This document shows, in pieces, positions 1 to 64,000 of a stretch of DNA of 64,000 bases. The first letter of the stretch is position 1. Each line of letters begins with the position of its first letter. The notes beneath the pieces were generated by a model. That model saw only the letters and a program-made list of their open reading frames with translations. It was not told where the DNA came from and ran no database searches. The stretch lies in contig NZ_FXTD01000011.1 in assembly GCF_900182635.1 (NCBI RefSeq), positions 1-64,000 on the forward strand. Direction: 5' to 3'. A program made the translations under genes and the position numbers. Origin of the DNA: Halorubrum cibi. GTDB lineage: Archaea > Halobacteriota > Halobacteria > Halobacteriales > Haloferacaceae.

Positions 1-12
1 ATCATCCGTGTC

Positions 13-34
13 GGACACCGCTGACGCGGTGTCC
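13..34. repeat. perfect inverted repeat (9-bp arms, TGAC loop)
   Basis: The arms GGACACCGC and GCGGTGTCC flank a TGAC loop. It lies downstream of the glycosyltransferase that ends at 126 and could act as its transcription terminator. Read on the minus strand it encodes DTASAVSD, resembling the RTASAVSE end of the transposase-like gene at 6718, which has the same TGAC-loop hairpin. It may therefore be the worn end of an IS1341-type element cut by the window edge. Confidence 0.5.
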
Positions 35-125
35 TTGTCCTCTTCGACTCCACAGCAGCAGCTCAGCAGTATCAACAATCTCCTACAGAAGAGCGTACGG
101 TGTAATTCGACTTGATTTCTCGTGT

Positions 126-950
126 TCAATTCCGCAATATTCGTTTGTATATCTGTCCCCGAATGCGAGCAGGAAGCAATCTTATGGGAATTCGGATGAG
201 GAGATTAAACACAAATCTAGGAAGAGATATCGAACCCATACGTAGCAACTGCCTCTGGACAGTATAGTCAGTTTTTGCGTACGAAATACCTCCACGACGG
301 TGGTAGAGATCGTCACCAGCATGGCACTTGACCAGTACAGTAGGTAAATTTTCCAACATATATCCTTGAGACAACATACGCATCCACAACTCATAATCTT
401 GCATTGACCGCAGCGACCGATAGTTTCCCGCCCCAATCACAGCACTCCGACGGAACATCACGCTTGGATGATTCATTGGGCACCGAAACCGACCCATAGA
501 AGCGATGTCTTCATAGGTGGTCGGTACTTCCCGAATCTGATTTAGATCGTCCGGATCTTGATTGAATTCTCCGATATACCCGCCAAGAACGTCTGTCTCC
601 CGATTTTTATCCAAATGGTTGAGCTGTTGCTCGAATCGGTCTTCCACCGCGATATCATCGGAATCCATCCGGGCGATCCACTCGTGAGAACACGCCTCGA
701 CGCCGTGGTTCAGCGCAGCCCCTAATCCCTGATTCGTTGGGAGAGACCTCCGAGTGAGCAGATCCGGATGTGCCGACTCGAAGTCGTCGAGAGCCGCTTC
801 GAGTTCGGTAGTCAGTGGTCCGTCAGCAACCACGACGATCTCGTCGGGTCGTACCGGCTGATCGATCACGCTCTGGAGCGCTCGCAATAGGTCATCAGGA
901 TCGTCGCCCTCGTACGTGGCGATCAGAACCGAGAACTGCCGATCACACAT
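126..950 (-). CDS. glycosyltransferase family 2
   Basis: A 274-residue GT2 (GT-A fold) enzyme, expected to move a sugar from a nucleotide or dolichol-phosphate donor on the cytoplasmic face of the membrane. The N-terminus reads FSVLIATYEGDDP, typical of the first GT-A strand, and RMDSDD near residue 95 is the metal-binding DxD motif. NHPSVMFRR and DYELWMRML further on are typical of GT2 acceptor-side segments. No membrane anchor is obvious. The 3' half is AT-rich (about 38% GC over 181-240), far below the neighbours, suggesting recent acquisition. The start overlaps the stop of the GT4 stump upstream, so the two may have been coupled. Substrate unknown. Confidence 0.88.
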   Translation of the reverse strand: MCDRQFSVLIATYEGDDPDDLLRALQSVIDQPVRPDEIVVVADGPLTTELEAALDDFESAHPDLLTRRSLPTNQGLGAALNHGVEACSHEWIARMDSDDIAVEDRFEQQLNHLDKNRETDVLGGYIGEFNQDPDDLNQIREVPTTYEDIASMGRFRCPMNHPSVMFRRSAVIGAGNYRSLRSMQDYELWMRMLSQGYMLENLPTVLVKCHAGDDLYHRRGGISYAKTDYTVQRQLLRMGSISLPRFVFNLLIRIPIRLLPARIRGQIYKRILRN

Positions 951-1158
951 GGCTAGAAGTACGGCATGAAGAGAGTTCGTTCGGCTCGACTGCTCTTCCT
1001 TCGTCGAAACTGGAAAGCGTCACTTCGTCCGCCCGCGTCGTGAGCACGGTCACGTCGTGACCCATCGCGGCCTGATCTCTCGACATCGCGTGAACGTGGT
1101 AGTCCCCCCCGCCCTTCGTATCGGGATAGATCCACGGCGCGACCCGGAGAATTGGCAT
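943..1158 (-). pseudogene. glycosyltransferase family 4, N-terminal stump
   Basis: The 71-residue reading frame opens with MPILRVAPWIYPDTKGGG followed by DYHVHAMSRDQAAMGHDVTVL, the standard N-terminal donor-side start of haloarchaeal GT4 (GT-B) sugar transferases. Such enzymes are about 350-400 residues, so roughly 300 are missing. Homology fades near residue 60 and the frame ends in SSCRTSSHV, overlapping the start of the family 2 enzyme. Its 5' end faces the truncated epimerase copy head to head across about 55 bases, marking a rearrangement joint. Almost certainly inactive. Confidence 0.75.
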
Positions 1159-1212
1159 TACGTCTCCCTACCGAACGCCCGCAAACAAACGTACCGATCC
1201 GCACCCGCCGAC

Positions 1213-1803
1213 TCCATCTACGGCAGTCGCACCGAGCCCTCGCCCGAGAGCATGGCCGTCGAGGCACACACCGCCTACGAGGCCTCCAAGCTCGCTCGCG
1301 AGCGCTACGCCGAGTACTACGCCAACCACCATGACATGAACGTGGCGGGCCTGCGCTTCTTCTCGGTGTACCAGGGCTTCGCCGGCAACGAGGAACACAA
1401 GGGCGAGTACGCCAACACGGTCGCGCAGTTCGCGGACGCCATCGCCCGCGGCGAGGCCCCCGAGTTATTCGGCGACGGCACGCAGACCCGCGATTTCACC
1501 CACGTCGAGGACGTCGCGCGCGCCTGCGAGCTCGCCGCCGACCACGAGCTGACCGGCGTCTACAACGTCGGCACCCAAGAAGCCTACTCCTTCAACGAGA
1601 TGGTCGACCTCATCAACGACGCGCTCGGCACCGACATCGACCCCGAATACGTCGAGTGCCCCTTCGACGGCTACGTCCACGACACCATGGCCGACTACTC
1701 CGCCTTCCACGACGCCACCGGCTGGGAACCCCAGATCGGCTTCGAGGAGGGCGTCCAACGCGTCTGTCGACCCTATCTCGAGGATGCTCCCGAGATGAAC
1801 TAG
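1213..1803 (+). pseudogene. NAD-dependent sugar epimerase, 5'-truncated copy
   Basis: From residue SIYGSRT onward this frame matches the intact epimerase at 9616-10548 without a gap; by eye about 13 of 196 residues differ. It keeps the catalytic YEASK (YxxxK) of the SDR family and the substrate-side half, but the Rossmann GxxGxxG start and first 114 residues are absent. The sequence just before 1213 does not match. An open frame continues upstream to 1057 but is unrelated. It cannot bind NAD, so it is a relic that has kept its frame, consistent with a recent event or with gene conversion. Confidence 0.85.
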
Positions 1804-1871
1804 GCGGGACGCGACCGAGATAGAAAGCGAAACAGTTTCGAACTGCTCCGTGACCTTCGGTCGACTGACGG

Positions 1872-2213
1872 TTACGGAATGAGAGAGATCAGCGACTTTT
1901 TCAGCAATCTTCGCCCCGATTCCGTGAGTTCGCCTTTCGTATTCCCGTTCATGATCGTCCCAGGAGCGATCGTGTAGAGTGCCCACGGCATCAGGTACGA
2001 CGTGTCGGTGAAGGAGATGCCGTCGAGATGCTCGTCCGTGAGCTCTGGTGTGGTTTGCTGGTACGCTCCGGCGCTCGTTCCGACACACATCACGGTACAA
2101 TCGGTGGCACTGAACGGGTGTGTCTCGTGAGCGAGCACGACCACCGGCCTCTGAGGGTGGGCACCCGTCGGATCCCGTGCCAAGCAAACGTCCCCTGCTG
2201 AGAGCTTACTCAT
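1872..2213 (-). CDS. PemK/MazF-like toxin
   Basis: A 113-residue protein with the SH3-like PemK/MazF layout: SAGDVCLARDPTGAHPQRPVVVL at the start (GD and RPVVVL motifs), then a VMCVGTS strand. Family members are usually ribosome-independent or ribosome-linked mRNA endonucleases. Its start overlaps the stop of the upstream helix-turn-helix gene by 8 bases, so the pair is a two-gene operon with the regulator first, as in type II toxin-antitoxin modules. Endonuclease activity is inferred from the fold only; some archaeal PemK relatives may be non-toxic. Confidence 0.78.
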   Translation of the reverse strand: MSKLSAGDVCLARDPTGAHPQRPVVVLAHETHPFSATDCTVMCVGTSAGAYQQTTPELTDEHLDGISFTDTSYLMPWALYTIAPGTIMNGNTKGELTESGRRLLKKSLISLIP

Positions 2214-2619
2214 CCGAGCCGTCCATCTCGTTCTCTAGCGCTTCCAGCTCCGCATCGAGTTCCTCGTCAGTCCGACCGTCACCGATCCGTCTCTCGGGTG
2301 TCTCGGGAGTGGTCTCCTCGTCGCGGTGGTGACCGAACAGCCGATGTGTTTGGTCGAGACTGGAGACGTACCGCCGGACGTCGTCGCGATCACCCAGGGC
2401 GTGGTAGTAGCCGTCATCGGTTTTCCCCAGATAGTCGTCGTCGTAGAGACGTTTGAGCGTGGTCGTGGCGGTTCCCCGAGGGATGTCGAGAGCCTCCGTG
2501 ACGTCTTTCGGAGAGTATCCCCACTCGGGGTGTTGATAGAGGTATTTCACGATATCCGACTTCGTGGTCCCCGGCCGAAGGGCGAGTTCGGGGTCGTGGT
2601 CCTTGAGGAGTATTGGCAT
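2206..2619 (-). CDS. winged-helix DNA-binding protein, likely antitoxin of the PemK pair
   Basis: A 137-residue protein with an N-terminal MarR/TrmB-like winged helix: KSDIVKYLYQHPEWGYSPKDV then IPRGTATTTLKRLYDDDYL as recognition helix and wing, followed by a highly acidic tail from about residue 100 (EELDAELEALENEMDGSDE). The first gene of a two-gene operon with the PemK-like protein. It probably represses its own promoter; an AT-rich TATA-like TTCTAATAC lies about 30 bases before the start on the minus strand. The acidic tail is a candidate toxin-binding segment. A MarR-type partner rather than the usual AbrB or RHH type is notable. Confidence 0.75.
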   Translation of the reverse strand: MPILLKDHDPELALRPGTTKSDIVKYLYQHPEWGYSPKDVTEALDIPRGTATTTLKRLYDDDYLGKTDDGYYHALGDRDDVRRYVSSLDQTHRLFGHHRDEETTPETPERRIGDGRTDEELDAELEALENEMDGSDE

Positions 2620-2731
2620 TGTGTATTCGAATGTAGTTGATTGTATTAGAAAACCGTTTCGGTCAGAGTAGACACATCAACGATCGCTGAGTCAGCGAAA
2701 GCTTACGGTCTGCGGCATTCCACCGCTAGAC

Positions 2732-3124
2732 ATGACCGAGAGAGAACAGGGAGAACACGACTTGGGTGAGCGATCGTCACTCCTTCCGGAACACAGTATG
2801 CTGTCGCTCGAGGAGTATCTCGCGATGCAGCGAGCGATCGGCAACGAGACGCGGTTTCGGGTCCTCGATCTGCTCGTCGAGGAAGGCGCACGAGGGGCCA
2901 CGGAACTCCGGACCGCACTCGATATCGAGTCGAACACGCTTCACTATCATCTCGACGAACTCGTCGACGTTGGCCTCGTGGAGAACCGAAAGCGAACGGA
3001 GCCGTCGAGCGACGGACTCTACTCGTACTACCGGGCGACTTCCCTCGGCGAGGGGATCCTCGAACACGGCGTCCGCGAACTGATGCGCGAAGAGTGGGAG
3101 CTCCTCGATGCCTACGGGGAGTGA
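2732..3124 (+). CDS. ArsR-type winged-helix transcriptional regulator
   Basis: 130 residues. The winged helix spans roughly residues 30-95: LAMQRAIGNETRFRVLDLLVEEG, TELRTALDIESNTLHYHLDEL (helix-turn-helix) and GLVENRKR then YYRATSLG (wing). The TLHYHLDEL signature is typical of haloarchaeal ArsR/HTH_20 regulators. No metal-binding cysteines are visible, so the ligand is unknown. The start at 2732 has a TATA-like GCTTACGG about 30 bases before it; an internal start at MLSLEEYL (2798) is possible because the first 22 residues are polar and poorly conserved-looking. No neighbour shares its operon. Confidence 0.82.
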   Translation: MTEREQGEHDLGERSSLLPEHSMLSLEEYLAMQRAIGNETRFRVLDLLVEEGARGATELRTALDIESNTLHYHLDELVDVGLVENRKRTEPSSDGLYSYYRATSLGEGILEHGVRELMREEWELLDAYGE

Positions 3125-3607
3125 GACACCGGCGACGTCCGTGTTCTGAACGGCGCCACAGGTTTCGACCACCTGTGAACCCGGGGTGAGTTCACGAGGT
3201 CTGGTATCGGGTCTTCACCGATGTGCTTCCGGAGGAGTACTGCCGAGTTACTCCGTGTCGTCCTCGTCGTCGTCCGCGAGAGCGTCGTATAACTCGGCGT
3301 GTTCCTCGACGTCTTTCGCCATGTCTCGCTCGCTCTCCCAGTTCATCGTACTCGAGGACAGGGCACGTACTCGTGAAAAGTGTTGCTGACGTACGGTCAG
3401 TGCTCCTTTCGACGAGGAGATCCCCTCAAGGTGGCGCGATCGGGAGTGTATCTCTGCCGTATACACGGAGATCGGCTTCCGGGAGGACGTCGAACGCGTC
3501 CGTGCGCCCTACCGCGAGGCCGACGCTCCCGGGACGAACGGGGCGGGATACTCCTCACCGACGTACACAAACGAACGATCGCTACGGCGCGACCGTCCGG
3601 AACCGAC
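3125..3607. other. 483-base gap with a small possible ORF and a gene remnant
   Basis: The gap between the ArsR gene and aglM contains two things. On the minus strand 3248-3346 encodes a 32-residue acidic peptide starting MNWESERDMAKDVEEHAEL, with no recognised family and weak support. On the plus strand the end of an epimerase-like frame can be read near 3468-3545 (listed separately). The rest shows no clear gene. Confidence 0.5.
3408..3545 (+). pseudogene. possible third epimerase C-terminal remnant
   Basis: From 3468 the plus strand reads EIGFREDVERVRAPYREAD, which lines up with QISFEEGVERVCRPYLEDA at the C-terminus of the intact epimerase (9616-10548) and with the truncated copy ending at 1803. 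Upstream residues (3408-3467) no longer align clearly, and the frame runs on past the expected stop to 3627. It is in the same orientation as the other two copies and more diverged than either. Confidence 0.55.
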
Positions 3608-4927
3608 CTACCAGGTCAACCCCTCGTAGGTGATCCCCTCGCGCCGCTCGATTATCCGCCGGCCGTCGACGACCACGGACTCGGCCATCGCGTCGAACTC
3701 CTCGTCCAGCGCCGCGAACTCGTCCCAGTCGGTCGCGACGACCGCGCCCGACGCGCCCGCGAGCGCGTCCGCGGCCGAGTCCGCGTACTCGATCTCGGTC
3801 TCGGAGAACACCTCGCGCATGGTTTCCGTCGCGACGGGGTCGTAGCCGACGACCGCGGCTCCCCGCTCCAACAATCCCTCGATCAGGGGGATCGCCCGGG
3901 AGTTGCGCACGTCGTCCGTGCCGGGCTTGAACGCCAGCCCGAGGACGGCCACGCGCTCGCCCGCGACGTCGACGTGCTCGTCGAGCAGCGCGAGCAGGCG
4001 CTCGGGCTGCCGGTCGTTCACCTCGACAGTCGCCTCCAGGAGGGGCGGCTCGTAGCCGACCTCTCTCGCAGAACTAATTAGTGCGTCGACGTCTTTGGGA
4101 AAACACGATCCTCCCCAGCCGACCCCCGACCGCAGGAACCGCTCGCCGATCCGGTCGTCGAGTCCGACCGCCTCCATCACCTCGTAGGCGTCGAGCCCGA
4201 ACTCCTTGCTGACGTTCCCGAGGTCGTTGGCGAGCGAGATCTTCGTCGCGAGGAAGGCGTTGTTGGCGTACTTGATCAACATGGCCGTCTCCGGGTCCGT
4301 CCGGACGACGGGGCTGTCGGTCGACTCGATCAGCGGCGCGTACAGCTCCTCCAACGTCGCGAGCGCCGACGCCGATTCCGTCCCGAAGACGATCTTGTCA
4401 GGGTTCCGGAAGTCCGAAACGGCGGTCCCCTCACGGAGGAACTCCGGGTTCGTCGCGAGCTCCACGTCGCCCGCGAGCGCACCGGCGTCGGCGTCACCCC
4501 GGTCCAACCCGGTCGCGAGAGCCTCCCGAACCCGACCGAGACCCGGCGGCGTGATCGTCGACTTCACGACGACGAGGTGTTCGCGGTCGCCGTCGAGTCC
4601 GGAGAGCGCCTCGCCGACCATCTCCGCCGCCGCCGACAGCGGTCCGAGGTCAATGCTCCCGTCGGACCGCGAGGGAGTGCCGATCGCCAGGAAGGTGAGG
4701 TCCGCGTCCGCGAGGTCGGCGTAGGAGGTCGTCGCCCGCAGTCGGGTGCCGACGTGCTCTGCGAGCAGGTCGTCGAGGCCGGGCTCGTGAAGCGGTGCGC
4801 GCCCCTCGTTGATCGTCTCGACGACGGACTCGTCGATGTCGATGGCCGTGACTTCGTGGCCCATCTCCGCCAGACACGCGGCGAGCGTCGTACCGACGTA
4901 GCCGCTGCCGACGACGTTGACGTTCAT
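3608..4927 (-). CDS. aglM: UDP-glucose 6-dehydrogenase
   Basis: Oxidises UDP-glucose to UDP-glucuronate with two NAD+, giving the hexuronic acids of haloarchaeal N-glycans. The 439-residue protein begins [20 protein letters not shown] (Rossmann GxGxxG); the catalytic cysteine is in [14 protein letters not shown] at about residue 275, and the C-terminal UDP-binding domain has [15 protein letters not shown]. An in-frame start 18 codons upstream exists, but 4927 places methionine directly before the Rossmann strand and about 25-30 bases after a TATA-like GGTTTTTGTCC. Divergent from aglF with about 160 bases between, as expected for a shared UDP-sugar pathway. Function known from Haloferax volcanii AglM. 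Confidence 0.92.
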
Positions 4928-5087
4928 GGACGAGACGACGGGGAGCGAGGACAAAAACCGCGGGGTCGCGGTTCGAGCCATCGAGTCGGTACACGGTCAC
5001 CACACTCGCGTCGAGTCGTCCGCACGAGTGGAAATCGACCCCCCGAAGACCGAATCCTTATACGCCTATGACAGAAATCACCGTCCA
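4928..5087. promoter_or_regulatory. divergent aglM / aglF promoter region
   Basis: For aglF the plus strand has AATCCTTATACGC (about 5053-5065), a TATA-like element roughly 25-30 bases before the start codon at 5088, implying a leaderless transcript. For aglM the minus strand has GGTTTTTGTCC at about 4950-4960. No clear operator repeat was seen between them. Confidence 0.6.
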
Positions 5088-5852
5088 ATGAAAGCCGTCG
5101 TACTCGCGGCCGGCAAGGGCACGCGCCTCCGGCCCCTGACCGATGACAAGCCCAAGGGAATGGTCGAGGTGGACGGGAAGCCGCTCATCACCCACTGTTT
5201 CGACCAGCTCATCGACCTCGGCGCGGACGAGCTCATCGTCGTCGTCGGATACATGAAGGAGGTCATCATCGACCACTACGGCGACGCCTACGAGGGCGTC
5301 CCGATCACCTACACCCACCAGCGCGAGCAGAAGGGGCTCGCCCACGCCCTCCTGACCGTCGAAGAGCACATCGACGAGGACTTCATGCTCATCCTCGGCG
5401 ACAACGTCTTCCAGGCGAACCTCCAGGACGTGGTCCGCCGCCAGCGCGAGGACCGCGCGGACGCCGCCTTCCTCGTCGAGGAGGTCTCCTGGGAGGAAGC
5501 CTCCAGATACGGCGTCTGTGACACCAACCAGTACGGCGAGATCACGGACGTGGTCGAGAAGCCCGAGGACCCGCCGAGCAACCTCGTGATGACCGGCTTC
5601 TACACCTTTTCACCCGCGATCTTCCACGCGTGTCACCTCGTCCAGCCCTCCAACCGCGACGAGTACGAGATCTCGGACGCGGTCGACCTCCTCATCCAGT
5701 CGGGCCGCACCATCGACGCCATCGGCCTCGATGGCTGGCGGATCGACGTGGGCTACCCCGAGGACCGCGAGGAGGCCGAACGTCGGCTCAGCGGCGATGC
5801 TGGGGCCGAACCGGACGAGTCCACGGACGAGACGGTAGAATCGGACGCGTAG
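5088..5852 (+). CDS. aglF: UTP--glucose-1-phosphate uridylyltransferase / sugar nucleotidyltransferase
   Basis: Makes UDP-glucose (or dTDP-glucose) from the sugar-1-phosphate, feeding the AglM dehydrogenase encoded divergently. The 254-residue protein starts MKAVVLAAGKGTRLRPLT, the GxGTRLRP nucleotide-binding loop, followed by PKGMVEVDGKPLI and ILGDNVF (metal-binding D). GWRIDVGYPEDREEAER near the end is typical of short archaeal RmlA/GalU enzymes lacking the C-terminal left-handed helix. An open frame extends 57 codons upstream but overlaps the promoter, so 5088 is preferred. The last 25 residues are acidic and variable. UDP versus dTDP preference cannot be read from sequence. Confidence 0.88.
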   Translation: MKAVVLAAGKGTRLRPLTDDKPKGMVEVDGKPLITHCFDQLIDLGADELIVVVGYMKEVIIDHYGDAYEGVPITYTHQREQKGLAHALLTVEEHIDEDFMLILGDNVFQANLQDVVRRQREDRADAAFLVEEVSWEEASRYGVCDTNQYGEITDVVEKPEDPPSNLVMTGFYTFSPAIFHACHLVQPSNRDEYEISDAVDLLIQSGRTIDAIGLDGWRIDVGYPEDREEAERRLSGDAGAEPDESTDETVESDA

Positions 5853-6061
5853 CGCGTCGGTGACGACAACTACCCCGGACCGATCGAGTAATTCTTCCAC
5901 GTAGTCACGGTTATTACACAGCGGACGGCGCAGAAACGGGCCTCAGGACACCGAACTCGGGACCGTTTCGAGTCGTTTCGAGCCGCTGGTAGGGTATCCG
6001 ACACCAATACGGATCCCGTCGGCGGAATTTTTTTGTGACGATACGACGTTCTCTCACGCGT

Positions 6062-6493
6062 ATGGATCCGAGTGCCGATCGTTCGCAGATACGCTCCACT
6101 CTCGAGGAGGTAGTCTGCGCCGATCCGGACGTCGTCTTCGCCGTCGCGTTCGGATCACGACTCTCGGATGCGTCGACGCCGTCGTCCGATCTCGATGTTG
6201 CCGTCAAGTTCACCGCGGACCTTTCCAAACGAGAGCGATTCGAGAAGCGGTGTTTCCTGTCCGGCGACCTCCAAGGTGAGGATCGTCCGTTCATCGACGT
6301 CTCCGATATCGAAACGCTCTCGCTGGACGTCGCAAACGACGCCGTGAACGGCGAACTGCTCTGTGGCGATGAACGGGCCTTCGATGCGTTCAAAAGGAAC
6401 GTCGAAGCGGAATTTGGCAAGCAACGGGAGACGATTCGGCGTCGCCAACGCGCGGTCATCGATCGGATAGCGGAGGACGGATTACGTGGTTGA
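6062..6493 (+). CDS. MNT-domain nucleotidyltransferase (MntA-type antitoxin)
   Basis: A 143-residue minimal nucleotidyltransferase. AFGSRLSDASTPSSDLDVAV carries the GSx10DxD signature exactly, the catalytic motif of MntA enzymes, which neutralise HEPN (HepT) RNases by adding AMP to a tyrosine. The downstream gene, overlapping by 8 bases, is a HEPN protein, so this was a MntA-HepT module. That partner is truncated here, leaving this gene without an intact toxin. The start at 6062 follows an AATTTTTTTG element by about 30 bases; the upstream in-frame start at 6035 would lie on that box and is less likely. Confidence 0.82.
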   Translation: MDPSADRSQIRSTLEEVVCADPDVVFAVAFGSRLSDASTPSSDLDVAVKFTADLSKRERFEKRCFLSGDLQGEDRPFIDVSDIETLSLDVANDAVNGELLCGDERAFDAFKRNVEAEFGKQRETIRRRQRAVIDRIAEDGLRG

Positions 6494-6752
6494 CGAACGG
6501 GTCGTTTCCGTCAAGCTCGAACAGATCGAGCAGTACCACGGCGAACTCAACGCGAAACGAGAAACGCTTTCTCGCGGTGATTTTCTCTCGAGTACGACCG
6601 AACAACGTGCCGTCGAACGAATGTTCGAAAACGTGATTCAGGCGTGTGCTGACCTCGCTCAGCATATCGCCTCACGCGAGTTCGGATTCGCCGGGACGAC
6701 GTGTGAACTACCCCACCCTACTCGCTCACGGCTGACGCCGTTCGCTCCTTGA
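6486..6752 (+). pseudogene. HEPN (HepT-type) toxin, cut by IS insertion
   Basis: The first about 68 codons read as a HEPN/DUF86 protein (KLEQIEQYHGELNAKRETLS, then AVERMFENVIQACADLAQHI, the usual HepT helices). After FGFAGTT the frame enters the end of the IS1341-type element and stops after ELPHPTRSRLTPFAP. The missing part would carry the RNase motif Rx4-6H and the AMP-accepting tyrosine. No continuation was found beyond the element (8107-8321). The start is GTG at 6486, overlapping the MNT gene. Presumably non-toxic. Confidence 0.75.
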
Positions 6753-6760
6753 GGGTGGGG
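6711..6760 (-). ncRNA. right-end hairpin of tnpB element; probable 3' scaffold of its guide RNA (omega/reRNA)
   Basis: CCCCACCCT (6711-6719) pairs with AGGGTGGGG (6752-6760), enclosing a second hairpin ACGGC-TGAC-GCCGT (6728-6741). It overlaps the last codons of tnpB, exactly where the omega RNA of TnpB systems and the sense-overlapping transcripts of haloarchaeal tnpB genes lie. Expression is inferred; the guide would be the flanking sequence below 6711 on the minus strand. Confidence 0.55.
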
Positions 6761-7959
6761 CTTCCTGTTTCCACGACGCGCTTTGCAGATACAGGCGTAT
6801 CCACAGGGAGCGCAGTCTCCACAGGCGTTGATTCGGAGTATCCCACTCCTACTTCTTCAAGACCACGAGAAAGGATGTTCCACGCCGCGTTCGCATCCCT
6901 ATCCGCTTCAAATCCACACGCCGGGCAGGAGTGTTCGCGCATCCACAGCGGTTTCTCAGTCTTCACACCACAGGAAGCGCACTCCTTTGTCGTCCCGCGC
7001 GGGTTCACGGCGACGAAGTGCGTCCCTTCACGTTCACACTTGTATTCGAGCATCCGCAGGAACGTTCCCCACGCCGCTCCCGCCCGATTTCGTGAGTTTC
7101 TGGGGAGTTCGACCAGCCCTTTCGCATCCAAGTCCTCAACAGCCACCAAGTCGTACTCGGTGGCGTAGTAGTTCGACAGCTTGTGGAGAAAGTCGCGGCG
7201 CTTTCGCTTGAGATCAGCGTGGCGTTCCGCCACGATTTGTCGTTGTGTCTCCCAATTCGTAGAGCCGTGTTCCTTCCGCGAAAGGTCGCGTTGGGCGCGT
7301 TCCAATCGTTCGCGCTCGTCGCTGAAGTCGGGACTTTCGATGGCGTACCCATCGGTGTCGTGGGCATACTTGAGAATCCCCACGTCGATACCAACGCACC
7401 GATCTGGATCGGTTGGTTTCTCAGGTGTCTCTTTCCCGTCGACAACGAATGAAGCGAACCAGTCCCCAGTTGGCTCCTTCTTAATCGTGACTTGTTTGAT
7501 CGTCTCGGTGTCGGGGATTGTGCGGTGTTTGATGAGTGGAACATCCGCAAGTTTCGACAGCGACAATACGGTCTGACCGTTCTTACTATCGAACTCGAAG
7601 CCAGACTGTATGTAGGTGAAACTGCGGAAGTCCTTGGGAGCCTTCCAGTCGAGGCTTCCGACGTTGTAGCCGTTCTGTTTCAACTGGGAGAGGGCTTTGA
7701 TGCTGTCTTCGATACGCATGACAGCGGCTTGTGCGACCGTTGAATAGAGGTCATTTAGTTCATCCCACCAGACTTTAAGATCGGTGAGCTGATCGCGTAC
7801 TTGGCGTACTCGTTGGTTGAGTGTTCCCGCCGATTCGGGGATTTTCTCAAATTCGTTGAGTGCGTGATTGTAGAGTTGCCTACAGGTATCTCGGTGTTGA
7901 TCCAACAGCTCACGCTGTTCAGGCGTGGGATCAAGCCGGAATCTGTAGGTGTAGCGCAT
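6718..7959 (-). CDS. tnpB: TnpB, RNA-guided nuclease of an IS1341-type element
   Basis: 413 residues, full length. RuvC-like catalytic acidic residues are all visible: D192 in GIDVGILKYA, E275 in AVEDLDAKG and D355 in DRDANAAWNI. The zinc ribbon is CASC (327-330) and CPAC (345-348). The N-terminal half (YTYRFRLDPTPEQRELLDQH) is the usual helical region. TnpB proteins are guide-RNA-directed DNA nucleases that help the element persist. The last codons run through the right-end hairpin. The DUF2080 gene lies 3 bases upstream. All key residues are intact, so this copy is probably active as a nuclease. Confidence 0.9.
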   Translation of the reverse strand: MRYTYRFRLDPTPEQRELLDQHRDTCRQLYNHALNEFEKIPESAGTLNQRVRQVRDQLTDLKVWWDELNDLYSTVAQAAVMRIEDSIKALSQLKQNGYNVGSLDWKAPKDFRSFTYIQSGFEFDSKNGQTVLSLSKLADVPLIKHRTIPDTETIKQVTIKKEPTGDWFASFVVDGKETPEKPTDPDRCVGIDVGILKYAHDTDGYAIESPDFSDERERLERAQRDLSRKEHGSTNWETQRQIVAERHADLKRKRRDFLHKLSNYYATEYDLVAVEDLDAKGLVELPRNSRNRAGAAWGTFLRMLEYKCEREGTHFVAVNPRGTTKECASCGVKTEKPLWMREHSCPACGFEADRDANAAWNILSRGLEEVGVGYSESTPVETALPVDTPVSAKRVVETGSPTLKERTASAVSE

Positions 7960-7962
7960 TGA

Positions 7963-8106
7963 CTATTCGTCGGAGGCTGAGGTTCGGACGATTTTCACGT
8001 CTGCACCACGCCATCGCTTCGGAACGAGAACGTGTGCGCCGTTGCCGGTCGGCTTCACCTCTCCCTCAATGACTTCGTGGCCTTCTACTTCGTGTCTATC
8101 CATCAT
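7963..8106 (-). CDS. DUF2080 family transposase-associated protein
   Basis: A 47-residue protein (MMDRHEVEGHEVIEGEVKPT at the start, then NGAHVLVPKRWRGADVKIVR) matching the DUF2080 family, which is found just upstream of tnpB in haloarchaeal IS1341 elements. The layout GxVxxxGNGAHVLVPKxWxGxxV resembles a small swapped-hairpin beta fold, but its role is unknown. Only 3 bases separate its stop from the tnpB start, so the two are probably co-transcribed. Two adjacent ATG codons are available; the first is used here. Confidence 0.8.
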   Translation of the reverse strand: MMDRHEVEGHEVIEGEVKPTGNGAHVLVPKRWRGADVKIVRTSASDE

Positions 8107-8188
8107 CTGTGTTTAAATATTATTTCAACTTGACTCTATCGGTGGGGTGGTTGGGCAGCGAGTACGAACGTGTTTGAGACATGATGAC

Positions 8189-8251
8189 GGCGGTGTATCC
8201 CCTCCCTACTCGCTCCCGCTGGTCGCTCCTTGAGGAAGGGGGCTTACCGCC
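8189..8251. repeat. long imperfect hairpin resembling a tnpB right end
   Basis: GGCGGT (8189-8194) pairs with ACCGCC (8246-8251); inside, CCCC/GGGG and CCT/AGG pair around a two-base internal loop. The central part (CCTACTCGCTC ... CGCTCCTTGAGG) closely matches the right-end hairpin of the element at 6717-6754, same orientation. It could be the element's left-end structure or the orphan right end of a lost second element. Confidence 0.6.
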
Positions 8252-8321
8252 TGTATTCTGCTAAAATCGGGTGTCTGTACCTCACTACTCTATAAGTGAG
8301 TCGCGTGCGACCGTCCACGCC

Positions 8322-9482
8322 ATGTACGACGCGGTCGTGGTCGGCGGGGGCATCGTCGGCTCCTCGGTCGGATACCACTTGGCGCGCGCGGGAGTCGAAA
8401 CGCTGCTCGTGGACCGCTGCGATCCGGGTCGGGCGACGACCGCCGGCGCGGGCATCGTCTCCCCAGGCACGAGCAGCCGCACCGCGGACGACGACTGGTT
8501 CGCGTTCGGGACCGCCGCCGGCGACTACTACTCCGAGCTCGTCGATCGGCTCGAGGCGGACGGCGTCGACGACACGAGCTACGCCGAGGTCGGACTGATC
8601 GCCGCCGCGATCGACGACGACGAACTCGGCCCCTACGAGGAAGCGACCGCCCGGATCGAGGCGCGACGCGACGAACTCCCTGACATCGAGGAGATCGACC
8701 CGGCCGCGGCGACCGACCGCGTCCCCGCGCTCGCGGAGCCGCAACGGGCCTTTCACGTCCCCGACGCCGCTCGCGTGAACGGGGAAACCTTCGCACGCGC
8801 GCTGCGGGAGGCGGGGCGGACCCACGGCCTCGAGACGACCGAGCGCGACGTGACTTCGATCCGGACCGAAGGCGGCCGCGAGAGCCGACTCCCCGACGGC
8901 CGAGACGCCCGGGTGACCGGCGTCGAGACCGCGGACGGCTCTCGGATCGAGGCGGACCGGGTCGTGGTCGCCGGGGGCGCGTGGTCGCCCGCGTTCGGAG
9001 ACGACTTGGGCGTCGAGATCCCCGTCGAGCCCAAGCGCGGGCAGATCGTCCACCTCGACCTGCCGGACGCCGAGACGGGCTCGTGGCCGGTGCTGAAGGG
9101 GTTCCGACACCACTACATCGTTCCGTGGCCGGACGGCCGCCTCGTCGCGGGCGCGACCCGCGAGACCGGGAGCGGCTTCGACCCGCGGGTCACGGCCGCC
9201 GGGCTGGAGGAGGTTCTCGGGGAGGCGCTCCGGGTCGCCCCCGGCCTCGCCGACGCGACCGTGATCGAACACCGGGTGGGCCTCCGCCCCGTCTCCGCCG
9301 ACGGCGTCCCGATCCTCGGTGCGGTCCCCGGCGTCGAGGGCGCACACCTCGCGACCGGCCACGGCGCGACCGGACTCACGCTCGGCCCCTACAGCGGGAA
9401 GGTCGTCGCCGACCGGATCACGGACCAGAAATCGGTCCCCGATGCCGTCTCGGTTGCGCGGTTCGCGGACGGCTCGCGGTAG
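8322..9482 (+). CDS. FAD-dependent amino-acid oxidoreductase (DadA/glycine oxidase family)
   Basis: 386 residues of the DAO family, which oxidises amino acids or N-methyl amino acids using FAD. The start MYDAVVVGGGIVGSSVGYHL is the FAD-binding GxGxxG strand, followed by LLVDRCDPGRATTAGAG; the C-terminus has LRPVSADGVPILG and ATGHGATGLTLGPYSGK, typical of DadA-like enzymes. A TATA-like CTCTATAAG (8288-8296) about 28 bases before 8322 supports this start over the longer frame from 8271 and implies a leaderless transcript. It is a single gene with no operon partner. Substrate unknown. Confidence 0.85.
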   Translation: MYDAVVVGGGIVGSSVGYHLARAGVETLLVDRCDPGRATTAGAGIVSPGTSSRTADDDWFAFGTAAGDYYSELVDRLEADGVDDTSYAEVGLIAAAIDDDELGPYEEATARIEARRDELPDIEEIDPAAATDRVPALAEPQRAFHVPDAARVNGETFARALREAGRTHGLETTERDVTSIRTEGGRESRLPDGRDARVTGVETADGSRIEADRVVVAGGAWSPAFGDDLGVEIPVEPKRGQIVHLDLPDAETGSWPVLKGFRHHYIVPWPDGRLVAGATRETGSGFDPRVTAAGLEEVLGEALRVAPGLADATVIEHRVGLRPVSADGVPILGAVPGVEGAHLATGHGATGLTLGPYSGKVVADRITDQKSVPDAVSVARFADGSR

Positions 9483-9536
9483 CCGATCTCGAAGACGGGC
9501 GATCCCGCTCGGTTCGAGACGCGTTCACGATTCGGG

Positions 9537-9583
9537 ATCGAACCGAATCGAATCGAACCGAACCGAATCGAACCGAATCGAAG
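9537..9583. repeat. short tandem repeat of CGAACCGAAT units
   Basis: About five imperfect copies of a 5-10 base unit (GAACC/GAATC) in tandem in the gap between the FAD oxidoreductase and the epimerase, just upstream of the latter's promoter. Likely slippage-prone; no function evident. Confidence 0.75.
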
Positions 9584-9615
9584 CGCTAAACCGCCGCCTC
9601 CGAGGATCCGTTCAC

Positions 9616-10548
9616 ATGAACGACAAGCGCGTCCTCGTCACGGGGGGTGCGGGCTTCATCGGCTCGAACCTCGCGAACCGCCTCGCCGCGGACAACGACG
9701 TGGTCGCCGTCGACGACACCTACCTCGGCACGCCCGAAAACCTCGACGAAGCGGTGAAATTCGTCGAGGCTTCGGTCCTCGAGGACGACTACCCCGCCGA
9801 CGTCGACGTCGTCTTCCACCTCGCCGCGCTCTCCTCGCGAAACATGCACGAGGAGGACCCCCAGCGCGGCTGCCGCGTCAACGTCGAGGGCTTCGTCAAC
9901 ACGGTCGAGCGCGCCCGAAAGCAAGGCTGTGAGACCGTCGTCTACGCTTCCACCTCCTCCATCTACGGCAGCCGCACCGACCCCTCGCCCGTCGACATGG
10001 ACGTCGAAGCCCACACCGCCTACGAAGCCTCCAAGCTCGCCCGCGAGCGCTACGCCGAGTACTACGCCAACCACCACGACATGAACGTGGCCGGCCTCCG
10101 CTTCTTCTCGGTCTACCAGGGCTTCGGTGGCAACGAGGAACACAAAGGCGAGTACGCCAACACGGTCGCGCAGTTCGCCGACGCCATCGCCGCAGGCGAG
10201 GCCCCCGAACTCTTCGGCGACGGCACCCAGACGCGCGACTTCACTCACGTCGAGGACGTCGCTCGCGCCTGCGAGCTCGCCGCCGACCACGAACTGACGG
10301 GCGTCTACAACGTCGGCACCCAGGAGGCCTACTCCTTCAACGAGATGGTCGAACTCATCAACGACGCGCTCGGCACCGACATTGATCCGGAGTACATCGA
10401 GTGCCCCTTCGACGGCTACGTCCACGACACCATGGCCGACTACTCCGCCTTCCACGACGCCACCGGCTGGGAACCTCAGATCAGCTTCGAGGAGGGCGTC
10501 GAACGCGTCTGTCGACCCTACCTCGAGGACGCGACGGAGACGGCGTGA
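9616..10548 (+). CDS. NAD-dependent sugar epimerase/dehydratase (UDP-glucose 4-epimerase-like)
   Basis: 310 residues of the extended SDR family; likely interconverts or dehydrates a nucleotide sugar for surface glycans. VLVTGGAGFIGSNLANRLA is the NAD-binding GxxGxxG, YASTSSIYGS holds the catalytic serine strand, and YEASK is the catalytic YxxxK. GDGTQTRDFTHVEDVARA and GVYNVGTQEAYSF are standard substrate-side motifs. The start at 9616 follows a GCTAAACC element by about 30 bases. It is the intact parent, or a sister, of the truncated copy at 1213-1803. Haloarchaeal relatives occur in agl glycosylation clusters. Exact sugar unknown. Confidence 0.88.
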   Translation: MNDKRVLVTGGAGFIGSNLANRLAADNDVVAVDDTYLGTPENLDEAVKFVEASVLEDDYPADVDVVFHLAALSSRNMHEEDPQRGCRVNVEGFVNTVERARKQGCETVVYASTSSIYGSRTDPSPVDMDVEAHTAYEASKLARERYAEYYANHHDMNVAGLRFFSVYQGFGGNEEHKGEYANTVAQFADAIAAGEAPELFGDGTQTRDFTHVEDVARACELAADHELTGVYNVGTQEAYSFNEMVELINDALGTDIDPEYIECPFDGYVHDTMADYSAFHDATGWEPQISFEEGVERVCRPYLEDATETA

Positions 10549-10584
10549 ATCGGCTCGGGATCGAGACTCGAGTCCTCTCGCGGT

Positions 10585-11016
10585 TCAGCTGAACGGGTTG
10601 TCGGCGGTCTCCAACCTGCTGATGGCGTCGATGGTGTCGAAGTCATCATCGAACGAGTACAGATACTCGATGTTCTCTCGCTCCATGTAGGCGACGACGG
10701 TCGCGTCTCCGAACGCGAGTCCCTCGTAGGTTTCGAAGAGTTCCACCGCGCGATGAAAGTCCTTCTGAGCGGAGTGGATCAGTTCGAAGCCCGCCGAATC
10801 GGAGAGCCGATCACGGAGATCGACCGCGATGTCGTGCCGCCGTCGCTCGTGGATCCAGTTTAGAGACTCCAACAGCACGTAGTTCGTGACGCGGGCCGTG
10901 GGAAGGTCACCCCGATCGATCGCGTGAACGATGGCTGCTGCCTGGTCGTGACGGCTACCAGAGCTCGTATCCTTGTAGTCGATGAGGACGTTCGAATCGA
11001 CGACTGCGACCGCCAT
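10585..11016 (-). CDS. vapC: VapC-type PIN-domain toxin
   Basis: A 143-residue PIN-domain ribonuclease. AVVDSNVLIDYKD gives the first acidic residue, TNYVLLESLNWI the second, and FGDATVVAYMERENIEYLYSFDDDFD the C-terminal acidic cluster, so the metal site appears complete. VapC toxins cleave tRNA or rRNA and are held by a cognate antitoxin. Its start codon directly abuts the stop of the AbrB-type antitoxin gene upstream (TGAATG), a translationally coupled pair. Confidence 0.85.
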   Translation of the reverse strand: MAVAVVDSNVLIDYKDTSSGSRHDQAAAIVHAIDRGDLPTARVTNYVLLESLNWIHERRRHDIAVDLRDRLSDSAGFELIHSAQKDFHRAVELFETYEGLAFGDATVVAYMERENIEYLYSFDDDFDTIDAISRLETADNPFS

Positions 11017-11289
11017 TCAGGCGTTCTCCGTGAACGCGGGGTCGTCTTCGTGTCCGGCGAGGTCGTGTGTTTCGACGCCGTCACCGCCCATCGGAGCCTG
11101 GAGGTCGTCGTCTTCGAACGCCCCGTAGCGCTGTCGGACGACCTCGACAGCGAGATCCCCGCCCTCGGTGACGTTCCAGCGGAGCTTGTCGCCGGGCTCG
11201 ATATCGAGCCGGCGTCGGAGTGCCGCCGGGATCGTGACCATGCCACGGTCACTGACCGTGGTCTCTTCGGGGAAATCTTCGGCTGCCAT
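11017..11289 (-). CDS. AbrB/SpoVT-type antitoxin
   Basis: 90 residues. The swapped-hairpin AbrB domain is at the N-terminus: TTVSDRGMVTIPAALRRRLDI then EPGDKLRWNVTEGGDLAVEV. The C-terminal 40 residues are acidic and probably wrap the PIN toxin. It is the first gene of the pair with the PIN toxin and likely self-represses with it. A longer open frame reaches 11457, but the AbrB domain begins just after MAAEDFPEE, so 11289 is chosen. Confidence 0.83.
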   Translation of the reverse strand: MAAEDFPEETTVSDRGMVTIPAALRRRLDIEPGDKLRWNVTEGGDLAVEVVRQRYGAFEDDDLQAPMGGDGVETHDLAGHEDDPAFTENA

Positions 11290-11515
11290 ACGCACCGGTA
11301 CACGCTTTGTCACATTACATGTTACGCTACATGTTCTTCGCGAGAGAGGACGCCGGGACCGACCCGGACCGCTCTCGTGACACCAGCGGGCCGGGGTCCG
11401 CAGCGAAGTCGGATCGGGCGAACAGGGTATACTCAATGGATCAGGTCGAGATCTCACAGGAGATCTGACGACACCCGGTCCGAAGAAGGAACGGTCAGTC
11501 CACCCGCCCTGACGA

Positions 11516-13147
11516 TCACCCCTCCTCGACCTTCCCGTCGCGCCGGTCGCGCTCCCGCGCCTCCGGGTCGCGCTCGTCGGGGTCGCCGTGACCGCCGCCG
11601 CCGGGCGTCAGGATCGAGACGGTCGAACCGGCCGCGACGTCGAGGGAGGTCTTCGCCGGAACGGGCTCGCCGTCGACGAGGTTCTCGCCGGTCGCGCCGT
11701 CGTCGCCGCCGTCGAGCCCCGCGGGGGCCGTCTGCCGGCGTTCGGTCAGTAGCGAGACGGTGGCGTCGGTCTCGACGGTGACGGTCCGTTCCAGTCCCAG
11801 TCCGCCGCGGTATCGACCGTCGCCGCCGCTTCCGGGACGCAACGCGTAGCGCTCGACGCGGAGCGGGTACTCCGCCTCCATCGCCTCTGCGGGCGTGTTG
11901 AGCGTGTTCGTCATCCCGACCTGGACGCCGTCCATGCCGTCCTTTCCGGGGCGGGCGCCGAACCCGCCGCCGATCGTCTCGTAGTAGGTGAACTCGCCCG
12001 ACCGGTCGCCGATGATCAGGTTGTTCATCGTCCCCTGCCCGCCCGCGGGGATCGCGTCCGGGACGGCCGGGGCGAGCGCCGCGAGCGTGACGTCGGTGAC
12101 GCGCTGGCTCGTCTCGACGTTGCCGCCGACGACCGCGGCCGGTGGCCGCGGGTCGAGAAGCGATCCCTCGGGTGCCGACACCGACACCGGCTCGTAACAG
12201 CCGTGGTTCGGCGGGATCTCCGGGTCCGTGATCGCGCGGACGACGAAGTAGACCGCGCTCTTCGCGACCGACAGCGGCGCGTTCAGGTTGCCCGCGACCT
12301 GATCCGCGGTCCCGGCGAAATCGACGTCGAGCGACGCGCCGTCGATCGTGATGGCCGCCTCGATCGGCACGTCGTCGTCGGTCACGCCGTCGCCCTCGAG
12401 TGCGTCCCGCGCTCGGTAGGTGCCGTCCGGGAGCGCGTCGACCTCGGCCTCGACGCGCTCGCGCGAGTAGTCGATGACGGCGTCGAAGGCGTCGACGAGC
12501 GTCGCGCCGTGTTCCTCGAGCAGCTCGCCGACCCGCTCCTCCGCGCGCGCGTTCGCGGCGCGCTGCGCGCGGAGGTCGGCCTCGCGCTCGTCCGGAGTCC
12601 GGACGTTCGCGCGGATCAGTTCGTGGACCGCCTCGTTCGGCTCGCCGCCGTCGACGAGCCGGACCGCGGGCAGCCGCAGCCCCTCCTCGAAGATCTCGCG
12701 GGCACCGGCGGGCATGCTCCCCGGCGCGCTCCCGCCCACGTCGGCGTGGTGTGCGCGCGACACCGCGAAGCCGAGCACCTCTCCTTTCGGGGCGATCGTC
12801 GACACCAGCGTGACGTCCGGCAGGTGGGTCCCGCCCGCAAAGGGGTCGTTGACGACGAACACGTCGCCCGGCCTCGGGTCCTTCTCGAGGACCGTCTCCA
12901 CCGCGTCCGGCATCGCGCCGAGGTGGACCGGGATGTGTTCGGCCTGCGCGACCATCCGCCCCGACGCGTCGAAGAGCGCCGTCGAGCAGTCCTGCCGCTC
13001 CTTGATGTTCGGCGAGTACGCTCCGCGGATGAGCACGTGGCCCATCTCCGTCGCGACGCTCTCGAGTTGGTTCCGGAGGATCTCCAGGGTAACCGGGTCG
13101 AGCACGTCGTCGCCGCCGTGGCTCTCGCGTCTCACGTCGTCGCTCAC
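11516..13147 (-). CDS. hyuB: hydantoinase B / 5-oxoprolinase subunit B
   Basis: 543 residues of the HyuB family, which with HyuA forms an ATP-dependent hydantoinase, 5-oxoprolinase or related carboxylase. Recognised from LDPVTLEILRNQLESVATEM near the start, IKERQDCSTALFD, VVNDPFAGGTHLPDV, SRAHHADVGG and the glycine-rich end LTPGGGGHGDP. The start is GTG at 13147, overlapping the hyuA stop in a GTGA tetranucleotide, so the two are translated as a coupled pair. The reading frame continues far upstream inside hyuA, but that part is a shadow. The substrate cannot be told. Confidence 0.9.
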   Translation of the reverse strand: MSDDVRRESHGGDDVLDPVTLEILRNQLESVATEMGHVLIRGAYSPNIKERQDCSTALFDASGRMVAQAEHIPVHLGAMPDAVETVLEKDPRPGDVFVVNDPFAGGTHLPDVTLVSTIAPKGEVLGFAVSRAHHADVGGSAPGSMPAGAREIFEEGLRLPAVRLVDGGEPNEAVHELIRANVRTPDEREADLRAQRAANARAEERVGELLEEHGATLVDAFDAVIDYSRERVEAEVDALPDGTYRARDALEGDGVTDDDVPIEAAITIDGASLDVDFAGTADQVAGNLNAPLSVAKSAVYFVVRAITDPEIPPNHGCYEPVSVSAPEGSLLDPRPPAAVVGGNVETSQRVTDVTLAALAPAVPDAIPAGGQGTMNNLIIGDRSGEFTYYETIGGGFGARPGKDGMDGVQVGMTNTLNTPAEAMEAEYPLRVERYALRPGSGGDGRYRGGLGLERTVTVETDATVSLLTERRQTAPAGLDGGDDGATGENLVDGEPVPAKTSLDVAAGSTVSILTPGGGGHGDPDERDPEARERDRRDGKVEEG

Positions 13148-15204
13148 GACTCGGTCACCTCCGCCACCAGCGCGCCGTCTCCGCGGACCCGCACATCCCA
13201 GCCCGGCGGAACCACGGCCGTACTCTCGTCGCCCTCGACGACGGCCGGCCCCGCGAGCGTCTCGCCCGGCGGCAGTCGACCGCGGTCGTAGACCGCCGTG
13301 TCGCGGACGCCGTCGTCGGCCGTCCCGCCGTCGTCGTTGGCGGCCGTCTCGCCGACCTCGCCGAAGACCGCCTCGCGGGTTCCCTTCCGCGCGTCGCCGG
13401 CGGCGTCGTACCCGATCGACGGCGCGCTCCGGGGAACGGTTGCCGTCGCCCGACAGTTCACGAGTTCGACCGGCTCGTCCACCCGGTAGCCGTAGGCGGC
13501 GTCGTGGGCCGCCGCGAACGCCTCGCCGGCCGCCTCGGGGTCGAAGGGACGCTCCACGTCGACGGTGAGTTCGAAGCTCTGTCCGGCGTATCTGAGGTCC
13601 GCGGCGTGGCGCACGCTCGCCGCGTCGCGGTCGCTCACCTGGGCCAGAAGCTCCTCGGAGAGCTCCGCGTACACCGCATCGATCGCGTCGGGGTCGACCG
13701 CCGAGAGGGGGCGCTGGCGGGTTCGGACGGCGTCGCGCTTCTCGTCGGCCGCGAGCAGCCCGTACGCCGAGAGGACGCCGGAGGCCCGCGGGATCACCAC
13801 GCGATCGATGTCGAGGCCCTCGGCGATCGCGATCGCGTGCATCGGCCCCGCGCCGCCGAAGGCGACGAGCCCGAATCGCCGCGGGTCGTAGCCGCGCTCG
13901 ACGGTCACCGACCGGATCGCGCGGCTCATGTTCGCGTTCGCGACGCGGTGGACGCCGCGGGCGGCGGCGAGCGGCCCCTCGAGGCCCGCCTCCGCGGCCA
14001 GATCGGCGAGGGCGTCGCGGGCGGCGTCCGCATCGAGTGACAGTTCGCCGCCGAGACTGGTGCTCGCGCCGACGTACCCCAACACGAGATTCGCGTCCGT
14101 CACGGTCGGCTCCGTGCCTCCCTTCCCGTAGCAGGCCGGGCCGGGGTCGGCCCCCGCGGAGCGCGGCCCGATTCGGAGCGCGCCGCCCGCGTCCACCCAG
14201 GCGATCGACCCGCCGCCCGCGCCGACGGTCTCGACGTCGACCATCGGCGTCCGGATCGGCCGGTCGGCGATGACGCCCTCGGTGGTCCGTTCGGCCGCGC
14301 CGTCGCGGACGAGGCTCACGTCGCTCGAGGTCCCGCCCATGTCGAAGGTGACGAGGCCGGCTTCGTCGAGTTCGTTCGTTCCACTGCCCCCGCCCGCCAT
14401 CGCGCTCGCGCCCACGACGCCCGCGGCCGGTCCCGAGAGGACGGTCGTCACGGCGTTTTCCCTGACGGTGTCGGCGTCGGTTATCCCCCCGTTCGCCTGC
14501 ATGATCCGCGGCTGCGGGACGCCGCGGTCCCGCGCGCGCGCCGAGAGCCCCCCCACGTAGCGGTCGATCGCCGGGCGCACGTAGGCGTCGACGGCCGTCG
14601 TCGACGTCCGCTCGTACTCGCGGAACTCGGCGAGCACCTCGTGGGAGGCGGACACCGGCGCGTCGAGCTCCTCGCGGAGGACCGCCGCGACGCGCTCCTC
14701 GTTCTCGGGATGTGCGTAGGCGTGAAGCAGGGAGACGGCAACCGATTCGGCGTCGGACTCGCGGATCTCCGCGGCGAGCGCGCGCACCTCGTCGGCGTCG
14801 ACGGGGCATTCGATCCCGTCGACGGTCGCCCGCTCGTCCACCTCGAACCGGCGGCGTCCCGGAACGAGCGGCTCGGGCTTCTCGGCGTCGAGGTCATAGA
14901 GCGACGGGCGGTCCTGCCGGCCGATCTCCAGAACGTCTCGGAACCCCTCGGTCGTGACGAGTGCGGTCCGCGCGCCGTCGTCCTCGAGCAGCGCGTTGAC
15001 GGAGACGGTCATCGCGTGAGAGAACTCCGAGACGCTCTCGGGGTCGATCCCGGCCGCCGCACAGGCCTTCTCGATCCCGGCCATCACGCCCTCGCTCTGG
15101 TCGTCGGTGCTCGGGACCTTCGCGGTCACGAGCTCGCCGTCGAGTGCCAGAACCACGTCGGTGAACGTGCCGCCGACGTCGACGCCGATCCGCCGTGCTC
15201 CCAT
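13144..15204 (-). CDS. hyuA: hydantoinase A / 5-oxoprolinase subunit A
   Basis: 686 residues with the actin/hexokinase-like ATPase fold of HyuA: RIGVDVGGTFTDVVLALDG is the phosphate-1 motif, VTFDMGGTSSDVSLV the phosphate-2 motif, and LVAFGGAGPMHAIAIAE the C-terminal adenosine-side motif. It hydrolyses ATP to open a cyclic amide (hydantoin, N-methylhydantoin, 5-oxoproline) together with HyuB, whose gene overlaps its stop by 4 bases. No transporter or amidohydrolase neighbour is present to indicate the substrate. Confidence 0.92.
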   Translation of the reverse strand: MGARRIGVDVGGTFTDVVLALDGELVTAKVPSTDDQSEGVMAGIEKACAAAGIDPESVSEFSHAMTVSVNALLEDDGARTALVTTEGFRDVLEIGRQDRPSLYDLDAEKPEPLVPGRRRFEVDERATVDGIECPVDADEVRALAAEIRESDAESVAVSLLHAYAHPENEERVAAVLREELDAPVSASHEVLAEFREYERTSTTAVDAYVRPAIDRYVGGLSARARDRGVPQPRIMQANGGITDADTVRENAVTTVLSGPAAGVVGASAMAGGGSGTNELDEAGLVTFDMGGTSSDVSLVRDGAAERTTEGVIADRPIRTPMVDVETVGAGGGSIAWVDAGGALRIGPRSAGADPGPACYGKGGTEPTVTDANLVLGYVGASTSLGGELSLDADAARDALADLAAEAGLEGPLAAARGVHRVANANMSRAIRSVTVERGYDPRRFGLVAFGGAGPMHAIAIAEGLDIDRVVIPRASGVLSAYGLLAADEKRDAVRTRQRPLSAVDPDAIDAVYAELSEELLAQVSDRDAASVRHAADLRYAGQSFELTVDVERPFDPEAAGEAFAAAHDAAYGYRVDEPVELVNCRATATVPRSAPSIGYDAAGDARKGTREAVFGEVGETAANDDGGTADDGVRDTAVYDRGRLPPGETLAGPAVVEGDESTAVVPPGWDVRVRGDGALVAEVTES

Positions 15205-15382
15205 CTACACCACCCCGGCGGCGCGGTAGACCGTCGCCTCCGGACTCTCGGTTGTGTGTCGTGTGTGTTTCATGTAGATCGCTTCGGGGTTACGAGAGGT
15301 TCCGGTAGCGGGTGGAAAACGTTGTCGGGGACGTCGCGACGCTACCAGGGAAGACGGAACCGTCGGAGTTCGGTTCCGCAAG

Positions 15383-16798
15383 TCACTTCCAGACCGTCTC
15401 GACCACGTCCGCGCCAACCTTCCAGATCTGTCGCGTGACGAGTTTCATGTCATAAGAGAACGATTGTCGTTTCACGTACTGGAGGTCGTATCGTAGCTTC
15501 TCCTCGGGGTCGGTACTTTTCGCGTCGTTGACCTGTGCCAGCCCGGTCAATCCGGGCTTGACGAACCACCGCTTACGCCAGGACTGCTCTTGTGCCTCCA
15601 GAAGCGACTCCTCGTCGGTCCACACCGCCCGCGGTCCGACCACGCTCATGTCGCCGACGAGGATCGACCACAACTGGGGAATCTCGTCGAGATGCGTCTG
15701 TCGAAGGACTTTCCCCACACGCGTGATCCGGTCGTTCGCCTCATCGTCGACCGGTTCGACCGACTCGCCTTCCGGAACCATCGACCGGAACTTGTACACG
15801 TCGAACGTCTCGCCGAACACCGCCGTCCGCTCCTGACTGTAGAGGATCGATCCACCGTCGTCCAGCTTGATCGCGGCGGTGATCGCGGCGATGACCGGAC
15901 TCAACGCGAGCAACCCGAAAAGCGAGAACGCCACGTCGAACCCCCGTTTCAGGACGTGGTCCTGGACGTCCCACGGCTCGACGTCGACGTCGACGAGCGT
16001 CCCCACGTCGTCGTCGTCGGTCAATACCCGGTCGGCGTGTTCGCGGTGGACCTTCGCCGCGACCCCGTGTTCGTAACACGCGTCGAGCGCGCCGAAGAAC
16101 TCCGCGCGGTCGGTGTGTTCGAAGGCGAGTACCGCCGTGTCCACGTCGTACTCGACGAGCACGTCCTCGATCCGCGAGAGCCCCCCGAGCCGGTCCAGTC
16201 CCCGGATCCGATCCCCGCCGTCGGCGACCGCCGTCGCGACCGCCGATGACTCCCCCGATCCCGTGGCGGGGTCGAGCGAACTCGTCGGACAGAGGTAGCC
16301 GAGCAGGGGAACGTCCACGTCGGCGGCGAGCCGCTCGATCTCCGCGGGATCGTCGCCGACGACGATCACCCGATCCGCCTCGGCGGTCGGCCGTCGGCGG
16401 ATCCACACGAACCACGCCGGGAGGACGACGAGCAACACCGGCGTGACCGCGATGAGCGTCGTCCGAGGCAGGCGGTAGGTGTAATCGAAGTAGCCCACGG
16501 CCGCGAGCGCGAACATCGCGACCATGACTCGCTTCTGGGCGAGCGCGATCGTATCGAGGATGCGGCGCGGCCGCGGCTTGTACAGCGGAACGAAGGCGGC
16601 GGTGACGACGACGACCGTCGTGGCGATCTCGAAGACGAGCTCCGCACCCATCGGCGCGTCCGCCGCCAACCGACCGACCAACGGGAGCCGACCCAATATC
16701 GCGTGCGTGACGGCGCTGTTCGCGACGGCGACGGCGACCGCCGTCAACGCCGCGACGCCCGCGACGCTTTCGAGCCGATACCGCCATCCGGAGAGCAT
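15383..16798 (-). CDS. polyprenyl-phosphate sugar-1-phosphate transferase (WbaP/PssY-type)
   Basis: 471 residues. The N-terminal third has about four membrane helices (roughly 10-30, 50-70, 90-105, 115-135), then a Rossmann-like cytoplasmic domain (DRVIVVGDDPAEIERL) and, from about residue 280, a bacterial sugar transferase domain: KRGFDVAFSLFGLL, KFRSM, THLDEIPQLWSILVGDMSVV, GPR and KPGLTGLAQVN. The family moves a sugar phosphate from a UDP-sugar to a lipid phosphate, the first step of glycan or exopolysaccharide assembly. It sits next to the STT3-like gene on the same strand (108 bases apart). Confidence 0.9.
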   Translation of the reverse strand: MLSGWRYRLESVAGVAALTAVAVAVANSAVTHAILGRLPLVGRLAADAPMGAELVFEIATTVVVVTAAFVPLYKPRPRRILDTIALAQKRVMVAMFALAAVGYFDYTYRLPRTTLIAVTPVLLVVLPAWFVWIRRRPTAEADRVIVVGDDPAEIERLAADVDVPLLGYLCPTSSLDPATGSGESSAVATAVADGGDRIRGLDRLGGLSRIEDVLVEYDVDTAVLAFEHTDRAEFFGALDACYEHGVAAKVHREHADRVLTDDDDVGTLVDVDVEPWDVQDHVLKRGFDVAFSLFGLLALSPVIAAITAAIKLDDGGSILYSQERTAVFGETFDVYKFRSMVPEGESVEPVDDEANDRITRVGKVLRQTHLDEIPQLWSILVGDMSVVGPRAVWTDEESLLEAQEQSWRKRWFVKPGLTGLAQVNDAKSTDPEEKLRYDLQYVKRQSFSYDMKLVTRQIWKVGADVVETVWK

Positions 16799-16906
16799 CG
16801 CCGACAGATACCGGTCGAAATGATAAAAATACTGTGAAGTTACGGACGTGCGTCAGACGCCGATAGACGGGGCGTCGGGGAGGGAATACCGATCGTGAGC
16901 CGAGTA

Positions 16907-19372
16907 TCAGCCGCCCGCTGCGACGCGCTCGCCGCCGGAGATCGCGGAGCCGGGGACGGTCACCGTCCGGTTCCCGACCGCGGATCCGGCGGCGGTTTCC
17001 TCGGGTCCTCCCTCGACGTCCACCGCGTACTCGCCGGGGTGAGCGACGACGACGGCGTAGCTCCCCTTCGCATCCGTCGTCGTCCGACGCTCGTAGGCGA
17101 ACGACGCCCCGGGGACCGTGACGTTCGTCTCGACCGTCACGGTCGCGTTCGGCGCGGCCTGCCCGGCGACCGTCGCGCCGCCCACGGGACGGAACACCGC
17201 GATCGCGTCCTCCTCGGTGACGTACGCCAGCCGGAACCGACCGGAGCCGTTCGCCGCCGGGGTGGCGCTACCCCACGCCTCGTACAGCTGGGCGTACCCG
17301 GAGTCGGGGGGCGGGTCGGCCGCCTCGATCTCGTGTATCGCCACGTACCCCGCCCGCCCTTGGAACCGGTCCGCGTGTGTATCGGGGTTCGGATCGCGGA
17401 TGAGCGGCTCGTAGTTGCGCTGGGCGTAGCCGTAGGTGTTCGATTCGCCGTTGACGCCGTAGTTGAACATGCGGCTGCGGCCCCACTCGGTCAGGACGTA
17501 GTCCGGACCCTCGGTCGCGTTCGCGTCGGCGTCGATCCACTCGATCGCCTCGACCTCCGCGTCGGTCGCCGCGACGTTGTCCATCACCGCCGGCACCATG
17601 AACAGGCTCAGGCTCGCGACCAACAGCACGGTCGCCGCGGCGTAGCCGACGTCGCGCCCCGAGACGCCGTCGGGTCGGAGGTCGAGTCGAACTCGATCCG
17701 CGCGATCGCCGAAGGGGGTCGGTCGCTCCGCGAGGTCGATGACCGACAGCAGGTACACGAGACCGACGCCGGAGAGCACCGCGACCACGCCCGTGGCCTC
17801 GCCCGCGAAGCGGATCTGGACGAGCCCGAAGGTGACGAGCGTCGACGCGTAGCCGACGACCACCAGCCACCGGGGCTCGTGATCGCGCACGCAGCGCGCG
17901 CCGACCCACGCGAGGACGGGTAACGCCACGAACAGGAACCAGCCGAAGTGGTCGATCGGTCCGAAGATCACGCCGTAGTCGGCGGCGAAGAGGCTCCGCG
18001 TCTCGGCTATCCCCTCCCGTCCCAGAAGCGATCCGACCGTCCGCTCGGCCAGTCGGTCGGCCACGTCGGGGCGGAACCGGTTCAACCCGAACCAGATCGG
18101 GGGGACGCTCAGCGCCGAGACGACGAGGTGGATCACCGGATGTGCGTCGAGACGGCCGAGCACGGCCGCGGCGACCGCGACCAGCGCCACGCCGACCGCG
18201 ACCAGAAGCGGCGCGTACACCGCGACCGGCTCCTGCCACCCCGCGCTCGTGTGAAGGCGGTGGGCGAGCAGGAAGCCAAGCCCGAGCGCGCTCACGACGG
18301 GCGTGGCGGCAACGAGCGGATTCCACCCGGCGCGCATGTCCGAGGCCGCTCGCAGCGTCGCGTACACGGCGAGTCCGACGAGGAGGATGGGCGATCCGTT
18401 CCAAGAGTGCGCCATCGCGGCGAAGACGACGGCGAGCCCGGCCACCACCAGCCACGTGGCCGGCGACGTGAGGTGACCGAGCCGCGCGTCCGGATCGCGC
18501 GTCTCGTGATCGCGTGCGAGCCAGGTCACGCCGACGATGGAGAGCGTGAGCCAGACGTAGTCGATCGCGTGATGATCGAAGAAGCCGATCCCGGAATAGA
18601 GCGCGTGCCCGGGAAGCAGCGCCAGGACCACGACCGAAGCCACCGCGATACGCTCGTCGTTCGTCGTCCAGACCGCGATCAGGAAGACGCCGAACCCGAC
18701 GACGAGAGCGGCGACGACGGGGATCCAGGCCACGATCGCCGCGGCGTCTTCCACCCCGCCGCCGAGAAGCTCCGTCGTCCACCAACCGAGGGTGTACGCG
18801 AGCGGCTCGCTGTTGACGCGTCCGCCGAGCACGCCGCCGATGGTCTCGAACGCGAACCGGTCGGGGCTCGCCTCGGCCAGCCGCTCGACCCAGTAGAGGT
18901 AGTGGTACGGGTCGTTGCCCGGCAGCACGACGCGACCGTCACGGAACACGCTCCCGATCGTCGCGATCCGGAACGCGAACAGGAAGAGAAACGCCGCGAG
19001 AAGGCCGCCGAGCAGGTCGCGATGGAGCGCCTCCCGCCATCCACGGACCGCTCCGCCGACCCATCCGTCCTCCCCGGCCGCCCCGCCAAACGCGCTCGAG
19101 ATGCCGCCCGATCCGTCCGCGTCTCGACTCGCGTCCGCTGGTTCTCCCTCCAGCGCGGCCCGAACCGCCTCGGGGTCCGCAACCCGGTACTCGTCGCCCT
19201 CGCGCTCGACGATCTCTCGCGAGACCAACTCGCCGAAGGTGCCGGAGTCGATGTCGACGTCGTCGAACTCCCACGGGCCGGAGTCGTCCGCCGCGAGGAC
19301 CGATTCGAGCGCCGACTCGACCGCCGGTCGCTCCTCGAGGAGCTCCCGCGTCGCCGCGTGCGGGTCCGCCAT
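16907..19372 (-). CDS. STT3/AglB-like oligosaccharyltransferase, divergent
   Basis: 821 residues. A soluble winged-helix-like N-terminus (about 1-80: GTFGELVSREIVEREGDEYR) precedes about 12 membrane helices from residue 118. GNDPYHY at 152-158 and FFDHHAID at 264-271 are the metal-binding acidic motifs of STT3 enzymes. The expected WWDYG acceptor motif is absent; at the matching place (about 622-636) it reads TEWGRSRMFNYGVNG. The C-terminus is a small transthyretin/Ig-like domain (TVTVETNVTVPGASFAYERR). Main haloarchaeal AglB proteins are longer. This could be a paralogue with a different acceptor, or a GT-C enzyme of another glycan pathway. Neighbouring sugar transferase supports a glycan role. 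Confidence 0.75.
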   Translation of the reverse strand: MADPHAATRELLEERPAVESALESVLAADDSGPWEFDDVDIDSGTFGELVSREIVEREGDEYRVADPEAVRAALEGEPADASRDADGSGGISSAFGGAAGEDGWVGGAVRGWREALHRDLLGGLLAAFLFLFAFRIATIGSVFRDGRVVLPGNDPYHYLYWVERLAEASPDRFAFETIGGVLGGRVNSEPLAYTLGWWTTELLGGGVEDAAAIVAWIPVVAALVVGFGVFLIAVWTTNDERIAVASVVVLALLPGHALYSGIGFFDHHAIDYVWLTLSIVGVTWLARDHETRDPDARLGHLTSPATWLVVAGLAVVFAAMAHSWNGSPILLVGLAVYATLRAASDMRAGWNPLVAATPVVSALGLGFLLAHRLHTSAGWQEPVAVYAPLLVAVGVALVAVAAAVLGRLDAHPVIHLVVSALSVPPIWFGLNRFRPDVADRLAERTVGSLLGREGIAETRSLFAADYGVIFGPIDHFGWFLFVALPVLAWVGARCVRDHEPRWLVVVGYASTLVTFGLVQIRFAGEATGVVAVLSGVGLVYLLSVIDLAERPTPFGDRADRVRLDLRPDGVSGRDVGYAAATVLLVASLSLFMVPAVMDNVAATDAEVEAIEWIDADANATEGPDYVLTEWGRSRMFNYGVNGESNTYGYAQRNYEPLIRDPNPDTHADRFQGRAGYVAIHEIEAADPPPDSGYAQLYEAWGSATPAANGSGRFRLAYVTEEDAIAVFRPVGGATVAGQAAPNATVTVETNVTVPGASFAYERRTTTDAKGSYAVVVAHPGEYAVDVEGGPEETAAGSAVGNRTVTVPGSAISGGERVAAGG

Positions 19373-19498
19373 TACCCGACCCTGTGCGGGCGACCGGGTA
19401 AAACCCTCCGTTGTCCCGTCCCGTCGGCGCGTTCTCCACTCGCGGCCCGCGCCGCGGGACCGGACGTTTTAGGTCCGGCGCGTCGCCATCGGGCGTAC

Positions 19499-19945
19499 AT
19501 GGCTCGGATCCGGCTGCCGCTGATCCCACGGGGCGTCCGCTGGGTGGCGGTCGCGCTCGTCGCGCTCGTCATCCTCCTCTACTCCGTCGTGCCCGCGCCC
19601 GGCAGCGGCACGTTCCGAACCGGCCCGTTCGGCCTGCTCGGGTACTCCACCTGGCTCCACCTGCTCGCGTACGGCGGCCTCGCTGCGGCGCTCGCGTATA
19701 CGCTCCACGACTCCCCGCGGCCGGACTGGCAGGTGCTCGCGCTCGTCTTCTGTGCGGTCGCCGCTTACGGGATCGGGATCGAGCTGCTCCAGTCGACGCT
19801 CACCGCCCGCACCGCGGCCTACGACGACGTCCTCACCAACGCCTCCGGCGCGGGCCTCGCGGTCATCGGCTGGCGGATCGCGACCCGCTACGTGCGCTTC
19901 TATCGCGCCCGCCGCGTCGCGGACCTTCAGGTTCCCGTCGAGTAG
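19499..19945 (+). CDS. VanZ-like membrane protein
   Basis: 148 residues with about four membrane helices: 14-28, 48-62, 75-92 and 115-125. SVVPAPGSGTF in the first loop, YSTWLHLLAYGGLAAALAY and GIELLQSTLTARTAAYDDVLTNASGAGLA are typical of VanZ family proteins (the ExLLQ...R...DDxxxNxxG pattern). The role is unknown; bacterial VanZ gives teicoplanin resistance, but archaeal members occur in cells without peptidoglycan. Divergent from the STT3 gene, with a TATA-like GTTTTAGG about 28 bases before the start. Confidence 0.8.
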   Translation: MARIRLPLIPRGVRWVAVALVALVILLYSVVPAPGSGTFRTGPFGLLGYSTWLHLLAYGGLAAALAYTLHDSPRPDWQVLALVFCAVAAYGIGIELLQSTLTARTAAYDDVLTNASGAGLAVIGWRIATRYVRFYRARRVADLQVPVE

Positions 19946-20031
19946 GTAGAGAGTTATCAGATCTAACGGGTAGACGATCCACGAAACGATTTAGCGACAG
20001 TTCTTTCAGTACCACGTACGTACCACGGAGC

Positions 20032-20301
20032 ATGAGCACGGAAACAGATTCCAACGGCGACATGGTCAAATTGAACGTCAAAGTCCCGAAGCGGCTTTTA
20101 GAGGAGATCGACGAACTGGCCGAGGAACTGGAGTACACCAACCGGTCGGAGTTCGTTCGTGAGGTACTGCGCGACACCACGGAACCGATCCTGACGCCGG
20201 GAGCACGGGAGGGCGTCTCCGAGGGCTACGCGGACGTCGCGGCGGGACGGACGATGTCCACTGACGAGGCCCGGGAACGCCTCGGTATCGACACGAACTG
20301 A
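20032..20301 (+). CDS. ribbon-helix-helix antitoxin
   Basis: 89 residues. The ribbon-helix-helix lies at residues 11-50: VKLNVKVPKRLLEEIDELAE then YTNRSEFVREVLRD. The C-terminal half (GVSEGYADVAAGRTMSTDEAR) is the usual toxin-binding segment of RelB/ParD-like proteins. It is followed after 10 bases by a RelE-type toxin and should repress the pair's promoter. Confidence 0.85.
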   Translation: MSTETDSNGDMVKLNVKVPKRLLEEIDELAEELEYTNRSEFVREVLRDTTEPILTPGAREGVSEGYADVAAGRTMSTDEARERLGIDTN

Positions 20302-20311
20302 GGGCCGAACG

Positions 20312-20611
20312 GTGGCTCACGAGGTCGTCCTGACCGAAACGTTGGTCGAAACGCTGGAGCAGTTCGAAACGAAGGACGCGAAGCGGATCATCAACAAACT
20401 GGAGGACATCGATGAGTTCCCCGATCACTTTCTCGATCGACTCAAGAACCATCCCGGCTACAAGCTTCGAGTCGGAGACTTTCGCGTGCTGATCGACTGG
20501 GACAAAGACGACGAGGTACTCTACGCCATCGACGCCTTCGAGCGAAAAAAGGAGTACCGAGAACTCGGGAAGTTCCGTGAGGTGTGGGGATCGTGGCGTG
20601 ATAACGAGTAG
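20312..20611 (+). CDS. RelE/ParE-superfamily toxin
   Basis: 99 residues, GTG start. AHEVVLTETLVETLEQFETKD, then PGYKLRVGDFRVLIDWDKDDEVLYAIDAFERKKEY, the standard RelE fold with basic strand (LRVGDFRV) and C-terminal RKKEY. Family members cleave mRNA on the ribosome or inhibit gyrase. It is the second gene of an antitoxin-first module. The RKKxY ending favours the RelE (mRNase) side. Confidence 0.83.
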   Translation: MAHEVVLTETLVETLEQFETKDAKRIINKLEDIDEFPDHFLDRLKNHPGYKLRVGDFRVLIDWDKDDEVLYAIDAFERKKEYRELGKFREVWGSWRDNE

Positions 20612-20816
20612 CTCCGGCCACGGAAGCGGTGAACAGCACGAGTACGTTGGTGTCGAGAACGGCCTTCATTCGTCGCCGTCACGCGCGTCGTGAACTCGTC
20701 ACAACGTCACACGAATTCGACCGAGCACCGCCGCTGGTCGGTGTAGCGTCGCGATAAAGAAATCCCGCGAAGGTGACCGGCGCGGGGCCGGTAATTAGCT
20801 TGACGGAGTGGCTGCC
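20612..20816. other. 205-base gap with a PIN-domain stub
   Basis: On the minus strand, 20634-20669 encodes MKAVLDTNVLV, the start of a PIN-domain toxin, after which homology stops. Just upstream a frame ends VHDARDGDE with its TGA overlapping the ATG, as an antitoxin gene would, but it is blocked by a stop a few codons earlier. The rest shows no gene; the S-layer gene ends at 20817 coming the other way. Confidence 0.5.
20634..20669 (-). pseudogene. PIN-domain toxin N-terminal stub
   Basis: Eleven to twelve codons, MKAVLDTNVLV, match the first strand and catalytic aspartate of PIN toxins. The following residues (FTASVAGATRYHATI) are not PIN-like and run antisense into the RelE gene. A remnant left when the RHH-RelE module or a deletion replaced the rest. 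Confidence 0.5.
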
Positions 20817-23804
20817 TTAGTCGCGACGGCGCGTCGCGAGCAGGGCAGCGGCGATGAGCGCCACGAGGGCGACGAGCGCGCCGAAGCCGGGCGTGCTGTC
20901 GTCCGTGGAGTCATCCGTGGAATCGTCGCTAGACGAGTCATCCGTGGAATCGTCGCTGGACGAGTCATCCGTGGAGTCATCGCTGGACGAGTCATCCGTG
21001 GAATCGTCGCTGGACGAGTCATCCGTGGAGTCATCGCTGGACGAGTCATCCGTGGAGTCGTCCGCACTGCCGTCGTCGGACGGAGCCTCGACGGTCAGCG
21101 TGGCCGTCTGGCTGTCGTCGTTGGTGAAGACACCGTGGTCGTAGTCGCCGGCATCGAGACCGGAGGTGTCGATGTCGGTGAACTCGACCGTGGTGCTCTC
21201 GCCGCCACCGAGCTGGACGTCCTGCTCGGCGACCGCGTTACCGCCGACGCGGAACTCGACCGTCTGCGTGGCCGAGGCCTCGCCGGTGTTCTCGACCATC
21301 GCGGAGACGGAGATGACGTCACCCTGCGTGACGGTCACGTCCTGCGGGTCGAGACCGGAGACCGCGAAGTTCGCGGGCTCCTCGGGCGCTTCGACGACCG
21401 TGCCGTCGACCTCAACGTCGTCGTTGAAGGTGGGCTGCGAGACGGTCAGCGTGTACTCGTCGCCGACGTTCTGCTCGCTGAAGTCGTACGTCGTGGACCA
21501 CGTGCCGTCAGCGGACACGTTGACCTCGTCGTTCGTCTTCACGAACGAGGGCTGCGTACCGGTCTCGGAGCGGGCGCGGACGGTGAACTCCGTACCGGGA
21601 GCCACGTTCGTCGTGCCCGTCACTTCCGCGGACTCGGTCGCGGTGAGGTTGTACGGGTCAGCGTCGAAGGAGGCCTCTGCCTCGTTGATGCTGACTTCCT
21701 GGGACACCGTGTTGTAGTAGTTGTCTTCGAACTCGGTGTTCGTGTCGATGTCATCGCCGGGGTTCAGGAGCCGCTCGTCCTGAACCGTGAACTCGACATC
21801 GTACGTGTAGTCCTCAGTGTCGTCGAGGCTGGCGCCACCGACACCAGCGAGACCGCTCGTGTCAGCGACGACGTAGTACTCGTCGTTCGCCTCGTCGACG
21901 ATGATGTCGTCAACGTTCGAGCCGTTGAGCCGGAACGTATCGCGATCCGCGTTCGGACCCGCGCTGCTGCGAGTCTCATACAGGCGGAACTCGATCGCAT
22001 TGTCGTTGTTGCTGAAGTCGTTGGAGGTGAACTGACCGTTGTTCAGATCCTCGACCAGCTCATTGAGCTGCTGGACCTCCTCGTCGGAGTTAGCGTTGCC
22101 CGACTGACCAGCGTAATCGAACAGACCGCCGAGACCGCTCGCACTGACCTGGATGACGGCCGTGTCACCGTGGGCGATCGTGCTCGTCTGCGTGAGCTCG
22201 TTCGCCTCGACGGCGCTGGTGATCTCGTCGAGTTGCTCGTCGTCGTCAGCACCCGTGATGTCGTCAGCGTTGCTGTCGGATGCCGTCCAGACCTGGACGC
22301 CCTCCGTCGAGCGCTCCTCGATGAAGAGCGTGGCAACGTCGTCGGAGTTGTCGAGCGTGTTGCTCGCGCTACCCGTGCCCGACGAGATGTCGTAGTCGCC
22401 GGTTGCGAGGATCTCGTCGAGATCCTGCGAATTGGGTCCTTCCTCGACCTCGATGTCGTCGTCATCGTCGTCCGTGTCGACGACCTCGACGACGTTGTCC
22501 GCACCGCCGCTGAAGGAGTTGTCCCCAGCGGTGTACGTGTTGAACCGCAGCGTGATCTCGTCGTCATCACCGAAGTCGGTGATGCTGACGTTGGCCTGGT
22601 AGCCGAAGTCGTCCTCGTTACCGATGACGACCGTACCCTCACTCGAAACACCGTCACTGGTCACGGTGAATTCGACGTTGTCACCCTGCTGGGTGGTGAG
22701 GCTGGATTCCTCGATGTTGATTTCGCCGTCACCGGCGTCCTCGACGGTGATCGAGGCGGTGTCCTCGGCCGTCGAGTCAGTCACGTCGAACGTGAACTCG
22801 TACTCGCCGGCGTCAATGTCGGTGAAGTTCGCGTCGATTTCGCCGTCACTGACAGTGCCGAGCGAGATCGTTTCATCGTCTTCATCAACGTTGGTGACGG
22901 TGGTACCAGCGTTGGTGAAGATCTGCTCAAGATCCTCCTCATCCAGACCGTCCGCAGAGACTGTAACCGGGTAGCTGCTACGGAGATCAGACTGGAGATC
23001 GACCGCTGTGGTTGCGTCTTCACCGGTGTCGGAAGCGGTGTCATCGTTCCACTCGGCGGAGATATCTTGGACGGAGAGGACGAATGTGTCACTCGAACTG
23101 CCACCAGAGCTAGGTCCGGCAATATAGTAATCTCCTTCAGAACGGTCCTCAGTACTGAAGAAGATCACGCCATCACTGGTAGACGTGGTTCGAACGCGTG
23201 GGCGCGTGGTTTCATCATCAATCCGCTCATACAGGACGTATTCGGTATCGGCGTCCAGATTACTTACCGCGACCTCTTGACCCTGGAAGACAGATCCAGT
23301 GCCGCCGTGAAGGGCACCGGGTGAGCTACTCGGGTCCGTGAAGACCACGTTGGCCACGCCACCGCTATCGGAATCGAGAGCGGCGCCCTCTACGTCATCT
23401 ACACTGTCACCGTCTTCATAATTGCTGAGTGCGCTGGATTCGCTCTCATTGAACAGATGAGCGGTGTGGACACCGGGGAATCCATCAGTATCATCGACCT
23501 CAATGTCGACCTCACCGGTACTCGCAGTATTAACAGTCGTGGAACCTGCGAGGATAGTGTCGCCACCATCTTCGTAGGTCAGAACGACCGTTACGTTGTA
23601 GGGTGAGGTACCAGCAAGGTTGGTGATATCTGCCGTTACGCTACCATCATCAATCGCTTGGTCATCAAAAGTAATGGTACTGCTGCTATTGGCGTCCGCA
23701 GCGGCAGGTGCCGCAGCGAAGCCGACAGCAACCATGGAGATGACCATGAGGACACTGAAGAAGACCGCGTTGGCCTTCGTGCGTGTGCTATTGTCGTTTG
23801 TCAT
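20817..23804 (-). CDS. S-layer-like cell-surface glycoprotein with PGF-CTERM anchor
   Basis: 995 residues. An export signal at 1-37 (hydrophobic VFFSVLMVISMVAVGFAAAP, then AAADA) is followed by a very acidic beta-rich body with several Ig-like stretches and multiple N-x-S/T sequons, then a Ser/Asp repeat stalk (DDSTDDSSS, nine-residue period, about 908-965). The end TPGFGALVALVALIAAALLATRRRD is a PGF-CTERM signal: PGF motif, membrane helix, basic tail. Archaeosortase A (gene at 38415) should cleave it and couple the protein to lipid. Layout and size match the main haloarchaeal S-layer glycoprotein, but it could be a paralogue. A long leader and remote TATA box support high, regulated expression. 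Confidence 0.85.
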   Translation of the reverse strand: MTNDNSTRTKANAVFFSVLMVISMVAVGFAAAPAAADANSSSTITFDDQAIDDGSVTADITNLAGTSPYNVTVVLTYEDGGDTILAGSTTVNTASTGEVDIEVDDTDGFPGVHTAHLFNESESSALSNYEDGDSVDDVEGAALDSDSGGVANVVFTDPSSSPGALHGGTGSVFQGQEVAVSNLDADTEYVLYERIDDETTRPRVRTTSTSDGVIFFSTEDRSEGDYYIAGPSSGGSSSDTFVLSVQDISAEWNDDTASDTGEDATTAVDLQSDLRSSYPVTVSADGLDEEDLEQIFTNAGTTVTNVDEDDETISLGTVSDGEIDANFTDIDAGEYEFTFDVTDSTAEDTASITVEDAGDGEINIEESSLTTQQGDNVEFTVTSDGVSSEGTVVIGNEDDFGYQANVSITDFGDDDEITLRFNTYTAGDNSFSGGADNVVEVVDTDDDDDDIEVEEGPNSQDLDEILATGDYDISSGTGSASNTLDNSDDVATLFIEERSTEGVQVWTASDSNADDITGADDDEQLDEITSAVEANELTQTSTIAHGDTAVIQVSASGLGGLFDYAGQSGNANSDEEVQQLNELVEDLNNGQFTSNDFSNNDNAIEFRLYETRSSAGPNADRDTFRLNGSNVDDIIVDEANDEYYVVADTSGLAGVGGASLDDTEDYTYDVEFTVQDERLLNPGDDIDTNTEFEDNYYNTVSQEVSINEAEASFDADPYNLTATESAEVTGTTNVAPGTEFTVRARSETGTQPSFVKTNDEVNVSADGTWSTTYDFSEQNVGDEYTLTVSQPTFNDDVEVDGTVVEAPEEPANFAVSGLDPQDVTVTQGDVISVSAMVENTGEASATQTVEFRVGGNAVAEQDVQLGGGESTTVEFTDIDTSGLDAGDYDHGVFTNDDSQTATLTVEAPSDDGSADDSTDDSSSDDSTDDSSSDDSTDDSSSDDSTDDSSSDDSTDDSSSDDSTDDSTDDSTPGFGALVALVALIAAALLATRRRD
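20908..21062. repeat. 27-bp tandem repeat encoding the Ser/Asp stalk
   Basis: About five copies of a 27-base unit (GACGAGTCATCCGTGGARTC and seven more bases) differing by single bases, each encoding DDSTDDSSS on the minus strand, plus a shorter run. In-frame units allow stalk length change without loss of frame. Confidence 0.85.
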
Positions 23805-23985
23805 TGTTGTTGTGTTTCGTTCCGCATCGCATCAGTAGCTTTGTCCTGACCTTCGAGACGCGCCCGGTCATCGTCACCTACCCTGTCTCGTTGTACAGCC
23901 GGACTCGGTCGGGGATTACTCGTCCACTGACGCATTTCGGATAGGGGTTGCGACCGTTTGTTGTAGGGTTCAGTATAAATGCTTT
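23805..23985 (-). promoter_or_regulatory. putative S-layer gene promoter and long 5' leader
   Basis: On the minus strand ATTTATACTG (23971-23980) is a good TATA box, placing transcription start near 23945-23950 and giving a leader of about 140 bases, unlike the leaderless genes around it. Haloarchaeal S-layer transcripts are known to have long leaders. No other gene is supported between 23805 and 24232; an open frame at 23801-24172 has no coding look. Confidence 0.5.
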
Positions 23986-24232
23986 GTGTGAATTCGTCGT
24001 GGCGTGTGAACGCGTCACAAGGCAGTCTGACAGGGGTCAGACGCTCGTTTTCGGTTTTGAGAACGCTCGTTGCGGCGGGGTTCCGTGAATCGTCGAAATC
24101 CTTCGGCGTGTTCACTCGTGAGACGTATACGCCGGGATATTCGTTTCGAACGACCGCCGAAGCGTAGTCCACAGGATCTCCGTCGGAACGGATCTCGTAG
24201 AGAAGAGCGGACGATCGCCGTCCGGCGTGCGT

Positions 24233-24391
24233 TCAGTACGTCTCTACGTCGACGTCGAGGCGTTCGAAGTCCTCGACGTTTCGCGTGAGAACCGGTTGCT
24301 GGACGAGGTCGTTCTCCAACTCTCTCGTCTTCTCCACGGTGTCTTCATCACCGTTCATCAGGTCGATCGAGAAGGACGTGTCCAAGAGCAC
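24233..24391 (-). pseudogene. VapC-type PIN toxin with a large internal deletion
   Basis: 52 codons: VLLDTSFSIDLMNGDEDTVE is a standard haloarchaeal VapC start, while QPVLTRNVEDFERLDVDVETY is a standard VapC end. Normal members are about 130 residues; around 75 central residues, including the middle acidic residues of the active site, are gone without breaking the frame. The join is close to ELENDLVQQP. Starts at GTG 24391, overlapping nothing but only 1 base from the antitoxin stop. Probably inactive as an RNase, although the antitoxin remains intact. Confidence 0.75.
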
Positions 24392-24392
24392 G

Positions 24393-24629
24393 TTACGCGT
24401 TTTCCATCTCTGCCGTGATCCCTTCCAACTCCGCTTCCCGCCGATCGCGTCGCTCGTCGATGGCGTCGCGGAAGGTGTCGGCCTCCTCGTCGGAGAGAAT
24501 GCCCGCGAGTTCCAGGAGCGAGCGCTCTCCAACGATCCGGAGAACCACGTCCAAGAATGTCTCATCCTCGCGTTTGCGGGCTTCGAGGCGCTCATAAGCG
24601 TCTTCCGAGAGACGGATGCTCTTCGACAT
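24393..24629 (-). CDS. vapB: VapB-type antitoxin (CopG/DUF217-like)
   Basis: 78 residues: MSKSIRLSEDAYERLEARKR begins a ribbon-helix-helix-type domain, then EDETFLDVVLRIVGERSLLELAGILSDEEADTF, the form of haloarchaeal VapB antitoxins paired with PIN toxins. Its C-terminus is rich in D/E/R. The downstream toxin gene is internally deleted. An in-frame start 24 codons earlier (24701) exists, but the family starts at MSKSIRL. Confidence 0.78.
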   Translation of the reverse strand: MSKSIRLSEDAYERLEARKREDETFLDVVLRIVGERSLLELAGILSDEEADTFRDAIDERRDRREAELEGITAEMENA

Positions 24630-24733
24630 ATGTGTACGCTCGTATACAGATTCAAAAAGCTCTTTCTCCGGTGTGGGATCGAACTCGGAATCTGAAGCCA
24701 CTTTCCGGCCCCACGGAGTCGCCCGCCACCGCC

Positions 24734-25387
24734 TCAGTGCTCGACCGCCTCCATCAGCGCACCCTGGGTTTCACCCTCCTCGATCGCACGCGGGTGGACG
24801 CCCACGAGCACGAGCACGTCCTCGCCGTGTTCGACGGTCGCGACGTGGATGAGCGCCGGAACGCTTCCCTCGGTGTCGACTGGCGCGTCCCCGACGTCCT
24901 CGAACCGGATCTCGGTGGCGAACGTGGTCACGGTCGTCTCGCTTTCGAGGATCGTCCGCGTCTCGGTGCCGACCTCCTCGAGGTCGCCGACGCTCCCGCC
25001 GTCGACGCCGCCGCTGCCTCCCTGCTCGAGCAGTCGCCGGAGCAGTTCCGCGCCGTCGGCGCGAACCAGCGGGTTGACCGACTGACCCGCCACCGTCGCG
25101 TTGGGCGTGCTCGCGACGAGCAGCGACGACGCCCGCTCGGGGTTCTCGTAGCTCGCGACCCACGACGTCGCCGACACCCGCCCCTCGATGCCGGCGACCT
25201 CGAACGTCTGCTCGATCTCGAACGACTGTGGGCCCTCGCCCTCGTAGCCCGCCTCCGACAGCGCCGCGTCCGGCACCCGCGCCGGCTCCGCGTCGAACTC
25301 GTAGGTCCCGTCCTCGCCGCCGAGACACCCGGCGGCCGCGACCGCCCCCGACGCCGCGACGGCCCCCAACAGTCGTCTTCGGTACAT
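24734..25387 (-). CDS. DUF6517-like haloarchaeal lipoprotein
   Basis: 217 residues. MYRRRLLGAVAASGAVAAAGCLGG is a Tat-type lipoprotein signal: RRRLL motif, short hydrophobic stretch and a lipobox ending AAGC, with cysteine at residue 21. The mature part is a single acidic domain (ATSWVASYENPE, LVLVGVHPRAIEEGETQGAL) of the DUF6517 type. Function unknown; expected on the outer face of the membrane. No operon partner. Confidence 0.75.
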   Translation of the reverse strand: MYRRRLLGAVAASGAVAAAGCLGGEDGTYEFDAEPARVPDAALSEAGYEGEGPQSFEIEQTFEVAGIEGRVSATSWVASYENPERASSLLVASTPNATVAGQSVNPLVRADGAELLRRLLEQGGSGGVDGGSVGDLEEVGTETRTILESETTVTTFATEIRFEDVGDAPVDTEGSVPALIHVATVEHGEDVLVLVGVHPRAIEEGETQGALMEAVEH

Positions 25388-25547
25388 ACCCGGAGGTACG
25401 TCGCCGTCCCGGTTTAACCGTACCGGCGGACGCGGGCGCGGGCGAGAGTGGCCGCTCCGGGCGGAAGGGGGGCGGCGTCGCTCCCGAGTCGGGCGCGTCC
25501 GCCGCGAGGCACAAAGTTCACGTCACCCCGCGCGCGATGTGTGCCAA

Positions 25548-26315
25548 ATGGAACGACGAGGGCAGATCGGCCTGCTGGAGGCGCTCCTCCTCGACGTGGT
25601 CCGACTCCACGAGACGTGGATGGAGATCGTCTTCCCCAGACAGCTCGATCCCAGCACGGTGCTTGGCAAGTGGAAGCCGGAGACCGCCCCCCAGACCGTG
25701 GGGTACTACCTCTGGGCGGTCCTCGGCACCCCGCTCGTCGCGGTGGCGTATCCGCTGTTACTCGTCGGGTTCGCGACCCGGTTTTACGCCGCGAAGCTCG
25801 ACTCCGCGGTTACCCGCATCGGGATCGCGGGCGCGGTGCTCGTCGCGACCGTCGTCTGGGGGGCGCTCACGCTCGTCACCTACCTCCAGCTTGCCACCGC
25901 AGACGTGATCGCGGTCGGCGCGGCCAGCGTCGTCGCGATCGTCTCCGCCGCCCTCGCCGCCGGGTTCTCGAAGGCCGGCGGCCGTCTCGTCAGCGTCCTG
26001 TTGGCGTACCCGTTCGCGATGACCGCGCTCTTCTTGCCGCCCGTCGTGGCCGCGCTCGTCACGCCGACTCTCGAGGCGATCATCCTCCCGTCGAGTTACG
26101 ACCTGGCCGTCTGGATCCTCGACACGTTCCTCGCGGTCGGCGACGTCAACGAAACGCTCCGGAACGCCTTCGACCTCGAGACATTCGGCGAGCAGTGGGG
26201 GCTCCCGGGACTGGGGTACGTCCTGATGTGGATCGGCATCTCGGTCCCGCTCGGCTGGTTCCTCGGCGCGCTCGTCGCGCTCGCGAACCTGGTCCGCCCG
26301 AAGCCCGAGGAGTAG
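25548..26315 (+). CDS. conserved haloarchaeal multi-pass membrane protein
   Basis: 255 residues with about six membrane helices (roughly 50-72, 85-110, 115-140, 150-172, 185-195, 222-245). WMEIVFPRQ near residue 27 and GYVLMWIGISVPLGWFLGALVAL at the end are the clearest segments. No family with a known function was recognised. A second ATG at 25539 (MCQ) is possible. It stands alone between a divergent lipoprotein gene and a convergent PhzF gene. Confidence 0.7.
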   Translation: MERRGQIGLLEALLLDVVRLHETWMEIVFPRQLDPSTVLGKWKPETAPQTVGYYLWAVLGTPLVAVAYPLLLVGFATRFYAAKLDSAVTRIGIAGAVLVATVVWGALTLVTYLQLATADVIAVGAASVVAIVSAALAAGFSKAGGRLVSVLLAYPFAMTALFLPPVVAALVTPTLEAIILPSSYDLAVWILDTFLAVGDVNETLRNAFDLETFGEQWGLPGLGYVLMWIGISVPLGWFLGALVALANLVRPKPEE

Positions 26316-26374
26316 CCGACCCTCCACGCCGTTTCCCGGCTTGTTTCCGACTCGGACGACTCGAACGACTCGAA

Positions 26375-27430
26375 CTACGCCTCGATGATCTCGTCGTCGT
26401 CGACCTCCTCGGGGAGGCTGATCTCGCCGTCGAGCGAGACGACCGCGTCGCCGCCGACTCTCACCGTCACGTCGCCGTCTCCGTCCGTGACGCCTGCTCC
26501 GTCCGTGACGCCTGCTCCGTCCGTGACGCCGTCGTCGCTTCTCCCTTCCTCGGCCGCCTCGATCCGAACTCGAACGCGTCCCGGTCGGTCGACGAAGTGG
26601 CCCTGCTCACACCGGATCTCCTCGGGGAAGTCGCCGTCGAAGGCCTCCACCGCGCGGAGGTACCCGCCGACTGCGCCGCTCGCGGTGCCCGTCACCGGGT
26701 CCTCGGGGATGCCGATGGCGGGAACGAACGTCCGGCCGTGGAGCGTCGAGTCGGCCTCGAGCGCGTCGAAGGTGAAGGTGTAGACGCCCGCCACGTCGAA
26801 CTCGGCGGACAGGTCCTCGACCGCGCGCATATCCGGGTCGGCCTCGCCGAGCCGCTCGAGGAAGTTGACGGGAACGACGAGGAACCGGAGCCCGGTGGAA
26901 GCGACCGCCACGGGGAGGTCCGCGCCCACGTCGCGCAACGCGGCCGGGTCGATCCCGAGCGCGGAACCGAGACGCTCCGGATCGACGTCGACGGGCTCGA
27001 CCGTCGGCGACCGCTGTCGCATCCAGACCCGGCCCGATTCGGTCACCGAGATCACCAGGTCGCCAACGTTCGTTCGGAGGACGTGATCGCCGGCCTCGAC
27101 GGCCCCGTCCGCGAACAGCGCGGCGTACGAGGCGATCGTGGCGTGCCCGCAGAGATCGACCTCGTCGGTCGGCGTGAAATACCGGACCCGGTGGGCGGTT
27201 CCCGCCCCGTTCGGTTCCCCGTCAACCCCGTCGATTTCGTCGTCCGCCACGTCCATTTCCCCGGGGTCGAGAGGCGTGAGGAAGGCGGTCTCGGACGCGC
27301 CGATCTCGCTCGCGATCCGGCGCATTCGGTCGTCGCTCATCCCCGCGGCGTCGGGCACCACGCCGGCGACGTTGCCGGCGAGGGGGTCGTCTGTGAACGC
27401 GTCGACGAGCAGGGTGCGTCGCGTCTCCAT
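26375..27430 (-). CDS. PhzF-family isomerase
   Basis: 351 residues. VDAFTDDPLAGNVAGVV is the family's start, GASETAFL holds the catalytic glutamate, and FTPTDEVDLCGHATIA and GIPEDPVTGTASGAVGGYL are the two hallmark motifs (GHAT and DPVTGSA). PhzF enzymes isomerise trans-2,3-dihydro-3-hydroxyanthranilate in phenazine makers, but most members, including archaeal ones, have unknown substrates. The C-terminal region carries a low-complexity insert with three VTDGAG-type repeats from an 18-base DNA repeat. The start at 27430 places the first strand directly after Met. Confidence 0.88.
   Translation of the reverse strand: METRRTLLVDAFTDDPLAGNVAGVVPDAAGMSDDRMRRIASEIGASETAFLTPLDPGEMDVADDEIDGVDGEPNGAGTAHRVRYFTPTDEVDLCGHATIASYAALFADGAVEAGDHVLRTNVGDLVISVTESGRVWMRQRSPTVEPVDVDPERLGSALGIDPAALRDVGADLPVAVASTGLRFLVVPVNFLERLGEADPDMRAVEDLSAEFDVAGVYTFTFDALEADSTLHGRTFVPAIGIPEDPVTGTASGAVGGYLRAVEAFDGDFPEEIRCEQGHFVDRPGRVRVRIEAAEEGRSDDGVTDGAGVTDGAGVTDGDGDVTVRVGGDAVVSLDGEISLPEEVDDDEIIEA
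26481..26534. repeat. 18-bp tandem repeat inside the PhzF gene
   Basis: CCGTCCGTGACGCCTGCT occurs twice in full and once in part, head to tail, encoding the GAGVTD repeats of the PhzF-like protein. In-frame, so copy number may vary without frameshift. Confidence 0.8.
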
Positions 27431-27528
27431 GCGATCCCCTCGTTGCGCCCGCAAAAAAGGGTCCCGGGGCGGCGGGGACCGGGCCGTTCGATATCAACCC
27501 TTTTGCTCCTCTCCGCCGATGGGGGCGT

Positions 27529-28875
27529 ATGGGCCTCTTCGACCGGTTGCGGGGGAACGACACTCCGCGCGTGGCGTTCGTCGGGATCGACGGACTTCCG
27601 TACGACCTCGTCGCGAACGACCCCGAGACGTTCCCGACGCTCTCGGCGATCGCCGAGGCGGGCGACGGCGGGGCGATAGACAGCATCGTCCCGCCGGAGT
27701 CGAGCGCCTGCTGGCCCGCCCTCACGACCGGCGTGAATCCGGGTGAGACCGGCGTCTACGGCTTCCAGGACCGCGAGGTCGGCTCCTACGACACCTACGT
27801 CCCGATGGGGCGGGACGTCCAGGCGACGCGGGTCTGGGACCGAGCCACCGCCGCGGGCCTCGACGCGACGGTGTTGAACGTCCCCGTCACGTTCCCGCCT
27901 CAACGGGACCTCCAGCGGATGCTCTCCGGATACCTCTCGCCCGAGGTCGACAAGGCCGCCCACCCCGAGGAGCTCCGGCAGTACCTCGCGACGGCCGAGT
28001 ACACCCAGTCGGTCAACGCCAAGCTCGGCCACAAGTCGGACAAGACGGCGTTCATCGAACACGCCCGCGAGACGCTCGACCGCAGAGCGGCGCTGTTCGA
28101 GCGCTACGTCGAGCGCGACGACTGGGACCTCTTCGTCGGCGCGTTCACCGCCCCCGACCGGGTCAACCACTTCCTGTGGGGCGATCACCTCGATTCGGGA
28201 ACGTACCACGAGGAGTTCCTCGAGTTCTACGCCGCGCTCGATTCGCACGTCGGATCGATCCGGAACGCCCTGCCCGACGACGTCACGCTCGTCGTCGGGT
28301 CCACCCACGGGTTCACGCGGCTTGAACACGACGTGTACTGTAACGAGTGGCTCGAGCGGGAGGGGTGGCTCGCGTACGAGGACGACGACCACGACTCGCT
28401 CGCGGACGTCGGCGGCGACGCCCGGGCGTACTCGCTCGTGCCCGGCCGGTTCTACGTCAACCTCGAGGGACGCGAGCCGGAGGGCGTCGTCCCCGAGAGC
28501 GAGTACGACGAGGTCCGTGCGGAACTGATCGCGGACCTGGAGGCGTGGGAGGGGCCGAACGGGAAGCCGGTCGTCGACCGCGTCGTCGAGCGCGAGACCG
28601 CCTTCCGAGGCGACCACGACGCGATCGCGCCGGACCTTGTGGCGATCCCGAACTCCGGGTTCGACCTGAAGGCCGGCTTCCGGCCCCGCGACCGCGTCTT
28701 CGACCCCGACGGGCCGCGGACGGGGATGCACACCTTCGAGAACGCCGCGCTCTTCGTCGATCACCCCGCCGCGGCCATCGAGGACGCCGACCTCCTCGAC
28801 GTCGCGCCCACCCTCCTGAAGCTGCTCGACGTGGAGTACGCCCGGACCGACTGCGACGGCGCGAGCCTGGTGTGA
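27529..28875 (+). CDS. alkaline-phosphatase-superfamily phosphodiesterase-like protein
   Basis: 448 residues. VAFVGIDGLPYDLV is the first metal-binding strand (GIDG), PPESSACWPALTTGVNPGETGVYG the nucleophile region, GAFTAPDRVNHFLWGDH a metal-binding loop and MHTFENAALFVDH the last histidine region. The usual SDHG metal motif reads STHG (about residues 258-261), losing an aspartate ligand. Relatives are nucleotide pyrophosphatases/phosphodiesterases or phosphonate hydrolases. No signal peptide, so cytoplasmic. A TATA-like CCCTTTTGC lies about 28 bases before the start. Activity uncertain because of the altered motif. Confidence 0.82.
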   Translation: MGLFDRLRGNDTPRVAFVGIDGLPYDLVANDPETFPTLSAIAEAGDGGAIDSIVPPESSACWPALTTGVNPGETGVYGFQDREVGSYDTYVPMGRDVQATRVWDRATAAGLDATVLNVPVTFPPQRDLQRMLSGYLSPEVDKAAHPEELRQYLATAEYTQSVNAKLGHKSDKTAFIEHARETLDRRAALFERYVERDDWDLFVGAFTAPDRVNHFLWGDHLDSGTYHEEFLEFYAALDSHVGSIRNALPDDVTLVVGSTHGFTRLEHDVYCNEWLEREGWLAYEDDDHDSLADVGGDARAYSLVPGRFYVNLEGREPEGVVPESEYDEVRAELIADLEAWEGPNGKPVVDRVVERETAFRGDHDAIAPDLVAIPNSGFDLKAGFRPRDRVFDPDGPRTGMHTFENAALFVDHPAAAIEDADLLDVAPTLLKLLDVEYARTDCDGASLV

Positions 28876-28902
28876 GAATCGCGGAGGACGCCCGGAACCT
28901 CC

Positions 28903-29610
28903 ATGACGCCCGTTCTACAGGCCGCGTTTCTCGTGTTCCTCGCCGGGATCCTCGGAGCGCTCCTCGTCGGGGCGCGGTCTCGGGACCTCCGGGCGGTCGT
29001 GAACGGGATCGCGTCCCTGGTCGCGGCCGCGACGCCGACGCTCGCCGAGTTCGCGATCGCACGCGCGATCGGGACGAGCGTCGCGTTCGCCCCCGAACTC
29101 TCGGCGTGGATCGCGGCCGCTGGCTTCCTCCACATGCTGGGGATGTTGGGGTGGTATGAGACCGTCGGGTGGTGGGACCACCTCACGCACACCGTCTCGG
29201 CCGCCCTCGTCGCGGCACTCGTCTACGGCAGCCTCCGGGGCCAGCATGCGCTCGCCTCGCAGGTCACCGACCTCTACGCGGTCGGCTTCACCGTCCTGTT
29301 CACGCTCGGAGCCGGCGTCTTCTGGGAGTTCGTGGAACTCGCGGCCCGCGAACTCGGCGAGTACGTCGACAGACCGCCGGTGCTCGAGTACTACGGCCTC
29401 CGCGACACGGTCCTCGACATGGCCTTCAACGGAGTGGGCGCGCTCGCGGTGATCGCACTCGACGTCCGCGTCTTCACGTCGATAGCGGAACAGATCCCGC
29501 GGATCGCGGGAGCGGTCCTCGCCGGGGGCACCGTCCTCCTGTTCGTCGGCACGCTCTGTCTCGGAGTCGCACTCGAGACCGTTCGAACGGACGCGACCGA
29601 CGCGGGATGA
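28903..29610 (+). CDS. YjdF/DUF2238-like membrane protein
   Basis: 235 residues with about six membrane helices. WWDHLTHTVSAALVAALVYG, GAGVFWEFVELAARELGEYV and DTVLDMAFNGVGALAV are the three signature regions of the YjdF (DUF2238) family: conserved D-H-x-x-H, FWE and DxxxxxxG. These suggest a buried metal or lipid-head site, but no function is established. Only 27 bases separate it from the phosphodiesterase-like gene, so the two may be co-transcribed. Confidence 0.75.
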   Translation: MTPVLQAAFLVFLAGILGALLVGARSRDLRAVVNGIASLVAAATPTLAEFAIARAIGTSVAFAPELSAWIAAAGFLHMLGMLGWYETVGWWDHLTHTVSAALVAALVYGSLRGQHALASQVTDLYAVGFTVLFTLGAGVFWEFVELAARELGEYVDRPPVLEYYGLRDTVLDMAFNGVGALAVIALDVRVFTSIAEQIPRIAGAVLAGGTVLLFVGTLCLGVALETVRTDATDAG

Positions 29611-29626
29611 GTCACGGAACCGTTCG

Positions 29627-29668
29627 ACGACCGCCGACACGACGACCGCCGACGCGACGACCGCCGAA
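29627..29668. repeat. 15-bp tandem repeat in the gap before the SAMP gene
   Basis: Three copies of CGACGACCGCCGACR in tandem just upstream of the TATA-like CGCTTATTCG of the small modifier gene. No function evident. Confidence 0.65.
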
Positions 29669-29707
29669 ACCGCCAACGCTTATTCGGTGCCGTCCGTACC
29701 CGCGCCC

Positions 29708-29986
29708 ATGCTGGTCGTGTTTCGGGCCTACGGCCCCGTTCGGGACGTCGTCGGATCGAAGACGGTCGACCGGGAGCTTCCGCCGGGCGCGACCCTCGAG
29801 GACCTGCTGACGGGACTGCTCGAGGAGCATCCCGACCTGACCGACCTCCTCTGTGCCGACGGAGACGTCGGCGACGCCGTGAGCCTCACCGTCGACGGCG
29901 TCAACGTCTCTCGGCTCGACGGACTCGAGACGACGCTGTCGGCGGGCGACGAGGTTCGCGCGGCCCCGCCGATCCACGGCGGATGA
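29708..29986 (+). CDS. ubiquitin-like small archaeal modifier protein / MoaD family
   Basis: 92 residues of the beta-grasp fold: MLVVFRAYGPVRDVVGSKTV, then LPPGATLEDLLTGLLEEHPD and SLTVDGVNV, ending PPIHGG. The exposed diglycine end is needed for adenylation by the E1-like UbaA, and such proteins serve either as protein modifiers (SAMPs) or as sulfur carriers for molybdopterin/tungstopterin. A TATA-like CTTATT about 28 bases upstream implies a leaderless start at 29708. It is convergent with an aldehyde:ferredoxin oxidoreductase gene 67 bases away, pointing to the MoaD (tungstopterin) role. Confidence 0.85.
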   Translation: MLVVFRAYGPVRDVVGSKTVDRELPPGATLEDLLTGLLEEHPDLTDLLCADGDVGDAVSLTVDGVNVSRLDGLETTLSAGDEVRAAPPIHGG

Positions 29987-30053
29987 GGCGTCACGGCAGG
30001 TGACGCGTCTGCCGGGTCACTCCCGCCGGGGCGTTCAGCCCGACCGGATCCTC

Positions 30054-31760
30054 TCAGTCGTCGGCGACGCCGGCGGGCCCGCCGGCGACGTTCCCGGTCG
30101 GGACCGTTCCGTCCGGGTTCCAGCCCCGCAGGTCGTAGTACTCGTCGAGGGCTGCCTCGAAGTCGGGCAAGTCGTACGGCAGCCGGTCGTCCTCGCGGTC
30201 GAACCCGCGGCGGTTGTTGAAGTGCCGCTCCAGTTCTATCACGCGGTCGCCCATCGCGAGGAGGTCCTCGAAGTCGGCGTCCAGGAGTTCGGATCTGGCC
30301 TCGTCGTCGACGTAGCCGCTCGCGAACGCACAGAAGATGCCCGAGTCGCGGACGGCCTGTCGGTTCTCCCGTTCGATCAGGCGTTCGGGTTTCCCCGCCA
30401 GTCCCTCCGGGTCGACCTCGCCGTTGTACTCGAGGCTGAGGAACGACGAGTACATGTGGTCTGCCCCGCGATTCGCCACCGCGTAGGAGAGCCCCTGGCC
30501 GTGGATCGCCCGACCGTCGTGGGCGGCGAACTCGAGGCCCTTGACCGACCAGTTCTCGACGCCCAACTCGTCGTGACAGCGGGCGACGCCCTCGGCGAGC
30601 GCGTCGCCGACTCCCTCGCGGCGGGCGATCTTCTCGAGCGTCTCGTGGACCAGCGCCGCGTCGCCGAACGCGTCCTCGCTCGCGAGGTAGGCGGCGACCG
30701 TGTCGCCGGCGGAGATCGTGTCCATCCCGAGGTCGTCACACCGGTCGTTCGAGATCATCACGTCGACGACGTCGTCGACGCCGGCGTTGCTGCCGAACGC
30801 CATCACCGTCTCGAACTCCGGGCCTTCGGTCTCGACGCCGCGCTCCTCGTCGCGGGTCGGCAGCTTACACGCGAACGCGCACATCGAGCACGCCGCCTTC
30901 TTGTACTTCTTTTCTTCCACCGCGTCCCCGCCGATTCCCTCGACGCCCTCGAAGCTCATCTCCGAGAAGTACCGGGTCGGCAGGCCGAACTCGTCGTTGA
31001 TGAACTCCGTCCCGTTCGTCGTCCCCTGGCGTTTCATGACGTCGTCGGCCGTCGCCGCCTCGCCGTGGATCTCGGACTGTATCTCCTCCGGGAGGTCGAC
31101 GCGGGCGGGCGAGTCGCCGGCGAAGGTGAGACACTTCACGTTCTTCGCGCCGAGGACGGCACCCAGCCCGCCGCGGCCGAACGCGCGCGTGTCCGAGGTC
31201 ATCACGCAGGCGAACCGGACGCGGTTCTCGCCCGCCGGTCCGACCGTCGCGAGGTGTTCGCTCTCGAGGCCGTGGCGCTCGCGCATCGCCTCGGTCACCG
31301 CCGGGACCTCCGCGCCGGCGAGTTCGGGGACCTCCTCGAACTCGACGGTCGGCGTGCCGTCGCCCGTCCCGTCGTCCCCCCCGCCGTCCCGGACGTGGAC
31401 GGCGAGCAGTTCGTCGCTCGCGCCCGTGACCTCGAGGACGCTGTGCCCGGTGTCGACGAAATTCCGCGAGAGGTAGCCTCCGGCGTTCGTCGAGAGCAGT
31501 CCGTCCGTGAGCGGCGAGAGGCCGGTCATGTTCATCCGTCCCGTGAAACTCATTTGGGAGTGCTGGAGCGGCCCCGAGGAGAGGTACACCCGGTTCTCCG
31601 GGCCGAACGGGTCCGCGTCGAACGGGATCCGGTCGTGTGCGAGCTTCGTCGCCACCCCGCGGCCGCCGACGAACGCGGCCAGCACGTCGTCGATGTCCGT
31701 CGTCTCCGCCTCGCGGGCTCCGACGTCGACGGTCAGGAGGTCACCCTTCGCGTGGTTCAT
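30054..31760 (-). CDS. aor: aldehyde:ferredoxin oxidoreductase family (tungstopterin enzyme)
   Basis: 568 residues. AOR-family enzymes oxidise aldehydes to acids using a tungsten bis-pterin and a [4Fe-4S] cluster with ferredoxin as acceptor. Visible are the N-terminal domain (GRGVATKLAHDRIP, GPENRVYLSSGPL), TGRMNMTGLSPL, AFGRGGLGAVLGAKNVK, the cluster motif CSMCAFACK at about residue 290, HDGRAIHGQGLSYAVANRGADH, and the fourth cysteine region SGIFCAFA. The start at 31760 (MNHAKGD) is preferred; a GTG 15 bases upstream is possible. The enzyme is cytoplasmic and single-subunit type. Confidence 0.9.
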   Translation of the reverse strand: MNHAKGDLLTVDVGAREAETTDIDDVLAAFVGGRGVATKLAHDRIPFDADPFGPENRVYLSSGPLQHSQMSFTGRMNMTGLSPLTDGLLSTNAGGYLSRNFVDTGHSVLEVTGASDELLAVHVRDGGGDDGTGDGTPTVEFEEVPELAGAEVPAVTEAMRERHGLESEHLATVGPAGENRVRFACVMTSDTRAFGRGGLGAVLGAKNVKCLTFAGDSPARVDLPEEIQSEIHGEAATADDVMKRQGTTNGTEFINDEFGLPTRYFSEMSFEGVEGIGGDAVEEKKYKKAACSMCAFACKLPTRDEERGVETEGPEFETVMAFGSNAGVDDVVDVMISNDRCDDLGMDTISAGDTVAAYLASEDAFGDAALVHETLEKIARREGVGDALAEGVARCHDELGVENWSVKGLEFAAHDGRAIHGQGLSYAVANRGADHMYSSFLSLEYNGEVDPEGLAGKPERLIERENRQAVRDSGIFCAFASGYVDDEARSELLDADFEDLLAMGDRVIELERHFNNRRGFDREDDRLPYDLPDFEAALDEYYDLRGWNPDGTVPTGNVAGGPAGVADD

Positions 31761-31937
31761 GCGGACGTATACCACGTGACGGGTTAGGGCGTCTGGGGAA
31801 CCGTACAGCTTTTCCGGTACTCGCCGTGAGCGCGACGGGTTTCGGCCGGTCGAGTCGTCCTCACATCGATCTCACGCCGAAGTGACGGTCGACGCCTCCC
31901 GCGTCGAGTTGAAGTGTACCGGGATGGATCGGCGGGC

Positions 31938-32534
31938 ATGGAACGGACGCCGGAGGGCACGCCGGTCGGGGTGGACGATCCCTACGCCACCGCCGGGACG
32001 TGCGATCACCTCACCGACGACGGGCGGTGCCGGTTCGCGCTGACGCGGGCGGGCGACGACCTCGCGTTCGCGGCCGAGCGGCGCGCCGACGACTACGCCT
32101 GTCACGTCGGCTCGGGCGGCGAGTGGCGGGCGTGTCCGCACTACCGATCGACGACCGACGGTCGCGAGTGCGCGCGCTGCGGGCTCGAGGAGGTCCGGCT
32201 GGCCCACGAGGACGCCCGATCGCTGGTCGAGGAACACCACCTCTCGTACGGGAGCGCAACGGACGCGAGCGCGGACGACGTCGGCGACGCCGTCGGCGTC
32301 GATTCCGACGAGAACGCCGGTTCCGACGACGCCGGCCCGCACGAGATCACGGTGGCGCTGTGTCGCTGGTGTCACGCGAAGGTCCACGCCTCCTTCGCCC
32401 GGATCGACGACGACGCGAGCCCGGACCCGGAGGCAGTGGCCGAGCGGGAGGGCCGCCGGACGAGGGAGCGGGAGGAGTCGGCGTTCTCGACGGCTCGGGA
32501 GCGGTACGGTTCCGAAGAGTCCGGTGACCGGTAG
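31938..32534 (+). CDS. haloarchaeal zinc protein with HNH-like half (DUF7097-like)
   Basis: 198 residues. The N-terminal half has scattered cysteines (TCDHLTDDGRCRF, DYACHVGSGG, WRACPHY); the second half has CARCG, then EEHHLSYG and CRWCHAKVHASF, the CxxC-HH-CxxCHxxxH pattern of HNH nucleases. A 35-residue acidic insert separates the two HNH parts. Two zinc sites seem likely. It could be an HNH nuclease or a structural relative; the neighbours give no clue. The start at 31938 is the second methionine of the open frame; the first (31914) is also possible. Confidence 0.7.
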   Translation: MERTPEGTPVGVDDPYATAGTCDHLTDDGRCRFALTRAGDDLAFAAERRADDYACHVGSGGEWRACPHYRSTTDGRECARCGLEEVRLAHEDARSLVEEHHLSYGSATDASADDVGDAVGVDSDENAGSDDAGPHEITVALCRWCHAKVHASFARIDDDASPDPEAVAEREGRRTREREESAFSTARERYGSEESGDR

Positions 32535-32691
32535 GCGGACTGGCCGTCGGAGCGATCGGCGACGCCCCGGCCGCTCCGCTCACGACCACTTACGCACGCT
32601 CGGCGCTCGAGGGTGCGCCACCGCATTGAACGGTGGTCACCGTCCGAGGGACCGACCGAACCCTTAGGTACGCGAAACCCGAACCGATCGT

Positions 32692-32886
32692 ATGGAGTTC
32701 GACCTCCCGCGTGCGGCCGGTCTCGTGGCGCTCCTCATCGTCGTCGGAACCGCCGGGCTCGTCGGCGGCGGCATGATGCCGCTTTCGACGACGCTGATGA
32801 TGGTCGTCCCCTCGATGGTCGCTTTCGGCGCCGTCGTCTTCGTCGTGGGCATGAAACACGGGGAGTTCCGCGCGACGCGAGCGTAG
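32692..32886 (+). CDS. small two-helix membrane protein (DUF7333-like)
   Basis: 64 residues: two hydrophobic helices (about 9-29 and 34-53) joined by a short loop (GGMMPLSTT), ending KHGEFRATRA. Resembles a small haloarchaeal family of unknown function. A TATA-like CCCTTAGGTA lies about 30 bases before the ATG, supporting expression. Confidence 0.7.
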   Translation: MEFDLPRAAGLVALLIVVGTAGLVGGGMMPLSTTLMMVVPSMVAFGAVVFVVGMKHGEFRATRA

Positions 32887-33030
32887 GGAGCCACCCTCCT
32901 CACCGTCCGGGCGACGCCCGTCACCGCTCGTGGTCTCGCCCCGTTGGCTCGCCCTGTTGGCTCGCTCCGTTCGCCTCGTTCCTCCGCGTCGTATCGCGTC
33001 GCTTTTGAAACGACGGCGTGAACCGCGGCC

Positions 33031-33981
33031 ATGGTTCTCGGATCGCCGGTGACGGAACTCATGCTCCTCCTCGCCGGCGTCGGTCTGTTGTACGCCGGCG
33101 CGGAGTTGCTGGTCGCTGGCGCTCGCGATCTCGCGCTCGCGGTCGGGCTGAAGGCCTCGACGGTCGGGGTGACCGTCGTCGCGTTCGCGACGACCACGCC
33201 GGAGCTGTTCGTGTCGGTGCTCGGCGCGCTCACCGTCTCGACGGACATCGGGCTGGGCGCGATCGTGGGATCGAACGTCGCCAACATCGGGCTCGTGCTG
33301 GGCGTCTCCGCGCTCATCCGCCCGCTCGACGTCTCCGAAACGGTGTTTCGCCGGGACGTGCCGTTCATGATCCTCGCCGCGCTGCTGCTCGTCGGGCTGG
33401 GGTGGAACGGCCGGATCGGCCCCCTCGAGGGAGGCGTCCTCCTCGCGGCGCTCGTCGCGTTCACGGTCGTGGTGTTGCGCCGGGTTCAGCGGACGCAGGC
33501 CGGGATCTCCACCGCGGAGCGCGACGACATGCCCGACGCGGAGGCGAGGGACGTGGTCGTCGTGATCGGCGGCATCGTCGCGCTCGTCCTCGGCTCGCGC
33601 TGGCTGATCGACGGCGGCCGCGACCTGCTCGCCGCGGCCGGCTTCTCGGACTTCTTCATCGGCCTCACCGTTCTCGCGGTCGGCACCTCGCTTCCCGAAC
33701 TCGCCGCCAGCGTCGTCGCCGCCGTCCGCGGCGAGGCGAGCTTCAGCGTCGGCAACGTCGTCGGCTCGAACATCTACAACGTCCTGGCCGTGATCGGCCT
33801 GCTCGCGTTCGTCTCCCCGATCGACGTGAGTCCGGGGATCCGGAGCTTCGAGTTCCCGGCGCTCCTCGCGTTCACCCTGCTCGTCGTCGGGCTGATGTAC
33901 CGCGGCGACCGGCTCACGCGGGTCGACGGCGCGGTCCTCGTGGTCGCGTACGGGGGGTTCATCTACCTGCTGTTGCCGTGA
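33031..33981 (+). CDS. calcium/sodium antiporter (CaCA family)
   Basis: 316 residues with about ten membrane helices in two inverted halves. The two alpha-repeats are visible: VVAFATTTPELFVSVLGA with GSNVANIGLVLGVS in the first half, and VLAVGTSLPELAASVVAA with GSNIYNVLAVIG in the second. The glutamates in TTPE and SLPE bind the cation. It exports Ca2+ (or takes up Na+) across the cell membrane. A TATA-like GCTTTTGAA about 30 bases before the ATG. Single gene. Confidence 0.92.
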   Translation: MVLGSPVTELMLLLAGVGLLYAGAELLVAGARDLALAVGLKASTVGVTVVAFATTTPELFVSVLGALTVSTDIGLGAIVGSNVANIGLVLGVSALIRPLDVSETVFRRDVPFMILAALLLVGLGWNGRIGPLEGGVLLAALVAFTVVVLRRVQRTQAGISTAERDDMPDAEARDVVVVIGGIVALVLGSRWLIDGGRDLLAAAGFSDFFIGLTVLAVGTSLPELAASVVAAVRGEASFSVGNVVGSNIYNVLAVIGLLAFVSPIDVSPGIRSFEFPALLAFTLLVVGLMYRGDRLTRVDGAVLVVAYGGFIYLLLP

Positions 33982-34068
33982 GATCACCGCGGATGGCCGT
34001 CTGCCGGTGTGCGACGATCCCACACGAGGGCGGCACGGTTATGTCCGCGTTCGTGGAAGACCCGTCGA

Positions 34069-34752
34069 ATGTCGTTCCTACCGGAGCGGGTACGGACGGT
34101 CACGTTCGATTCGTACAGCACCCTCGTCGACGTGGACGCCGCCGAGAAGGCGCTCGCCGAGCGGGTCGCGGACCCGGAGCCCGTTTCGAGACTCTGGCGG
34201 GCGCGGTCGCTCGAGTACACGTTCGTCGCGAACTTCGTCGACGCCTATCAGCCGTTCTACGAGATGAACCGCGACGCGCTCCAGTACGCGCTCGACTTCC
34301 ACGGCGTCGACGTCCCGCCGGAGGAGCGCGACGAGATACTCGCGGTGTACCACGAACTCGACGTCTTCGACGACGTCAGAGCGGGGATCGAGCGGCTCCG
34401 CGACGCCGGGTACGACTGTTACGTCGTCTCGAACGGGGACCCGGAGATGCTCTCGGCGATGATCGACCACGCCGGGATCGGCGACGTCATCGAGGACGCG
34501 ATCAGCGCGGACGAGGTGGAGACGTTCAAACCCGACGCCGAACTCTACCGCCACGCGGCCGCGAGAACGGGGACGCCGATCGACGGGATCGCCCACGTGA
34601 CCGCCGCCTGGTTCGACGTGATGGGAGCCGAACACGCCGGCGCGCAGGGCGTCTGGGTGGATCGGAAAGGGTCGCCGTTGGACGCCTTCGCCGGGTCGCC
34701 GGACCTGACGATCGAGTCGTTCCACGAGCTGGCGGACGCGCTCGACGTCTGA
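34069..34752 (+). CDS. HAD-superfamily hydrolase (haloacid dehalogenase type II-like)
   Basis: 227 residues. VTFDSYSTLVDV is motif I (nucleophile aspartate), VVSNGD motif II, ETFKPDAELYRHAA motif III (lysine), and HVTAAWFDVMGAEHAG the place of motif IV, where the acidic residue seems shifted. The layout, with a helical cap after motif I, is that of L-2-haloacid dehalogenases, though in archaea most are phosphatases of unknown substrate. The start at 34069 is chosen over 34009 because motif I then begins at the normal distance. Confidence 0.82.
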   Translation: MSFLPERVRTVTFDSYSTLVDVDAAEKALAERVADPEPVSRLWRARSLEYTFVANFVDAYQPFYEMNRDALQYALDFHGVDVPPEERDEILAVYHELDVFDDVRAGIERLRDAGYDCYVVSNGDPEMLSAMIDHAGIGDVIEDAISADEVETFKPDAELYRHAAARTGTPIDGIAHVTAAWFDVMGAEHAGAQGVWVDRKGSPLDAFAGSPDLTIESFHELADALDV

Positions 34753-34858
34753 GGGAGTCGCCCGCGCGTCCGACGGCGATCCGCCGGATCCGGACCGATA
34801 GCCACTCTACCGGACCCGAACCGATGGCTATTCGGCCGGCGACCGCGCACCCGGAGCC

Positions 34859-36304
34859 GTGATAGCGATCGTCGTCAGCCGGGCCGACAGCGCCTCCGAA
34901 CACATTGGTGAGCGCCTTCTCGAGATCGGCGACTGGACGAGCCGCGAGGACGGGAGCCGCCCCGACGCCGCGGGCGGCGGGACCTACTACCGGACGGACG
35001 GCTTCGAACTCCGGGAGTTCGACGGCCTCCACATCGACCTGTCGAACCCCGCGGCCGCCTTCGGGGACGAAGACGGGGAAGACGACGGTGCGGACGGGAA
35101 CGACGAGCGCGACGACCCCAAGCTCCTCGTGTTCGTCTCGCGACACTCGGGGAACTCCGGCCCGCTCCTGACCGCCCACGTCACCGGCAACTTCGGCCCC
35201 GCGGAGTACGGCGGGGAACCGCGGACGCTCGCGCGGGCCGCACCCGGCGCGGTGAGCCGCGTCGTCGACGCGATGGCGACGCACGCGCCCGAGGGGTACG
35301 ACGTGGGGATCGAGTGTACCCACCACGGGCCGACCGACGCCGCGGTCCCCTCGCTGTTCGCCGAACTCGGCTCCGATGAGTCCGAGTGGGCCGATCCCGA
35401 AGGCGCCCGGGCGGTCGCGAGGGCGGTTCTCGAGCTTCGGGGGAGCGGGCCGGATCTCCGCGGATCCGACGGTCGGAACCGCCACGTCGTCGGCTTCGGC
35501 GGCGGCCATTACGCCCCACGGTTCACCCGGATCGTCCGGGAGACGGAGTGGACCGTCGGTCACGTCGGGGCCGACTGGACGCTCGACGAGATGGGCGCGC
35601 CGGACGCGAACCGCGACGTGATCGAGCAGGCGTTCGCGCGGAGCCGCGCCGATCACGCCGTGATCGAGGGGGATCGTCCCGAACTTGCCGACGCGATCCG
35701 AGATATCGGCCACCGGGTCGTGAGCGAGACGTGGGTCCGCGAGGTCGGAGACCGCCCGCTCGCGCTGGTCGAGCGGCTCGAGGAGGCGATGGGGTCCGTC
35801 GACGAGGGGCTCCGGTTCGGCTCGGTCGCTCCCGAGGACGACGCGGTCGACCGCGACGGTCGGGACGCCCCCGGAGATCCGGCGGACGCGGTGACCGTTC
35901 GGGATCTACCCGCCGAGTTGCTGGCGCGGGCACAGGGCGTCGACGCCGAGGCCGCCCGCGAGGTCGTCGAGTCGAACGCGGTCGCGTTCGGGACCGAGCA
36001 GGCGGGGACGCGCGCGGCCAGGGAAGTCGCGCTCGCGGGCGACGACGCAGACTCCGGATACGCGGACCTGATCGCCGACCTCGCGGACGTCCTGGAGTCC
36101 GGCTACGACGAGGTCGTCGTCGAGGACGACGCCGTCATCGCTCGCGAGACCGCCTTCGACCCGTCACTGGCGGCCGAACTGGGCGTGCCGGAGGGTCCGG
36201 CGTTCGGGCGGCTCGCGTCGGGCGAGACGGTCGAGGTCGACGGCGAGGCGATCACCCCGGACGCGGTCTCGACGCGCTCGGAGGAGCGGTTCCCGATCGA
36301 GTGA
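34859..36304 (+). CDS. dtdA: D-aminoacyl-tRNA deacylase
   Basis: 481 residues of the archaeal/plant GEK1-type D-aminoacyl-tRNA deacylase, which frees tRNA from wrongly attached D-amino acids and is zinc-dependent. MIAIVVSRADSASEHIGERL opens the family; LVFVSRHSGNSGPLLTAH, GIECTHHGPTDAA and VVGFGGGHYAPRFT hold the conserved histidines. An acidic insert around residues 62-80 and another near 325-345 lengthen it, as is common in haloarchaea. The start is GTG at 34859. The third block, LARAQGVDAEAAREV, is the C-terminal region of the long form. Confidence 0.9.
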   Translation: MIAIVVSRADSASEHIGERLLEIGDWTSREDGSRPDAAGGGTYYRTDGFELREFDGLHIDLSNPAAAFGDEDGEDDGADGNDERDDPKLLVFVSRHSGNSGPLLTAHVTGNFGPAEYGGEPRTLARAAPGAVSRVVDAMATHAPEGYDVGIECTHHGPTDAAVPSLFAELGSDESEWADPEGARAVARAVLELRGSGPDLRGSDGRNRHVVGFGGGHYAPRFTRIVRETEWTVGHVGADWTLDEMGAPDANRDVIEQAFARSRADHAVIEGDRPELADAIRDIGHRVVSETWVREVGDRPLALVERLEEAMGSVDEGLRFGSVAPEDDAVDRDGRDAPGDPADAVTVRDLPAELLARAQGVDAEAAREVVESNAVAFGTEQAGTRAAREVALAGDDADSGYADLIADLADVLESGYDEVVVEDDAVIARETAFDPSLAAELGVPEGPAFGRLASGETVEVDGEAITPDAVSTRSEERFPIE

Positions 36305-36384
36305 GCGGCTCGAACCGAGCGATCGGCCCCCTCGGGCCGACTGGCGGGGGCTCCCGCCGTCTGACGCGAGTCGGACGATCGGGC

Positions 36385-36421
36385 AAGAATAAATACGTCG
36401 GGGTCGCAACGCAACCATATC
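36385..36421 (+). promoter_or_regulatory. ftsZ1 promoter
   Basis: AATAAATA (36388-36395) sits about 27 bases before the ATG at 36422, so transcription should begin at or next to the start codon (leaderless). Confidence 0.6.
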
Positions 36422-37576
36422 ATGGACTCCATCGTTGAGGACGCCATCGACGAAGCCGAGGAATCCCCGGCGGACGGCTCCGGGGGTCCCGGCGACCCCG
36501 CTCAGGACGAACACACCGGCGCGGCTCCACAGACCGGCACGATGACCGACGACGAGCTGAAGGACGTCCTCCAGGACCTCCAGACCAACATCACCGTCGT
36601 CGGCTGCGGCGGCGCGGGCGGCAACACGGTCAATCGGATGACCGAGGAGGGGATCCACGGCGCGAAGCTCGTCGCGGCCAACACCGACGTCCAGCACCTC
36701 GTCAACATCGAGGCCGACACCAAGATCCTGATGGGTCAACAGAAGACCCAGGGCCGCGGCGCGGGGTCGCTCCCGCAGGTCGGCGAGGAGGCCGCCATCG
36801 AGTCCCAAGAGGAGATACAGGACGCCATCGACGGCTCCGACATGGTGTTCGTCACCGCCGGGCTCGGCGGGGGGACCGGTACGGGATCGGCCCCGGTCGT
36901 CGCGAAGGCCGCCCGTGACTCCGGTGCGCTCACCATCGCCATCGTCACGACCCCGTTCACCGCCGAGGGCGAGGTCCGCCGGACGAACGCCGAGGCCGGC
37001 CTCGAGCGCCTCCGCGACGTGAGCGACACCGTGATCGTCGTCCCCAACGACCGCCTGCTCGACGCGGTCGGGAAGCTCCCCGTGCGCCAGGCGTTCAAGG
37101 TGTCCGACGAGGTGCTGATGCGCTCGGTGAAGGGGATCACGGAGCTGATCACCAAGCCTGGCCTCGTCAACCTCGACTTCGCCGACGTCCGCACCGTGAT
37201 GGAGAAGGGCGGCGTCGCGATGATCGGCCTCGGCGAGTCCGACTCCGAGTCGAAGGCGCAGGATTCGGTGAAGTCGGCGCTGCGCTCGCCGCTCCTCGAC
37301 GTCGACATCTCCGGGGCGAACTCCGCGCTCGTGAACGTCACCGGCGGACAGGACATGTCCATCGAGGAGGCGGAGGGCGTCGTCGAGGAGATCTACGACC
37401 GGATCGACCCCGACGCCCGGATCATCTGGGGGACCTCCGTCGACGAGGACCTCGAGGGCGAGATGCGGACGATGATCGTCGTCACGGGCGTCGAGTCGCC
37501 GCAGATCTACGGCCAGAACGACGGCGACGCCGAAGGGGCCGCCGCCGAGATGGAGGACATCGACTACGTCGAGTGA
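36422..37576 (+). CDS. ftsZ1: cell-division GTPase FtsZ1
   Basis: 384 residues. After an acidic haloarchaeal leader (1-48) comes the tubulin/FtsZ GTPase domain: [25 protein letters not shown], the GTP loop [15 protein letters not shown] and TPFTAEG. The T7 loop reads [13 protein letters not shown]. FtsZ1 forms the early mid-cell ring scaffold in Haloferax volcanii. The chromosome order ftsZ1-secE-spt5 is typical of haloarchaea. No sign of truncation. Confidence 0.95.
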
Positions 37577-37654
37577 GACCGTCTCGCGGCGACGGCGTCG
37601 CCCCGAACCCGCATCAAAAGGTAAAAACCGTCCCGTCACGAACTCGCTCGTAAC

Positions 37655-37831
37655 ATGGACGTCCCGTACGACCTCAACAGCTATATCCGCGTGTTGAAGC
37701 TGGCGAGCACGCCGAGCACCGACGAGTTCCTCCAGGTGTCGAAGATCGCCGGTGCCGGGATCCTGCTCATCGGCTTCCTCGGCTTCCTGATGTTCGCGAT
37801 CATGAGCCTCCTTCCGGGGGTCGGCGCGTAA
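37655..37831 (+). CDS. secE: protein translocase subunit SecE (Sec61 gamma)
   Basis: 58 residues: a short amphipathic N-terminus ([20 protein letters not shown]) and one membrane helix (about 32-53, [19 protein letters not shown]). It clamps the SecY channel. The TAA stop shares its last base with the ATG of spt5 (TAATG), a coupled pair. TATA-like GGTAAAAACC about 30 bases before the start. Too small to be found by length alone but clear by family and context. Confidence 0.92.
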
Positions 37832-38283
37832 TGCCGATCTTCTCGGTCAAGACGACCGCCCGCCAGGAGCGGACCGTCGCGGACATGCTCGCCGAAAAGG
37901 AGATGCCCGAGATCCAGGCGGTCATCGCCCCGGACCAGCTCACGAGCTACGTGATGGTCGAGGCGAGCGACGGAAGCGTCTTCGCCCGGATCCTCGACGA
38001 GATCCCCCACGCCCGCGGCGTCATCCAGGGCGCGGACGGTCCCGCGGAGAGCCCCTTCTCGGAGGTCGAACACTTCCTCTCGCCGACCCCGGACGTGGAG
38101 GGGATCGCCGAGGGCGACATCGTCGAGCTGATCGCGGGGCCGTTCAAGGGCGAGAAGGCCCGCGTCCAGCGCATCGACGAGGGCAAAGACCAGGTGACCG
38201 TCGAGCTGTACGAGGCGACCGTCCCCATCCCGGTCACGGTCCGCGGCGACCAGATCCGCGTGCTCGACAGCGAGGAGCGATAG
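37831..38283 (+). CDS. spt5: transcription elongation factor Spt5 (NusG)
   Basis: 150 residues: NGN domain (IFSVKTTARQERTVADMLAE to about 85; PHARGVI is typical) and a C-terminal KOW domain (GDIVELIAGPFKGEKARVQRID, VPIPVTV). With Spt4 it binds the RNA polymerase clamp and aids elongation. Overlaps secE by one base. Confidence 0.95.
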   Translation: MPIFSVKTTARQERTVADMLAEKEMPEIQAVIAPDQLTSYVMVEASDGSVFARILDEIPHARGVIQGADGPAESPFSEVEHFLSPTPDVEGIAEGDIVELIAGPFKGEKARVQRIDEGKDQVTVELYEATVPIPVTVRGDQIRVLDSEER

Positions 38284-38414
38284 CTCCTCGGACCGGTCGA
38301 CCGCGCGACGCGCCGTGAATCGACGGCGAGAAGCGGTAGTCCCCTACTCAGTCTCCCTCCTCGGATCTCCGGCAACGACAAGGGCTTTATTCGACGACCC
38401 CCGACCCTCTCCAC

Positions 38415-39377
38415 ATGTTCGGTCCCGGCGTCCCCGCGATACTGAGCGTGGTCCCCGACACGTTCACGTTCGCGTGGATCGTGGCGATCCTCTTCGCGGC
38501 CGCCTGGCTGCTCGACTCCCGCGGGTATGCGGCGGGACGCGCGCTCGCGGCCGGTACGTGGGGCCTCTTCGGACTGTTCTGGCTGACGACGGTGCCGTAC
38601 TTCGCGTTCGAACACCAGAGCTACGTCGAGTCGATCCTCGCGCTCGTCGGCGTCCCCGCCTGCGTCTACGTCGGCTACCTGCTGTACGACGGGCGGGCGT
38701 CGCTCTTTACGCTCACGAGGGCCGTCTCGATCATGCTGTTCATCTACCTCCCGTTCGAGACGATCCCCGCGTTCACGCTGGCCGGCGTGGCGGTCCCGGA
38801 GCCCCGACGGATCCTCATCGAGATCGTCGCGAACCAGACGGGCGTGCTCATCGATCTGCTCGGGTACGCGCCCGAGCGGGTGGCGAACTACGAGGGGTAC
38901 GACGCCGCCTTCGCGTGGACGCTCGAGGACGGCCACCGCATGCGGATCAACGTCGTGTTGGCGTGTACGGGGCTCGGCAGCATGGCGATCTTCGGCGGGC
39001 TCGTCGCCGCGGTGGAGGGGCCGCTCGACCGGAAGCTTCGGGCGCTCGCCGTCTCGATCCCGCTCATCTACGTCCTCAACCTCCTCCGGACGACGTTCAT
39101 CACGGTCGTCGCCGGCAACCAGTACATGCAGTGGCAGCCGGAGCTGGTGTTGGCGATGTTCGGCGCGACCGACCCCTACCGCGTCTCGTTTCTGGTTTCG
39201 GACCGTATCATCAGCCAACTGCTCGCGGTCGTCGCGCTGATCGGGATCACCTACCTCGTCGCCAGACAGCTCCCGGAGCTCGTCGTGATCCTCGAGGACG
39301 TCCTCTACGTGCTCACCGGCGAGGAACACGACCTCACGGAGGCGCTCGACCTCCCGCGGGAGCCGACCAACCGGTGA
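38415..39377 (+). CDS. artA: archaeosortase A
   Basis: 320 residues with about eight membrane helices. The exosortase/archaeosortase catalytic residues are all visible: cysteine in VVLACTGLGSMAIFGG (about residue 184), arginine in NLLRTTFIT (about 218) and arginine in FLVSDRIISQ. ArtA cleaves PGF-CTERM signals and links the protein to a lipid anchor. Two probable substrates lie in this window (genes at 20817 and 52628). A TATA-like GGCTTTATTC about 28 bases before the ATG indicates a separate leaderless transcript. Confidence 0.93.
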   Translation: MFGPGVPAILSVVPDTFTFAWIVAILFAAAWLLDSRGYAAGRALAAGTWGLFGLFWLTTVPYFAFEHQSYVESILALVGVPACVYVGYLLYDGRASLFTLTRAVSIMLFIYLPFETIPAFTLAGVAVPEPRRILIEIVANQTGVLIDLLGYAPERVANYEGYDAAFAWTLEDGHRMRINVVLACTGLGSMAIFGGLVAAVEGPLDRKLRALAVSIPLIYVLNLLRTTFITVVAGNQYMQWQPELVLAMFGATDPYRVSFLVSDRIISQLLAVVALIGITYLVARQLPELVVILEDVLYVLTGEEHDLTEALDLPREPTNR

Positions 39378-39453
39378 CGAGGTGTCGATCCGTGGAACCG
39401 ATCCGACGCGACCGACGGGCGCTCCGACGCGGAAAACGGAGGCGTGACCCGCC

Positions 39454-40701
39454 GTGGTGAGCGGCGTCGACCTCCTCGTCTACCTGGAGACGAACGTCGC
39501 CAAGCTGGTGTTGGCGACGCTTCTGGGGATGTTCCTGGGGCTCGAACGCGAGTGGTCACAGAAGTCGGCGGGGATCCGGACGTTCGCGCTCGTCAGCCTC
39601 GTCGCCGCCGTCTTCTCCGTCGCCGGCGAGCCGGGACTGCTGGTCGTCGGCGGGGTCCTGATCGTCGCCAGCGCCGTGCTGTTGGCCGTCCGGAGCTTCG
39701 TCGAGACGGACGTGGACGGCCTCTCTCTCACCACCTCCGTCTCGATGCTCGTCGCCTACGGGGTCGGCGTGCTCGTCGCGGCGAGCCTCTTTCTGGAGGC
39801 GGTCACGGTCGCGGTGCTCTCCTCGTTCCTGCTCGTGTTGAAACGCGAGCTCCACCAGTTCGCGTGGGGGCTCTCCCGCGAGGAGGTGCGCAGCGCCGTC
39901 GAGTTCACCATCCTCGCGTTCGTCGTCTTCCCGATTTTACCCGCGGAGACGGTCGACCCCTGGGGGGCGGTCCAGCCGCGGCTGGTCTGGTCGCTCGTCG
40001 TCGCGATAAGCGCGATCGGGTTCGTCAACTACGTGCTCGTCAAGAAATACCAGGGCCGCGGCTACGCCGTCACGGGCTTCTTCGGCGGGCTCGTGAACTC
40101 CACCGCGGTCGTCGCCGAGATGGCCAAACGCGCCGCCGGACGAAGCGATCTCGTCGACATCGCCGTCGGCTCGATCCTGCTCGCGAACGCGGCGATGGCG
40201 CTTCGGAACGCGGCGCTCGTCGTCGTCTTCGTCCCCGAGGCCGCCCTCGCCGTCGGCGCGCCCCTCGGCGCGATCACGGTCGCGGGGGTCGCGATCGCGT
40301 TCTGGCGGAGCGAGTGGCGGACCGGCGTGGAGGCCGAACTCACCTCCCCGTTCAGCCTGCGGAACGCGCTCACCTTCGGCGGGCTGTTCCTCGTCGTGCT
40401 CCTCGTCTCCGCCGGCGCGGAGCGGGCGTTCGGCGCGACCGGGTTCGTCGTCACGGCGTTCCTCGCGGGGCTCGTCTCCTCGGGCACGGCGACGACGACC
40501 GCCGTCTCGCTTCTGGGAACCGGCCAGGTCACGGTCGACACCGCGGTCGCGGGGATCGTCGCCGGCACGGTCTCGAGCATCCTCGTGAAGACCGCCTTCG
40601 CCGCGAGCGTCGGCCGCGACCTCGTCCGGCCGGTGCTGATCTGGAACCTCGTGCTCATCGCCGTCGGGCTGGCGGTCGGAACGCCGCTGTTGCTGTTTTG
40701 A
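39454..40701 (+). CDS. MgtC/SapB-like and DUF4010 membrane protein
   Basis: 415 residues with about 12 membrane helices. The N-terminal third matches MgtC/SapB (LLGMFLGLEREWSQKSAGIRTFALVSLV, with the GLEREW and AGIRT signatures); the rest is DUF4010 (VLVKKYQGRGYAVTGFFGGLVNSTA, SGTATTTAVS). MgtC relatives regulate or assist magnesium transport; the combined protein is usually annotated as such but its transport role is unproven. The start is GTG at 39454. It follows artA by 76 bases. Confidence 0.85.
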   Translation: MVSGVDLLVYLETNVAKLVLATLLGMFLGLEREWSQKSAGIRTFALVSLVAAVFSVAGEPGLLVVGGVLIVASAVLLAVRSFVETDVDGLSLTTSVSMLVAYGVGVLVAASLFLEAVTVAVLSSFLLVLKRELHQFAWGLSREEVRSAVEFTILAFVVFPILPAETVDPWGAVQPRLVWSLVVAISAIGFVNYVLVKKYQGRGYAVTGFFGGLVNSTAVVAEMAKRAAGRSDLVDIAVGSILLANAAMALRNAALVVVFVPEAALAVGAPLGAITVAGVAIAFWRSEWRTGVEAELTSPFSLRNALTFGGLFLVVLLVSAGAERAFGATGFVVTAFLAGLVSSGTATTTAVSLLGTGQVTVDTAVAGIVAGTVSSILVKTAFAASVGRDLVRPVLIWNLVLIAVGLAVGTPLLLF

Positions 40702-40878
40702 GCGGTGCGAGGCGGAAGGAGTTCGATCGAATCCCCGTTCTCGAGCCCTCAACCTCACTGAACTGCCCGCCGAGTGTATATTGATCACTGAAACGTCGAT
40801 CTCTCCACCGAGGTGTTCCGATACTCGGGCGGGACAGACAGCCCCAATACGGCAGAGCTGCCGCTCGATCACAGTCTC

Positions 40879-43038
40879 CTATGAACTCTGAGCGAATCCG
40901 TATTCGGACTGTTCACGTCGCCGTGAAACCGCTTCTTCGGTGTCGAACTCGTAACTATCGGCGTCGTTCCACCACGACAGCAGCGTCAGTGTCGTCGCTA
41001 CCCCGTCATTCGTCGTCTCTTCAGTCACCAGTGTTTCGACGGCAGCAGGGAGCCACGGCGGTTCCTCGCTGCTCTCGAGTTCGCCGAGCGTCTCGATTCC
41101 AGCGTCGGTCAGGGCCGCCGTCTCTGCGTCCGGGATCATCGGTAGCTCACTGAGCGTCGTCGAGACCAACTCTCGATCGGGCTGGACGCTCACTTCCACG
41201 GACGAGGTGAGCAGGTCGTCGTCGCCGTCTTGGAGAATATCGATGGCTTCCTCGAACGAATCCCGCGCCTGCCGGAACCGAATCCGGGCGAGCGTCCGGC
41301 TAGCCTGAGCGTAGGCCACGATACCCACCTGAAAGCTCCGTTCGGCCGCTCTCAGCACCTCCCTGAGATCGTCCCGTTGCTCGTTGCGGGTCTGGATAGT
41401 CGCTAATTCGCCACGTGTCGAGTCGATGGACTCCTCGATCTCCGCGCGTGTCTCGGTGGCTCCGGCGTCGAGTTCGTCGAGGGCTGCTCGATACTGGATG
41501 AGAGCCTCGCTGTAGGCGTCGGCTGCCTCGTCGAACTCGTCGTTCGCTCTGGCGAAGACGGCCGTTTCGAGGGCCGTTTCGGCCTCCGATCGAAGCTCAT
41601 CGACCTTCGATGAGCCGTCGGTTTCGGACTCTTCTGTGGGCGTCGTCGATGGATCCGTCTCTGAGGAGGGTGTGGAAGACGGTTTACTACTGGACTCTTC
41701 AGGGGACTCCTGATCCGATTGCTGAGTCTTCCTGCGTCGCCGGAACAGATATCCACCACCAGCGATGCCTCCGATCCCAACACCTCCGATGGTAAGCCAT
41801 TCAACGTTGTTTCGAACCCACGAGGCGTATAACGCGTAGGCAGGAATGTCGATTGATTGGTCGGCATAGCGCCAGTCGCCGTGGTGTCCCAGCGTTCCAA
41901 GCAGTACACGGGAACCTTCACTTGAGCCATCGAGACCAGTGTCTATTGCATAGAGATTGCCACCATCACTCCCGACGAAGGCGGTCCCATCAACTACCGT
42001 CGGCGACGAGTGTATCGACGAGCCGGTTTCGAAGGCCCACTGTTGGTCGCCCGTTTCCGCATCCACCGCATAGAGATTGTCACGATAACCAACGAGGACG
42101 ATATCCTCAACCACCGTCGGCGAAGAGTAGATCCCATAGTCGGCCTTGAAGTTCCACTGTTGCTCACCGGTTTCCGCATCTACCGCGTAGAGATTGCCAC
42201 CATCACTCCCGACGAAGACGGAATCACCACTCACCGTCGGCGATGAAAAGATCCCCTCGCCAGTTTCGAAGGCCCACTGTTCCTCTCCCGTTTCCGAATC
42301 CACCGCGTAGAGATTGCCGTCGGTACTCCCGACGAAGATGGAACCACCACTCACCGTCGGCGACGACCGAATCGTACCGTCAGTTCCGAAGGCCCATTGT
42401 TCCTCTCCCGTTTCCGCATCCACCACGTAGAGATTGCGATCCAGACTCCCGACGAAGACGGAACCATCACTCACTGTCGGCGACGACTGAATCGCACCGC
42501 CGGTCTCGAATGACCACCGTTGTTCACCGGTTTCCGCATCCACCGCGTAGAGATTGCTATCCCAATCCCCGACGAAGACGGTCCCATCAACCACCGTCGG
42601 CGACGAGCCAATTTGACTGGTGGTTTCGAAGGCCCACTGTTGGTTGCCAGTCTCGGCATCTACCGCGTAAAGACGACCCGTTCCTTTCAAAATGTCAAAT
42701 GTATCTACTGTTCCCCCGACGAAGACGGTATCATCAACCACTGTCGAGGATGATTCCGTATAGACGCCGATCTCGAAGACCCACTGCTGGTTGCCCGTCT
42801 CGATATCGACTGCGTAAAGATTTCCGTTGGAACTCGTGACGAAGACGGTGTTGTCAACTACCGTTGCGGACGACTCAATCGCACCATTGGTTTCGAAGAC
42901 CCACAGTTCGTCGCCAGGATCGCCAGCAACCGTGGGAGCACCCGTACCGAGGATGCCCAGCGTCGTGAGACCACCGACCGTCCGAAGAACCCGACGGCGA
43001 TTTGCTCGGAGGCGTCCGGACCCCGGGCTATCTCTCAT
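40879..43038 (-). CDS. Tat-exported PQQ-like beta-propeller protein with cytoplasmic helical tail
   Basis: 719 residues. RANRRRVLRTVGGLTTLGILG is a Tat signal. Residues about 45-370 hold roughly eight PQQ/BamB-like propeller repeats (VGSDGGNLYAVDAETGEQQW type). A membrane helix follows at about 388-408 (LTIGGVGIGGIAGGGYLFRRRRK), with basic residues placing the next part inside. Then a Ser/Thr/Glu linker and a long helical, probably coiled-coil or TPR-like, region (about 460-600: ETALETAVFARANDEFDEAA, LIQYRAALDELD), and a small helical end. It looks like an outside sensor or scaffold tied to an inside domain. GC is lower than in neighbouring genes. Partner unknown. Confidence 0.82.
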   Translation of the reverse strand: MRDSPGSGRLRANRRRVLRTVGGLTTLGILGTGAPTVAGDPGDELWVFETNGAIESSATVVDNTVFVTSSNGNLYAVDIETGNQQWVFEIGVYTESSSTVVDDTVFVGGTVDTFDILKGTGRLYAVDAETGNQQWAFETTSQIGSSPTVVDGTVFVGDWDSNLYAVDAETGEQRWSFETGGAIQSSPTVSDGSVFVGSLDRNLYVVDAETGEEQWAFGTDGTIRSSPTVSGGSIFVGSTDGNLYAVDSETGEEQWAFETGEGIFSSPTVSGDSVFVGSDGGNLYAVDAETGEQQWNFKADYGIYSSPTVVEDIVLVGYRDNLYAVDAETGDQQWAFETGSSIHSSPTVVDGTAFVGSDGGNLYAIDTGLDGSSEGSRVLLGTLGHHGDWRYADQSIDIPAYALYASWVRNNVEWLTIGGVGIGGIAGGGYLFRRRRKTQQSDQESPEESSSKPSSTPSSETDPSTTPTEESETDGSSKVDELRSEAETALETAVFARANDEFDEAADAYSEALIQYRAALDELDAGATETRAEIEESIDSTRGELATIQTRNEQRDDLREVLRAAERSFQVGIVAYAQASRTLARIRFRQARDSFEEAIDILQDGDDDLLTSSVEVSVQPDRELVSTTLSELPMIPDAETAALTDAGIETLGELESSEEPPWLPAAVETLVTEETTNDGVATTLTLLSWWNDADSYEFDTEEAVSRRREQSEYGFAQSS
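41930..42860. repeat. tandem about 117-120 bp coding repeats (propeller blades)
   Basis: Blocks such as CCGCGTAGAGATTGCCA and CGAAGGCCCACTGTT recur every 114-120 bases about eight times with high DNA identity, encoding successive propeller blades. The DNA similarity suggests recent or ongoing blade duplication. Confidence 0.8.
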
Positions 43039-43218
43039 AGTCTCATGACTGTCTCTTGAATTGATAAATTATTAGGGTAAGTTGCTGAACTCCGGTTTTT
43101 ATTTCTTACAGTTTCTCTGACATAATATAATTACTCAGCGCTCTGCGTCGGTACGTAGATCACCCGACCGGCTTCGATCGGCCGAAGCGGACGGAACCGG
43201 GCAGCAGACCGACGCTCA
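43039..43218. other. AT-rich gap between the propeller gene and the CBS gene
   Basis: 180 bases, markedly AT-rich at 43055-43140 (GATAAATTATTAGGG, TTTTTATTTC, ATAATATAATTA). It contains the propeller gene's promoter on the minus strand: TAATTTATC (43060-43068 read in reverse) lies about 25 bases before its start. The T-rich run near 43095-43110 may end the upstream transcript. No gene seen. Confidence 0.5.
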
Positions 43219-43593
43219 CTACGACAGGTGCGCGGTCACGTCGGTCGAGGAGATCATCCCGACGTAGTCGTCGTCGACCACGGGGAGGTGTTTCACGCCG
43301 TACATCGTCATCATGGCGGCGACCTCCTCCATCAGCAGGTCCGGCGTCACGGTCTCGACGTCCTCCGTCATCACGTCGCGGACGAGCGTCTCCTCGGTGT
43401 CCCGACCCGCGGCGACCGCGCCGATGATGTCGCTCTGGGTGACGATACAGCCGCTGCCGGCGGTGACGACGAGCGCGCTGATGTCACCTTCGGTCATGCG
43501 ACGCGCGGCCTCGCGGATCGGTTCGTCGCCGCCGATCGTCTCCAGCGGCGTCGACATGACCTCGCTGACTCGGGTGCGATCGTGTAAGTCCAT
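43219..43593 (-). CDS. CBS-domain pair protein
   Basis: 124 residues made of two CBS motifs: VSEVMSTPLETIGGDEPIREAA ... GCIVTQSDIIGAVA and VRDVMTEDVETVTPDLLMEEVA ... YVGMISSTDVTAHLS. CBS pairs bind adenine nucleotides and act as energy-state or regulatory modules, free-standing here. A second, similar CBS gene lies just upstream (68 bases), so both may form an operon. The start at 43593 begins the domain directly; a longer open frame upstream lacks CBS features. Confidence 0.88.
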   Translation of the reverse strand: MDLHDRTRVSEVMSTPLETIGGDEPIREAARRMTEGDISALVVTAGSGCIVTQSDIIGAVAAGRDTEETLVRDVMTEDVETVTPDLLMEEVAAMMTMYGVKHLPVVDDDYVGMISSTDVTAHLS

Positions 43594-43661
43594 ATCACAC
43601 CTCGTCCGTGAGGCGTGTTGGTTCTTCCGGATGGCGCAAGGGGTTTCGCCCCCGTCGGGGA

Positions 43662-44045
43662 CTACCGGCGGGCGAGGTGTTTCGTGAGGTCGGTCGTCGA
43701 CAGCATTCCGACGACGACCCCGTCCCCGTCGGTCACCGGGAGGTGACTGTACTCGCCATCGGCGAGGTCGGCGAGCGCCTCGACCGAGTCGTCCTCGGAG
43801 GCGGTTACGACGTCGGCGGTCATACACTCGCCGACGAGCGTCGCGTCGTGAGGGTCGTTCTCGCGGACGAGCCGCACGAAGTCCCACCCGGTGAGCAGCC
43901 CCTCCAGACGGCCGGCCTCGTCGACGACGAGGATCGAGTTCACGCCCGTCTCCAGCATCCGTTCGGCCGCCTCCGCCGCGGTGGCTTCGGCGGCGACCGT
44001 CACGAGCTCCGTCGACATGAGCCGACCGACGGGTACGTCAGTCAT
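43662..44045 (-). CDS. CBS-domain pair protein
   Basis: 127 residues, two CBS motifs: VGRLMSTELVTVAAEATAAEAAERM ... LEGLLTGWDFVRLV and VGECMTADVVTASEDDSVEALADL ... VVGMLSTTDLTKHLARR. About a third identical by eye to the CBS protein encoded downstream, so probably an old tandem duplication. Ligand and partner unknown. Confidence 0.88.
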   Translation of the reverse strand: MTDVPVGRLMSTELVTVAAEATAAEAAERMLETGVNSILVVDEAGRLEGLLTGWDFVRLVRENDPHDATLVGECMTADVVTASEDDSVEALADLADGEYSHLPVTDGDGVVVGMLSTTDLTKHLARR

Positions 44046-44120
44046 GTTCCGCGTCGACGGGGGCCACCATAATTAATCGTGAGGGTCGGTGCGCCGCTCC
44101 GGTTCACTCCTCGGGAGAAT

Positions 44121-44918
44121 TCACTCCTCGAGGAGCGACTCGGGCGCGCCGGCCAGCCCGACGAGCGCCTCCGCCTCGACGTGGTGGAGGTCGCCGGGGA
44201 TCACGAGGAGGTGGAGCGGGTCGCCGAACTCGCGGCCGGCGAGTGCCGAGAGCCGGTCCGCGTCGACGACCGCGTCCGGCGAACCGGCACGGGCGACGAC
44301 GACGGCCAGTTCGTCGCGCCAGCCGTCCGCGAGGAGGCCCGCCGCGTAGTCGGCGGTCATGTACTCCTCGTGATCGGGATCGGGACCCGACGGGCCGGTC
44401 CCCACCTTGATGTCGAGGTAGACGACGGTGTGGAGCCCGCGCTCGCGGTTCGCCTCGATCGTCTCGCGTACGCTGCCCGGCACGCCGTCGCCGCCGTGTG
44501 CGTAGGGGAACGGGAGCGTCACGGCCTTCCCGAACCGGTAGTTCTGGAGGCCGGTGAGACTCGAGGCGGCCGACTGGGCGGTAACGCCGTGGATCACCCG
44601 CGTCTCTATCCCCCGTTCTTCGGCCCGCAATCGGAGGTCGGTGTGCGTCGTCGAGATCATCGTGTCGCCGGCGGTGAGGAAGGCGGCGTCACCGGCCTCG
44701 GCGGCCGCGAGGATCGGTTCCGGGTCGCGCTCGACTCCCTCGCGGTCGCGCACCTCGATGTCGACGCCGTGGGCGGCCTCGAGGTCCGCGACGTCCGCGC
44801 CGACGAGTCGGCTGGTGTAGAACTCCGCGAAGACCCGGTCGGCCGACCGGAGCGCCTTGCGCCCCTCGACGGTGATCGAGCGCTCGTCGTGGAGGCCGAG
44901 TCCGATGAACGTGAGCAT
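44121..44918 (-). CDS. dphB: diphthine synthase
   Basis: 265 residues of the tetrapyrrole-methylase fold. It methylates the modified histidine of elongation factor 2 with S-adenosylmethionine, the second step of diphthamide synthesis. MLTFIGLGLHDERSITVEG opens the protein, FLTAGDTMISTTHTDLRLRA is the SAM-site motif, and IHGVTAQSAASSLTGLQNYRFG and LHLLVIPGDLHHVEAEAL are family hallmarks. Complete length. TATA-like TTTTAGA about 30 bases upstream on the minus strand. Confidence 0.95.
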   Translation of the reverse strand: MLTFIGLGLHDERSITVEGRKALRSADRVFAEFYTSRLVGADVADLEAAHGVDIEVRDREGVERDPEPILAAAEAGDAAFLTAGDTMISTTHTDLRLRAEERGIETRVIHGVTAQSAASSLTGLQNYRFGKAVTLPFPYAHGGDGVPGSVRETIEANRERGLHTVVYLDIKVGTGPSGPDPDHEEYMTADYAAGLLADGWRDELAVVVARAGSPDAVVDADRLSALAGREFGDPLHLLVIPGDLHHVEAEALVGLAGAPESLLEE

Positions 44919-45160
44919 ACCCCCGTTCCGCGGAGGACGGTCTAAAAGGGCGCGGACCGCCGTCGCCCGACCGCTCGACGCGAGCGGCGTCGGCTCGCCG
45001 TTCGGCCTCCACGCCGGACCTCGGAACCCCCGTACGCACCGGCGAGGGGGCTTCGCTCCGGGGATCGTTCATGATCGTTTCATGTGAATCCATAGCAAAC
45101 CCTAAGAGGTGACCGACACAACGTCTGGCTACTGGGCCTTACCGGGCCAAGATCCACAAT

Positions 45161-47056
45161 ATGACTGACGAAGAACTCATCTGGCGGATATCGGGAGGGT
45201 CCGGCGACGGGATCGCTTCCACCAGCCAGAACTTCGCGAAGGCCCTGATGCGATCGGGGCTGAACGTGTTCACACACCGGCACTACCCGTCCCGGATCCG
45301 TGGGGGCCACACGTACACGGAGATCCGCGCGGCGGCGGACCCGGTCGACTCCCGCGGCGACGGCTACAACTTCCTGTTGGCGCTCGGGGACTCCTTCGCT
45401 CGCAACCCGCAGGAGGGTGCCGTCTACGGGAACGAGGAGATCAAGCCGCTCTCCGAGAACCTCGACGAGCTCCGCGAGGGGGGCGTCATCGTCTACGACG
45501 AGGGCCTCCTCGATCCCTCGGAGATCCCGAACTTCGACGAGCGCGCCGAGGAGAACGACTGGCACGTCTTCCCGCTCGACCTCCGCGGGCTCGCCCGCGA
45601 CATGGGTCGGGAAGTGATGCGCAACACCGCCGGCGTCGGCGCGACCTGTGCGCTGATCGGCATGGACCTCGAGCACGTCGAGGACCTGATGCGCGACGCG
45701 ATGCCCGAGAAGATCCTCGACCCCAACCTCGAGATCCTCGAGACCGCCTACGACCAGGTCCGCGAGGAGTACGACGTCGACGGCGTCGACGTCTCGGTCC
45801 CGACCGGCGAACACGAGGAGACGCAGCTCCTCATGTCCGGTTCCGACGCCATCTCGTACGGCGCGATCGACGAGGGGTGCCGGTTCATCGCGGGCTATCC
45901 CATGACGCCGTGGACGGAAGTGTTCACGATCATGACCCAGAACCTGCCCGAGCTGGGCGGGATCTCGGAGCAGGTCGAAGACGAGATCGCGGCGGCCGCG
46001 CTGGCCGTGGGGGCCTCCCACGCCGGCGTGAAGGCGATGTCCGGCTCCTCGGGCGGCGGCTTCGCCCTGATGTCCGAGCCGCTCGGGCTCGCCGAGATGA
46101 CGGAGACGCCGCTCGTCCTCGTCGAGGCGATGCGCGCCGGCCCGTCGACCGGAATGCCGACGAAGCCGGAGCAGTCCGACCTCGAGCACGTCCTGTACAC
46201 CTCCCAGGGCGACTCCCAGCGGGTCGTCTTGGCCCCCGGCACGGTCGAGGAGGCGTACGAGCAGTCGCGGATCGCCTTCCGACTCGCCTACGAGTACCAG
46301 ATCCCGACGATCCTCCTGTATGACCAGAAGCTCGGCGGCGAGCTGAAGAACGTCCCCAAGAGCCACTTCGACCGCGAGCCGAACCCGACGCTCGGCAAGA
46401 CGCTCACCGAGGAGGAGCTCGCCGAACAGCCCCACTCGGCGGACGGGAAGTTCCACCGCTTCCAACACGACGTCGAGGACGGCGTCACCCCGCGGTCGAT
46501 CCCCGGCCAGAAGGGCGGTCGCTTCCTCGCGACGGGCAACGAGCACGACCCCACGGGCCACATCAGCGAGTCGCCCGACAACCGGGTCGCACAGATCGAC
46601 CGACGCACCCAGAAGCTCGAGGCGATCCGGGCGGACCTGGACACCGAGGACACGAGCTCGTACGCCGGCCCCGACGACGCCGAGTACGGCATTCTCACGT
46701 TCGGCAGCCAGCAGGGAACCGTCGAGGAGGCCGTCGGTCGGCTCAACGAGGCCGGCGTCTCGGTGAAGTCGCTCGGCGTCTCCGACATGCTTCCGTTCGC
46801 GACCGAGGAGGTCGAGGCGTTCATCGAGAGCGTCGACGAGGTCCTCGTCGTCGAGATGACCGCCTCCGGGCAGTTCCGCGGGCTCGTCCAGAAGAACCTC
46901 GGCCGGTACGGGGAGAAGCTGTCGAGCCTCCTCAAGTACAACGGGAACCCGTTCGAGCCGGCCGAGGTCGTCGACGGCTTCGAGGCGGCGATCATCGAGG
47001 GCGACGGCGACGCGTCCGACCATCAGACCACCTTCGTCCCAGCAGCAGGTGATTAA
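45161..47056 (+). CDS. porA: pyruvate (2-oxoacid):ferredoxin oxidoreductase, fused gamma-alpha subunit
   Basis: 631 residues. With the beta subunit it oxidatively decarboxylates a 2-oxoacid to acyl-CoA, reducing ferredoxin, and is haloarchaea's replacement for pyruvate dehydrogenase. The gamma domain comes first (WRISGGSGDGIASTSQNFAKAL, HRHYPSRIRGGHTYTEIRAA), then alpha from about 230 (GYPMTPWTEVFTIM, KAMSGSSGGGFALMSEPLGLAEM, MPTKPEQSD) and the C-terminal transketolase-like domain. The calculated size, near 68 kDa, fits the halobacterial pyruvate enzyme rather than the larger 2-oxoglutarate one, so porA is the better guess than korA. The beta-subunit gene starts 3 bases after the stop. Confidence 0.88.
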   Translation: MTDEELIWRISGGSGDGIASTSQNFAKALMRSGLNVFTHRHYPSRIRGGHTYTEIRAAADPVDSRGDGYNFLLALGDSFARNPQEGAVYGNEEIKPLSENLDELREGGVIVYDEGLLDPSEIPNFDERAEENDWHVFPLDLRGLARDMGREVMRNTAGVGATCALIGMDLEHVEDLMRDAMPEKILDPNLEILETAYDQVREEYDVDGVDVSVPTGEHEETQLLMSGSDAISYGAIDEGCRFIAGYPMTPWTEVFTIMTQNLPELGGISEQVEDEIAAAALAVGASHAGVKAMSGSSGGGFALMSEPLGLAEMTETPLVLVEAMRAGPSTGMPTKPEQSDLEHVLYTSQGDSQRVVLAPGTVEEAYEQSRIAFRLAYEYQIPTILLYDQKLGGELKNVPKSHFDREPNPTLGKTLTEEELAEQPHSADGKFHRFQHDVEDGVTPRSIPGQKGGRFLATGNEHDPTGHISESPDNRVAQIDRRTQKLEAIRADLDTEDTSSYAGPDDAEYGILTFGSQQGTVEEAVGRLNEAGVSVKSLGVSDMLPFATEEVEAFIESVDEVLVVEMTASGQFRGLVQKNLGRYGEKLSSLLKYNGNPFEPAEVVDGFEAAIIEGDGDASDHQTTFVPAAGD

Positions 47057-47059
47057 CCC

Positions 47060-47998
47060 ATGAGCACGTTTTCAGCCATCGGAGAGGAACGAGAGATCGA
47101 CCGCGACGAGTACACGCCCGGCGTCGAGCCGCAACCCACCTGGTGTCCCGGCTGCGGCGACTTCAGCGTCCTGAAGGCGTTGAAACAGGCGCTTCCCGAA
47201 GTCGGCCGATCGCCCGAGGAGACGCTTCTCTGTACCGGGATCGGCTGTTCGGGCAAGCTGAACAGCTACCTCGACACCTACGGTTTCCACACGATCCACG
47301 GCCGCTCGCTGCCCGTGGCCCGTGCCGCGAAGCTCGCGAACCCCGACCTCGAGGTCATCGCCGCCGGCGGCGACGGCGACGGCTACGGGATCGGCGGGAA
47401 CCACTTCATCCACACGGCCCGGGAGAACCACGACATGACCTACATCGTGTTCAACAACGAGATCTTCGGGCTCACCAAGGGGCAGACGTCGCCGACCAGC
47501 CCGAAGGGTCACAAGTCGAAGACGCAGCCCCACGGCAGCGCCAAGGAGCCGCTCAAGCCGCTCTCGCTGTCGCTGAACGCCGGGGCCTCCTACGTCGCCC
47601 GGACGGCCGCGGTCAACCCGAACCAGGCCAAGGAGATCCTGATCGAGGCGATCGAACACGACGGGTTCGCGCACGTCGACTTCCTGACGCAGTGTCCGAC
47701 CTGGAACAAGGACGCCCGGCAGTACGTCCCGTACATCGACGTCAACGACTCCGACGACTACGACTTCGACAAGACCGACCGCGTCGAGGCCGCGGAGATG
47801 ATGCGGACGACGGAAGAGGCGCTCTACGAGGGCGAGGTGCTCACCGGCCGCTTCTACGTCGACGAGGATCGCCTCTCCTACGGCCAGGAGAAGCGACAGA
47901 TCGGCGAGATGCCCGAGGAGCCGCTGGCCGAGCGCTACTGGGACGACGACTACGACTGGGAGCGCTCGTACGACCAGTTCGTCGACAAACACGAGTAA
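47060..47998 (+). CDS. porB: pyruvate (2-oxoacid):ferredoxin oxidoreductase, beta subunit
   Basis: 312 residues carrying thiamine diphosphate and the [4Fe-4S] cluster. PTWCPGCGDFSVLKAL gives the first cysteines, CTGIGCSG further ones, and GGDGDGYGIGGNHFIHTARE through YIVFNNEIFGLTKGQTSPTS is the ThDP-Mg motif (GDG ... NN). CPTWNK near residue 214 holds another conserved cysteine. Downstream member of the two-gene operon with porA. An Lrp regulator follows after about 80 bases with its own spacing. Confidence 0.9.
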   Translation: MSTFSAIGEEREIDRDEYTPGVEPQPTWCPGCGDFSVLKALKQALPEVGRSPEETLLCTGIGCSGKLNSYLDTYGFHTIHGRSLPVARAAKLANPDLEVIAAGGDGDGYGIGGNHFIHTARENHDMTYIVFNNEIFGLTKGQTSPTSPKGHKSKTQPHGSAKEPLKPLSLSLNAGASYVARTAAVNPNQAKEILIEAIEHDGFAHVDFLTQCPTWNKDARQYVPYIDVNDSDDYDFDKTDRVEAAEMMRTTEEALYEGEVLTGRFYVDEDRLSYGQEKRQIGEMPEEPLAERYWDDDYDWERSYDQFVDKHE

Positions 47999-48044
47999 GC
48001 CCGACGGCCCGGTTCGAGATCTCTGTCTTCCGTTTTCGGGTTCG

Positions 48045-48062
48045 CAAGGTATTTTTTCCGTG
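48045..48062 (+). terminator. T-run after porB
   Basis: GGTATTTTTTCCG gives six consecutive T residues about 50 bases after the porB stop; archaeal termination typically uses such T-runs. It might also act as a TATA-like element for the following Lrp gene. Confidence 0.4.
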
Positions 48063-48079
48063 GTGACAAAGGAGTTCGT

Positions 48080-48508
48080 ATGAGTACCGTCTCGACGGAA
48101 GAGCGTATCCTCTCGGTGTTGGAGGAGGACGCGCAGGCCTCCTGCGGGGAGATCGCGGAGCGGGCGGAGGTCTCGAAGCCAACGGTGCGAAAGTACATCG
48201 ACAAGCTCGAGGAGGAGGGCGTCATCGTGGGCTACTCGGCCGACGTCGACCCGAAGAAGCTCTCGACGCAGTCGATCGCGATGGTGGGGATGGACGTGGA
48301 CTCGGGCAAGTACGTCTCGGCGACCCGCGATCTGAAGGCGCTCGAGGAGGTCGAGGCGCTGTACACCTCATCGGGCGATCACATGCTGATGGCGGAGGTC
48401 CGTGCCGCCGACGGCGACGAACTGGGCGACGTGATCAGCGACGAGCTGCTCGCCGTCGACGGCGTCACCGCCGCCCACCCCTCGTTTCTCCAGGAGCGCC
48501 TGAAGTGA
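48080..48508 (+). CDS. Lrp/AsnC-family transcriptional regulator
   Basis: 142 residues: winged helix (ERILSVLEEDAQASCGEIAE, VSKPTVRKYIDKLEEEGVIVGYSADVDP) and the ligand-binding RAM domain (SIAMVGMDVDSGKYVSATRDL, EEVEALYTSSGDHMLMAEVRA). It likely responds to an amino acid or related metabolite; position after porAB suggests a link with pyruvate metabolism. GGAG about 8 bases before the ATG gives a Shine-Dalgarno site, rare in this window. Confidence 0.9.
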   Translation: MSTVSTEERILSVLEEDAQASCGEIAERAEVSKPTVRKYIDKLEEEGVIVGYSADVDPKKLSTQSIAMVGMDVDSGKYVSATRDLKALEEVEALYTSSGDHMLMAEVRAADGDELGDVISDELLAVDGVTAAHPSFLQERLK

Positions 48509-48538
48509 GCGGTTTGGAGGACTGGTTCGGAGCGGTTT

Positions 48539-48655
48539 CTAGCGGTACGCGACCGCGATAGCGAGCGTCGAGACGACCGCGGTGGCGAGCGCGGCGACGG
48601 CCACGGTCTCCCCGCTCGCATCGAGGAGCGCCGGACCGAGGTCGGAGATCGTCAC
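48539..48655 (-). CDS. possible 38-residue single-helix membrane peptide
   Basis: GTG start, MTISDLGPALLDASGETVAV followed by a hydrophobic helix (ALATAVVSTLAIAVAYR). The helix-only layout is common among small haloarchaeal proteins, but no family was recognised and the start is uncertain. It lies between the Lrp gene (convergent) and the GNAT gene (upstream, same strand, 49 bases). Confidence 0.35.
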   Translation of the reverse strand: MTISDLGPALLDASGETVAVAALATAVVSTLAIAVAYR

Positions 48656-48704
48656 GTCGGGAGAGTGCGGGACGGGCGTCGATCCGAGGCCGGAACGACG
48701 GGCC

Positions 48705-49175
48705 TCAGGCGATCGTTTCGATGTCGACCGCCACGACGATCTCGTCGCCGGCGGGACCGCGTCGCACCGCGCGGCGGTCGAATCCGTGAGCGCGGTAGAA
48801 CTCGCGGGCGCTCGGTCGGTCGTCGGGGACGCTCGCGCGGAGGGTGTCGACGCCGCGGTCGGAGAGCGCCGACGCGACGCGCGCGAGCAGTTCCTCGGTG
48901 ACGCCCTCCCCGACGTGTTCCGGGTGGACCCACAGCGCGAGGAGTTCGGCCTCGGATCCCTCCTCGTCGGGATGGGCGATCGCCACCCCGATCGGGCCGT
49001 CGTCGTCCTCCATGAGGAAGCAGCACTCCGCGCCCACGGCCGCCTCCCGGACGCCGGCTGCCGAGACGTCCAGAAGCGGCGCGCCGATGTCGTCGAACAC
49101 CGTCGCCTCGCGGGCGCGGGAAACCGTCGTCCGAAGCGTCTCGGCGTCGCCGGGACGCGCCGGTCGAACACGCAT
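48705..49175 (-). CDS. GNAT-family N-acetyltransferase
   Basis: 156 residues. MRVRPARPGDAETLRTTVSR is the first GNAT strand and helix; ELLALWVHPEHVGEGVTEEL is motif A, the acetyl-CoA pyrophosphate loop (the usual QxxGxG/A is HVGEGV); SVPDDRPSAREFYRAHGFDRR is motif B. Substrate unknown. Complete. Confidence 0.87.
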   Translation of the reverse strand: MRVRPARPGDAETLRTTVSRAREATVFDDIGAPLLDVSAAGVREAAVGAECCFLMEDDDGPIGVAIAHPDEEGSEAELLALWVHPEHVGEGVTEELLARVASALSDRGVDTLRASVPDDRPSAREFYRAHGFDRRAVRRGPAGDEIVVAVDIETIA

Positions 49176-49297
49176 ACACGTCCCGTGGAGAGGGGACTAG
49201 GTATACGTTTCGGGGTCGGTCGAGCGCCGCCGTCGATCGTCGTGTGACCGTCGCGGAAGGCGAGAGAATCGGGGATGGTGGGTGTCGCGAGAACGCG

Positions 49298-52200
49298 CTA
49301 CGCGACCGGTTCGATCCCGATCGTTATCGTGACGTCCTCGACGTCCCACTCCTCGACGAGCCCGCCGGAACCGTTCGCGGCGTCGGCCGGATCCTCGAGC
49401 CACCCGTCGGCGCGGACCTCGCCCGCGATCAGGTCGGCGTGCTCCTCGACGAAGCCGCCGACGCGCTCGTCGTCGACGGCGACGCCAACGCGGATTCGCG
49501 CCTCGACGTCGAGGTCGAGGTCCTTGCGCATCTCCTGGATTCGCCGGATCACGTCGCGGGCGTACCCCTCCGACTCGATCGCGGGGGTGAGCGAGGTATC
49601 GACGTACACCGTCCCGCCGTCGAAGTCGACGCCGGTGACGCTCTCCGGTGGCTCCGCGACGTACTCGACCATCGAGTCGTCGAGGTCGACGGGGTCGCCG
49701 TCGACCGTGATCCCCGCCTCGACTTCGGCTCGGGTCGCCCCCTGGACCGCCTCCATCACCTTCTGCGCGTCGCCGCCGAAGGCCGGGCCGATCTCCGACA
49801 TCCGCGGCTCCGCGGTCTCTATCAGCTCGTCGAAGGCGTCGGTGACGGTCACCTCTCGGGCGTTGACGCGGTCGGCGATCAGGTCGGAGAGCCGGTCGAC
49901 CGCGCCGGCGACCGCGTCGTCGTCGGTCTCGACGACGACCCGCGGAACCGGCCAGCGGAGCTTTCGACCGGCCTGCTGGCGGGCGTTCGCCGCGGCCTCC
50001 TCCACGTCGCGGAAGACCGCCACGTCGCGTTCGAGGTCGGGGTCGCGCAGGTCGTCGTCGGGCTCGGGGTAGGCGAGCTGATGGACCGTGGTCGCCTCGC
50101 CGTCGAGCGTTCGGTACATCCGCTCGGTCAGGTACGGCGCGATCGGCGCGAGCAGTCGAATCACCTCGTCGAGGACGGTCGCGAGGGTGGCGTACGCCCC
50201 GCGCTTCGAGGCGGAGTCGGCTTCCTCCCACATCCGGTCGCGAACGGCCTTGACGTAGAAGCGCGAGACGTCCTGGGTGACGAACTCGATCACGGCGTTG
50301 ACCGCGTCGCTGACGCGGTAGTCGTCCCACGCCTCGATGACCTCCGTCTCGACGGACTGGAGCCGCGAGAGCACCCACTCGTCGACGAGTTCGAGCTCAC
50401 CGTCGGAGAGGTCGGCCTCGGCCGGGTCGTAGCCGTCGAGTTCCATGTACTCGAGCGGGAAGCGGAAGACGTTCCAGAGGATGTTGAGCTTCCCCTGGAT
50501 CTCGCCGAGCCCGTCCCACTCGAACGCGAGGTCGACGCCCTGCTGGTCGTGGCTGAGCAGGTACGTCCGGAGGGGGTCGCGGCCGGCCCGCTCGATCGCC
50601 TCCTCCGGCGTGACGATGTTGCCGACGGACTTGGACATCTTGCGGCCGTCCTCGTCGTTGGCGAACCCGTGCATGATCACCTCCTCGTAGGGGATCTCGC
50701 CGACCGCGGCGGTCCCCATTCCCAGTTGCGACCAGAACCAGCCGCGCGTCTGGTCGTGCGCCTCGATGATGAGGTCGGCGGGCCACAGCTCGTCGTGGGC
50801 GTCCGTCTCGCTCGGGTACCCGAGCGTGCCCCACGAGGCCACCGAGGAGTCGAGCCACACGTCGAAGACGTCCTCGACGCGTCGGTAGGTCGTCCCGTCC
50901 TCGACGATCGTGAGGCCGTCGACGGAGGGTCGGTGGAGGTCGATGGTGTCGGGGTCGACGTCCTCCTCGACGCGCTCGGCCAGCTCCTCGCGGGTGCCGA
51001 TCACGATCATGTCGTCGTCGAGGTTCCCGGCCTCCGCGTCCTCGGGGACCCAGATCGGGATCGGGATACCCCAGTAGCGCTGTCGAGAGACGTTCCAGTC
51101 GGGCGCGTCCTCGATGAAGTCGCGGAACCGGTTGTCGCGAGCCCACTGCGGATGCCACTCCGACTCCTCCATGTTCGCGAGGAGGTCGTCTTTCACGTCC
51201 GTGATCGAGATGAACCACTGGTCGGTGACGAGCTGGATGATCCCGGTGTCACACCGCCAGCAGTGGCCGTAGCTGTGCTCGACGGTACCGTGAGCGAGCA
51301 TGTGGCCGTCGGCGACGAGGTCGTCGATGATCTCCTCGTTGGCGTCGCGGACGAACTGCCCGGCGTACTCGCCGGCCGCGTCGGCGAACTCCCCGTTCGG
51401 TCCCACGGGACAGAATATCTCGAGGCCGAGCTCGCTGCCGCGGCGGAAGTCCTCCTCCCCGTGGCCGGGCGCGGAGTGGACGAGCCCGGTGCGGTCCGCC
51501 TCGACGTAGTCGGCGGCGTACACCTGCCCCGCCCCCTCGAAGTCGGGGTAGTCGGCGAGCCGGTCGGCGAGCGGGTGGTCGTACGCCCAGCCGACGAGGT
51601 CCTCGCCGGCGAGCTCCGCTTCGATCTCGTAATCGTCGTACCGGCCCTCCCCGAGAACGTCCTCGACGCACGCCTCGGCGACGTAGAGCAGTTCCTCCTC
51701 GCCGTCCTTCTCGGCGCGGACCGCGTTATAGGTGAGCTCCTCGTCGACGGCGACGAAGGTGTTCGCCGGGATCGTCCACGGCGTCGTCGTCCAGATCACG
51801 AGGCTCCCCTCGCGGTCGGACAGGGGGAACTTCACGTAGATCGAGGGGTCCTCGACGTCCTCGTACTCCACCTCGTTGTTCGCGAGGCCGGTCTCACACC
51901 GCGGGCACTGCGAGATGGAGCGTTTCCCCTGCTCGACGAGATCGTTCTCGGCGACGTTCGAAAAGGCCCACCACGCGGCCTCCATGTACTCGGGGTCGAT
52001 CGTCTCGTAGGGGTTCTCCCAGTCCATCCAGACGCCGATCGACTCGAAGTCCTCGTCCATCGCCGCCCGGTTGTCGAGGGCGAACTCCTTACACCGCTCG
52101 ATGAACGGCTCCATGCCGTACTCCTCGATGTCGCGTTTGTTCTCGAAGCCGAGTTCCTCCTCGACTTTCACCTCGATCGGGAGCCCGTGCATGTCGTAGC

Positions 52201-52447
52201 CCGGCCGGTCCGTGACGCGGTGGCCGGTCATCCGCTTGTGCCGGATGACGGCGTCCTTCAGCGTCTTGTTCCAGGCGGTGCCGAGGTGCATCTGTCCGGA
52301 GGTGTACGGCGGCCCGTCGACGAAAAAGAAGGGCGGGTCGTCGGCGTGCGCCTCCTTCGCCGCCTCGTAGGCGTCGGCGTCGGCCCAGTACTCCGCGACC
52401 GCCGACTCGACGTCGGCCGGCGTGTACTGGTCGTCGATCTGCTCCAT
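49298..52447 (-). CDS. ileS: isoleucyl-tRNA synthetase
   Basis: 1049 residues, class I. FVDGPPYTSGQMHLGTAWNKTL carries the HIGH-type signature (HLGT), GRKMSKSVGN the KMSKS loop, and HGLPIEVKVEEELG the connection to the editing domain. CPRCETGL and CWRCDTGI are zinc-binding pairs, as in archaeal/eukaryotic-type IleRS. The editing domain (TTTPWTIPANTFVAVDEEL) is present. The true start is 52447 (MEQIDDQYTPADVE); a long extension of the open frame upstream is a shadow. TATA-like TTCAAATACG about 25 bases upstream on the minus strand. Confidence 0.95.
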   Translation of the reverse strand: MEQIDDQYTPADVESAVAEYWADADAYEAAKEAHADDPPFFFVDGPPYTSGQMHLGTAWNKTLKDAVIRHKRMTGHRVTDRPGYDMHGLPIEVKVEEELGFENKRDIEEYGMEPFIERCKEFALDNRAAMDEDFESIGVWMDWENPYETIDPEYMEAAWWAFSNVAENDLVEQGKRSISQCPRCETGLANNEVEYEDVEDPSIYVKFPLSDREGSLVIWTTTPWTIPANTFVAVDEELTYNAVRAEKDGEEELLYVAEACVEDVLGEGRYDDYEIEAELAGEDLVGWAYDHPLADRLADYPDFEGAGQVYAADYVEADRTGLVHSAPGHGEEDFRRGSELGLEIFCPVGPNGEFADAAGEYAGQFVRDANEEIIDDLVADGHMLAHGTVEHSYGHCWRCDTGIIQLVTDQWFISITDVKDDLLANMEESEWHPQWARDNRFRDFIEDAPDWNVSRQRYWGIPIPIWVPEDAEAGNLDDDMIVIGTREELAERVEEDVDPDTIDLHRPSVDGLTIVEDGTTYRRVEDVFDVWLDSSVASWGTLGYPSETDAHDELWPADLIIEAHDQTRGWFWSQLGMGTAAVGEIPYEEVIMHGFANDEDGRKMSKSVGNIVTPEEAIERAGRDPLRTYLLSHDQQGVDLAFEWDGLGEIQGKLNILWNVFRFPLEYMELDGYDPAEADLSDGELELVDEWVLSRLQSVETEVIEAWDDYRVSDAVNAVIEFVTQDVSRFYVKAVRDRMWEEADSASKRGAYATLATVLDEVIRLLAPIAPYLTERMYRTLDGEATTVHQLAYPEPDDDLRDPDLERDVAVFRDVEEAAANARQQAGRKLRWPVPRVVVETDDDAVAGAVDRLSDLIADRVNAREVTVTDAFDELIETAEPRMSEIGPAFGGDAQKVMEAVQGATRAEVEAGITVDGDPVDLDDSMVEYVAEPPESVTGVDFDGGTVYVDTSLTPAIESEGYARDVIRRIQEMRKDLDLDVEARIRVGVAVDDERVGGFVEEHADLIAGEVRADGWLEDPADAANGSGGLVEEWDVEDVTITIGIEPVA

Positions 52448-52627
52448 ATCCGTTGGTCTTGGCGCGCGTATTTGAATACGGCGGAGTCGGGGTCGGAGTC
52501 GCGGAAGAACCGGAACGGGACCGCGGAAGAACCGGGACGGGACCGGCGGGAATTCGAGGAGAGAAATCGCGGTGAAGGCCCGGTAGTCGGCCCATACCAA
52601 TACCGTGGAAACCCCTGTGTCTCGCGT

Positions 52628-53938
52628 ATGAACACCCCACGTTCGGCGGTCGTCGGAGGGGCAGTACTGTTCGTCGCGCTCGTTGCGACCGGCGGCGTCG
52701 CCGCCGACCCGGTTACGCTCACCGTCTCGGTCGCCGATCAGGACGGTGACGCCGTCGGCGGCGTGACCGTCGAGGCGACGTGGGAGACCGAGTCCGACGA
52801 GACGGGGACCGCGTCGGGCACGACGGCGAGCAACGGAAACGTGCTCCTCGACGTTCCCGAGGGATCGAGCGTCGAACTGGACGTCGACGACGGCGTTTAC
52901 GTCCGGAACCGACCGCTTCGGATCGCCAATGCGAGCGCGACCGACGTCGCGCTCGGCGTCTCCCGAAGCGGAACCGCGACGGTGACGGTCGTCGACGATC
53001 GGAACCGATCGCAGGCCGGCGCGAGGGTGACCGTCCGCGAGGACGGGAGAGCCGTCGACCGTGGCGAGACCGGTTCGGACGGCGTCTACGAGACGGCCCG
53101 CCTCGAGCGCGGGACCTACGACGTTACCGTCGTGAAACCGGGATACCTCGAGACGGAGCGGTCGGTGACGGTGACGCGGAACGCGGAGACGACGGTCGGT
53201 ATCGAGCGGGGCACCGCGGCGCTCGACGTGCGCACCTTCGACGATCACTTCGACCCGCCCGTCCCGATCGAGACCGGAGCGATCCGAGTGTCGTCGTCGG
53301 TGTACGACGGCGAGGTGAGCGTGACCGAGGGGACGGCTTCGCTCAACGTGCCCGTGAACGCCGCGTACACGGTCGCCGTCGTAAGGGACGGATACGACGC
53401 CACGCCCAAACGGATCAGGGTCGGGGAGACCTCGGTGAGCACGAACGTCACGGCGCGTCGGACTCCGGCTCTGAACGTCACGCCGGCGAACGAGCGCGTC
53501 CTCGTCGGCGAGACGACCCGCGTGACGGTGCGGAACGCGTACGCCGAGCCGGTGGCCGGCGCGGCGGTCGAAGTCGACGGTGACGCCGTGGGCGAGACCG
53601 ACGATCGCGGGGAGATCGCCGTTCCGATATCGTCCGCCGGGAACCGAACGATCGTCGCACGGCACGAGGCCGTCGCGTCCGATCCGGTGACGGTCGAGGG
53701 CGTCGAGATCGCGAACGGGACCGATACGCCCGGATCCGACACGGGCGACGCCGACGGGAACACCTCGGACGACGGTGGCGGGGAAACCGATTCGGCCGAC
53801 ACCGACGTGGACGACTCGACCGATACCGACGGGGACGACTCGACCGATACCGACGACGGTATCCCCGGATTCGGCGTCGTCGCCACGGTTCTCGCCCTCC
53901 TCGTTGCCGGTGCTATGGGTCGGTATCGCGGTCAGTGA
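52628..53938 (+). CDS. PGF-CTERM surface protein with carboxypeptidase-regulatory-like domains
   Basis: 436 residues. Signal peptide at about 1-26 (VVGGAVLFVALVATGGVAA), then four to five beta-sandwich domains: DQDGDAVGGVTVEATWE, DDRNRSQAGARVTVREDGRA, DVTVVKPGYLETERSVTV and AEPVAGAAVEVDGDAVGETD resemble carboxypeptidase regulatory-like or Ig-like repeats. A Thr/Asp stalk (about 385-415) precedes IPGFGVVATVLALLVAGAMG and a short basic end, the PGF-CTERM signal for ArtA. Likely lipid-anchored and glycosylated outside the cell. Adhesion or S-layer companion are possible roles; none is proven. Confidence 0.83.
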   Translation: MNTPRSAVVGGAVLFVALVATGGVAADPVTLTVSVADQDGDAVGGVTVEATWETESDETGTASGTTASNGNVLLDVPEGSSVELDVDDGVYVRNRPLRIANASATDVALGVSRSGTATVTVVDDRNRSQAGARVTVREDGRAVDRGETGSDGVYETARLERGTYDVTVVKPGYLETERSVTVTRNAETTVGIERGTAALDVRTFDDHFDPPVPIETGAIRVSSSVYDGEVSVTEGTASLNVPVNAAYTVAVVRDGYDATPKRIRVGETSVSTNVTARRTPALNVTPANERVLVGETTRVTVRNAYAEPVAGAAVEVDGDAVGETDDRGEIAVPISSAGNRTIVARHEAVASDPVTVEGVEIANGTDTPGSDTGDADGNTSDDGGGETDSADTDVDDSTDTDGDDSTDTDDGIPGFGVVATVLALLVAGAMGRYRGQ

Positions 53939-53970
53939 CGCGTCGGTGCGCGCGACACGCGTGCGACGTC

Positions 53971-54023
53971 TCGTCGAAACGGAGCATCGAAACGGAGTGA
54001 AGTTCCGTCGAAGCGGAGTGAGT
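53971..54023. repeat. three short repeats of TCGAARCGGAGTGA
   Basis: Three imperfect copies in tandem between the PGF-CTERM gene and cobT, in the gap where the two transcripts meet. No hairpin, no evident role. Confidence 0.55.
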
Positions 54024-54043
54024 ACCGACCCCGATCCGCTCCG

Positions 54044-55132
54044 TTATCGTTCGATGCCCACCTCCGCGAACGTCGCCATCCGGTCGTGAGTCCGGCAGGC
54101 GGCTCTGTAGGTCGCGAGCGCCAGCGCCGCGCCGGAGCCCTCGCCCAGCCGGAGGCCGTGATCGAAGAGCGGTTCGAGATCGAGGACGTCGAGTTGGACC
54201 GCGTGGCCGGGTTCGCTTCCGACGTGGGACGGGAGGAGGTAGGGCCGCACGTCCGCCGTGACCGCGTCCGCGACGAGCGCGGCCGCGCCCGAGACCACGC
54301 CGTCGACGACGACGGGAGTTCGATCGGCCGCACAGCCGATCGCGACGCCGGCGAGGAAGCCGACCTCGTAGCCGCCGACGCGCCGGAGCACCTCGACGGG
54401 GTCGACGTCGGAACCGACGTCCGGCTCCCCACCATCCGCGAGCCCGTTCGTCGCGAGCGCGCGCTCGACGACCGCGACCTTGTGCGCGCGGGTCTCCTCG
54501 TCGACGCCGGTCCCCGGACCCGTGACCCGGTCCGGATCCGCGCCCGAGAGCGCCGCCGTGAGCGCGGCGGCGACCGTGGTGTTGCCGATCCCCATCTCAC
54601 CGAGCGCCGCGATCCCGGCCTCAGAGAGCCGCGTTCGAGCGGTCCGGACGCCGGCCGACAGCGACGCGACCGCGTCGGCGCGAGACATCGCCGGTCCCGC
54701 GGCGAGGTCGGCGGTGCCGGAGCCGATCCGCTCGTCGACGATCCCGATGGATCCGTCGACCTCGACCGGCGGCCCATCGACGCCCGCGTCGACGACGAGC
54801 GTCTCCGCGCCGACGACCTCGCCGATCGCGGAGACGGCGGCCCCGCCGGCCGCGAAGTTCCGGAGCATGGCGCGGGTCACGGACTTCGGGTACGCCGAGA
54901 CGCCCCGGTCGACCACGCCGTGGTCCGCGGCGGCGACGACGACGGTCGGGTTCGAGAGCTGCGGTCTGGGATCGCCAGCGAGCCCGGCGAGCGCGACCGC
55001 GAGGTCCTCCAGTCGGCCGAGGCTCCCGGGGGGCTTCGTCAGTTCGGCCTGCCGATCGCGGGCCGCGTCGGCCGCGTCGGCGTCGAACGGCGGGATCGAC
55101 GGCGGGGTGAACTCCTCCTTCGACACGGTCAC
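54044..55132 (-). CDS. cobT: nicotinate-nucleotide--dimethylbenzimidazole phosphoribosyltransferase
   Basis: 362 residues. Activates the lower ligand of cobalamin by making alpha-ribazole phosphate. ELTKPPGSLGRLEDLAVALAG, VVVAAADHGVVDRGVSAYP, ALGEMGIGNTTVAAALTAA (catalytic-glutamate region) and VVVDGVVSGAAALVA are family hallmarks. The start is GTG at 55132, giving a 4-base overlap (GTGA) with the upstream gene; a second GTG six bases later is equally possible. Archaea with no dimethylbenzimidazole may use other bases. Confidence 0.92.
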   Translation of the reverse strand: MTVSKEEFTPPSIPPFDADAADAARDRQAELTKPPGSLGRLEDLAVALAGLAGDPRPQLSNPTVVVAAADHGVVDRGVSAYPKSVTRAMLRNFAAGGAAVSAIGEVVGAETLVVDAGVDGPPVEVDGSIGIVDERIGSGTADLAAGPAMSRADAVASLSAGVRTARTRLSEAGIAALGEMGIGNTTVAAALTAALSGADPDRVTGPGTGVDEETRAHKVAVVERALATNGLADGGEPDVGSDVDPVEVLRRVGGYEVGFLAGVAIGCAADRTPVVVDGVVSGAAALVADAVTADVRPYLLPSHVGSEPGHAVQLDVLDLEPLFDHGLRLGEGSGAALALATYRAACRTHDRMATFAEVGIER

Positions 55133-55587
55133 GCGTCGAAGTCCGGGAGGTCGTCGGGGGCCTCGTAGGCCGACTCCCACTCGATGTACTCGTCTTTGAG
55201 GACGTCACAGACGACCTGCCCGAGCTCCGTGAGCCCGGCGTTGATCGCGGAGACGGAGCCCCACGAGTCGAGGTCGTCGTGATAGTTCTTCTCCTTCCAG
55301 TCCTCTGGGATCCCCGGCGCGTGATACCCCACGCGGTCGGCGAAGGAGTCCCAGAAGAAGTCGAACCGGGAGACGAGACCGAGGTCCTCGACGATCCGCC
55401 AGTCCGACTCGTCGAGGTCGCTGTCGGCGGCCCACTCCGCGAACGCCTCCTCCCAGGCCCCCTCGCGCAGGAACGCCGACAGGTCGTCACGGCGGTACTC
55501 GCCGCCGGCCACGTCGGCGTCCTCGTACTCGTTCGGGTCGACGGCGGACAGCTCCGGCGGGTCCGGCGTCTCGATGTCGAGCGACAT
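55129..55587 (-). CDS. conserved haloarchaeal protein upstream of cobT
   Basis: 152 residues, strongly acidic, with no membrane segment or metal motif. It reads as one helical domain (RDDLSAFLREGAWEEAFAEW, WRIVEDLGLVSRFDFFWDSF, DSWGSVSAINAGLTELGQVV). No family with known function was recognised. Its stop overlaps the cobT start by 4 bases, so the two are translationally coupled, hinting at a role tied to cobalamin lower-ligand chemistry. The start at 55587 begins MSLDIETPDP. Confidence 0.72.
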   Translation of the reverse strand: MSLDIETPDPPELSAVDPNEYEDADVAGGEYRRDDLSAFLREGAWEEAFAEWAADSDLDESDWRIVEDLGLVSRFDFFWDSFADRVGYHAPGIPEDWKEKNYHDDLDSWGSVSAINAGLTELGQVVCDVLKDEYIEWESAYEAPDDLPDFDA

Positions 55588-55698
55588 GTCCGCCCGTCCG
55601 CGCCGCGGGGCCAAAACGGTGCGGGCTCGGCGGCGGGATCGGGTGGAGAAACGACCGCGATCCGGTCCTTTTACCGCGCCGACCGAGTATCTCGAGAC

Positions 55699-56106
55699 AT
55701 GAACGTCCGCGCCCGCTCTCGACAGGTCGGAATCGCCGCCGCCCTCGTCAGCGCGCTCCTGCTCGCCGTGCCGTACGCGCTCGTTTCGGGCTTCGACGCC
55801 CAGCTCGCCGGCTACTACACGGCCGGCCCCGTGGGCGCCGGCGGAGTGGCGCTGTTCGCGCTGTTGAGCGCGGTCGTGTTCGCCTCCGTCGAGCGGGGGA
55901 ACGTCGATCCCGGGACGCTCGCCGGCGCGCTCGTCGTCCTCGGAGCCGCGACGACCCTGCTCGCGGCGCTCTGGTGGCTCTCCGTCGAGCCGACGACGAT
56001 GTTCGGCGAGCACCGCTGGCTCGAGTATCACGCGCCCGCGGTGACCGCCGCGTCGCTGCCGGTCCCCGTCTCCGCCGGCGTCTACGCTCGGGAGCTGCTC
56101 GAGTAG
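55699..56106 (+). CDS. four-helix membrane protein, haloarchaeal (DUF7548-like)
   Basis: 135 residues with four membrane helices (about 11-31, 43-65, 72-93, 110-130). WLEYHAPAVTAASLPVPVSA in the last part is the most distinctive segment. The family is of unknown function. A TATA-like CCTTTTACC about 30 bases before the ATG. Next downstream is the SRP RNA on the same strand. Confidence 0.72.
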   Translation: MNVRARSRQVGIAAALVSALLLAVPYALVSGFDAQLAGYYTAGPVGAGGVALFALLSAVVFASVERGNVDPGTLAGALVVLGAATTLLAALWWLSVEPTTMFGEHRWLEYHAPAVTAASLPVPVSAGVYARELLE

Positions 56107-56169
56107 GTCCGAGAACCGAGCGAAGCCGTCGCGAAGCCGTCGCGAGTCCGTCTCCGGTCCCGCGAACGA

Positions 56170-56202
56170 AAGGCCCTTATGTGGCACCGATGTAGGACAG
56201 CC
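56170..56202 (+). promoter_or_regulatory. SRP RNA promoter
   Basis: CCCTTATGTG (56175-56184) is a TATA-like element about 25 bases before the inferred 5' end of the RNA. Confidence 0.55.
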
Positions 56203-56508
56203 CGGACTAGGTCGGGCGGTTAGGCCCCGCTCTCCACCCGTGAGGTAGTCTTCAGCGGGGACCGAACACCGGGCGCGTCCGGATAGACCGGCGCGGGCCC
56301 CGAGAGCCAACGTGGAAGCCTCGTCCGCCGGGGACAGCGGTCCGCGATGCCCGCTCGCAGGAGCGGTCCGTCGCGGTTCGCCGGCGACAACGGGTCAGGC
56401 GCGGAAGCGAGCAGCCCACCGCCGGACGCCCGTCGCTCGTCGGGTCGCGGGGTGGAGGAGGCAACCGGGATACCCCGTGCCGGAACACCGGGCTACCCCG
56501 GCCGTCCA
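56203..56508 (+). ncRNA. ffs: signal recognition particle 7S RNA
   Basis: About 306 bases, the size of archaeal SRP RNA. The helix 8 signature GGGTCAGGCGCGGAAGCGAG (56392-56411), then CAGCC, has a GGAA tetraloop; the helix 6 tetraloop is in GCTCGCAGGAGC (GNAR type, SRP19 site). The 5' GGAC/GGTCGGG (56204-56217) pairs with 3' CCCCGGCC/GTCC (56496-56506), forming the terminal helix found in archaea. It acts with SRP54 and SRP19 in targeting membrane proteins. Ends were set from the pairing and may be off by a few bases. No protein is supported in this interval. Confidence 0.9.
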
Positions 56509-56608
56509 CCATTCATACCGGATCGTCAGTCACGTAGCGGCCGCGCTCGCGTCCTCCCGCTCCCGTCCGACTGAGCCGGAACGGTCGGCGGCGTGATCGG
56601 CGTCGCCC

Positions 56609-58243
56609 TCAGTGCTCGCCGCCCGTCCCGCGCCGATCGGAATCGAGGTCGATGTCGAGGTCCTCCAGGAGCTCCTCGGCCTCCTCGCGTTTCTCCTGGT
56701 GGTCTTCCAAGAACTCGCGCATGAGTTCCGCGGCCTGTTCCTTACAGCCGCCACAGAGGCGCTCGCCGTTCACGCACTCCGAGTACACCTCCGCCGCGAG
56801 CCCGTCGTCGTCGCCCGCGAGCAGGTAGGCGTACAGTTCGTAGACGGGGCACTCGTCGGCCTCGCCGCCGAGCTCGCGCTGCTCCTCGGCCGTGTCGCGC
56901 CCGCCGGTCGTCGCGGACCGCACCTTGTCGTACCCGTCCTCGGGGTCGTCAAGAAGCGAGATGTGGCTCGCGGGGATGGAAGAGGACATCTTCCCGCCGG
57001 TGAGCCCGGTCATGAATCGGTGGTAGATCGAGGAGGGCTGCCGGAAGCCGAACCCGTTGTGGTCGATCTCGACTTCCCGCGCCAGCGACTCGGCCTCCTC
57101 GCGAGTCATCTCGAACGCGTCGACGTGCCCCTCGAAGACACGCTTCTCGCCGTCGATCGCCTCGATCAGCGCCTCGAACGCCTCGTCGGTGGCGTTGCGG
57201 TCGAGGAAGCGGACGCGCGGGCGGAGCGGTTCTTTGACCGCGTTACGGAGGTTGTTGATCGCATCCCGTTCCGGGTCCGGTTTCGTCCCTGCTAACACCG
57301 TGTCTTTGTCTGGGAACTCGTTTATGTCCCAGGTCACGGAATCCATTCCTCCATCGATATACTGGGCGGCCCAGCCGCACCGTATCATATCGACATCTCG
57401 CTTTTCAGCCTCCTCTTTGAGGTCGTCGTACGCGTCCGCGATGATCTGGTGAACCTCCTCATCGGCCTCGAAGCTCGCGAACGCCTCGGTCACCTTGAAG
57501 TACCGGAGCCGGGTAGCCAGGTCGCGGGTGAGCCGAACGTGCGGGTCTTGGTCGGGACCGACCGGGATGACGGTGGGTTTCGGCTCGTCGACCAGCTGCG
57601 GGTAGAGGATGTCCGCGGTCTGGGTGACGACGCTCTGCATGTGCGAGATGTTCGTCTCGCCGTCGAAGCCGTAGATCGCCTCGAACTCCGAGAAGTTGGC
57701 CTTCGATCCCAGTTCGAAGCCGAGGTCCTGGACCTCGCGGTTGTCGGACTGCCGATACAGCTCGCCGTCCTCGGGGTCGAACCCGAGTGCGAGAAGCGAG
57801 AGCAGGTAGCTCCGGGCGTGCTCGTCGATCTCGTCCCACGACATCCCCCGGGCCGAGTGGGCCTCGAGGTCGGCGATCAGCCCGAAGACGTCGCCGCCGC
57901 GCTCTTGGTGCCAGATCAGCTCGTCGAACACGAGCTTGTGACCGATGTGCGGGTCGCCGGTGGGCATGAACCCCGAGAGCGCGGCGAACGGCTCGCCGTT
58001 CGCCATCGCCTCCGCGACCGCGTCGTACTCGCGGTGGCCGAAGATGACGCCGCGGCGCATCAGGTAGTGGTGATCGACCACGTCGTCGGCGACGTCGTCG
58101 AACGCCTCGATGCCGAACTCGGCGAACAGGTCGGCGTAGTCGCCGACCGACGCCGACCCCCACGGGTCGAGCGCGACGTCCTCGGTCGACTCGCCGTCAG
58201 CGCGCTCGGTCCCGCCGTCCGTGCGGGGGGTGTCCTCGTCCAT
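56609..58243 (-). CDS. trpS: tryptophanyl-tRNA synthetase
   Basis: 544 residues, class I. SGFMPTGDPHIGHKLVFDEL is the HIGH motif region, GGKMSSSIPASHISLLDD the KMSKS region, and FGFRQPSSIYHRFMTGLTG the active-site stretch of archaeal-type TrpRS. ERLCGGCKEQAAELM near the end is a cysteine pair of haloarchaeal forms. Residues about 265-330 (HQIIADAYDDLKEEAEKRDV, WAAQYIDGGMDSVTWDINEF) are encoded by DNA of clearly lower GC (about 52% over 57301-57420), possibly an insert or replaced segment. TATA-like GGTTTTTGCG about 28 bases upstream on the minus strand. endA lies directly upstream on the same strand. Confidence 0.93.
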   Translation of the reverse strand: MDEDTPRTDGGTERADGESTEDVALDPWGSASVGDYADLFAEFGIEAFDDVADDVVDHHYLMRRGVIFGHREYDAVAEAMANGEPFAALSGFMPTGDPHIGHKLVFDELIWHQERGGDVFGLIADLEAHSARGMSWDEIDEHARSYLLSLLALGFDPEDGELYRQSDNREVQDLGFELGSKANFSEFEAIYGFDGETNISHMQSVVTQTADILYPQLVDEPKPTVIPVGPDQDPHVRLTRDLATRLRYFKVTEAFASFEADEEVHQIIADAYDDLKEEAEKRDVDMIRCGWAAQYIDGGMDSVTWDINEFPDKDTVLAGTKPDPERDAINNLRNAVKEPLRPRVRFLDRNATDEAFEALIEAIDGEKRVFEGHVDAFEMTREEAESLAREVEIDHNGFGFRQPSSIYHRFMTGLTGGKMSSSIPASHISLLDDPEDGYDKVRSATTGGRDTAEEQRELGGEADECPVYELYAYLLAGDDDGLAAEVYSECVNGERLCGGCKEQAAELMREFLEDHQEKREEAEELLEDLDIDLDSDRRGTGGEH

Positions 58244-58343
58244 ACCTCCCCTCCCGGCGGTCGACGCAAAAACCGTTCGCTTGCGCGTGTGTGGCTCGCC
58301 GGCCGGGTCGGTAGACGACGCGCGCGTCAGCGTTCCTCGGACC

Positions 58344-59531
58344 TCACGGCGTCAGTCGCCCGACCGAGAGCCACTCGATCCCGTCGTCGGTTCCAGCGCC
58401 TCCCGGATCTCCGTTCCCGTCGACCAGCGCGAACACCAGCTTCTTACGGACGCCGCCGGCGAGCCGCACGTCGAGCGAGAGCTCCCGGGGGGCGAAGACG
58501 TGATCGGGCTCGACCACTCGAACGAGGTGTTCGGAGTGCGGGAGGTCCTCGACGGTCTCCACGTCGAGGTACGTCCGGAAGTCCGCGCCGAACTTGAACC
58601 CCGTCTTGGGGACGGTCCGACGCTCGCGGAGGTCGCGGTATGTCGCCAGCCGACGGCCGAACCGGTCGCCCTCGACCGCGCGGCCGCGGGCGACGATCGC
58701 GGCCGTAGCGCTCGCGTGATCGTCGCCGGCGGGGACGGTGTCGTCGTCGCCCGTCGGCTCGATGTCGCCGTCGCCGTTCTCCCCGACGACGACCTCGGAG
58801 AGCCGGAGGACGCCGTCGGCCGCGAGCGACGCGGCCTCGACGAGCGAGAGCTGGACGATCCCCTCGACGGCGGCGGCTCGTCCGGAGAGCGGCTGGCCGT
58901 AGAACCCGCGCTCGTAGAGGGCGGGCGGCGCGTCCCAGACGACGACCCGGTCGGCGAGCAGGACGCCGGTCAGGTCGGCGGGCGGGTCGTAGTCGGTCGA
59001 GCCCGTCAGGTCGGGGCGGCCGGTCTCGAAGTAGGTGATGTCGCTCTCCTCGTCGACGACGGCGAGGGTCTGCCCGGCCACGTCGTCCGCGGGGACCGAC
59101 TCGCGTTCGCCCACCACGCGCACCGGATAGTGAACGTCCCCGGTGTCGGGCGTCGACCCCCGCTCGTAGGCCACGACGTCGACCGCGTCCGCCACGTCGG
59201 CCCGACCGCCCGGCCACGGCTCGCGGGCGGGCGAGAGGTAGAACCCGCGGTCGCGGAGGTCGGCGTAGACGAGATAACGAACCGCGAACCGGTCGGCCGC
59301 GGCGGCGCTGTCGACGAAGAACCGCTCGAAGCCGGCGGGGTCGTCGCCGTCGCCGCCGAGACGCACTCCCGAGAGGTCGCCGCGGAACAGCAGGTGGGCG
59401 GCCTCGACTCGTGAGAGCTCGATCGCGTTCCCGCCGACCGGGCGGCCGTAGCCGCGCGAGTCGTAGAACCGCTGTCTGGCGTCCCCGCCGACGTGGACGG
59501 CGTCGCCGCGGAGGTCGCCTGTCGGTTGCAT
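58344..59531 (-). CDS. endA: tRNA-splicing endonuclease
   Basis: 395 residues, the fused two-repeat form of archaeal EndA that cuts bulge-helix-bulge introns out of tRNAs. The N-terminal repeat has a degenerate core (YLVYADLRDRGFYLSPAREP); the C-terminal repeat is catalytic: YRDLRERRTVPKTGFKFGADF, tyrosine in FRTYLDV, histidine in PHSEHLVRVV and lysine in GGVRKKLVFAL. The true start is 59531 (MQPTGDLRGD); the open frame continues further upstream as a shadow of the AAA gene region. It sits about 100 bases before trpS, whose tRNA has an intron in haloarchaea. Confidence 0.92.
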   Translation of the reverse strand: MQPTGDLRGDAVHVGGDARQRFYDSRGYGRPVGGNAIELSRVEAAHLLFRGDLSGVRLGGDGDDPAGFERFFVDSAAAADRFAVRYLVYADLRDRGFYLSPAREPWPGGRADVADAVDVVAYERGSTPDTGDVHYPVRVVGERESVPADDVAGQTLAVVDEESDITYFETGRPDLTGSTDYDPPADLTGVLLADRVVVWDAPPALYERGFYGQPLSGRAAAVEGIVQLSLVEAASLAADGVLRLSEVVVGENGDGDIEPTGDDDTVPAGDDHASATAAIVARGRAVEGDRFGRRLATYRDLRERRTVPKTGFKFGADFRTYLDVETVEDLPHSEHLVRVVEPDHVFAPRELSLDVRLAGGVRKKLVFALVDGNGDPGGAGTDDGIEWLSVGRLTP

Positions 59532-59678
59532 GCTCGCACACCCGGTCGGCCGGGGTAAGGCGGTTGCGGTCGATGAGGCGGCGTCGCGATCGGCGAGGAG
59601 GCGTCGCGGTCGGTCGGGAGCATCGCGGTCGCGGACGCCCCGAGTAAGGGTAAAGGACCAGCGGGCGGAAGGCGACCC

Positions 59679-61940
59679 ATGAACGAGACTGCCGGCGTCA
59701 CGCTCACCGTCCGCGCCGCCGAGAAGCGCGACGCGGGCCGCGGCATCGCCAGGCTCCCCGAACCCGCGCGCAAGCGACTCGGCCTCCTCAGCGGCGACAC
59801 GGTCAGGATCGACGGCGAGCGCTCCGCCGTCGCGAAGGTGTGGCCGGGCGGCCCCGACGCGCAGGACGGCTCCGTCCTCATCGACGCCGACACCCGCGCG
59901 AACGCCGGCGTGAAGGTCGGCGACGCCGTCACGGTCAGTCCCGTCGACGTCGTCGACGCCGACCGGGTCGTCTTCGACGCACCCGCCCGGCTCGCCGAGG
60001 TCGACGTGAGCCGCGAGGTCGTCGAGCGCGCGCTCGCCCGCGACCTCCGCGACCGACCGATCTCCCGCGGCGAGGCCGTCCACGTCGAGCGGCTCGGCGG
60101 CCTCCGGTTCGTCGTCGGCGAGCCCGACCCGAGCGGCACCGTCCGAGTCACCACCGGCACCGACGTGTCGGTCGATTACGACGGGAGGGACGAGGAACGC
60201 GATCGAACCGAGTCACGGTCCGACGGAACCCGGCGCGGTTCCGGGAGGAGATCCGACTCCGGCACGTCGGGAACGCAGGCGGCCGACTCGCCCCCCGGAA
60301 CCGACGGCCGTCCCGCGGGCGGGGGATCGACGCCCCCGGCGGACCACACCGCCGGCGCGACCTACGAGGACATCGGCGGGCTCGACGAGGAGCTGGAGCT
60401 GGTGCGCGAGACCATCGAGCTGCCGCTCTCGGAGCCGGAGGTGTTCACCCGGCTCGGGGTCGACCCGCCGAAGGGCGTCCTGCTGTACGGGCCGCCGGGA
60501 ACGGGGAAGACGCTCATCGCCCGCGCCGTCGCCAACGAGGTGGACGCGACGTTCATCACGGTCGACGGTCCGGAGATCATGTCGAAGTACAAGGGGGAAT
60601 CGGAGGAGCGGCTCCGCGAGGTGTTCGAGCGCGCGAGCGAGGATGCGCCCGCGATCGTCTTCTTCGACGAGATCGACTCGATCGCGGGAAAGCGCGACGA
60701 CGGCGGCGACGTGGAGAACCGCGTCGTCGGCCAGCTGCTCTCGCTCATGGACGGACTCGACGCCCGCGGCGACGTGATCGTCATCGGCGCGACGAACCGG
60801 GTGGACTCGCTGGACCCGGCGCTCCGCCGCGGCGGACGGTTCGACCGGGAGATCGAGATCGGCGTCCCCGGCGAGGCGGGCCGCAGGCAGATCCTCGACG
60901 TCCACACCCGACGCATGCCGCTCGCCGACGACGTGGACTTGGACCGGATCGCGAGCAGGACCCACGGCTTCGTCGGCGCGGACATCGAAGGGCTGACCCA
61001 GGAGGCCGCGATGACCGCGCTCCGGCGCGCCCGGGAGACCGACGCGCGGGCGCTCGATTCGGTGACCGTCACGCGGGCCGACTTCGAGGCGGCCCACGCC
61101 GCGGTCGAGCCGAGCGCGATGCGCGAGTACGTCGCCGAGCAGCCCACCACGGACTTCGGGGACGTGGGCGGGCTCGACGGCGCGAAAGAGAAGCTGGAGA
61201 GGGCGGTGAGCTGGCCGCTCACGTACGGACCGCTGTTCGATGCCGCGAACGCGGACCCGCCGACGGGCGTCCTGTTACACGGGCCGCCGGGCACCGGGAA
61301 GACGCTTCTCGCGCGGGCGATCGCGGGCGAGAGCGGGGTCAACTTCATTCAGGTCGCCGGTCCGGAGCTGCTCGACCGGTACGTCGGCGAGTCTGAGAAG
61401 GCGGTGCGCGACCTCTTCGATCGGGCCAGACAGGCCGCTCCCGTGATCGTCTTCTTCGACGAGATCGACGCGATCGCCGCGGACCGCGACGGCGGGGGCG
61501 GCGACGGATCCGGCGTCGGCGAGCGCGTGGTTTCCCAGCTGCTGACCGAGCTGGACCGCGCGAGCGACAACCCGAACCTGGTGGTGCTCGCCGCGACGAA
61601 CCGCCGGTCGGCGATCGACCGCGCGCTGTTGCGTCCCGGCCGGCTGGAGACGCACGTCGAGGTGCCCGAGCCGGACCGCGAGGCCCGGCGGGCGGTGTTC
61701 GCGGTCCACACCCGCGAGAAGCCGATGACCGAGGACGTCGACCTCGACCGGCTCGCCGACGAGACGGACGGCTACTCCGGCGCGGAGATCGCGGCGGTCT
61801 GCCGGGAGGCGGCGATGACCGCGATCGAGCGGGTCGCGGACGAACACGGCGAGGCCGCGAACGACCACGCCGACGAGGTCGCTATCACGGGCGAGGACTT
61901 CGCGACCGCGGTCGCGAACGTGGCCGCCTCGCGACAGTGA
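59679..61940 (+). CDS. CDC48/VAT-type AAA+ ATPase
   Basis: 753 residues. The N domain (1-165; double-psi barrel, [20 protein letters not shown]) is followed by a long low-complexity linker (about 168-225, rich in R, S, G, T, P) and two AAA modules: D1 with [15 protein letters not shown] and [19 protein letters not shown]2 with [16 protein letters not shown] and [17 protein letters not shown]. Arginine fingers ([17 protein letters not shown]) are visible. It unfolds proteins for the proteasome as a hexamer. Haloarchaea carry several paralogues; the linker is longer than in typical VAT. Confidence 0.92.
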
Positions 61941-61982
61941 TCCGGCGTTTTCGTCGACTTCGCGTTACTCGCCTCCCTCGCG

Positions 61983-62471
61983 TTACTCGTCGTCCTCGCC
62001 GGTCCCGCCGTCGTGGGCGTGGCCGTGTCCGCCCGCTCCGTCGAGGGCCTCCAGTCCGTCCGCGCCGAACTCGTCGACGGGAGTCACGCTGTAGTCGACG
62101 GTGAGAGTGTCCTTCGTGGCGCGGACCTTCCCGACGAACGTGGAGATGTCGGCGAGGCTCCCCTCGAGGACGAAGAGTTCCATACAGTATCGGGAGCCGA
62201 CGTGGTTGTGGAAGTTGGAGGCGACGAGCCCCTCGTGTTCGTGTCGGAGCCGCATCATCCGCTCCTCGACGCTCGTCGTCTCGTAGTCGAAGAGCACCGT
62301 CACGACCGCCATCAGCCGGCGGTCCTCCAGCCGGTTGTCCTCGAACTCGCCGAGGAGGTTTCGGGAGGCCTCCCGTATCACCTCGCTTCGGCCGGTGTAG
62401 CCGTGTTCGTCGGCGAACTCGTCGATCCGGTTGAGCAACTCCTCGGGCATCGACACGCTGACGACGGTCAT
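61983..62471 (-). CDS. nikR: NikR-type nickel-responsive regulator
   Basis: 162 residues. An N-terminal ribbon-helix-helix ([34 protein letters not shown]) and a C-terminal ACT-like domain with the nickel ligands [20 protein letters not shown] (H, H-x-H, C). NikR represses nickel import when nickel is plentiful. A His-rich tail ([10 protein letters not shown]) adds possible metal capacity. No nickel transporter or nickel enzyme lies nearby. An AT-rich GAATTATTACAT sits directly before the start. Confidence 0.88.
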
Positions 62472-62498
62472 ATGTAATAATTCACTCCCCGAATGTTG

Positions 62499-62882
62499 TT
62501 AACCTTTGAGGTCGGCGTCGTCGCTGCCGGCGTCATCAGGGAGGTGATCGTCAGGGCGGTCGGCGTCGGATCGGTCTGCGTCGGGACAGTCGAGGCGGAC
62601 AGTCCCTGCCTCGACGCGCTCGGAGAGCCACTCGTAGTGGTCGAGGAGGGCGGCCTCGCCGGCGTCGGTGAGCGTGTAGACGTCTCCGAGCCCCTCGGCG
62701 CGGCGGGCGAGGTAGCCGGCCTCGACCATCGCGGTGAGAGTCGCGTAGAAGCTCTGCGGATCGAGCCGCTCGTCGTAGTGGGTCTCGAGCCGGCTCTTGA
62801 GCGACTGCGCCCGCAGCTCGCCGGCCTCGTAGATCAGCGCACAGCAGTCGCGCCGCCGCCCGCTGTGGAACCACTTCGTCAT
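62499..62882 (-). CDS. PadR-type winged-helix regulator
   Basis: 127 residues. The winged helix is TKWFHSGRRRDCCALIYEAG with LKSRLETHYDERLDPQSFYATL and VEAGYLARRAEGLGDVYTLTDAG, the typical PadR signature; the tail is acidic (LPDDAGSDDADLKG). The ligand is unknown. It lies 27 bases upstream of nikR on the same strand and may be co-transcribed. The start at 62882 begins MTKWFHS. Confidence 0.82.
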   Translation of the reverse strand: MTKWFHSGRRRDCCALIYEAGELRAQSLKSRLETHYDERLDPQSFYATLTAMVEAGYLARRAEGLGDVYTLTDAGEAALLDHYEWLSERVEAGTVRLDCPDADRSDADRPDDHLPDDAGSDDADLKG

Positions 62883-63081
62883 ACCCCGCGTTCCGGTCGC
62901 GGCCTCACGACGGTTTCGGTCGAGGGGCGTGAACCGGGGGGACGCGATCGGGTCCTCGCGGAAGTCACGGGCACGGTTCCCGCACCGCACCTCACGCCTC
63001 CCCAGCCTCGCCGCGCGACTCGCGGCTCCGCCGCTCGCTTCGCGCGCGCCACCGCGACGGAGGGTCGCTCGGGCGTCCCTC
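62883..63081. other. 199-base gap, no gene seen
   Basis: GC-rich spacer between the PadR-like gene and the HAD gene on the same strand. Nothing beyond a possible PadR promoter was seen. Confidence 0.5.
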
Positions 63082-63732
63082 TCAGGTCGCCTCGAGCAGT
63101 TCGTCGAAGGCCTCCACGCGGCGGTCGCCGAGGACGCACCGCCCCCGGTCGGCGTGGCCGACGCGCTCGACGTGGACCGCGTCGAGCCCGGCGTTCCAGG
63201 CCGCGCCCACGTCGCTCTCGCCGTCGCCGGCGTAGTACCCCCGGTCGCGGGCGTCGACGCCCATCGCGTCCATCGCGACCTCCAAGGGATCCGGATCGGG
63301 CTTCCAGCCGGTCTCGTCGGTACAACAGACGACCGCGTCGAACCGGGAGTCCAGATCGAGCCGGTCGAGGACGGGCTCGGCGAGGAACCGCTGGCAGTGC
63401 GTGACGAGTCCGACGGGGCGGTTCGCGGCGTCGAGCCGGTCGAGCAGCCGGGCCGCGTCGTCGTGGAGGTACGTCGCCTCCGCGCGGGCGATCGGGTCCT
63501 CCACGTCGTGAAAGGCCGGCCAGAACCGGTCGGGGTCGACGCCCATCCCGCGGAGGGTCCCGGCGCGCGACCCGCCGAGCCCGTGCCAGAGGACGTACGC
63601 CTCGCGGTCGGAGAATCGCCGGCCGAGGCGGTCGCCGACGCGGTCGAACACCCCGCGGGTGTACGCCCACTCGGCGTCGACGAGCGTCCCGTCGAGGTCG
63701 AACAGGTGGAAGTCGTACTCGGCGAGGACCAT
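63082..63732 (-). CDS. HAD-superfamily hydrolase (phosphoglycolate phosphatase-like)
   Basis: 216 residues. HLFDLDGTLVDAEWAYTRGV is motif I (DxDGT), GLVTHCQRF the place of motif II, ETGWKPDPDPLEVAMDAMG motif III and YYAGDGESDVGAAWNAGL motif IV (GDGxxD). It has a helical cap and resembles phosphoglycolate or pyrophosphate phosphatases. Substrate unknown. Complete. Confidence 0.87.
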   Translation of the reverse strand: MVLAEYDFHLFDLDGTLVDAEWAYTRGVFDRVGDRLGRRFSDREAYVLWHGLGGSRAGTLRGMGVDPDRFWPAFHDVEDPIARAEATYLHDDAARLLDRLDAANRPVGLVTHCQRFLAEPVLDRLDLDSRFDAVVCCTDETGWKPDPDPLEVAMDAMGVDARDRGYYAGDGESDVGAAWNAGLDAVHVERVGHADRGRCVLGDRRVEAFDELLEAT

Positions 63733-63791
63733 GGGGGCGTCCGTAGGCGCCGACCCGATAAGTGCGTTGTGGCGACGCCGCCGAGCGAGCG

Positions 63792-63980
63792 TCAGTCGCC
63801 GACGAGCGGGAGCGGGATCTCGAGTGCGACGGCGAGCGTGACGACGGCCAGCGCGAGCAGGGCGACCGCGACGGGGATCATGACCAGCGACCCGTCGATC
63901 GCGCCGATCGCCGCGATCACGCCGAACCAGAGCAGCGCGACGGCGAGCGCGAGCGACACGATCGTCCAGAACACGTTCAT
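63792..63980 (-). CDS. small two-helix membrane protein, possibly continuing past the window edge
   Basis: 62 residues from the first visible Met: MNVFWTIVSLALAVALLWFG, then a second hydrophobic helix (LVMIPVAVALLALAVVTLAV). In-frame sequence upstream (63981-64000, reading AVEDAL) contains no stop, so the gene could extend beyond the right edge. Family not recognised. Confidence 0.6.
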   Translation of the reverse strand: MNVFWTIVSLALAVALLWFGVIAAIGAIDGSLVMIPVAVALLALAVVTLAVALEIPLPLVGD

Positions 63981-64000
63981 CAGCGCGTCCTCGACCGCCT

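Follow-up and report, generated by a model that had tools for sequence, protein, structure and literature searches.

The window, by which we mean the whole 64,000-nucleotide stretch of DNA analysed here, encodes a paralogue of the archaeal oligosaccharyltransferase (OST) AglB/STT3 whose catalytic motifs are intact and which has no WWD. The gene represents a conserved haloarchaeal subfamily that has lost this motif while keeping its catalytic residues, coexists with canonical AglB, co-occurs with a glycosyl-1-phosphate transferase, and correlates in its presence with a sequon-free asparagine at the N-terminus of S-layer glycoproteins. We infer that it probably encodes a second, specialized OST of relaxed sequon requirement, acting on the N-terminal asparagine with a dolichol-pyrophosphate-linked glycan; in the absence of biochemical or genetic data, its activity, donor and acceptor are all inferred. 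With slightly less assurance, we lean toward the broader reading that the subfamily is a widespread second class of OST that N-glycosylates by N-terminal position instead of by sequon, is dedicated to an S-layer glycan carried on dolichol pyrophosphate, and would be the enzyme that has been missing since the 1998 mutagenesis of Ser-4 in Halobacterium.

An AglB paralogue without WWDYG

The open reading frame singled out by an earlier sequence-only reading is present as it described, with GNDPYHY at residues 152-158 and FFDHH at residues 264-268 (Table 1), and its assignment to the OSTs agrees with both family profiles and structural matches. The TIGR04154 (archaeo_STT3) match of 158.6 bits lies far under the curated cut-off of 450, the AglB_L1 domain is recognized at the C-terminus, and PF02516 gives a weak match only. 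A single-sequence phmmer search of the PDB with this protein returned no match; a search with the subfamily profile recovered Archaeoglobus fulgidus AglB and aligned the motifs with GGNDPWYY, NDHH, IAEV and NRFAYY of that protein. The AlphaFold2 model (built on 17 relatives, pLDDT 83) has the GT-C fold of the OST superfamily, with a multi-span membrane half and a C-terminal globular domain. Its best four PDB matches are all A. fulgidus AglB (7e9s/3waj). Ranking next are eukaryotic STT3 and bacterial PglB, with which the model shares the GT-C fold and catalytic layout but not the WWD, at only 11-14% identity in the structural matches.

Table 1. Positions of the features discussed, numbered from the first nucleotide of the window
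Feature	Position	Strand	Support
WWD-less AglB/STT3 paralogue, 821 aa	16907..19372	-	ORF; TIGR04154 E=2e-46; AlphaFold2 model resembles A. fulgidus AglB, TM 0.64
N-terminal ~75-aa cytoplasmic domain, winged-helix-like in model	19148..19372	-	subfamily-conserved, not in canonical AglB
First DXD-type motif, residues 153-156 NDPY, metal Asp154	18905..18916	-	N153, D154, Y156 105/105; aligns with GGNDPWYY of A. fulgidus AglB
Second DXD-type motif, residues 266-268 DHH	18569..18577	-	D266 = D (82) or E (23); H267 105/105; aligns with NDHH of A. fulgidus AglB
TIXE-motif Glu457, sequence GIAE	18002..18004	-	E 105/105; aligns with IAEV of A. fulgidus AglB
Invariant Arg521-Phe522 (QxRF, membrane-proximal)	17807..17812	-	R and F 105/105, shared with canonical AglB
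Signature in place of WWDYG, residues 626-649 VLTEWGRSRMFNYGVNGESNTYGY	17426..17497	-	W630 102/105, R634 104/105, N637 105/105, G642 99/105, Y647 103/105; WWD 0/105
C-terminal AglB_L1 peripheral domain (PF18079)	16922..17179	-	E=1.5e-8
Polyprenyl-phosphate glycosyl-1-phosphate transferase (Bac_transf, TIGR03025 family)	15383..16798	-	PF02397 E=7e-56; TIGR03025 E=9e-77
S-layer glycoprotein (halo signal peptide TIGR04207, PGF-CTERM), likely acceptor	20817..23804	-	TIGR04207 at 23694-23777; PF18204, PF25162
Candidate acceptor Asn39 of S-layer precursor (...APAAA / DANSSST)	23688..23690	-	signal end by AxA rule; group statistics
NAD-dependent sugar epimerase/dehydratase, possible glycan supplier (role inferred)	9586..10545	+	PF01370 E=3e-48
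UDP-glucose/GDP-mannose dehydrogenase family, possible glycan supplier (role inferred)	3608..4981	-	PF03721 E=9e-48

Motif conservation was counted over 105 distinct subfamily members. The two DXD-type motifs, the TIXE glutamate, and the Arg-Phe pair are shared with AglB, although the third ligand of the second DXD-type motif (position 268) varied among the members viewed, and the Thr-Ile part of the TIXE motif is relaxed, so that only the glutamate is strict; this still qualifies as a TIXE/SVSE motif. Arg521 stands at what we take to be the position of the donor-phosphate arginine in PglB. Since the metal site, the TIXE glutamate and this donor-side arginine are kept, the chemistry of amide glycosylation would be kept with them. 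The roles of the metal-site and TIXE residues have been described in AglB, where the TIXE glutamate forms part of the peptide-binding frame (PMC8342417).

The absence of WWD, which the sequence-only reading had claimed for the window protein, extends to every one of the 105 distinct relatives. The site instead reads TEWGRSRMFNYGVNG (residues 628-642) and conforms to a signature of the subfamily's own, W-[GSP]-x-[NS]-R-[ML]-[YF]-N-[YH]-x-V-x-G-E. Because all of these relatives lack WWD and have this signature in common, the loss is, judged from the sequences, neither chance nor a local mutation. A profile-profile alignment with ten canonical AglBs contained no WWDYG equivalent and set YVLTEWGRS opposite GVQSWWDYG. 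In an alternative register 40 of the 105 members have WGD and 23 have WGR, the second tryptophan being glycine and the aspartate position being about as often arginine, glutamine, lysine or glutamate; a partial remnant of WWD may thus survive in some members. The subfamily also differs from canonical AglB in its C-terminal soluble region, which is less than half as long (median 207 versus 484 aa), and in its extra N-terminal domain. In the model this domain has the order H-H-H-E-E-H with a pLDDT of about 85-92, and in the subfamily alignment (A1) W34, F36, D42, S43, G44, F46 and G47 are invariant. The winged-helix-like stretch, fused N-terminally across the whole subfamily, also has matches elsewhere in Halobacterium genomes, at G156:C1:214233-214493 (in a 183-aa frame) and G209:C1:2255716-2255958 (in a 322-aa frame).

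The sequence-only reading had left unsettled whether a standard AglB is encoded elsewhere in the genome. One is, at G000:C7, with 1040 aa and the motif SWWDYGHWI (SWWDYGHWITTRAERIPNANPFQQ), beside what appear by eye to be a family-2 glycosyltransferase and a UDP-sugar dehydrogenase; the window protein is accordingly not the sole AglB of its genome. Its closest named relatives, at 84-86% identity, are from Halorubrum rubrum and H. halodurans. Of the 394 genomes sampled from the order, 213 matched the profile built from alignment A1 at E<=1e-20, and, with four weak matches (~1e-21 to 1e-24) counted as canonical AglB, 209 genomes remain as carriers. Named members come from Halorubrum, Natrinema, Natrialba, Haloarcula, Halorussus, Halovenus, Halobaculum and others. 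In a tree the 105 members form one clade apart from canonical AglB (support 0.97), with the reservation that the canonical set did not give a clean root and that no non-haloarchaeal sequences were included. The same profile found no member in any of 15 Haloferax species, recognized by a 92% match to the dihydrofolate reductase of Haloferax volcanii; an empty search proves little by itself, although this query did match the 213 genomes given above. A literature search found no paper describing a WWD-less subfamily, though most subscription journals lay outside it, and as far as we could find the branch was previously undescribed.

Some genomes hold two full-length subfamily members, namely G203 (G203:C1:2937891-2940275), G243, G358 and G375, the second copy in G203 carrying three in-frame stops. 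Moreover, residues 1-40 of the OST recur at 98% identity at G014:C10:50338-50457, as a partial N-terminal copy some 2.5 kb away from the complete gene, which suggests local duplication or recombination.

The donor side and its genomic setting

The glycosyl-1-phosphate transferase gene lies 108 bp downstream of the OST gene on the same strand and is the only PF02397 gene in the genome. The pairing noted from the sequence alone is more than a matter of adjacency. Across the 394 genomes a transferase is present in 198 of 209 carriers and in 51 of 185 non-carriers (OR 47, p=9e-48), where the p-value is indicative only, genomes having been taken as independent. The coupling is not absolute, as the 51 non-carriers with a transferase and the 11 carriers without a detectable one make plain. 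In a locus survey comprising 80 loci and the window (81), the transferase falls within 5 kb of the OST gene in 41, and a BacA/UppP-type pyrophosphatase (PF02673) does so in 10, six of these within 500 bp. The product of glycosyl-1-phosphate transferases is a sugar linked to polyprenyl pyrophosphate, which is itself recycled by BacA. From this established enzymology, together with the co-occurrence and the nearby BacA, we infer that the donor of the subfamily is a dolichol-pyrophosphate-linked glycan, without biochemistry to confirm it; PglB and STT3 likewise use a pyrophosphate-linked donor.

Several further genes share the neighbourhood. Between the OST and S-layer genes lie a ribbon-helix-helix protein (20032-20301) and then a small unmatched ORF (20312-20611), in a toxin-antitoxin-like arrangement, and proteins that by sight are PIN-domain VapC-like (10585-11016) and AbrB/VapB-like (11017-11457) are encoded farther off. 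Downstream of the transferase, overlapping ORFs at 11516-15204 resemble hydantoinase A/B-type (oxoprolinase) subunits and are apparently unrelated.

The proposed acceptor and the competing readings

An S-layer gene is located 1.4 kb upstream of the OST gene on the same strand, and in 10 of the 81 loci such a gene lies within 5 kb. Asn39 of its precursor is residue 3 of the mature protein as predicted and also falls within an ordinary sequon, NSS, a point against the sequon-free reading. For a comparison between genomes, S-layer-type proteins were gathered with the TIGR04207 signal peptide model, keeping the best-scoring ones. Of 70 carrier proteins, 43 had asparagine among mature positions 1-3, against 7 of the 53 non-carrier proteins (p=4e-8); seven windows farther along the mature protein showed no difference. 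Within Halorubrum alone, where a slightly different cleavage rule accommodated longer alanine runs, the counts were 16/27 and 3/26 (p=4e-4); pooled, they come to 59/97 against 10/79, with a genus-stratified OR of 13 (p=1.2e-5). The residue at +2 of this asparagine is serine or threonine in only 13 of the 59 carrier proteins, equal to the 21% background, as opposed to 7 of 10 in non-carriers. Among Halorubrum carriers, for instance, the N-termini ANAGD, NSHAD and VNADD place this asparagine outside any sequon.

These figures depend in part on where the signal is cut. The main rule (the first [AV]xA ending at residue 26-33) was set after the sequences had been viewed, an earlier one (the first AxA after residue 20) having cut within the signal and shown the association less strongly (24/69 versus 5/51, p=0.002). 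Because the rule was altered with the data in sight, we added a test that uses none, counting asparagine at residues 29-32 from the start of the signal model, and its result agrees (49/70 in carriers, 12/53 in non-carriers, p=2e-7), the maximum falling at residue 30, which is mature position 2. The p-values are again indicative, proteins being treated as independent within a genus and chosen by their best-scoring signal peptides. Roughly 40% of the sampled S-layer-like proteins in carriers have no N-terminal asparagine, among them some paralogues that are not the main S-layer protein. We infer from this correlation, and without glycopeptide data, that the acceptor is an asparagine at the mature N-terminus of the S-layer protein that needs no serine or threonine at +2. 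The comparative evidence thereby supports the suggestion in the sequence-only reading that loss of WWDYG meant another acceptor; of the three kinds it offered, a different peptide pattern is favoured, and lipid and polysaccharide are disfavoured.

In the mechanism that we propose, the glycosyl-1-phosphate transferase, often encoded next door, would load the first sugar-1-phosphate onto dolichol phosphate, and the glycan would be assembled on dolichol pyrophosphate before being flipped to the outer face. The OST that lacks WWD would then transfer it to the S-layer glycoprotein, onto an asparagine that is N-terminal or adjacent to the N-terminus. With the WWDYG pocket that reads the +2 serine or threonine gone, the site would be chosen by N-terminal position and not by an Asn-x-Ser/Thr sequon, while canonical AglB of the same cell would presumably serve ordinary sequons.

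The same loss of the sequon pocket could mean that protein is not the acceptor at all, and that the enzyme is a ligase passing a dolichol-pyrophosphate-linked polymer to lipid or extracellular polysaccharide. Its neighbours are of a kind found with exopolysaccharides (the TIGR03025 transferase, epimerases, a UDP-glucose dehydrogenase and a Wzx-like flippase), and in many Haloarculaceae and Natrialbaceae the OST gene sits amid numerous polysaccharide genes, which would fit such a role too. A ligase nevertheless leaves unexplained why S-layer proteins in carriers gain asparagine precisely within mature positions 1-3, and why S-layer genes lie close to the OST gene at the loci noted above, and the glutamate that in AglB frames the bound peptide is invariant; we regard this reading as improbable, although it cannot be disregarded. 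An enzyme that had lost its N-sequon pocket might instead be an O-oligosaccharyltransferase for serine or threonine of S-layer proteins, for example in the Thr-rich C-terminal stalk. Haloarchaeal S-layer O-glycans are known, and the transferase that makes them is, to our knowledge, unknown. It is asparagine and not serine or threonine, however, that tracks the subfamily, and the Haloferax S-layer glycoprotein is reported to be O-glycosylated as well (PMC2952790), in a genus where the subfamily was not found in 15 species, so that we consider O-glycosylation very unlikely.

The partial W-x-D pattern raises a further possibility, that of an ordinary sequon-dependent N-OST with a rebuilt pocket, WGD in some members, serving a second glycan. 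In its favour, 40 of 105 members keep W-x-D in one register, W630 is nearly invariant, and the window's own N-terminal asparagine is a sequon. The aspartate position is nonetheless arginine, glutamine, lysine or glutamate about as often, the second tryptophan has become glycine, the C-terminal soluble region is much shortened, and the residue at +2 of the N-terminal asparagine stays at background; we think it unlikely that a sequon is still read. Least credible of all, in our view, is an inactive pseudo-OST that aids or regulates canonical AglB through its winged-helix-like domain. The extra cytoplasmic domain would suit such a part, but the tested catalytic positions are all invariant (D266 as D or E) in 105 divergent members, and the strong co-occurrence with a donor-making transferase would be hard to account for. 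Should the preferred reading, a sequon-relaxed OST for the N-terminal asparagine, be confirmed, the chemistry of amide glycosylation would be separable from sequon recognition, sequon-based prediction of N-glycosites would be missing a class of archaeal sites, and the enzyme would aid glycan engineering at free N-termini.

The Asn-2 glycan of Halobacterium salinarum

We know of no second oligosaccharyltransferase in H. salinarum. Its S-layer glycoprotein carries on Asn-2 a repeating-unit glycan whose transferase is unidentified (PMC2952790). This glycan is assembled on dolichol pyrophosphate and blocked by bacitracin, whereas the other S-layer sites receive an oligosaccharide made on dolichol phosphate, and its linking sugar is GalNAc (PMC8674786). 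Replacement of Ser-4 of the Asn-2 sequon by valine, leucine or asparagine leaves glycosylation on (Zeitler 1998; PMC2952790), and as of 2019 the handling of this glycan by AglB was “still not clear” (PMC6591318). The reviewed position has been that every oligosaccharyltransferase carries WWDYG and that Halobacterium has one only (PMC2952790); the former statement is contradicted by a conserved WWDYG-less subfamily found in roughly half of haloarchaeal genomes.

One sampled genome (G128), inferred to be H. salinarum from a bacteriorhodopsin 100% identical over residues 3-262, encodes one subfamily member alongside canonical AglB, which is also found in the Halobacterium genomes G156 and G209. 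The member clusters with csg, a glmS-like gene, two nucleotidyltransferases and a glycosyl-1-phosphate transferase, and G209 has the same gene order from the subfamily member to the transferase. In G128 a MacB/LolD-type transporter gene stands between csg and the member, with glmS, the nucleotidyltransferases and the transferase following in that order. The presence of amino-sugar genes next to the transferase fits a glycan linked through HexNAc. The Asn-2 transferase has never been identified experimentally; its expected properties (a dolichol-pyrophosphate donor, an N-terminal asparagine and no need of serine or threonine at +2) are those predicted here, and by extension we infer that the subfamily supplies the missing enzyme. 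A concrete gene is thus offered for a puzzle open since 1998, that of a different, pyrophosphate-carried glycan on Asn-2 for which Ser-4 is dispensable.

Two other haloarchaeal systems bear comparison. The AglB-independent low-salt N-glycosylation of Haloferax volcanii (Agl5-Agl15) is likewise without a known OST, and we rejected the subfamily as a candidate for it; with no member found in 15 species of that genus, it is probably not that enzyme, weak as an empty search is alone. For Haloarcula hispanica, from a genus that has the subfamily, an S-layer N-trisaccharide and O-disaccharide have been published and no N-terminal repeating-unit glycan has been reported, which counts against the proposed role. 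As for the S-layer protein of G128 itself (csg-like, L145:2947-5487), it reads ANADQ after the signal, as against the ANAS reported for the studied strain, so that Asn-2 is kept and Ser-4 is not.
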